A DNA stretch of 23,718 nucleotides from Myxococcales bacterium UBA5297 (GTDB lineage: Bacteria; Myxococcota; Myxococcia; Myxococcales; UBA5297), in contig DHSB01000203.1 of the NCBI GenBank assembly GCA_002408385.1, forward strand, positions 1-23,718, written 5' to 3'. Numbering within the stretch: position 1 is the stretch's first letter; every line of letters begins with the position of its first letter. Position numbers and translations under genes: made by a program. Below are positions 1 through 23,718 of the stretch, piece by piece. Below the pieces are notes generated by a model. The model was not told the origin of the DNA. It searched no databases and worked only from the letters and a program-made list of their open reading frames with translations.

Positions 1-1
1 G

Positions 2-229
2 CCGAAGAAGGCGGCGAAGAAGGTGCCCAAGTCGGCGCGGAAGCCGGCTGCGCAGGAGGCCAAGCCCGATACCGACAAGGCCGAGCCGGCCAAGGCCGGG
101 CGCAGGGCCGTCGCCAAGAAGAGCAGCGGGGCGAAGGCCGTGGGGAAGAAGACGGCGGCATCCAAGGCGAGCGGCGGCAAGCGGCCCGCGCGCCGGGCAT
201 CGAAGAGAGCGCCGAGGAGCGCATCGTGA
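2..229 (+). CDS. Histone H1-like Lys/Ala/Arg-rich protein, 3' part
   Basis: The reading frame is open to the left edge (it reads PKKAAKK before the first possible GTG at 23), so this is probably the C-terminal part of a longer gene. About 75 residues are visible, almost entirely Lys, Ala, Arg, Ser, Gly and Pro, with AKK, GKK and KRP motifs and no hydrophobic core. This is the composition of bacterial histone-H1-like tails, which bind DNA as disordered polycations. Such tails occur alone or attached to other domains, and the N-terminus is not visible, so the specific role is unknown. The stop codon overlaps the GTG start of the next gene by 4 bp (GTGA), suggesting one transcript and translational coupling. 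Confidence 0.6.
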   Translation, partial: PKKAAKKVPKSARKPAAQEAKPDTDKAEPAKAGRRAVAKKSSGAKAVGKKTAASKASGGKRPARRASKRAPRSAS

Positions 230-576
230 GCAAGGCGAAGCTCCGCATTCCGGCCGATCTGCAGCCGTGGATCGAGGCGCGGTGCCGCCACCGTCTCTCC
301 CACGCGCACGTGCAGATGGCGCGCGAGCTGGGGATGAATCCGAAGAAGCTGGGGAAGCTCGACAACCATCGCCAGGAGTCGTGGAAGCTGCCCCTGCCGG
401 CCTTCATCGAGGAGCTCTACTTCAAGCGCTTTGGCCGGGAGCGGCCGGCGAGAGTCGTCACCATCGAAGAGCGGGCGCAGGAGCTGGCGCGGAAGAAAGC
501 GGCCAGGCGCGAAGCGAAGGCGGCGCGCAGGGCAGGGCAGGCCGCGGAGGCCGAAACCTCGTCCTTGCGAGGCTGA
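226..576 (+). CDS. Small conserved basic protein, function unknown
   Basis: Encodes 116 residues. GTG is the start, supported by AGGAG six bases upstream inside the preceding gene and by the 4-bp GTGA overlap. Residues 1-75 look like a compact helical domain with motifs HAHVQMARELGMNPKKLGKL and a KLPLPAFIEELYFKRFG segment; similar short proteins of unknown function occur in several bacterial phyla (from memory of the pattern). Residues 78-116 form a highly charged Arg/Lys/Ala/Glu helix, probably a nucleic-acid-contacting or disordered tail. No catalytic motif, signal peptide or membrane segment is seen. Coupling to a histone-like gene hints at a nucleoid or nucleic-acid role, but that is inference. 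Confidence 0.6.
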   Translation: MSKAKLRIPADLQPWIEARCRHRLSHAHVQMARELGMNPKKLGKLDNHRQESWKLPLPAFIEELYFKRFGRERPARVVTIEERAQELARKKAARREAKAARRAGQAAEAETSSLRG

Positions 577-1003
577 TTGAAGAGGGGCTAGCGCGGAAAC
601 CGCGGCGACGAAGTGATGGCCGTCGGAAGGGATGGACTGCGGAGCTCCAGCTTCGCCAGGCGGGCGCTGCGCTCGAAGTGGCCCGATGGAGGTTACTGGC
701 CCTCGGAAGTGATGACGGCGACGGCGATGGACGGGCGGAGCTCCAGCTCGGCCATGCGCCCGCCCGCTCGTGGGCGATCCTCAGGGCTTCGTGTACCTGG
801 CCTGGCGGGGACCGGACGCCGGGTGCTGTCCGTGTGCGCCGCTAATCTCCGACGGTGCCAGAGGCTCGACGAACGCCGCATTTCGAGAGGTCCGAGAGCG
901 CGGCCGCGGGGCGGACGCCGAACGCGTCTTGCCGGGCGCGTCGATGCCTCGCTGCGCCCACTCGTCGAGGCGAACGGCACCATCCCACTTCCAAGGAGCC
1001 CAG
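577..1003. other. Intergenic region with an imperfect direct duplication
   Basis: About 430 bases without a convincing gene. Open frames here lack ribosome-binding sites and have low-complexity composition. The left half contains two related copies of a roughly 50-base sequence (listed separately). The right end holds the AAGGAG ribosome-binding site (993-998) for the gene starting at 1004. Confidence 0.5.
610..758 (+). repeat. Imperfect direct duplication, two ~50-bp copies
   Basis: Copy 1 (610-663) and copy 2 (706-758) both begin GAAGTGATG and share GATGGAC followed by GCGGAGCTCCAGCT, with small indels between. The period is about 96 bases. Read on the minus strand the copies would encode similar peptides (LAKLELRSPS and MAELELRPSI), but no start or ribosome-binding site makes this a credible gene. 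It may be a decayed coding remnant or a tandem duplication. Confidence 0.5.
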
Positions 1004-3259
1004 ATGCTTGCCGTCCTGTTGGTGTCCCTGTCCCTGGTGGCAACCCCGACCACGGCGGTCGCGCCGGCCAAGCGCGCTCGCGCCCGCTCCGCGACGACCC
1101 TGGCCAAGCCGGTGAGCAACGTCGAAGTCCCGGCGCTCCCTCTCGCGCCGGTGGCGCCGGTGGCGCCGGTGGCGCCGCCCCGCGAAGTCGCCGACGTCAA
1201 GATGGTCGCGCGCCTGGCCGACGCCATCGCGCGAGCGCCGAGCGAGGCGCTCGAGGCGCGCGAGGCCTTGCTGCCGCATTTCGTGGACGCGCTGATGGCC
1301 TCGTGTGAATCGGTCCTGCGCGACAGCGGGGTGAGCGACCTGCGCGTGGCGCGCATGGACGAGCTGCGGGCCGAAACCTGGCAGCGGCTCGGTGCGAGCC
1401 TGAAGGAGATGCCGGAGGGCCCAACCCGGCGCGCGGTTCTGGAGGGTTTGGCCCGGCGCGTGACGACTCGCGCGCAGGCGGTCTCGCTGCTCGACTGGTG
1501 GTTCGGGCTCGACTCGGCGAGCGGAGCCACCCCCGGCGCGGCGAAGACTCCGGCGGCGACAGGCGCGCTGGCTCCGATGAAGCCGTGGACGGCGGGCGAG
1601 GCCGACCTGCGACTCGCGGTGGCCCACTCCCGCCTGCTCGACGAGGTCGGGCCTCTGGACGGTCCCGACGGCAGCATCGACACCGGCGAATGGGTGCGCC
1701 TCGGGCTCGGCATCGAGAACGCCTCCTCGCGCCCGTGGTTCAGCACCACCGCCCACGTCGCCGCCTCCGGGGGCTGCCTGTGGAGCGATCCGAGCGTCGC
1801 GCACGAGCTGGCCGAGCTCGGGCCCGGGGAGGTCGCCGAGCTGCCAGTCTGGGTCTTCGTCTCCGCCGAGTGTCCGGCCAACGCTCGCCGGGCGCTCGTG
1901 ATCACCCTCTGCGACTCGCAGCACTCGGAGGCCGCCGAGCGCAACCGGATAGAGGTCGAGCTTCTGCCGCGCGAGCTCGGGCCTCAGCGGCTGGTCGCGA
2001 CGCGCTTGGACGCCGACGGGTGCGGTTCGAGCGACGGCAGCAACCTCGCGGTGCTGCGTCCAAAGATGCGCTTCGAGCTCTCGCACGAGCTGAGCCTGCC
2101 GCGTGAGCCGGAGGCGAAGGTGGCGCTCGCCTATCGCGCGCCCTCCGCGCTCGCGCCCCTGTTCACGCGCTTCGAGGCGCGCGACGAACCGATGGTCCGG
2201 GGCGCGGACCGGTTGTTGGCCGGCGACGACCTCGACGCGGAGGTGGCTGGCGAGGAGCCCTACGGCGCGACGTTGAAGCTCGCGCGTGCGCATCGGCGCT
2301 GGTTCGAGCCGGCGAGCGGAGGCTTGCTCTGGCTGGCGATGGACGCGCAGGTCACGCTGGTCCCGGGAGCCGCCGAGCCTGCCGAAGAGTCCGGGTGCTG
2401 GTCGGTCGCGCCGACCGGAGAGATGGTCGCCGCGCTGGTGCGCAAGCACCTCGCGCTCGTTCCGCATTCCATCGAGCCCGAACACCCGGCGGGCGTGGTC
2501 GCGGCCAGCGGGTATGAGCTCGCTTTTGACGCGCCGAAGTTCGTCTTCGAATACGAGGAGCTGGCGCGGCCGCCACGGCCGCCGGCAGAAGAGGAGCCGG
2601 AGGTTTTCAGGTCGCGGTTTCGCTATTACGTGCCGCTGCGTCTGGCGGGGCTGCCACCGGAGCCGCAGAAGCCAACCCCGCCGCCTCCTCCACCGGCTCC
2701 TGAGCCGGCTGTCGTTCCAGTAGCGGAGGCCGCTGAGGCCAGGCCTTGGTTGCGCTTCGACGCGGGCGGCTCGTTGGGACTGGTCGGGCTGAGCGCTCCG
2801 CCGGCAGAGCCCGATTACTGGGGGCAGGATTCCGTCGCGAGGCTGTGGAGCTTCGACGCCCGGGCGTTCGTCGGGCCGTCGCTCAGTGGGATGGTCGCCT
2901 TCCGCGGCGGGCAGCACCTCAGCAGCCTGGGCGGCGTCAACGTGGCGATGATTGCCGACCTGGCGCTCGACCTGGGCCTGGGGATGCACCTGGGCCTGGG
3001 GGACTCCTTCGAGCTTACGCCTCGGGTTGGCGCGGGCTACTTGAGGCGCACGGTTTTCGATTCCTTCGAGCCGCAGGAGCTGAAGAGCAACTCCTTCAAC
3101 GCTTTCGTCGGCGGCACTGGGCGGCTGTGGCTCAACCGGTACATCGGAATCCACGGCGACCTGCGGCTCGGATTCGGGCCCACCGGCAAGTACCGGGAGA
3201 TCGAGCTGATCGACGGCGTCGCCGTCCAACTCGGCGTAGGGCTCTCCGCGCGGCTCTGA
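1004..3259 (+). CDS. Large secreted protein with C-terminal outer-membrane barrel domain
   Basis: Encodes 751 residues. The start at 1004 is chosen over longer in-frame options because AAGGAG lies five bases upstream and the product then begins with a signal peptide (MLAVLLVSLSLVATPTTAVA). After it comes an APVAPVAPVAP stretch encoded by a 9-bp tandem repeat, a helical region (about 60-170), and beta-rich central domains with several Cys residues (about 190-530) that look like extracellular sandwich domains. A proline-rich hinge (PTPPPPPPAPEP, about residue 555-568) follows. Residues about 578-751 have the alternating hydrophobic and aromatic pattern and Gly-rich turns of an eight-stranded-type outer-membrane beta-barrel. 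The overall order suggests a barrel-anchored periplasmic or surface protein. I do not recognise a named family. The next gene is convergent. Confidence 0.75.
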   Translation: MLAVLLVSLSLVATPTTAVAPAKRARARSATTLAKPVSNVEVPALPLAPVAPVAPVAPPREVADVKMVARLADAIARAPSEALEAREALLPHFVDALMASCESVLRDSGVSDLRVARMDELRAETWQRLGASLKEMPEGPTRRAVLEGLARRVTTRAQAVSLLDWWFGLDSASGATPGAAKTPAATGALAPMKPWTAGEADLRLAVAHSRLLDEVGPLDGPDGSIDTGEWVRLGLGIENASSRPWFSTTAHVAASGGCLWSDPSVAHELAELGPGEVAELPVWVFVSAECPANARRALVITLCDSQHSEAAERNRIEVELLPRELGPQRLVATRLDADGCGSSDGSNLAVLRPKMRFELSHELSLPREPEAKVALAYRAPSALAPLFTRFEARDEPMVRGADRLLAGDDLDAEVAGEEPYGATLKLARAHRRWFEPASGGLLWLAMDAQVTLVPGAAEPAEESGCWSVAPTGEMVAALVRKHLALVPHSIEPEHPAGVVAASGYELAFDAPKFVFEYEELARPPRPPAEEEPEVFRSRFRYYVPLRLAGLPPEPQKPTPPPPPPAPEPAVVPVAEAAEARPWLRFDAGGSLGLVGLSAPPAEPDYWGQDSVARLWSFDARAFVGPSLSGMVAFRGGQHLSSLGGVNVAMIADLALDLGLGMHLGLGDSFELTPRVGAGYLRRTVFDSFEPQELKSNSFNAFVGGTGRLWLNRYIGIHGDLRLGFGPTGKYREIELIDGVAVQLGVGLSARL
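1145..1177 (+). repeat. 9-bp tandem repeat (GCGCCGGTG), coding
   Basis: Three perfect copies of GCGCCGGTG plus a partial fourth lie in frame and encode APV triplets just after the signal peptide. Such perfect short repeats can change copy number by slippage without breaking the frame, altering linker length. Confidence 0.8.
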
Positions 3260-3382
3260 CGAGCAAGAGGCTTCCGACTCGCCGACTCTTCAGGGCGCGG
3301 GTGGTGGGCGCCCGCCTGGCCGATGCGGTTTGCGAGAGCCAGGGCGAGGGAGTGGTCGGGATCTCGGCCATTTCGAACGGAA

Positions 3383-3416
3383 ACCGGCCCGTCCACTCAC
3401 TACGGAACGGGCCGGT
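3383..3416. terminator. Possible bidirectional transcription terminator hairpin
   Basis: Arms ACCGGCCCGT (3383-3392) and ACGGGCCGGT (3407-3416) pair perfectly over 10 bp around a 14-base loop between two convergent genes. There is no T-tract on either side, so intrinsic termination is uncertain. Confidence 0.4.
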
Positions 3417-3486
3417 CGACGCTGTTCCGCGCGCGGCGCTCGCTCTGGAGGTGTCGAGAGATCTCCCTAGACTCGGCTCGCCCCTG

Positions 3487-3515
3487 CGGTCACCTCGAGC
3501 GAAGTCGAGAGGCCC
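3487..3515 (+). repeat. Dispersed 29-bp element, copy 1
   Basis: An identical 29-base sequence occurs in inverted orientation at 19223-19251. Its core CTCGAGCGAAGTCGAG folds as a short hairpin (CTCGA, GCGAAG loop, TCGAG). Both copies are intergenic, as expected of a small dispersed palindromic element. Confidence 0.75.
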
Positions 3516-3529
3516 TTCGACTCCGCTCC

Positions 3530-3554
3530 CGCCGCTCCCGGGTCGGGAGCGGCG
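3530..3554. repeat. Perfect 11-bp hairpin
   Basis: Arms at 3530-3540 and 3544-3554 pair perfectly around a 3-base loop (GGT). The arms read CGCCGCTCCCG and CGGGAGCGGCG. It sits between CCCTTCGACTCCGCTC and CTCAGGGTGAGCGG, as if inserted into a longer repeat unit with duplication of CGCTC. Confidence 0.6.
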
Positions 3555-3605
3555 CTCAGGGTGAGCGGAAGCGGCGGAGCTGAAGAGGGACCTCTCGACG
3601 GATCT

Positions 3606-4502
3606 TCAGAACAAGAGCCCGACCGACAGGTACGGCCCGGTGAAGAGGTCGTCGGTGTCCTTGTCGCCGAGCACGCCCCGGTCGTCGAGGTAGATGGTCT
3701 TCCAACCCAGGCGAAGGCCGAAGGCACCGAACCCGAGCGCCGCGCCCAGGCCGACCTGGACACGCTGATAGGGCCACGGCGTGTAATGGGCCGCGCCTTC
3801 GATTCCGAGGGGGCCGACTATCCCGAAGGCTCCCGAGACTCCGAGGTCGGGCCCAAACACCTTCAGGTCGGGAGCCACGGCCGCGCTCACGCCGCCCTCG
3901 AGCCGCAGTCGGCCGCTGTAGCTCGACAGCAGCGCCCAGGTCAGATGCGCGTCGAAGACCGAGACGCCGAGATCGACCTCGTTGGCCCCGCCGTCGAGGA
4001 TCCGACCGGTCTCGACCATGATGGCCGAAGCCTCGAGGTTGAAGCCGAACCGCTCGCCTTCGAGGGCGTAGCCAAGCCCCAGGGCGATGCCCTCGCCGTG
4101 GAACATGAAGTTGACGATGTCGATGCTGTGGCTGATGCGGTCGGGCGCTCGAGGTGCCGTGTTCTCGACAGGGACCGGCGCGTGCGGAAAGTACGGGTAG
4201 TAGCCGGTGGCCCGCCCGAAGCGATAGCCGTGGTAGCGGTGGTGATGGTCGTGGTGGTGGTGCTCTGACGAAGAGGCTTCGTGGACCCGAGTCGTCTCGT
4301 GATCGTCGGACGAGCTGCTGGAGGTCGACGGCGCCGAGACCGACACCGCTTTGTGTTCTTTGCTCCCGCTCGACGAGGAGGATGAGCGCGAGCTCGATGG
4401 TGCCGGGTCGTCCCGCTTGCCGAAGCCCGCTTCGGCCGCTTTCGGCACCGCGACGAGAGCTGACAGGGCGATTGCTGCCAGAAGCTTGCTGGTCCAGTTC
4501 AT
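3606..4502 (-). CDS. Ser/His-rich outer-membrane beta-barrel protein
   Basis: Encodes 298 residues from an ATG with GAGGGG a few bases upstream. Residues 1-25 are a clear signal peptide (ends AAEA). Residues 36-76 form a Ser-rich linker, followed by a His cluster at 81-88 (HHHHDHHH) plus His91 and a Tyr/Arg-rich stretch. Residues about 120-298 alternate hydrophobic and polar residues with Gly turns and finish in LSVGLLF; the C-terminal Phe is the typical signature for outer-membrane barrel assembly. The His cluster would lie in the periplasm or on the surface and could bind Zn, Ni or Cu, but no family is recognised and the role is unknown. It converges with the gene ending at 3259. Confidence 0.75.
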   Translation of the reverse strand: MNWTSKLLAAIALSALVAVPKAAEAGFGKRDDPAPSSSRSSSSSSGSKEHKAVSVSAPSTSSSSSDDHETTRVHEASSSEHHHHDHHHRYHGYRFGRATGYYPYFPHAPVPVENTAPRAPDRISHSIDIVNFMFHGEGIALGLGYALEGERFGFNLEASAIMVETGRILDGGANEVDLGVSVFDAHLTWALLSSYSGRLRLEGGVSAAVAPDLKVFGPDLGVSGAFGIVGPLGIEGAAHYTPWPYQRVQVGLGAALGFGAFGLRLGWKTIYLDDRGVLGDKDTDDLFTGPYLSVGLLF

Positions 4503-4959
4503 TGCAACCCCTCGTGGTTTGGGCAGCCGGTGCTGCCGTCAGTCCCACACTTCCGGCCCGCCGAGAGGTTAACACCATCGCGCGAGAGGAAGGGTCTTGC
4601 CGGTGAAACCGGGTCAACACGAAAGGAGCGATCGGGTCGAGCGGCGTCGCACCGGCTTGTCCGGCGATCGTCGTGGGCGCGAGGCGGTGCTGGCACGCTG
4701 AGTATGGCTTCGGGCGAACGCATTCGTTGGCGACCGCGGGCGCGGCGGGGGAGTGTGAGCTCGCTGTTGGTGCAAGCCGACGGTCGCTCGGCGGTGTTCT
4801 CGGGGAGCGGCGGGCGAGGCGAAAGGAACGAGGATTTCGCAGGCGCAAACTCGTGAATCGGTGGGCGCGCTCGCCTCGCGCCGAGGTCGAGCTTATTAGC
4901 GATGGAGAATCGCGAAGAAAGTTGCGTTGACTCGGTCATGCCGCTAGATAGCCCTCGAC
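4503..4959. other. Divergent intergenic region, no gene recognised
   Basis: About 457 bases between two divergently transcribed genes. Small open frames exist but none has a convincing ribosome-binding site or recognisable protein. The last 80 bases are noticeably more AT-rich than the surroundings, as expected of promoter DNA for the gene at 4960. TTGACT (4927-4932) and TAGATA (4945-4950) are present but are only 12 bases apart, so I do not call a promoter. Confidence 0.4.
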
Positions 4960-6489
4960 ATGAAGACTATCCGTGTGACCGACGTGATCCTCCGCGATGC
5001 CCATCAGAGCCTGCTGGCGACGCGGATGTCGTTCGAAGACCTCGCGCCCGCGTGCGCTGACCTTGACGCCGCCGGCTACTGGTCGCTCGAGTGCTGGGGC
5101 GGGGCGACCTTCGACGCCTGCATCCGGTTCCTGAACGAGGACCCGTGGGAGCGGCTGCGCCAGTTCAAGAAGCTGATGCCGAAGACGCCGCTGCAGATGC
5201 TGCTGCGCGGCCAGAACCTGCTCGGCTACCGGCATTATGGCGACCAGGTAGTCGAGCGTTTCGTGGAGAAGGCCGCCGCCAACGGCATGGACGTCTTTCG
5301 CGTCTTCGACGCGCTCAACGACGTGCGCAACCTGACCCGCTCGATCGAGGCGGTCAAGCGTGTCGGCAAGCACGCGCAGGGTGCCCTTTGCTTCACGCTC
5401 AGCCCTGCCCACACCGTCGAGAGCTTCGTCGAGGTAGCGCGCCGGCTCGAGGATCTCGGGTGCGACTCGCTGTGCATCAAGGACATGGCGGCGCTGCTCA
5501 AGCCGCAACCGGCCTTCGAGCTGGTCACGGCGATCAAGAAGGCGACCAGGCTGCCGGTCCACGTCCACTGCCACACGACGACCGGCGTCACCCTGGTCAC
5601 GCTGATGAAGGCCATCGAGGCGGGCGCCGACGGCGTCGACACCTCGGTCAGCGCGCTGTCGCTGGGCACCGGCCAGAATCCGACCGAGAGCTTCCACGAG
5701 ATGCTCGAGGGGACCGGCTACTCGACGGGCCTGGACCTCGAGCCCATCGTCCGCGTGCGCGATCACTTCGCGAAGGTGCTGCCCAAGTACCAGGCCTTCC
5801 GCACCCAGACCGTCGGCGTCGACACCGACCTGTTCCGCAGCCAGATCCCGGGCGGCATGCTCTCGAACCTCGAGAGCCAGCTCAAGCAGCAGAAGGCCGC
5901 CCATCGGCTCAAGGAGGTGCTCGACGAGGTGCCGCGGGTGCGCGCCGACGCCGGCTACCCGCCGCTCGTCACGCCCTCGAGCCAGATCGTCGGCACCCAG
6001 GCGGTGCTCAACGTGCTGATGGGCCGCTACACGCAGCTCAGCGGCGAGTTTTCCGATTTGGTGCTCGGCTACTACGGGGCGACGCCGGCCAAGCCTTCGG
6101 CCGAGGTCGTGGAGAAGGCGCGCAAGCAGACCGGCAAGGAGCCCATCGCCTGCAGGCCCGCCGACCTGATCGCGCCGGAGTGGAAGCAGCAGTGCGAGAA
6201 GGCGCTCGCGCTCGAGGGCAACAACGGCACCGACGAGGACGTGCTCACCGCGGCGATGTTCCCGCGGGTGGCGCCCACGTTCTTCAAGACGCGCTTCGAG
6301 GGCCCGAAGGATCCGGCCGCGCCGCAAGCAGCGGTCGAGAGCGCCAAGCCGGCGCCGCAGCCCGCGGAGAACGCGGAGGAGCCGACGCCGGCGCCCGCGA
6401 GCCCGTTCTCGGGCCGCACGCGGAAGATGGCCTTCGTCATCGAGGTCGAGGGCAAGCGTCACGAGGTGCTGGTGGAGCAGCCGGTCTAA
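4960..6489 (+). CDS. Methylmalonyl-CoA carboxyltransferase 5S-type subunit
   Basis: Encodes 509 residues of the carboxyltransferase family that moves CO2 between carboxybiotin and pyruvate/oxaloacetate. The TIM-barrel signature is intact: VILRDAHQS (metal ligand Asp13), CIKDMAALL (Lys174, carbamylated in relatives) and HVHCH (metal ligands His203 and His205). It shares the segments YWSLECWGGATFD, FLNEDPWERLR and SQIPGGMLSN with oxaloacetate decarboxylase alpha and the Propionibacterium transcarboxylase 5S subunit. Length (about 505 in 5S) and the short ending after a VIEVEGKRHEVLVE strand match 5S; there is no biotinyl domain and no AMKM motif. The biotin carrier (1.3S) and 12S partners are not in this window. 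No clear Shine-Dalgarno precedes the ATG. A role in propionate or methylmalonyl-CoA/pyruvate exchange is inferred. Confidence 0.85.
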   Translation: MKTIRVTDVILRDAHQSLLATRMSFEDLAPACADLDAAGYWSLECWGGATFDACIRFLNEDPWERLRQFKKLMPKTPLQMLLRGQNLLGYRHYGDQVVERFVEKAAANGMDVFRVFDALNDVRNLTRSIEAVKRVGKHAQGALCFTLSPAHTVESFVEVARRLEDLGCDSLCIKDMAALLKPQPAFELVTAIKKATRLPVHVHCHTTTGVTLVTLMKAIEAGADGVDTSVSALSLGTGQNPTESFHEMLEGTGYSTGLDLEPIVRVRDHFAKVLPKYQAFRTQTVGVDTDLFRSQIPGGMLSNLESQLKQQKAAHRLKEVLDEVPRVRADAGYPPLVTPSSQIVGTQAVLNVLMGRYTQLSGEFSDLVLGYYGATPAKPSAEVVEKARKQTGKEPIACRPADLIAPEWKQQCEKALALEGNNGTDEDVLTAAMFPRVAPTFFKTRFEGPKDPAAPQAAVESAKPAPQPAENAEEPTPAPASPFSGRTRKMAFVIEVEGKRHEVLVEQPV

Positions 6490-6506
6490 GACGGCGAGGG
6501 GCCGTC
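6490..6506. terminator. Short hairpin after the 5S gene
   Basis: GACGGC (6490-6495) pairs with GCCGTC (6501-6506) around GAGGG, directly after the stop codon and in a 47-base gap between convergent genes. There is no T-tract, so a terminator role is only possible. Confidence 0.3.
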
Positions 6507-6536
6507 GCCAGTCGCAAGGCGGCCGAAGGCGACCGC

Positions 6537-7451
6537 TCAAGGGGTGGGCTGGCGCGCCGGCACGTCGACCGGCGCCACGACGGCCCACACCAGGCAGTGG
6601 TCCGAAGGATACGGCTTCCGCGGCTGCACGACGCCCTGGTCGATGACGCGCCAGGGCTGCAGCTCGCTGGGCTGCGAGACGAGCACGTGGTCGATGCGCT
6701 CTCCCTCGGGATCCGCGCAGGGGCTTCCGTAGGGAGCCCAGGAGCGCGGCGCGGCCAGGTCCGAGCCCTGAGCGGCGACGAGGTGGCCGGCGGCGAGGAT
6801 TCGCTCGAGCGGCGCCTCGTCGAGCCGGGCGTTGAAGTCTCCGACGACGACCGACAGCTCGCCCGGAGTGGCTGGGCGCAGCGCGCCGGCGAGGGCCTCG
6901 GCCTGCGGGAGCGTGATCGATCGGCGCCGCGTGGCGGCGTGGTGCAGGTTGATGACGTTCAGCCTCACGCCAGGCGCGTCGATGGTCACGGCCACGAAGC
7001 CCTTGCGGTTGAAGGCGCGGTTCGTCTGGTGAACCGTTCCCGTGGGCTCGCGCAGGGGCCATCGGGAGAGCAGGTAGAGGCCATTTTCGACAAAGGGGCC
7101 CCAGCGCTCGAGCATGAAGTAGGCCTGGCGCGGATAGGGCAGGGTCGCGAGCATCCGCTTGGCGTCTTCGCCGGCGAACCAGCCTTCCGAGACCTCCTGC
7201 AGCGCGACGACGTCGGCGTCGAGCGCGAGGAGCTCCTCCTTGGCGCGCGCGAGCCGGGTCTGCCGGTCCCAAGGACGGTTGAAGAGATTGAAGCTGGCGA
7301 TCTTGATCGGCCGCTTCGACGAGCTGTCGGGCTCAGCGGCGCGAACGACGACGACCTGCCTGCCGACACTGGGACAGCCGACCGAGCCGACGGCGGCGAC
7401 CCCGAGCACGCCGAGCAGGAGAAGGGCCCTGCGCAGGGCCCGGGGTCTCAC
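6537..7451 (-). CDS. Endonuclease/exonuclease/phosphatase (EEP) family lipoprotein
   Basis: Encodes 304 residues. The GTG start overlaps the upstream stop by 4 bp (GTGA). A lipoprotein signal runs from RALRRALLLLGVLGVAAVGSVGC, putting the lipidated Cys at 26. The EEP fold (DNase I, sphingomyelinase, inositol phosphatase) is complete: IASFNLFN (Asn55), VALQEV (metal-binding Glu86), NLHHAA (His170), GDFNARLDE (Asp205, Asn207), RIDHVLV (Asp254) and SDHCLVW (Asp284, His285). All catalytic residues are present, so an active metal-dependent phosphodiesterase or phosphomonoesterase anchored in the envelope is likely. The substrate (lipid headgroup, nucleic acid or inositol phosphate) cannot be read from sequence. 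It is the last gene of a three-gene coupled operon whose middle gene is also a phosphoesterase-type lipoprotein. Confidence 0.85.
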   Translation of the reverse strand: MRPRALRRALLLLGVLGVAAVGSVGCPSVGRQVVVVRAAEPDSSSKRPIKIASFNLFNRPWDRQTRLARAKEELLALDADVVALQEVSEGWFAGEDAKRMLATLPYPRQAYFMLERWGPFVENGLYLLSRWPLREPTGTVHQTNRAFNRKGFVAVTIDAPGVRLNVINLHHAATRRRSITLPQAEALAGALRPATPGELSVVVGDFNARLDEAPLERILAAGHLVAAQGSDLAAPRSWAPYGSPCADPEGERIDHVLVSQPSELQPWRVIDQGVVQPRKPYPSDHCLVWAVVAPVDVPARQPTP

Positions 7452-8926
7452 GGGAAGACCTGCGCGTAGTCGAGCGACTCGTTGGCGTCGACAGATGGCG
7501 AGAGCGACAGCCGCGACTCGAGGTGCCGGCGCACGGCGGGGAAGAATTCGAGGAAGTTGTCCGAGCGAAACGCCGGCGGCAGATCGCGCTCCTCGGTGAG
7601 GACCACGCCGAGCGAGTCCTTGCGATGCATCGCGCCGTGGAAGATCGAGGTCGCCACCTCGTTCGCGCCCCCGGGGACCTCGAAGCCCACCGACGCGAAC
7701 GGCTGTGCGAAGGAGACGAGCACCTGCGCCGGGAAGCGGATGCCGACCGGCTCGAGCCCGGTGCGCGTCTTGTAGAGCAGGTCCGGATAGACCGACTCGA
7801 GCGTGCGGGCAAAGAGCATCTCGTCGCTCAAGCCTTCGGCGCTCTCTTCGAGCAGCCAGCCCATTTCGAGCGCCGCGGGGTCGCCGCCCGGAAGCACATG
7901 GTAGCGATCGGTCGCCGAGTCGTGGCCGAAGGCGAGCGCGAGCTCGCCGCCCTTCCAGATGGCGTACCAGGCGAGGCCTTCCGGGCGAGCGCCTTCGGGC
8001 GCGGGGATCTTGGCGATCGCGAGGTCGACGAACTCGAAGGTCGAGACCCGCTTGGCGACCTCGGGCGCCTGCTCCTGCACGGTGTTCAGCGACAGGTAGG
8101 TGACCCGAGTGTGAACGATGGGAATCGCCGCGAGCGGCGAGTCGGGGCCGCGGTCGGCCAGCGTGTCGACGACCTCGACGCCGACCTTCGGCAGCTCGTT
8201 CTGGAAGCGAATCATCTTGTCGTCGGGTGAGGCGACGAAGTTGTGCCCGTGATCGGAGACGAGGGTGAAGAGCCAGGTGCGCTCCGGATGCGCGGCCTTG
8301 AAGAGCTCGATGCGCCGGTCGATAACCTCGAGCGCGGCGACGAAGTCTTCGCGCGTCTGCATGTGGCCGATGACGTCGGTCTCGATGATGAAGCCGAGGA
8401 AGGCCTTGGTGCTTCGGGACTGCACGCGGCCCTCGAGCAGGGTGAAGATGTTGTCGAGAGTGGTGCCCAGGCTGTACTGCGGCGCCCGGTAGTTGTAGTA
8501 GCCGTTCGTCAGGCCGTTTCCGCTGAAGTCGAAGGCGCGATAGCAGGGCTTCTCGGTGAGCGGGATCGTGTGCGCCAGCAGGCCGGTGTAGCCGTTGCGG
8601 ACCAGCTCGTGCTTCTGAGGGTCGTAGTACTGGTACTCGTACGACTCGACCGGCGTCGTGTGCAGGATGCGCGACCAGGCGACGTCCGAGGTGCCAGGGA
8701 AGCTGGTGACGTGCCGGGCCATGCGCCATCCGGGAAAGGCGCCGCGCGCGACCGCCTCGGAGGCGGCGTCGATGGGGACCCCGTCGATGCCGAGGACGAC
8801 GTGGATGACCGGGTTGGCCGCCGGGTCTCCTTCGACCGGGATGCTGTTCATCAGCGAGTAGTAGTCCCAGTCGCACGCCGAGGCGAGCAGGAGGGTGGCT
8901 GCCGAGAGGGCGAGAGCTCGCCTCAT
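7448..8926 (-). CDS. Alkaline-phosphatase-superfamily (type I phosphodiesterase-like) lipoprotein
   Basis: Encodes 492 residues. ATG at 8926 overlaps the previous stop (ATGA). The signal MRRALALSAATLLLASAC gives lipidated Cys18. The alkaline phosphatase-fold metal sites are recognisable: VVLGIDG (Asp48), a SFPGTSD segment (residues 75-81) in the position of the nucleophile loop, TDVIGHM (Asp184, His188), SDHGHN (Asp225, His226) and a later HGAMH (about 433). This DxxxH plus DHG arrangement is typical of the type I phosphodiesterase/nucleotide pyrophosphatase and phosphoglycerol-transferase branches. It probably hydrolyses or transfers a phosphate ester in the periplasm or outer envelope; the substrate is unknown. 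Coupled upstream to an outer-membrane protein and downstream to an EEP lipoprotein. Confidence 0.8.
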   Translation of the reverse strand: MRRALALSAATLLLASACDWDYYSLMNSIPVEGDPAANPVIHVVLGIDGVPIDAASEAVARGAFPGWRMARHVTSFPGTSDVAWSRILHTTPVESYEYQYYDPQKHELVRNGYTGLLAHTIPLTEKPCYRAFDFSGNGLTNGYYNYRAPQYSLGTTLDNIFTLLEGRVQSRSTKAFLGFIIETDVIGHMQTREDFVAALEVIDRRIELFKAAHPERTWLFTLVSDHGHNFVASPDDKMIRFQNELPKVGVEVVDTLADRGPDSPLAAIPIVHTRVTYLSLNTVQEQAPEVAKRVSTFEFVDLAIAKIPAPEGARPEGLAWYAIWKGGELALAFGHDSATDRYHVLPGGDPAALEMGWLLEESAEGLSDEMLFARTLESVYPDLLYKTRTGLEPVGIRFPAQVLVSFAQPFASVGFEVPGGANEVATSIFHGAMHRKDSLGVVLTEERDLPPAFRSDNFLEFFPAVRRHLESRLSLSPSVDANESLDYAQVFP

Positions 8927-9726
8927 AGGTAGACCCCGACGTTGAGCATCGGCGAGCCCTGAGCGCCCTCGGCGCGCAGCCGGTAGGCGTAGCCGAGTTG
9001 GAGCAGGAACCAGCGGTAGTTGAGTCGGTACGAGGCTCCGACGTAGGCGAAGTCGTGATCCCACAGGCCCACCTCGCCGGCGTGGAGCAGCAGCGAGTTG
9101 CCCGATACGATCGGCAGCTCGATCATCGCCGAGAGGCCGGAGGCTGCCGTGTTCGCCACGTCCTCGCCGTTCGAGAGCATCGGGAGGACGGTGGCCGAGC
9201 CGTGGACGACGAGAAACGACCACGGCTGCCAGCTCACGTGCAGCGAGGTGGGCGCAAGCACGACCACGGAGCTCGGGTTCACGACTCTGGAAGCGTAGAC
9301 CGGCGTGATCATCCGGTCCTGCGCATCGCGGAAGAGCACGATCGCCGACAGCCTTCCCGCGAGCTGGAGCCGAGGGCTGGAGTAGATGGAGACCTTCGCC
9401 TCGAGGTTGGGCGCGCGGTGGATGTAGTAGCTCGGCTGGAGCCCAAGCTGCAGGCGGGGCAGGATTCCGACGCGCACACCCGAGGTGGCCAGTTGAGCCT
9501 GCGCAGGCTGAAGCAGTGCTCCCGTATCTTCCCAAATCGGATAAAGGCCTGAGGTCGCCAGAGGATAGCGTCCCCAGGTGGCCACCGGTGCCGCAGCCGA
9601 GGCTGTGACGGCCGGCTCGTCGGCAAGCGCGCCTCGGGGAATTGCAGAAACGAGCAGAACGACCAGCAACATGCCCCTGCGCACGAGCTCCGCCCCGCGC
9701 CGCGTCCAACCAAGTCGTGCTCTCAC
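8923..9726 (-). CDS. Outer-membrane beta-barrel-like protein, first gene of phosphoesterase operon
   Basis: Encodes 267 residues. GTG at 9726 is chosen because GAGGG lies about six bases upstream; an internal ATG at 9672 (MLLVVLLVSAIP) is the alternative. Either start yields a signal peptide, with likely cleavage after PRGALA. The mature part has repeated alternating-hydrophobic strands with Tyr/Trp girdle residues (for example LQLGLQPSYYIHR, SYRLNYRWFLLQLGYAYRL), consistent with a beta-barrel; it ends VGVYL rather than in Phe. No named family is recognised. Its stop overlaps the start of the phosphoesterase lipoprotein gene, so the three proteins are probably made together. It might anchor or deliver the two enzymes or their substrate, which is inference. 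Confidence 0.7.
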   Translation of the reverse strand: MRARLGWTRRGAELVRRGMLLVVLLVSAIPRGALADEPAVTASAAAPVATWGRYPLATSGLYPIWEDTGALLQPAQAQLATSGVRVGILPRLQLGLQPSYYIHRAPNLEAKVSIYSSPRLQLAGRLSAIVLFRDAQDRMITPVYASRVVNPSSVVVLAPTSLHVSWQPWSFLVVHGSATVLPMLSNGEDVANTAASGLSAMIELPIVSGNSLLLHAGEVGLWDHDFAYVGASYRLNYRWFLLQLGYAYRLRAEGAQGSPMLNVGVYL

Positions 9727-9751
9727 GCCTGCCCTCGTTCCCGCCGGCCCG

Positions 9752-9770
9752 GCGCTCTCGGAGAGAGCGC
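9752..9770 (-). promoter_or_regulatory. Perfect hairpin in 5' leader of phosphoesterase operon
   Basis: GCGCTCTC (9752-9759) and GAGAGCGC (9763-9770) form an 8-bp stem with a 3-base loop, between the predicted transcription start (about 9777) and the start codon at 9726. A 5'-terminal hairpin of this kind can stabilise mRNA. Confidence 0.45.
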
Positions 9771-9783
9771 GCTTGAGGAGGCT

Positions 9784-9811
9784 TTGCTACCACCGGTCAT
9801 GGCGGTGTCAA
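9784..9811 (-). promoter_or_regulatory. Sigma-70-type promoter for the phosphoesterase operon, with dyad
   Basis: On the minus strand TTGACA (9811-9806, perfect -35) is followed after 16 bases by TAGCAA (9789-9784). The predicted start leaves a leader of about 50 bases before 9726. A dyad CACCG-N7-CGGTG (9791-9807) lies within the spacer and overlaps the -35, the position expected for a repressor operator. Confidence 0.5.
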
Positions 9812-9976
9812 GAAGAGACAAAAAGCTCTCAAAGGAGTGGCGGTGAGACGCCGCGCCTTTGAGCCTCAGGCTGCCCATTGCTCGGCAGCGGCCAAGAGGG
9901 GCTGTCTCGAACGAGTCCCGGATTTGCGAAGCCGGCCGGGTAGAGTGCGGCCCGCCAATTTGTTGGAAGGACGGAG

Positions 9977-10276
9977 ATGGGAGCGGCGCACAGGAACGAG
10001 CGACCGAGCAAGCGATCCGAAAGGGCGCCGTGGGTCGTCTACATTCTGCGCTGCGCGGACGACACGCTTTACACGGGCGCTACCAATGACCTCGAGCGGC
10101 GACTCATCGCGCACTCGAAAGGCAGAGGCGCGGCCTATACGCGGTCTCGGTTGCCGGTCGACGTCGTCCATTGCGAGGTTGTGGGCGAGCGCGGCGCGGC
10201 GCTGCGCCGCGAGCTGGAAATAAAGCGGCTGACTCGTGCGGAGAAGCTCGAGCTCGCGCGCCGCTCGAAGGGTTGA
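9977..10276 (+). CDS. GIY-YIG nuclease superfamily protein (UPF0213/YhbQ-like)
   Basis: Encodes 99 residues. ATG at 9977 is preceded by AAGGA at suitable distance. The single GIY-YIG domain covers residues 18-95: VVYILRC with Tyr22 and LYTGATND with Tyr32 form the GIY and YIG strands, followed by LERRLIAH (Arg41/Arg42) and a C-terminal RELEIKRL helix with the conserved Glu. The length is normal for the stand-alone UPF0213 group, whose members resemble the nuclease domain of UvrC and SLX1; their biological substrate is poorly known. The basic N-terminal extension (HRNERPSKRSER) is longer than usual. The sugE-like gene begins 14 bases downstream, so the two are probably co-transcribed. Confidence 0.85.
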   Translation: MGAAHRNERPSKRSERAPWVVYILRCADDTLYTGATNDLERRLIAHSKGRGAAYTRSRLPVDVVHCEVVGERGAALRRELEIKRLTRAEKLELARRSKG

Positions 10277-10290
10277 ACCGGAGGACGGAC

Positions 10291-10606
10291 GTGGCCTGGG
10301 CCTATCTCGCCATCGCTGGCTTGTGTGAAATCGGGTGGGCGGTGCTGCTCAAGTACAGCGAGGGCTTCACCCGGCTGATGCCGAGCGCGGCGACGATGCT
10401 TTTGATGATCGCCAGCTTCGTCTTCCTGTCGTTCGCGCTGCGCGGGCTTCCGCTGGGAACCGCGTACGCTATCTGCGACGGGGATCGGGGCGATGGGCGT
10501 CGCGATCTTCGGCATCTTCGCATTCGGCGAGTCGCACGCTCCGGCGCGGTTGCTCAGCCTTGCGCTTGTCGTTGCGGGGATCGTGGGGTTGAAGATGAGC
10601 GCGTGA
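10291..10606 (+). pseudogene. sugE: SugE/Gdx small multidrug resistance transporter, single-base frameshift
   Basis: GTG at 10291 with GGAGG six bases upstream begins AWAYLAIAGLCEIGWAVLLK and runs to LPLGTAYAI, a classic SugE/Gdx N-terminal half including the conserved membrane Glu in LCEIGWA. At 10474-10480 the sequence TGCGACGGGG breaks the frame. Removing one C at about 10476 restores [20 protein letters not shown] and [18 protein letters not shown] with a stop at 10604-10606. The repaired product is 104 residues with four membrane segments, the normal length. The family exports guanidinium or quaternary ammonium compounds as antiparallel dimers. As written it is broken; a sequencing or assembly error is as likely as true decay. 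Confidence 0.85.
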
Positions 10607-10931
10607 CTGGAGCGCTGAAGCTCCGGATTCGCAAGGTAGGGGAAGGTGGAGTTGGAGCTTTGCTGTCCAGTGCTCTCGCGGCCGTGCCTTCTTGCGACCG
10701 TCGAGCGTATTCGCCACCGTCCGTCGTCTTCGTCGCCTCGTTGCCGACCGCTCGCGGCGAGATCCAGCGCCCTCGCCGCAGTCACTTTCTGCTGTCACCG
10801 TCCGTCCTTTTTCGCCGCGGCGCCAAGCGCTCTTGCCGCGATCTCGCGCTCATCGACAGGGCGCGCGCGAGCTGGCGGCCGCTGGTCTCGGCAAGGCCCG
10901 AGGTCCATCTTTCGCGCCAGAGGTGGCGGCG
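10607..10931. other. Intergenic region, no gene recognised
   Basis: About 325 bases between two frameshifted genes. Open frames are low-complexity and unsupported. Three loosely similar blocks, CCAGTGCTCTCGCGGCCGT (from about 10668), CCAGCGCCCTCGCCGCAGT (from about 10764) and CCAAGCGCTCTTGCCGCGA (from about 10823), hint at degenerate repetition. Nothing else is identified. Confidence 0.3.
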
Positions 10932-11699
10932 ATGACTCGAGGCGTGGGCAGGCGGCAGGCAGAGGAGATCTGGGCGAAGCTGCGCGAGCCCGAAGCCACG
11001 GAGACTTTCGCGATACGCGCTCGCTCGATGGCCTGCCTGAGCCGGCGCGGCGCTACCTCCTGCACGCCATCGCGCCGGGCTCACCGCTCGCGCGCTCGGT
11101 CGATCTTCGGATGGAGGGGAGCATCGCACTCGACCCTGCGATGCCCCCGGTCTCGATGCGCGCCGAGGAGCTTCTGGCGACTCCTCGAGGTTTCGTCTGG
11201 CGCGCCCGCATCGCCTCCGGGCCCAGGCACACGCGCGGGTTCGATCTCTACGCCGATGGACGAGGCGCGCTGCGCTGGTGGCTCTGGGGCCTTCTGCCCG
11301 TCGCGAACGCTTCTGGCCCGGATGTTGACCGATCGGCCGCTGGTCGCGTCGCCGCAGAGTCGATCTGGCTGCCGTCTTCGCTGTTGCCGCAGCAGGGAAC
11401 CGAATGGGAAGCCATCGACGACGATTCGGCGAAGGCCAAGGTGACGGTTGGCGACGAGCGTCTCGAGCTGACATTGGGTATCGCGAAGGACGGACGGCCC
11501 GAGAGGCTGTCGATGCTTCGCTGGCGCACTTCGGCCAGTGCGGGCGAGCCAGGATTCGTCCTCTTTGGCGCCGACGGCTTCTCCGAGGAGCGCACGTTCG
11601 GCGGTTACACCATCCCGACGCGACTACGGTTCGGCTGGGGGCGCCGGCGACGAGGAGGCCTTCCTCTTTCCCCGCGTGACAGAGGCGGACTTCCGGTAG
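10932..11699 (+). pseudogene. DUF6544-like protein, two compensating frameshifts
   Basis: ATG at 10932 (GAGGTGG upstream) gives MTRGVGRRQAEEIWAKLREP and continues to ETF at 11009. The similarity then moves to another frame (LDGLPEPARRYLLHAIAPGS, MRAEELLATPRGFVWRARI, LRWWLWGLLPVANASGPDVD, SAAGRVAAESIWLPSSLLP, EERTFGGYTIPTRLRFGW). At the G-run 11637-11641 it returns to the first frame (GAGDEEAFLFPRVTEADFR, stop 11697-11699). One missing base near 11008 and one extra G near 11639 explain the break; repaired length is about 255 residues. The GLPEPARRYL, ASGPDVDRSAAGR and ERTFGGYTIP blocks match a widespread uncharacterised soluble family I recall as DUF6544. Error versus decay cannot be decided here. 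Confidence 0.75.
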
Positions 11700-11733
11700 G
11701 CGGCCGGCTGGGACGGCAGGGTCCGAATCAGGT

Positions 11734-12099
11734 CTATTTGCCGCTCCCTTCAGTGGCGCTCGGCCGCTTGGCCCAGGGCCAACTCCCCTCGATCTCCACC
11801 TGGAGCGTGAAGCTGAGGAAGGTGCGGATGAGGACGATGACCCCCAGCACGGCGACCGCGCTCATCGTCGGCGTCTGGGCGACCGAGCGGATGATGTCGG
11901 CGGCGACGAGGAACTCGAGGCCAAGCAGGATGGCCCGGCCGAGATAGCGGCGGTAATCGTGGTACCAGTCTTCGCCGAAACGAAAGCGGTGCTTTTTCCA
12001 GACGATGAGAAGGGCGACCGCCGCACCGACGACGAGGGTGGCGACGCCAAGCGCCTCGACAAAGAGGATCGATAGTTCGATCGCTTGCTTGAATTTCAT
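11734..12099 (-). CDS. DUF1622 family small membrane protein
   Basis: Encodes 121 residues with three hydrophobic segments: about 8-33, 55-72 and 78-98. The sequence ILLGLEFLVAADIIRSVAQTP followed by VAVLGVIVLIRTFLSFTLQVEIEG and the closing W-P-W is the characteristic DUF1622 pattern. A charged loop (KKHRFRFGEDWYHDYRRYLGR) lies between the first two segments. The function of the family is unknown. No Shine-Dalgarno is seen before the ATG, so the start rests on family length. It lies 102 bases downstream of the lipoprotein gene on the same strand, so co-transcription is possible. Confidence 0.85.
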   Translation of the reverse strand: MKFKQAIELSILFVEALGVATLVVGAAVALLIVWKKHRFRFGEDWYHDYRRYLGRAILLGLEFLVAADIIRSVAQTPTMSAVAVLGVIVLIRTFLSFTLQVEIEGSWPWAKRPSATEGSGK

Positions 12100-12201
12100 G
12101 AGATAGGGGCGCTTGTTCGGACGGTTCCGCTCGGGAAGGTGTTGCCTTTACGCCGGGACGCGAAGCGGCTCACTTGAGCAGGGCGCGCTTGCTCGAGGCC
12201 G

Positions 12202-12690
12202 CTACTCGTTGGCCTGGCCGCCGGAGTCCTGCGCGTCCTCGCCGTCCTCGCCATCGTCGCCATCGTCGCCGTCCTGCATCTGCGAGTCGCCCGCGCCGCC
12301 GGTGCCCGACCTTGGTATCTGGCCAAGGCTCGAGCGCACTTGCTCTGCTTCCTGCCCGGTGAGGACTTCGATTCGCGAGGCGATCTCTGCTCCGGCGGCT
12401 GGCTCGAATGACACGCGCACGGGGGCGCCCTCGGGCAGCTCGTCCCAAGCGATGGGCTGGCCGTCGCGGACGATCTCGGTCGACTCGTCTCGCGCGACCC
12501 AGATGGTCTTCGACTCGGGGACGTCGGGGCTGAAGAGCTGGAGCTCCTGGGCGCGCATCGCGGTGATCAAGCCGGTGCGCGTCTGCTCCACCGTCGGTCC
12601 GGTGGTGGTGGCCTCCGGGCTTCGCTCGGGGGTGCTGGCGCAGCCAGCGACGACACCGGAGAGGAGCGCCGCGGCGAGAATGGTCCTCAT
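12202..12690 (-). CDS. Lipoprotein with acidic Asp/Gly/Glu tail
   Basis: Encodes 162 residues. ATG at 12690 is preferred over ATG at 12696 because AAGGAG is then seven bases upstream. The signal MRTILAAALLSGVVAGC gives lipidated Cys17. A Thr/Pro/Glu linker is followed by a small beta-rich domain (about 45-115; IWVARDESTEIVRDGQPIAW, VRVSFEPAAGAEIASRIEVL) resembling small OB or barrel folds that report on conversion of a set value. Residues about 138-162 are a low-complexity acidic tail with GDDGDDGEDGED, which could bind Ca2+ or be a flexible spacer. I do not recognise a named family. The tail is encoded by an imperfect trinucleotide-type repeat. Confidence 0.7.
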   Translation of the reverse strand: MRTILAAALLSGVVAGCASTPERSPEATTTGPTVEQTRTGLITAMRAQELQLFSPDVPESKTIWVARDESTEIVRDGQPIAWDELPEGAPVRVSFEPAAGAEIASRIEVLTGQEAEQVRSSLGQIPRSGTGGAGDSQMQDGDDGDDGEDGEDAQDSGGQANE

Positions 12691-12888
12691 CGTCATTCTC
12701 CTTCCCATAAGGCGGTCGAGTCTGGCCACGAGGTAAGGCGAGCCCTCCCCTTCGGCATGGCCCATTCAGAGGAGAGGTCGTCTTCCTGAAGAGGCGCCGA
12801 GAAATCCTTCTTCGACTCGGTCCGCCTCTTGGTGCTCACGCTGGGCTGCCACCTCGAGATTCGTCGCGCGGCAGCGCGATTGTCGAAG

Positions 12889-12973
12889 GGCCGGCCTTCG
12901 TGCCGGCCGTCGGCAACCCTCGAATCGGCCGCGCCTTTGCCCGATTCGTCGACGGGCGCATTGCAATGCGCCC
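12889..12973. repeat. Row of three intergenic hairpins ending in a 20-bp palindrome
   Basis: Hairpin 1: GGCCGGC (12889-12895) with GCCGGCC (12902-12908). Hairpin 2: CGAATCGG (12921-12928) with CCGATTCG (12941-12948). Hairpin 3: the perfect palindrome GGGCGCATTGCAATGCGCCC (12954-12973). All arms pair without mismatch. The arrangement resembles REP-type composite elements, and the third palindrome followed by CCTAC resembles a repeat seen in unrelated bacterial genomes (from memory). Confidence 0.6.
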
Positions 12974-13101
12974 CTACCAACCTGCGACCGATCGCTTGGG
13001 GTCCGGGCGATTCCCGGGCTGTCCCTCTTGAGACCCTGCGAACGACGAACGACAGACCGCGCCTTCGCGTCCCCGCCGCCGCGGCGTCGCATCCGGAAAG
13101 G

Positions 13102-13142
13102 AAAAAAGAAACGGCCGCGCCCCGAGCATCGGGCACGGCCGT
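13102..13142 (-). terminator. Intrinsic terminator of the fusA / ATPase-SLOG operon
   Basis: Read on the minus strand, ACGGCCG and CGGCCGT form the outer stem, with an inner CCCGA-TGC-TCGGG stem, directly followed by TTTCTTTTTT (complement of 13102-13110). It lies 29 bases after the stop codon at 13171. The stem plus U-tract is a textbook Rho-independent terminator. Confidence 0.85.
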
Positions 13143-13170
13143 CTTGGCCTCGTGGCTGCCGAAGCGGCCC

Positions 13171-14463
13171 TTAGTGTCTTGCCGCCCCGAACGAACGCTC
13201 GAACAGCGCGCGGATGGCGGCGCGCCCCTCGTCGCTCAAAAAGCGCGTGCCGGTCCCGGTGAACCGCTCGCGGGTGATGACCGGGCTCTCCTCGGGCGCC
13301 CAGGCGCCGTCCTTCCAAGAAAACCAGGCGTTCTTCTCTTGGTCGAAGACGTGGACGGGCTTGCCCCAATGCTTGGCGAGCTCGACCGCCCAGCCGGTTC
13401 CGCCGCGCGCGGTGCCGTCCTCCTGGGCCAGGCCGACGTGGAAGACCTCTCCGGCGGTATTGACCTGGTGCCAGATCGACTGCAGCACCTTCTTGAAGGT
13501 CGGCGTGTCGGGATAGGTCCGGTGCATGTGGGCCTTGAGGTAGGCCGAGCTGACGTCGCCGAGATGCAGCTCGGCCTCGGAGAGCTCGACCATCCCGCGG
13601 GAGCGGTGTCCCGCGCCGCGGCCGGCGAAGGTGTAGTTCACCTCGCCCAGTCCCCAGCGCTCGGCGCAGGCGCCGAACTCGGCCTCGGCCCCGTTCGCAC
13701 CGCCCGACAGCAGCGTGAAGCTGCCGGCCGGCAGGCGCGCAGGAACCGGGGTCTCGCCCTCGGCCACCAGGCGCATCGTCTCCGGGTGGAGCTGCAGGAG
13801 GGTCGCCTCGGGCGTCGGGTTGTCGTGGTCTTTGACGAGCTGGACGTCGACGTGGCTGCCCTGCGGCTGCAGGTAGAGCGCGACGTCGATAAGCTCGCGG
13901 CACCCGTCGCACGGCGGGCGCACCGCGGGCGGCTCGCTGCCGGCCAGGGCGCGCGGCGTGGTCGCGGTGAGCCACAGCTCGGCGTTGGCGCTTTGGGTGA
14001 TGGCCTTGAGCGCGGCCAGCTCCTCGTTGACCTTGGGCCCCTTCCACGAGAAGCCGTCGACGAGGATGGCCTCGGGCTTCATGCCCATGTGCTTGTCGAA
14101 CAGCTCGAGCGTCTCCTCGAGCTTCTTCGGCCCGAAGACGCCCTCGGGGAAGGTCTTGATGACCCGGTGCCGGGCGATCGCGCTGCGCACCCCTTCGCGG
14201 TCCCGCAGGTTGGTGTGGGCCGCCAGATCGTCGAAGAGCGCGTCGTACCAGGCGCTCACGTACTCGACCGACTGGCCGATGGAGATGTGCAGCACCTCCC
14301 TGCCACGCATCAGGTCGTCGAGGCCGTTCTGGATGAGAAAGGCGGTCTTGCCGACACCGGCGCGGGCCATCACGACCCCGAGGTTGCCCTTGCCCAACCC
14401 GCCGCGAATCGACTTGTCGAGGATGCGTAGCGGGCTCTGCGCATTGACTTCTTTGCGGTACAT
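13171..14463 (-). CDS. RecA-like P-loop ATPase fused to a SLOG-like Rossmann domain
   Basis: Encodes 430 residues; AAGGAG lies six bases before the ATG and overlaps the fusA stop. Residues 1-200 are a RecA/KaiC-like ATPase: Walker A ARAGVGKT (33-40), a GQSVEYV segment (63-69) and Walker B AILVDGF (132-138). This half resembles stand-alone deltaproteobacterial proteins of unknown role. A C-x-x-C (185-188) precedes its last strands. After a linker (about 233-248), residues 249-425 look like a SLOG superfamily domain: FTLLSGGANGAEAEFG (249-264), MHRTYPDTPTFKKVLQSIW, FHVGLA, RGGTGWAVELA (353-363), KPVHVFDQ, and FTGTGTRFL. SLOG domains bind or process nucleotides and occur in DNA-uptake, cytokinin-type and immune signalling proteins. 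The fusion suggests ATP-driven action controlled by a nucleotide-like ligand. It is downstream of fusA in the same operon, 10 bp away. Confidence 0.75.
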   Translation of the reverse strand: MYRKEVNAQSPLRILDKSIRGGLGKGNLGVVMARAGVGKTAFLIQNGLDDLMRGREVLHISIGQSVEYVSAWYDALFDDLAAHTNLRDREGVRSAIARHRVIKTFPEGVFGPKKLEETLELFDKHMGMKPEAILVDGFSWKGPKVNEELAALKAITQSANAELWLTATTPRALAGSEPPAVRPPCDGCRELIDVALYLQPQGSHVDVQLVKDHDNPTPEATLLQLHPETMRLVAEGETPVPARLPAGSFTLLSGGANGAEAEFGACAERWGLGEVNYTFAGRGAGHRSRGMVELSEAELHLGDVSSAYLKAHMHRTYPDTPTFKKVLQSIWHQVNTAGEVFHVGLAQEDGTARGGTGWAVELAKHWGKPVHVFDQEKNAWFSWKDGAWAPEESPVITRERFTGTGTRFLSDEGRAAIRALFERSFGAARH

Positions 14464-14473
14464 TTCGCGCTCC

Positions 14474-16567
<2,094 letters not shown>

Positions 16568-16596
16568 GACTGTCCTCCGCCCCTTGGGGGCGGGCA

Positions 16597-16625
16597 TAGC
16601 TAGGGTAAGCGCTGTCTTGAATCAA
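16597..16625 (-). promoter_or_regulatory. Candidate promoter of fusA operon
   Basis: On the minus strand TTGATT (16625-16620) and TAGCTA (16602-16597) are 17 bases apart. Transcription would start near 16590, downstream of the ATG at 16597 and upstream of the GTG at 16567, supporting the GTG start. An 11-bp dyad CTTGAATCAAG (16616-16626) overlaps the -35. Confidence 0.4.
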
Positions 16626-16939
16626 GCAGATCCTTGTAACCCCTCGCGATCTGGCCTCGTTCCGTCGAAACGGTGACGGCGGTAGCATTCGAGATCGCGC
16701 CTCCAAGGCGGGTCGTGGAGGAAGCAAGCGGGATAGCCTCTCAGGCCGCTGAATGGCGGCGAATCGATCGTCGCTCGTGCGGCAGCCTGCCGCCGCTTTC
16801 GCGGAGACCGACGCCCGACCCCTCGAGCCTGCGCCCGGTGCGGCCCGCGCACATCGGGCGGCTTTCACGCGGCTTGACAGGGTTGGCTTGCCCTTGGTTG
16901 TGTGGGCGCTGCTTGGCCCACCCGGATGCGGAGGCGGAC
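16598..16939. other. Divergent intergenic region between fusA and small membrane protein
   Basis: About 340 bases carrying the fusA promoter at its left end. A TTGACA (16874-16879) lies ahead of the gene at 16940 but has only a poor -10 (TTGTGT, 18 bases away). No gene is supported; the longer open frames have no ribosome-binding site at their starts. Confidence 0.45.
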
Positions 16940-17308
16940 ATGAAGCGCATTCTCGGCGGCGCCCTCGTCACTCTTGCCGGGTTGGTGACCATCCTGGTGC
17001 TCGCCGGTGGCCTCGTGGGGCTGGGCCTGGGGTTCGGTTGGCTGCTGTCGCGGGCGCTGCCCTTCGATCTTTTCCAGGGCACGCTCGTTGGCCTGGTTGC
17101 CGTCGGCCTCTCCGGAGTCGCGGTCTGGAGGTTCGCGGCCGCCACCTTCAGCTACCTCGCCGCGCGAGCAAGTGCCCGTGTCTCGAGCGCCAGCGAGGGC
17201 ACGGCCTGCCCACCGGGGACCGTCCTGGGCGCACCGGCGGATTCGGACGGGGCGGGCGAGGCCGAGGAGCCAGAAGCGCCTCTCCGACGGCGCCACTTCG
17301 ACGCTTGA
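16940..17308 (+). CDS. Small membrane protein with two transmembrane segments, unknown function
   Basis: Encodes 122 residues. ATG at 16940 is chosen because GGAGG lies five bases upstream; the frame is open farther left but that part has no protein-like pattern. Residues about 5-34 (ILGGALVTLAGLVTILVLAGGLVGLGL) and about 42-64 (LFQGTLVGLVAVGLSGVAVWRF) are transmembrane helices, joined by a short loop. The remaining 55 residues form a polar Ala/Ser/Glu-rich tail ending LRRRHFDA, probably cytoplasmic. No family recognised. It stands alone, with fusA divergent and the NYN gene 430 bases downstream. Confidence 0.6.
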   Translation: MKRILGGALVTLAGLVTILVLAGGLVGLGLGFGWLLSRALPFDLFQGTLVGLVAVGLSGVAVWRFAAATFSYLAARASARVSSASEGTACPPGTVLGAPADSDGAGEAEEPEAPLRRRHFDA

Positions 17309-17739
17309 AGCCTCGAGCAGCCGGCTCTCCGGCCTCCCGCTGTGCCCCTGGGGAGGGCAACCAAGCTGTCGATGGGCCCCCGCCCCCCGGTAGGCCCGTG
17401 TGTAGGCCGAGCTTGTGAGGCCGGAGTCCGAGGGCCCGCCGCGGTCGCCCCGATCGCTTCGTCGGTTGAGGGCTCGAAAGGGCGCCGGGCTTGGTGCAGA
17501 CCGATGGAGCCGGTCTCGCAACGGCGGCGCGAAATCGGCTCGGGCGGGGGCGCGCCCAGTTCTTCGCTCCAGGCTCGAGAACCGCTCGTTCGAGCGTCGC
17601 GGCGCGCCTCTTCAGGACGAAACCGGCCGCGGCGCCGGTTTGACAGATCCTAGGGAAGAGGCGCGCCGTCCGCGACGATCGGGTAGCGTGTTGGCAACCA
17701 AGCAAGCAGTTGCTTGCCTTCGCGCCTCATGGAGCACCT
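17309..17739. other. Intergenic region with nested inverted repeat
   Basis: About 430 bases with no supported gene. It contains a small hairpin GCTCG-TT-CGAGC (17584-17595) and the large nested inverted repeat at 17601-17667. GGAG at 17731-17734 is the ribosome-binding site of the NYN gene. Confidence 0.5.
17601..17667. repeat. Nested inverted repeat, 13-bp perfect arms
   Basis: Outer arms GGCGCGCCTCTTC (17601-17613) and GAAGAGGCGCGCC (17655-17667) are perfectly complementary. Inside them AACCGGC (17621-17627) pairs with GCCGGTT (17634-17640). It may be the terminator of the small membrane protein gene (no T-tract), a leader structure of the NYN gene 70 bases downstream, or a mobile palindromic element. 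Confidence 0.65.
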
Positions 17740-18936
17740 TTGATCAACGAGAATCAGCGCCGAATCGCCATCTTTCTCGACTTCGAGAACCTGGTCACCA
17801 ACACCGGAATCACCGCGGCAAGCTTCGATCTCAAGCCGGCCGTCGACCGCCTGCTCGAGAAGGGCAAGGTCATCTTCCGGCGCGCCTATGCCGACTGGAC
17901 GCGCTTCCGGGACGCCAAGTCGCACCTGCACGAGATGGGCGTCGAGCTCATCGACGTGCCCCCCTCGACCCGCACCGGCAAGAACGGCGCGGACATGCGC
18001 CTGGTCATCGACGCGCTCGAGCTCTGCTACGCGCGCGACTTCATCGACACCTTCGTCATCGCCTCGGGCGACAGCGACTTTTGCCCGCTCGCCTACAAGC
18101 TGCGCGAGAACGACCGGCACGTCATCGGAATCGGCGTGCGCGAGTCGACCTCGCGGCTGTTCGTCAAGGCCTGTGACGAGTTTATCTACCTGAAGGCGGG
18201 CTCGACCCGGAGCGAGGAGGCGGCGCGCCGGCCGCGGCGCGGCGATCGCAAGACGGCCGCCGAGGAGACCGAGGAGCGCCGGGTCGCCACGAGCAAGGCG
18301 TCCATCGCGCCGGCGGTGCCCGTCGAGGAGCCTGCAGCCGAAGAGGCCGCCGAGCTCGCCCCCGAGGCCGCGCCCGAGAAGAAGGGCGCGAAGAAGCAGG
18401 CCGAGCCAAAGAAGGCCGAGCCGGAGAAGACCGAGCCGAAGAAGGCCGAGCCGAAGAAGGCCGGCAGGAAGGCCCCGGCCAAGGAGCCCGCGAAGAGCGC
18501 CAGCGCCGCGGTCAAGCCGGCCGACGAGCCCGCCAAAGAGCCCGCGAAGCAGCCCAACGGAGGCGGGAGGCGTCGCGGCGAGCCGAGCGTGCCTGCCCTC
18601 GCCCGCAACGTCGTCTCGAGCCTGCTCGCCCAAGCCACCGGTCCCATCAACCCGTCGCTCATCAAAGAGACCATCGTCCGCAAGCAGCCCGACTTCGACG
18701 AGCGCGAGCATGGCTTCTCGACGTTCTCGAAGATGCTCGAGGCGATGGAGCGCGAAGGCCTGCTCAAGCGCCAGCAGGTGAGCGGCCGGCAGTGGTACGT
18801 CGTGCCCGCCGAAGCGACCATGGCCCCCGACTGGCCGGCAGGCCAGGTGTCTTTGCCGCTGCGCGAGCCGGGTTCGGACGACGGCGAGGTCTCGGCCGGT
18901 CCTGTCGAGCCGGGGGACGACGAAATCCCGTTCTGA
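17740..18936 (+). CDS. NYN (PIN-like) nuclease with LOTUS/OST-HTH domain and SSB-like C-terminal tip
   Basis: Encodes 398 residues. TTG at 17740 is chosen because GGAG lies five bases upstream and the NYN domain begins directly (RRIAIFLDFEN). Acidic active-site residues of the NYN/PIN-like fold are present: Asp14, Asp85 (NGADMRL), Asp111 and Asp113 (ASGDSDF). NYN spans about 7-155. Residues about 165-280 are a low-complexity linker rich in Lys, Glu, Pro and Ala with repeated PKKAEP. Residues about 285-356 match a LOTUS/OST-HTH winged helix (NVVSSLLAQATGPINPSLIKE ending GRQWYVVP). NYN-LOTUS proteins are thought to act on RNA. The last residues, EPGDDEIPF, resemble the SSB C-terminal tip DDDIPF. 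No operon partner is visible. Confidence 0.85.
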   Translation: MINENQRRIAIFLDFENLVTNTGITAASFDLKPAVDRLLEKGKVIFRRAYADWTRFRDAKSHLHEMGVELIDVPPSTRTGKNGADMRLVIDALELCYARDFIDTFVIASGDSDFCPLAYKLRENDRHVIGIGVRESTSRLFVKACDEFIYLKAGSTRSEEAARRPRRGDRKTAAEETEERRVATSKASIAPAVPVEEPAAEEAAELAPEAAPEKKGAKKQAEPKKAEPEKTEPKKAEPKKAGRKAPAKEPAKSASAAVKPADEPAKEPAKQPNGGGRRRGEPSVPALARNVVSSLLAQATGPINPSLIKETIVRKQPDFDEREHGFSTFSKMLEAMEREGLLKRQQVSGRQWYVVPAEATMAPDWPAGQVSLPLREPGSDDGEVSAGPVEPGDDEIPF

Positions 18937-19103
18937 AAGCGTCGAGTCGATTGGATGACCCCCTGAGCCGGCCAAGCCGGAACCCAAAGAGTCCAGCCTC
19001 TGTGCTGGCCGGCGCGCTTCAGTCCTTGGACCACAGGCCCAAGGTCAGCGAGACGGCCGATTTCTTGCCAGCTTGGTCAGATTCTCGCCGGTAGGTCCTT
19101 GCT

Positions 19104-19140
19104 CCCCTCTTCCCGCGCAAGCGCAGGAAGAGGGGGCTTT
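19104..19140 (+). terminator. Terminator candidate downstream of the NYN gene
   Basis: CCCCTCTTCC (19104-19113) pairs with GGAAGAGGGG (19126-19135); the loop holds a second stem GCGC-AA-GCGC (19115-19124). It is followed by GCTTT. The stem is strong but the T-tract is only three bases. Confidence 0.55.
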
Positions 19141-19222
19141 CACTTGCTCGCGCGCGGCGGTTCTACGGCAATCGGCTGTTCGTTCATGGGAAACAGCCGG
19201 CCAAGGGACCGGTGACCGGCTC

Positions 19223-19251
19223 GGGCCTCTCGACTTCGCTCGAGGTGACCG
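19223..19251 (-). repeat. Dispersed 29-bp element, copy 2
   Basis: Exact reverse complement of 3487-3515. It is in the leader region of treT, about 135 bases before the start codon. Confidence 0.75.
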
Positions 19252-19350
19252 GCGAGGGGGCGAGCCAAAGGCTGGGGTGATTTTCCGACAGCTCTTGACC
19301 TGGCCCCGCGGCGGCCTCGCGCCGCCGCCGCGCTCGCCCGCTGCATAGCT

Positions 19351-19377
19351 TCCGAGGGGAGCCCCGCCCCTCGGAGG
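19351..19377 (+). promoter_or_regulatory. Leader hairpin overlapping the treT ribosome-binding site
   Basis: TCCGAGGGG (19351-19359) pairs perfectly with CCCCTCGGA (19367-19375) around a 7-base loop. The Shine-Dalgarno GGAGG occupies 19373-19377, so its first three bases would be sequestered in the stem. GTG follows nine bases later. Confidence 0.5.
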
Positions 19378-19386
19378 TGCAAGCGC

Positions 19387-20907
19387 GTGAACGGACCTAT
19401 CGTGCGTGAGGTGCGCATCCAGCGCACGACCAGTCTCGAGGCTTTTCGCACCCTCGACCGGCTCGACGTGCTCGTCGAGGATGTCGAGCGACTCGGGCGC
19501 CTGGTCCGCCGCGCCTTGAGCCCCAATCGCGTCTGGATGCTCAACTCCACCGAGACCGGCGGCGGGGTTGCCGAGATGATGCCCAGGCTGTGCAGCCTGC
19601 TCAACGACCTGCGGGTCGACACCCGCTGGCTCGTGCTGCACCCGGACCATCCGGAGTTCTTTCCGGTCACCAAAGGCCTGCACCACCTGCTGCACGGGAT
19701 GGAGGGCCTGGCCGACCTCGGGCGGGCCCGCGCCGTCTATGAGGAGGTGAGCCGACGCGCCGCGGGCAATCTGCGCGAGGTGATCAACCACGGGGACATT
19801 CTCGTCGTGCACGATCCGCAGCCGCTCGGCGCGGCCGCCCTCTTCGCGCAGGAGTTTTGCTGCCCGCCGATGCTCTGGCGCTGCCACATCGGCACCGCCC
19901 ACCGCAACCCGCACACCGAGAAGGGCTGGCGGTTTCTCTCCGAGTATCTGCAGCCGTTTGAAAGGCTGCTCTTCTCGGCCGAGCCCTACATCCCGGCCGA
20001 GCTGTACGAGCGCAGCGCGGTGCTCTACCCGGGAATCGACCCGCTCTCGCACAAGAACCGCGACCTCTCCCTCTACAAGCTGTTGGGAATCTTGAGAGCG
20101 GCCGGCCTGGTCGATGGGCCGCCCGCGCCGGGGTGGGCGTGCTTCGAGGCGCAGGCGCAGCGCTTCGTCGACGGGCGCTGGGAGGCCTCACCTCTGGAAA
20201 ACCTGCTGTTCCGGCCGGTCATCCTGCAGCTTTCGCGGTTCGACCGCCTCAAGGGCTACCAGCACCTGATGCCCGCCTTTGCCCACCTGCTCGAGCACGG
20301 CCCCGAGCGCATCCGGAAGATGAAGGTCGCCACCGAGCGCGCCTTGAGCGAGCTGAGCCAGGTCGAGCTCGTCCTCGCCGGCCCCGATCCCGCGGGCGTC
20401 GCCGACGACCCGGAGGCCGGGGCTTATCTCGACGAGCTGTGCCAGCAGCAGATGGCGCTCCCCGAGGAGATTCGCCGGCGCGTCCACCTGCTGCGGCTGC
20501 CGATGGTCAGCACCAAGCAAAACGCGCTCATCGTCAACGCCCTGCAGCGGCTCGCCATGGTGGTCATCCAGGCTTCGGTGAGGGAGGGCTTCGGGCTCAC
20601 CGTCGCCGAGGCGCTCTGGAAGGGCACGCCGGTCGTCGCCTCGAACGTCGGTGGGCTCGGGATCCAGATTCGCCACGGCACCGACGGGCTGCTCGTCGGC
20701 GACCCGAGCGACGCCGCCGCGCTCTCGGAGGCGGTCCTGCACATGCTCGCCTACCCGAAAGAGGCCGAGCTGATGGCGCGGTCGGGCAGGCGGCGCGTGC
20801 TCGGGCACTTCTTGATGCTCGGCCAGCTTCAGAGCTGGCTCGAGGAGTTCGCGCGGATTCTCGGGGTCGGCGGCGCAGTCACCGCAAAGCGGGGCCTGAC
20901 GCAGTAG
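19387..20907 (+). CDS. treT: Trehalose synthase TreT-type GT4 glycosyltransferase
   Basis: Encodes 506 residues. TreT joins glucose from a nucleotide sugar to glucose to give trehalose (family knowledge). Evidence is a GT-B fold with the TreT signature VWMLNSTETGGGVAEMMPRL (about 49-68) and PEFFPVTKGLHHLLHG (about 89-104), HDPQPLG, WRCHIGT, PGIDPLSHKN, VILQLSRFDRLKG as the start of the C-terminal Rossmann domain, and the GT4 E-x7-E motif EGFGLTVAE (Glu400, Glu408) followed by GTPVVASNVGG. Length is slightly above the archaeal enzymes, mainly through an N-terminal extension and an insert between about 225 and 275. GTG start follows GGAGG by nine bases, part of which lies in a hairpin. Likely role: osmotic, desiccation or heat protection, or carbon storage. 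Confidence 0.85.
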   Translation: MNGPIVREVRIQRTTSLEAFRTLDRLDVLVEDVERLGRLVRRALSPNRVWMLNSTETGGGVAEMMPRLCSLLNDLRVDTRWLVLHPDHPEFFPVTKGLHHLLHGMEGLADLGRARAVYEEVSRRAAGNLREVINHGDILVVHDPQPLGAAALFAQEFCCPPMLWRCHIGTAHRNPHTEKGWRFLSEYLQPFERLLFSAEPYIPAELYERSAVLYPGIDPLSHKNRDLSLYKLLGILRAAGLVDGPPAPGWACFEAQAQRFVDGRWEASPLENLLFRPVILQLSRFDRLKGYQHLMPAFAHLLEHGPERIRKMKVATERALSELSQVELVLAGPDPAGVADDPEAGAYLDELCQQQMALPEEIRRRVHLLRLPMVSTKQNALIVNALQRLAMVVIQASVREGFGLTVAEALWKGTPVVASNVGGLGIQIRHGTDGLLVGDPSDAAALSEAVLHMLAYPKEAELMARSGRRRVLGHFLMLGQLQSWLEEFARILGVGGAVTAKRGLTQ

Positions 20908-20946
20908 GCGTGGCTCTGGACCCCGGCGCGTCGGCGCGCGCCCGGT

Positions 20947-20964
20947 CCGGGCGGATTCGCCCGG
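20947..20964. terminator. Hairpin between convergent treT and hsp20
   Basis: CCGGGCG (20947-20953) pairs with CGCCCGG (20958-20964) around GATT, in the 103-base gap between convergent genes. There is no T-tract, so termination is only possible. Confidence 0.35.
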
Positions 20965-21010
20965 CCGGAGGGAGGTGCGTCAGTTTGAGCGCCGGGGCTC
21001 CCGCGGGCGC

Positions 21011-21442
21011 CTAGCCGCCGATGGGGATGGTCTTGCCGCGAGCCCCTTCGCGCTTGGGCACGTGGACCTCGAGGATCCCCTCCTTCATGTCCGCGCGGAC
21101 CTTGTCGCGGTCGACCGTCGAGGGCAGGGAGAAGGTGCGGGTGAAGTGGCCGTAGGCCGACTCGATACGCTGGTAGTTCTCGCGCTTCTCCTCCCGCTCG
21201 AGCCGGCGCTCGCCGCGCAGCGTGAGCGTGGAGTCCTCGAGCACGACCTCGACGTTCTTGCGCTCGATTCCCGGCAGCTCGGCTCGGAAGACGACCTCCT
21301 CTTTGTCTTCGTAGACGTCGACGGGCGGCCAGACCTCGGCGGCGCCCTCGAGCGTGCCCTCGAAGAGCGGCTCGAAGGTGCGCTCCATCCTTCGGGCGAG
21401 CGTGCGCATCTCGGTCAACGGGTCCCAGCGGGTGATTGCCAT
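21011..21442 (-). CDS. Hsp20/alpha-crystallin small heat-shock protein
   Basis: Encodes 143 residues, normal for the family. ATG at 21442 is preceded by GGAGAG and gives the usual start MAITRWDPLTEMRTLARRME; the open frame is longer but the extra residues are not family-like. The alpha-crystallin domain covers about 38-130: VDVYEDKEEVVFRAELPGIERKNVEVVLEDSTLTLRGERR-type strands, the YGHFTRTFSLPSTVD segment and the GILEVHVPKRE ending. The C-terminal TIPIGG contains the I-x-I motif that docks subunits into oligomers. It is an ATP-independent holdase that binds unfolding proteins in the cytoplasm. No CIRCE element was seen upstream. It is convergent with treT; both are stress-type genes, but shared control is not shown. 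Confidence 0.92.
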   Translation of the reverse strand: MAITRWDPLTEMRTLARRMERTFEPLFEGTLEGAAEVWPPVDVYEDKEEVVFRAELPGIERKNVEVVLEDSTLTLRGERRLEREEKRENYQRIESAYGHFTRTFSLPSTVDRDKVRADMKEGILEVHVPKREGARGKTIPIGG

Positions 21443-21848
21443 CGTGTGCTCTCCACTTCGAGGGCCGGCCGAATTGCCGGAAGCGGGACGCAAGGTAGGT
21501 GGCCCGGACAGCCGGGCAACCGCCCGTCGTGGGGTCGCGGGCGTCGCCGGGCAGTCACCCCGAAACCGCTGCCCCGGAGGCTCTTCGGTCGCGCGGCGGC
21601 ACGATTTGCGCCCGGCCGGCCTTTCGTGTCGGGTCCGACCTTTGTGCTGGCCGAGTGGGGCTCGGTCTCCCCGAGGGCGTCGCGGTGCGCGCCGACCGAC
21701 GGTGCGGCCGGTTCACACGTGCGCTGGGGTTCAGGGCGACTGTCGTCGCGCGGTCCGATCGCAGTCGCTTGCGCGGTCGGCCGCGGATTCAGCCGGCGAT
21801 ATCCGGGCGCGATGCTCGGCGGCGGGTCGTCTGTCGAGGCTTGCTTCG
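21443..21848. other. Intergenic region upstream of hsp20, no gene recognised
   Basis: About 406 bases between the end of the FAD oxidase gene and the start of hsp20, both on the minus strand. A small hairpin GCCCGG-ACAG-CCGGGC lies at 21502-21517. No CIRCE operator or convincing heat-shock promoter was found, and open frames here have no protein-like support. Confidence 0.4.
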
Positions 21849-23441
21849 CTACGCCACCAACTTGCCGGGCCCCATCACCCGCTTCGGGTCGAAGCGGCCG
21901 AAGAGCGCCTCCAAGGCCGAAACGCCGAGCGCGCCTTTCTCCGCTTCGAGAGACGCCAGGTGCTCGACGCCGACGCCGTGCTGGTGGCTGAGGGTCCCGC
22001 CGCCCTCGACGATGGCCCGGCTCGCCGCGTCTTTCAGGGTCCGCCAGCGGCGCAGGTTCTCGTCCGGATCGGCGGCGAGGCGAAACAGGTAGGTCGCGCA
22101 GAGGCTCGAGCCGCTCGGGGAGAGCTGCGAGAGGTGCGAGAAGACGTGCACCCGCTCGCCGATCTCCCGCAGGCCGTCGCTCAGCGCGGCGCTGATCGCG
22201 CTGGCCAGTCCGGGCACCTGTGCCCAGGTCGCCGCCGTCTCGAGGGTGTCGATAGCGAAGCCGCGCTCCCACAGCGTGTTGCGCAGGTAAGCCGAGCGGA
22301 ACCGGTTCCGGTGCCACTGCCGGCCGAAGGTCTTGCCGACGTGGATCCCGCGCCCCTCGCGCGCCATCGAGAGCGCCGCGCCGCGGGCCGCCTCGACCAG
22401 CTCGGCCGGCCCGGAGAAGCCGGCGATGAGCATGCACTTCTCCGACTTCGCCCCGAGCACCGAGAGCACCTTCTCGAACGGTCCGAGCAACGCCTTGTGG
22501 CCGGCGAGCGCGAGGGTCGTCTCGGTCTCGGACGGAGTGCTCAGCCGCAGCATCGACAGCGGCAGCCCCGACTGCGCGAGGCGCCGGGTCGTCTCCAGTC
22601 CCTCGGCCCAGCTTCGGAAGAAGACCGTGTGGAAGGCCTCCTTCTGCGGCCGGCGCGTGATGCGCACGGTGGCTTCGGTGAGCACGCCGAGCCGGCCCTC
22701 GGAGCCGAGCACGAGCTGGCGCAGGTCGGGCCCGGCCGCCGAGCCGGGAAAGGGCGGCAGCTCCAGCGTTCCGGCCGGCGACTCGAGCCGGCCGCCGGCG
22801 AAGAGCTGGTCGATGCGCCCGTAGCGCAGCGACTGCTGGCCGCTCGAGCGGCTCGCTATCCAGCCGCCGAGGGTCGACAGCTCGAACGACTGCGGAAAGT
22901 GTCCGAGCGTGAGGCCCTTCTGCCCGAGCTTCTCCTCGAGCTCGGGGCCGGGAACCCCCGCGCCGAAGGTCGCGAGCTGGCTGCGCTCGTCGAGAGCGAG
23001 CAGGCGGTTGAGCTTCGCGAGGCTCAGGGTGAGCACCGGCTTGTCACCCGGCAGCGGGTTGAGGTGGCCGAGGACGCTGGTGCCGCCGCCGTAGGGGATG
23101 ACGCGCGCGCCGATCTCCTCGGCCCAGGCGAGCAGCTCGCGGACCTCGTCGCTCGAGGCCGGCCGCGCGACGCCGTCGGGGAAGGCCTCGATGCGCCCCG
23201 AGCGCAGGGCTATCCAGTCGGGCAGGCTCTGGCCGCGCGCGTGGCGCAGGCGCGTCTCCGGGCGGGTGTCGACGAGCCGATGCTCGGGAAGCCGCGACTC
23301 GGGGACCGCGGCGACGACGTCGAAGAGCGCCGCGTCGTGCGGCGGGATGGCCTTGCCGACGACCCGTTCGAGGTAGTGCACCGCGCCGCCGGGCAGTGGG
23401 TGCGATAGCGAATCATCCCCCCAGCCGTTCCAGCGTCTCAT
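21849..23441 (-). CDS. FAD-binding oxidase, alkyldihydroxyacetonephosphate synthase (AGPS)-like
   Basis: Encodes 530 residues. ATG at 23441 with GAGGG seven bases upstream gives MRRWNGWGDDS, the family's usual N-terminal signature. The FAD-binding (PCMH-type) domain runs about 85-265 with PYGGGTSVLG (116-125), LGHFPQSFELSTLGGWIASRSSGQQSLRYG and VLGSEGRLGVLTEATVRI. The C-terminal substrate domain contains KTFGRQWHRNRFRSAYLRNTLW, a SHQHGVG active-site loop (His486, Gln487, His488) and the closing FDPKRVMGPGKL. AGPS exchanges the acyl chain of acyl-DHAP for a fatty alcohol in ether-lipid synthesis; myxobacteria make ether lipids with such enzymes. The mammalian loop has three His, here His-Gln-His, as also recalled from bacterial relatives. 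Related oxidases using other hydroxyacids remain possible. Confidence 0.8.
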   Translation of the reverse strand: MRRWNGWGDDSLSHPLPGGAVHYLERVVGKAIPPHDAALFDVVAAVPESRLPEHRLVDTRPETRLRHARGQSLPDWIALRSGRIEAFPDGVARPASSDEVRELLAWAEEIGARVIPYGGGTSVLGHLNPLPGDKPVLTLSLAKLNRLLALDERSQLATFGAGVPGPELEEKLGQKGLTLGHFPQSFELSTLGGWIASRSSGQQSLRYGRIDQLFAGGRLESPAGTLELPPFPGSAAGPDLRQLVLGSEGRLGVLTEATVRITRRPQKEAFHTVFFRSWAEGLETTRRLAQSGLPLSMLRLSTPSETETTLALAGHKALLGPFEKVLSVLGAKSEKCMLIAGFSGPAELVEAARGAALSMAREGRGIHVGKTFGRQWHRNRFRSAYLRNTLWERGFAIDTLETAATWAQVPGLASAISAALSDGLREIGERVHVFSHLSQLSPSGSSLCATYLFRLAADPDENLRRWRTLKDAASRAIVEGGGTLSHQHGVGVEHLASLEAEKGALGVSALEALFGRFDPKRVMGPGKLVA

Positions 23442-23718
23442 GGGCGGTCCCTCGCTCGAGAGTCGAGCCACGAAAGTAGGAGGTCGAACTATACGCCGCG
23501 TGGGCGCCCCCCGGTCATCCCGAGCCTCGAGGCGACCAGCGGGAGCCTCGGAGTCGAGCGATTCGCGGATTCGCCTCGTGCCCCGTCCCGTGAATTCGGC
23601 CAACTTGCGGTTTCGGCCGTTCGCGCGAAACGAAGCCCGGGTCGCCGCCGGCCTGCCTGCCATCCCGCCTCGAGGGCAGCGCAGCTACCGCCGTAGATGT
23701 GAAACGCGTCCCGCGGAC
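23442..23718. other. Right-edge upstream region
   Basis: About 277 bases upstream of the FAD oxidase gene to the end of the window. It includes a stretch near 23515-23570 with GAGCCTCGAGGC and GAGCCTCGGAGTCGAGCG that loosely resembles the dispersed Ser-codon-like repeat family but is not an exact copy. No gene is supported. Confidence 0.35.

Follow-up and report, generated by a model that had tools for sequence, protein, structure and literature searches.

As genome comparison demonstrates, a RecA/DnaB/KaiC-type P-loop NTPase, which in one lineage forms the N-terminal half of a fusion with a SLOG domain, has its gene immediately after that of an EF-G belonging to one clade, both in Myxococcota and in two other phylum-level groups. 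The fusion protein was analysed in a 23,718-nt stretch of DNA, hereafter the window, a term that refers to the whole stretch and not to the feature under study. It probably works together with the translation machinery, as a partner not described so far, and not as an independent defence system. What appears to be new is limited to the pairing of EF-G with the ATPase; the domain superfamilies themselves are known. Many bacteria carry extra EF-Gs of unclear purpose, and an ATPase whose gene follows one EF-G clade across several phylum-level groups offers a testable way to learn what sets that EF-G apart. Were the protein to act on EF-G or the ribosome, it would be a translation regulator of a novel type, and through the fused SLOG domain translation would be linked to nucleotide signalling.

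The fusion gene and its layout

The fusion gene (13171..14463, minus strand; ATG at 14463) encodes 430 residues and was delineated from its open reading frame and full-length homologues. The N-terminal half (residues 1–235; 13759..14463, minus strand) is the P-loop NTPase, with Walker A at residues 33–40 (ARAGVGKT) and Walker B at 132–138 (AILVDGF), and the C-terminal half (residues 245–430; 13174..13731, minus strand) is a YpsA/LOG-like SLOG domain with glycine loops at 254–260 (GGANGAE) and 354–360 (GGTGWAV). An earlier, sequence-only reading had placed the frame and all four motifs correctly, the one amendment being that the strand is minus. Pfam and NCBIfam matches of the N-terminal half to AAA_25, DnaB and KaiC were all below threshold, and the C-terminal half had no match in either collection. 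PHROGs assigned a DnaB-like family to residues 10–136 (3.9e-11) and a DprA-like family (PHROG 768; E 2.7e-5) to residues 248–373. With a pTM of 0.61, the full-length structure model leaves the relative placement of the domains uncertain.

That reading overlooked the gene directly upstream, whose adjacency is conserved and which encodes a 707-residue EF-G of mtEFG1/spdEFG1 type (14474..16597, minus strand). The ATG of the fusion gene lies 10 nt behind the EF-G stop codon, and a Shine–Dalgarno sequence, AAGGAG (14470..14475, minus strand), was read 6 nt ahead of this ATG, overlapping the stop codon (14474–14476). At the other end, 26 nt behind the stop codon of the fusion gene, a terminator-like hairpin of 14 pairs with a T run (13109..13144, minus strand; RNA fold z -2.53) was found by site scanning and RNA folding; the stretch contained five terminator-like sites, compared with 2.2 +/- 1.8 in shuffles, and no promoter-like site in the part scanned. 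Within the window, EF-G and the fusion gene look translationally coupled and appear to share one terminator end; the Shine–Dalgarno overlap and the hairpin therefore outline a compact two-gene unit comprising EF-G, the fusion protein and a terminator.

Authenticity and distribution of the fusion

The full-length search yielded 1300 homologues among 7994 candidates scored, and most of the 120 homologues listed covered 99–100% of the query. Both halves were present in 43 of 80 genome loci, as a single open frame in 42 and in two frames in one (L025); the remaining set comprised one locus cut by a contig end (L041) and 36 with the C-terminal domain alone. Separate searches with the two halves returned 2250 and 1605 proteins, fragments included, and among the matches listed free SLOG proteins of about 182–186 residues and free ATPases of about 233–236 residues were both common. 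The protein is indeed a single chain with both halves, as had been claimed, and each half also occurs alone elsewhere. A frameshift or assembly error joining two genes, named in the same reading as grounds for abandoning the fusion, is excluded by the one-frame loci and the full-length homologues and has a vanishingly small probability; nothing in the window speaks for it, although L025 and one surveyed genome (G041) do have the halves in two frames. These two breaks (L025, about 8460–8490; G041:C117, about 28013–28033) are frameshifts, either genic or from assembly.

In the Myxococcota survey, the protein was matched in 29 of 195 genomes, one match (G190) being a weak fragment; with this set aside, both halves were present in 27 of 28 genomes (in two frames in G041). 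Inside the fused clade, G193 (L119, G193:C140) has kept EF-G and the ATPase, with no SLOG part seen. Carriers of the EF-G/fusion unit include Anaeromyxobacter terrae, Sorangium cellulosum So ceGT47 and Polyangium fumosum, which opens the way to tests in cultured bacteria. Many of the records come from draft metagenome assemblies, and the genome searches score a limited number of candidates, which makes absences there soft.

Conserved adjacency to EF-G

When all long open frames from the window and the 80 loci were clustered, the sole clearly genic, widespread neighbour was the EF-G directly upstream on the same strand. It was present at every one of the 44 fused loci whose upstream DNA was covered (the window and 43 others); in these 43, the EF-G frame and the start of the fusion match lay 7–252 nt apart. 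It was found beside the SLOG gene in none of the 36 free-SLOG loci. Of 36 genomes with a free SLOG, 20 carry an unfused ATPase, which in every case has an EF-G directly upstream, 62–67% identical to that of the window. Among the Myxococcota, EF-G was adjacent in 27 of 28 genomes, with both genes at contig ends in G004.

The surveys of the two further groups share some genomes with the other sets. In the phylum of G223 (Acidobacteria record, L073), the ATPase was found in 24 of 199 genomes, with EF-G upstream in 20 of the 24; the other four loci were two related paralogs (L153 and L155), a divergent copy (L167) and a contig end (L168). EF-G was absent within about 1.5 kb of the ATPase in L153, L155 and L167. 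In the phylum of G209 (Deferrisomatales record, L059), the ATPase was found in 90 of 297 genomes, and EF-G lay beside it in 29 of the 30 loci read, the other being a contig end (L196); this inspection covered 30 of the 90 matching genomes. Fused loci also occur within these sets, one in that of G223 (L154) and four in that of G209. The frame upstream of the two Acidobacteria-survey paralogs, L153 and L155, looks like a THEP1-type NTPase.

Downstream, the widest cluster of similar frames covered 9 of 117 loci, and there is therefore no generally conserved third gene. Another, larger neighbour cluster, spanning 15 of 81 loci, was discarded: the four members scanned were two-component or GGDEF/EAL signalling proteins that had been grouped through common domains. 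The single member scanned from the next cluster was a protein kinase. A three-gene cassette of EF-G, ATPase and free SLOG was not found: the flanks of about 1.5 kb around 20 unfused ATPases (L096–L115) held no SLOG domain, and no ATPase half was seen in the flanks retrieved for the 36 loci with a free SLOG (L045–L080), whose neighbours formed only small groups (acyl-CoA dehydrogenase, sulfotransferase, Usp and thioredoxin-like). No conserved gene was obvious by eye behind unlinked EF-Gs at 16 loci.

Class of the EF-G and history of the fusion

The genome of the window has three EF-G genes (C111, C217 and the window copy). The window EF-G scored 788 bits against human mtEFG1 and at most 662 against any bacterial EF-G, whereas the reverse preference was shown by the C111 copy (575 for mtEFG1 versus 959), which is followed by an EF-Tu-looking match, and by the third EF-G (374 versus 596). 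Judged by bit scores, the window EF-G fits spdEFG1. Mitochondrial EFG1 derives from this class, as the available part of PMC4342817 states, and the available parts of PMC3150367 and PMC4342817 make no mention of an ATPase partner for spdEFG1 or mtEFG1. The window EF-G differs from spdEFG1 and mitochondrial EFG1 in coexisting with two other EF-Gs.

EF-G genes were counted in 30 genomes with a linked EF-G, selected from three surveys. Each gave two to five EF-G matches, that is, all have other EF-Gs; 22 of them contained a match of at least 51% to the C111 EF-G and the other 8 had none above 48%, and the linked EF-G is therefore usually an extra copy and sometimes perhaps the main one. The EF-G matches of G031, G032, G033, G035 and G037 span one in-frame TAA, which may be the ordinary stop codon close to the gene's end or have another explanation.

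In an EF-G tree of 132 rows, computed with a quick method, all 114 ATPase-linked EF-Gs grouped in one clade (support 98) that also held two of 16 unlinked EF-Gs, G018 and G187. The EF-Gs of fused loci formed one clade (support 99) with G018 inside, its partner lost. At this G018 locus (L199, G018:C50), the linked-clade EF-G shows 72% identity, and the ATPase was missing from the surroundings and not found in the genome. Fused sequences fell on one side of a single branch in both the SLOG tree (97/87) and the ATPase tree (96/79). The EF-G tree left out L081–L092, L095 and L116–L136 as duplicates or near-duplicates, along with partial EF-Gs, a few genomes still being present twice; the SLOG and ATPase trees omitted those loci as well, together with another eleven duplicates, L025, L041 and short rows. 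Restoring the G193 locus, L119, in a smaller run added one loss, giving two changes, read as one gain and one loss, with G193 pairing with the fused G192. One fusion with rare losses is the simplest account.

The ATPase half

The RecA core with Walker A and Walker B motifs, judged by fold and by the conserved K39 and D136, places the N-terminal half among the RecA-like P-loop NTPases. Among the other fused rows, 69 of 70 keep the P-loop residue K39, as do all 35 unfused rows; D136 is kept in 70 of 70 fused and 30 of 35 unfused rows (glutamate in the other five), and K211 in 69 of 70 fused and 34 of 35 unfused rows. The fold comes closest to that of the T4 gp41 helicase (profile match E 2.4e-9), whose E227 we take to be the catalytic glutamate. 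The aligned position, 63, is glycine in the window protein and in 60 of the other fused rows (glutamate in 8, aspartate in 2), and in the 35 unfused rows it is glycine in 15, aspartate in 11, glutamine in 3 and glutamate in 2, with few others. Position 67 is acidic among the fused rows (57 glutamates, 11 aspartates). The protein is expected to bind ATP but not to hydrolyse it efficiently, unless the missing glutamate is replaced by a different acidic residue, for example that at position 67. The earlier description as a complete P-loop ATPase holds for a RecA-like half with both Walker motifs and fails at the usual catalytic-glutamate position; likewise, a ligand-gated protein is possible, with its ATPase activity in doubt because the canonical glutamate is missing.

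Compared with the ATPase domain of T4 gp41/DnaB-type (SF4) helicases, the window protein has only about 10 residues ahead of the core (the helicase-core match starts at residue 10), and thus no DnaB N-terminal domain, and is encoded behind EF-G; it also lacks the catalytic glutamate that DnaB-type replicative helicases have at the end of strand 2, the residue aligned with E227 being mostly glycine. KaiC has two tandem RecA domains, whereas here a single one is followed by SLOG, and the NCBIfam score for KaiC/RadA (RAD55-type) ATPases was far under its 249-bit cut-off.

The SLOG half

The SLOG superfamily was reportedly defined by Burroughs et al. in 2015. The C-terminal half shows the SLOG-type Rossmann fold, the absence of which had been offered as a second refutation, and residues G258, E260, G354, G355, T356, G357 and E361 are kept in all 73 other SLOG rows. 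The LOG clade has the motif PGGxGTxxE; GGTG and E361 agree with it in 73 of 73 other rows, but a tryptophan (66 of 73) occupies the threonine position. G258 and E260 correspond to GxD/E, the substrate motif of YpsA-clade SLOG domains in the available part of PMC6459960, an equivalence taken from sequence reading and not from superposition. With respect to the superfamily members 3imk (a putative molybdenum carrier; 16% identity), LOG and YpsA, the window domain stands apart in its lack of a Pfam match, the tryptophan in the second glycine loop and the fusion to an NTPase. A profile search of PDB sequences with the SLOG alignment gave just two chance-level matches (uS11, E 1.2), and DprA was absent from the 50 entries listed in the fold comparison, which excludes nothing. 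The match at residues 248–373 is shared with the DprA-like phage proteins of PHROG 768, whereas the window gene is chromosomal and part of an EF-G unit. In the available parts of the sources, SLOG domains are nucleotide sensors or enzymes (PMC9503650, PMC6459960) that sense or process adenine-nucleotide and NAD-derived ligands (PMC9503650).

Relatives of the SLOG domain at less than 60% identity were also seen in 12 phage records, several of them longer than 400 kb (e.g. MH899585.1:42425-42883); the match in Klebsiella phage Pylas overlaps a feature that carries an RNA polymerase annotation.

Proposed function and alternatives

We give roughly equal chances for and against the fusion protein being a dedicated partner of the mtEFG1/spdEFG1-type EF-G, namely an ATP-binding NTPase that acts on EF-G or the ribosome and is tuned by a ligand of the SLOG domain. 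The NTPase would bind ATP through its conserved P-loop, probably as a ring with a DnaB/gp41/KaiC-like core, and would act on that EF-G or on the ribosome driven by it, probably as a slow ATPase or an ATP-state switch, because the usual catalytic glutamate is mostly absent. Its C-terminus acquired a SLOG domain, which also occurs as a free protein, by a single fusion in one lineage made up mainly of Myxococcota. This domain may bind or cleave an adenine-nucleotide or NAD-derived ligand and so tune NTPase activity, whereby elongation by this EF-G would be matched to nucleotide or redox state. The existence of unfused relatives and the loss of SLOG in G193 suggest that the SLOG part is accessory. 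Counting against an EF-G partner are the ATPases L153, L155 and L167, with no EF-G close by, the unlinked G018 and G187 EF-Gs inside the clade, the G193 ATPase that lacks SLOG, and the further EF-Gs of all 30 genomes inspected. More tentatively, the EF-G clade of mtEFG1/spdEFG1 type may constitute a translation module with its own ATP-binding ring protein, in which the myxococcotal SLOG sensor makes translocation respond to a signal derived from NAD, ADP-ribose or AMP; such a module would impose a small-molecule throttle on elongation that is absent from canonical EF-G.

Neighbouring genes need not interact or share a pathway, which counts against an EF-G partner and leaves room for co-transcription alone, with a RecA/DnaB-like and DprA-like protein for DNA repair or uptake expressed together with EF-G for growth-rate control, as the DnaB-like and DprA-like PHROG matches would allow. 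We consider this unlikely, as the two genes stay in the same order and on the same strand across several phylum-level groups, no other neighbour being retained, and the linkage is confined to one EF-G clade. An equally doubtful candidate is an active hexameric motor of DnaB/gp41 type that remodels RNA or stalled ribosomes with EF-G, the SLOG domain being a LOG-like N-glycosidase acting on a nucleotide or tRNA: the gp41-like fold and profile match, the nearly invariant K211 and the invariant E361 of the GGTG loop argue for it, whereas the replacements at the catalytic-glutamate position in fused and unfused rows, the loop tryptophan in place of the LOG threonine and the lack of any nucleic-acid-binding domain seen argue against it.

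The sequence-only reading had suggested a nucleotide-centred conflict or defence system, which would be in keeping with the occurrence of SLOG domains in conflict systems (PMC9503650, available part). We nevertheless regard this placement as highly improbable: PADLOC (2023 library) gave zero families up to E 10, inheritance is mostly vertical with EF-G in a two-gene unit that includes a translation factor, and, EF-G apart, no gene, defence-like or otherwise, recurs widely next to the fusion gene. A partner of the EF-G remains our preferred reading. That the protein matches no described system was upheld in Pfam, NCBIfam, PADLOC and the open-access literature; the last, a scope outside which most subscription papers lie, contained no description of the EF-G/ATPase pair or its SLOG-fused form.

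Elsewhere in the window, positions 17710–18936 (plus strand) encode a 408-residue protein that combines an NYN ribonuclease domain (1.6e-33) and an OST-HTH/LOTUS domain (8.2e-6) with a long low-complexity linker of K, E, A and P.
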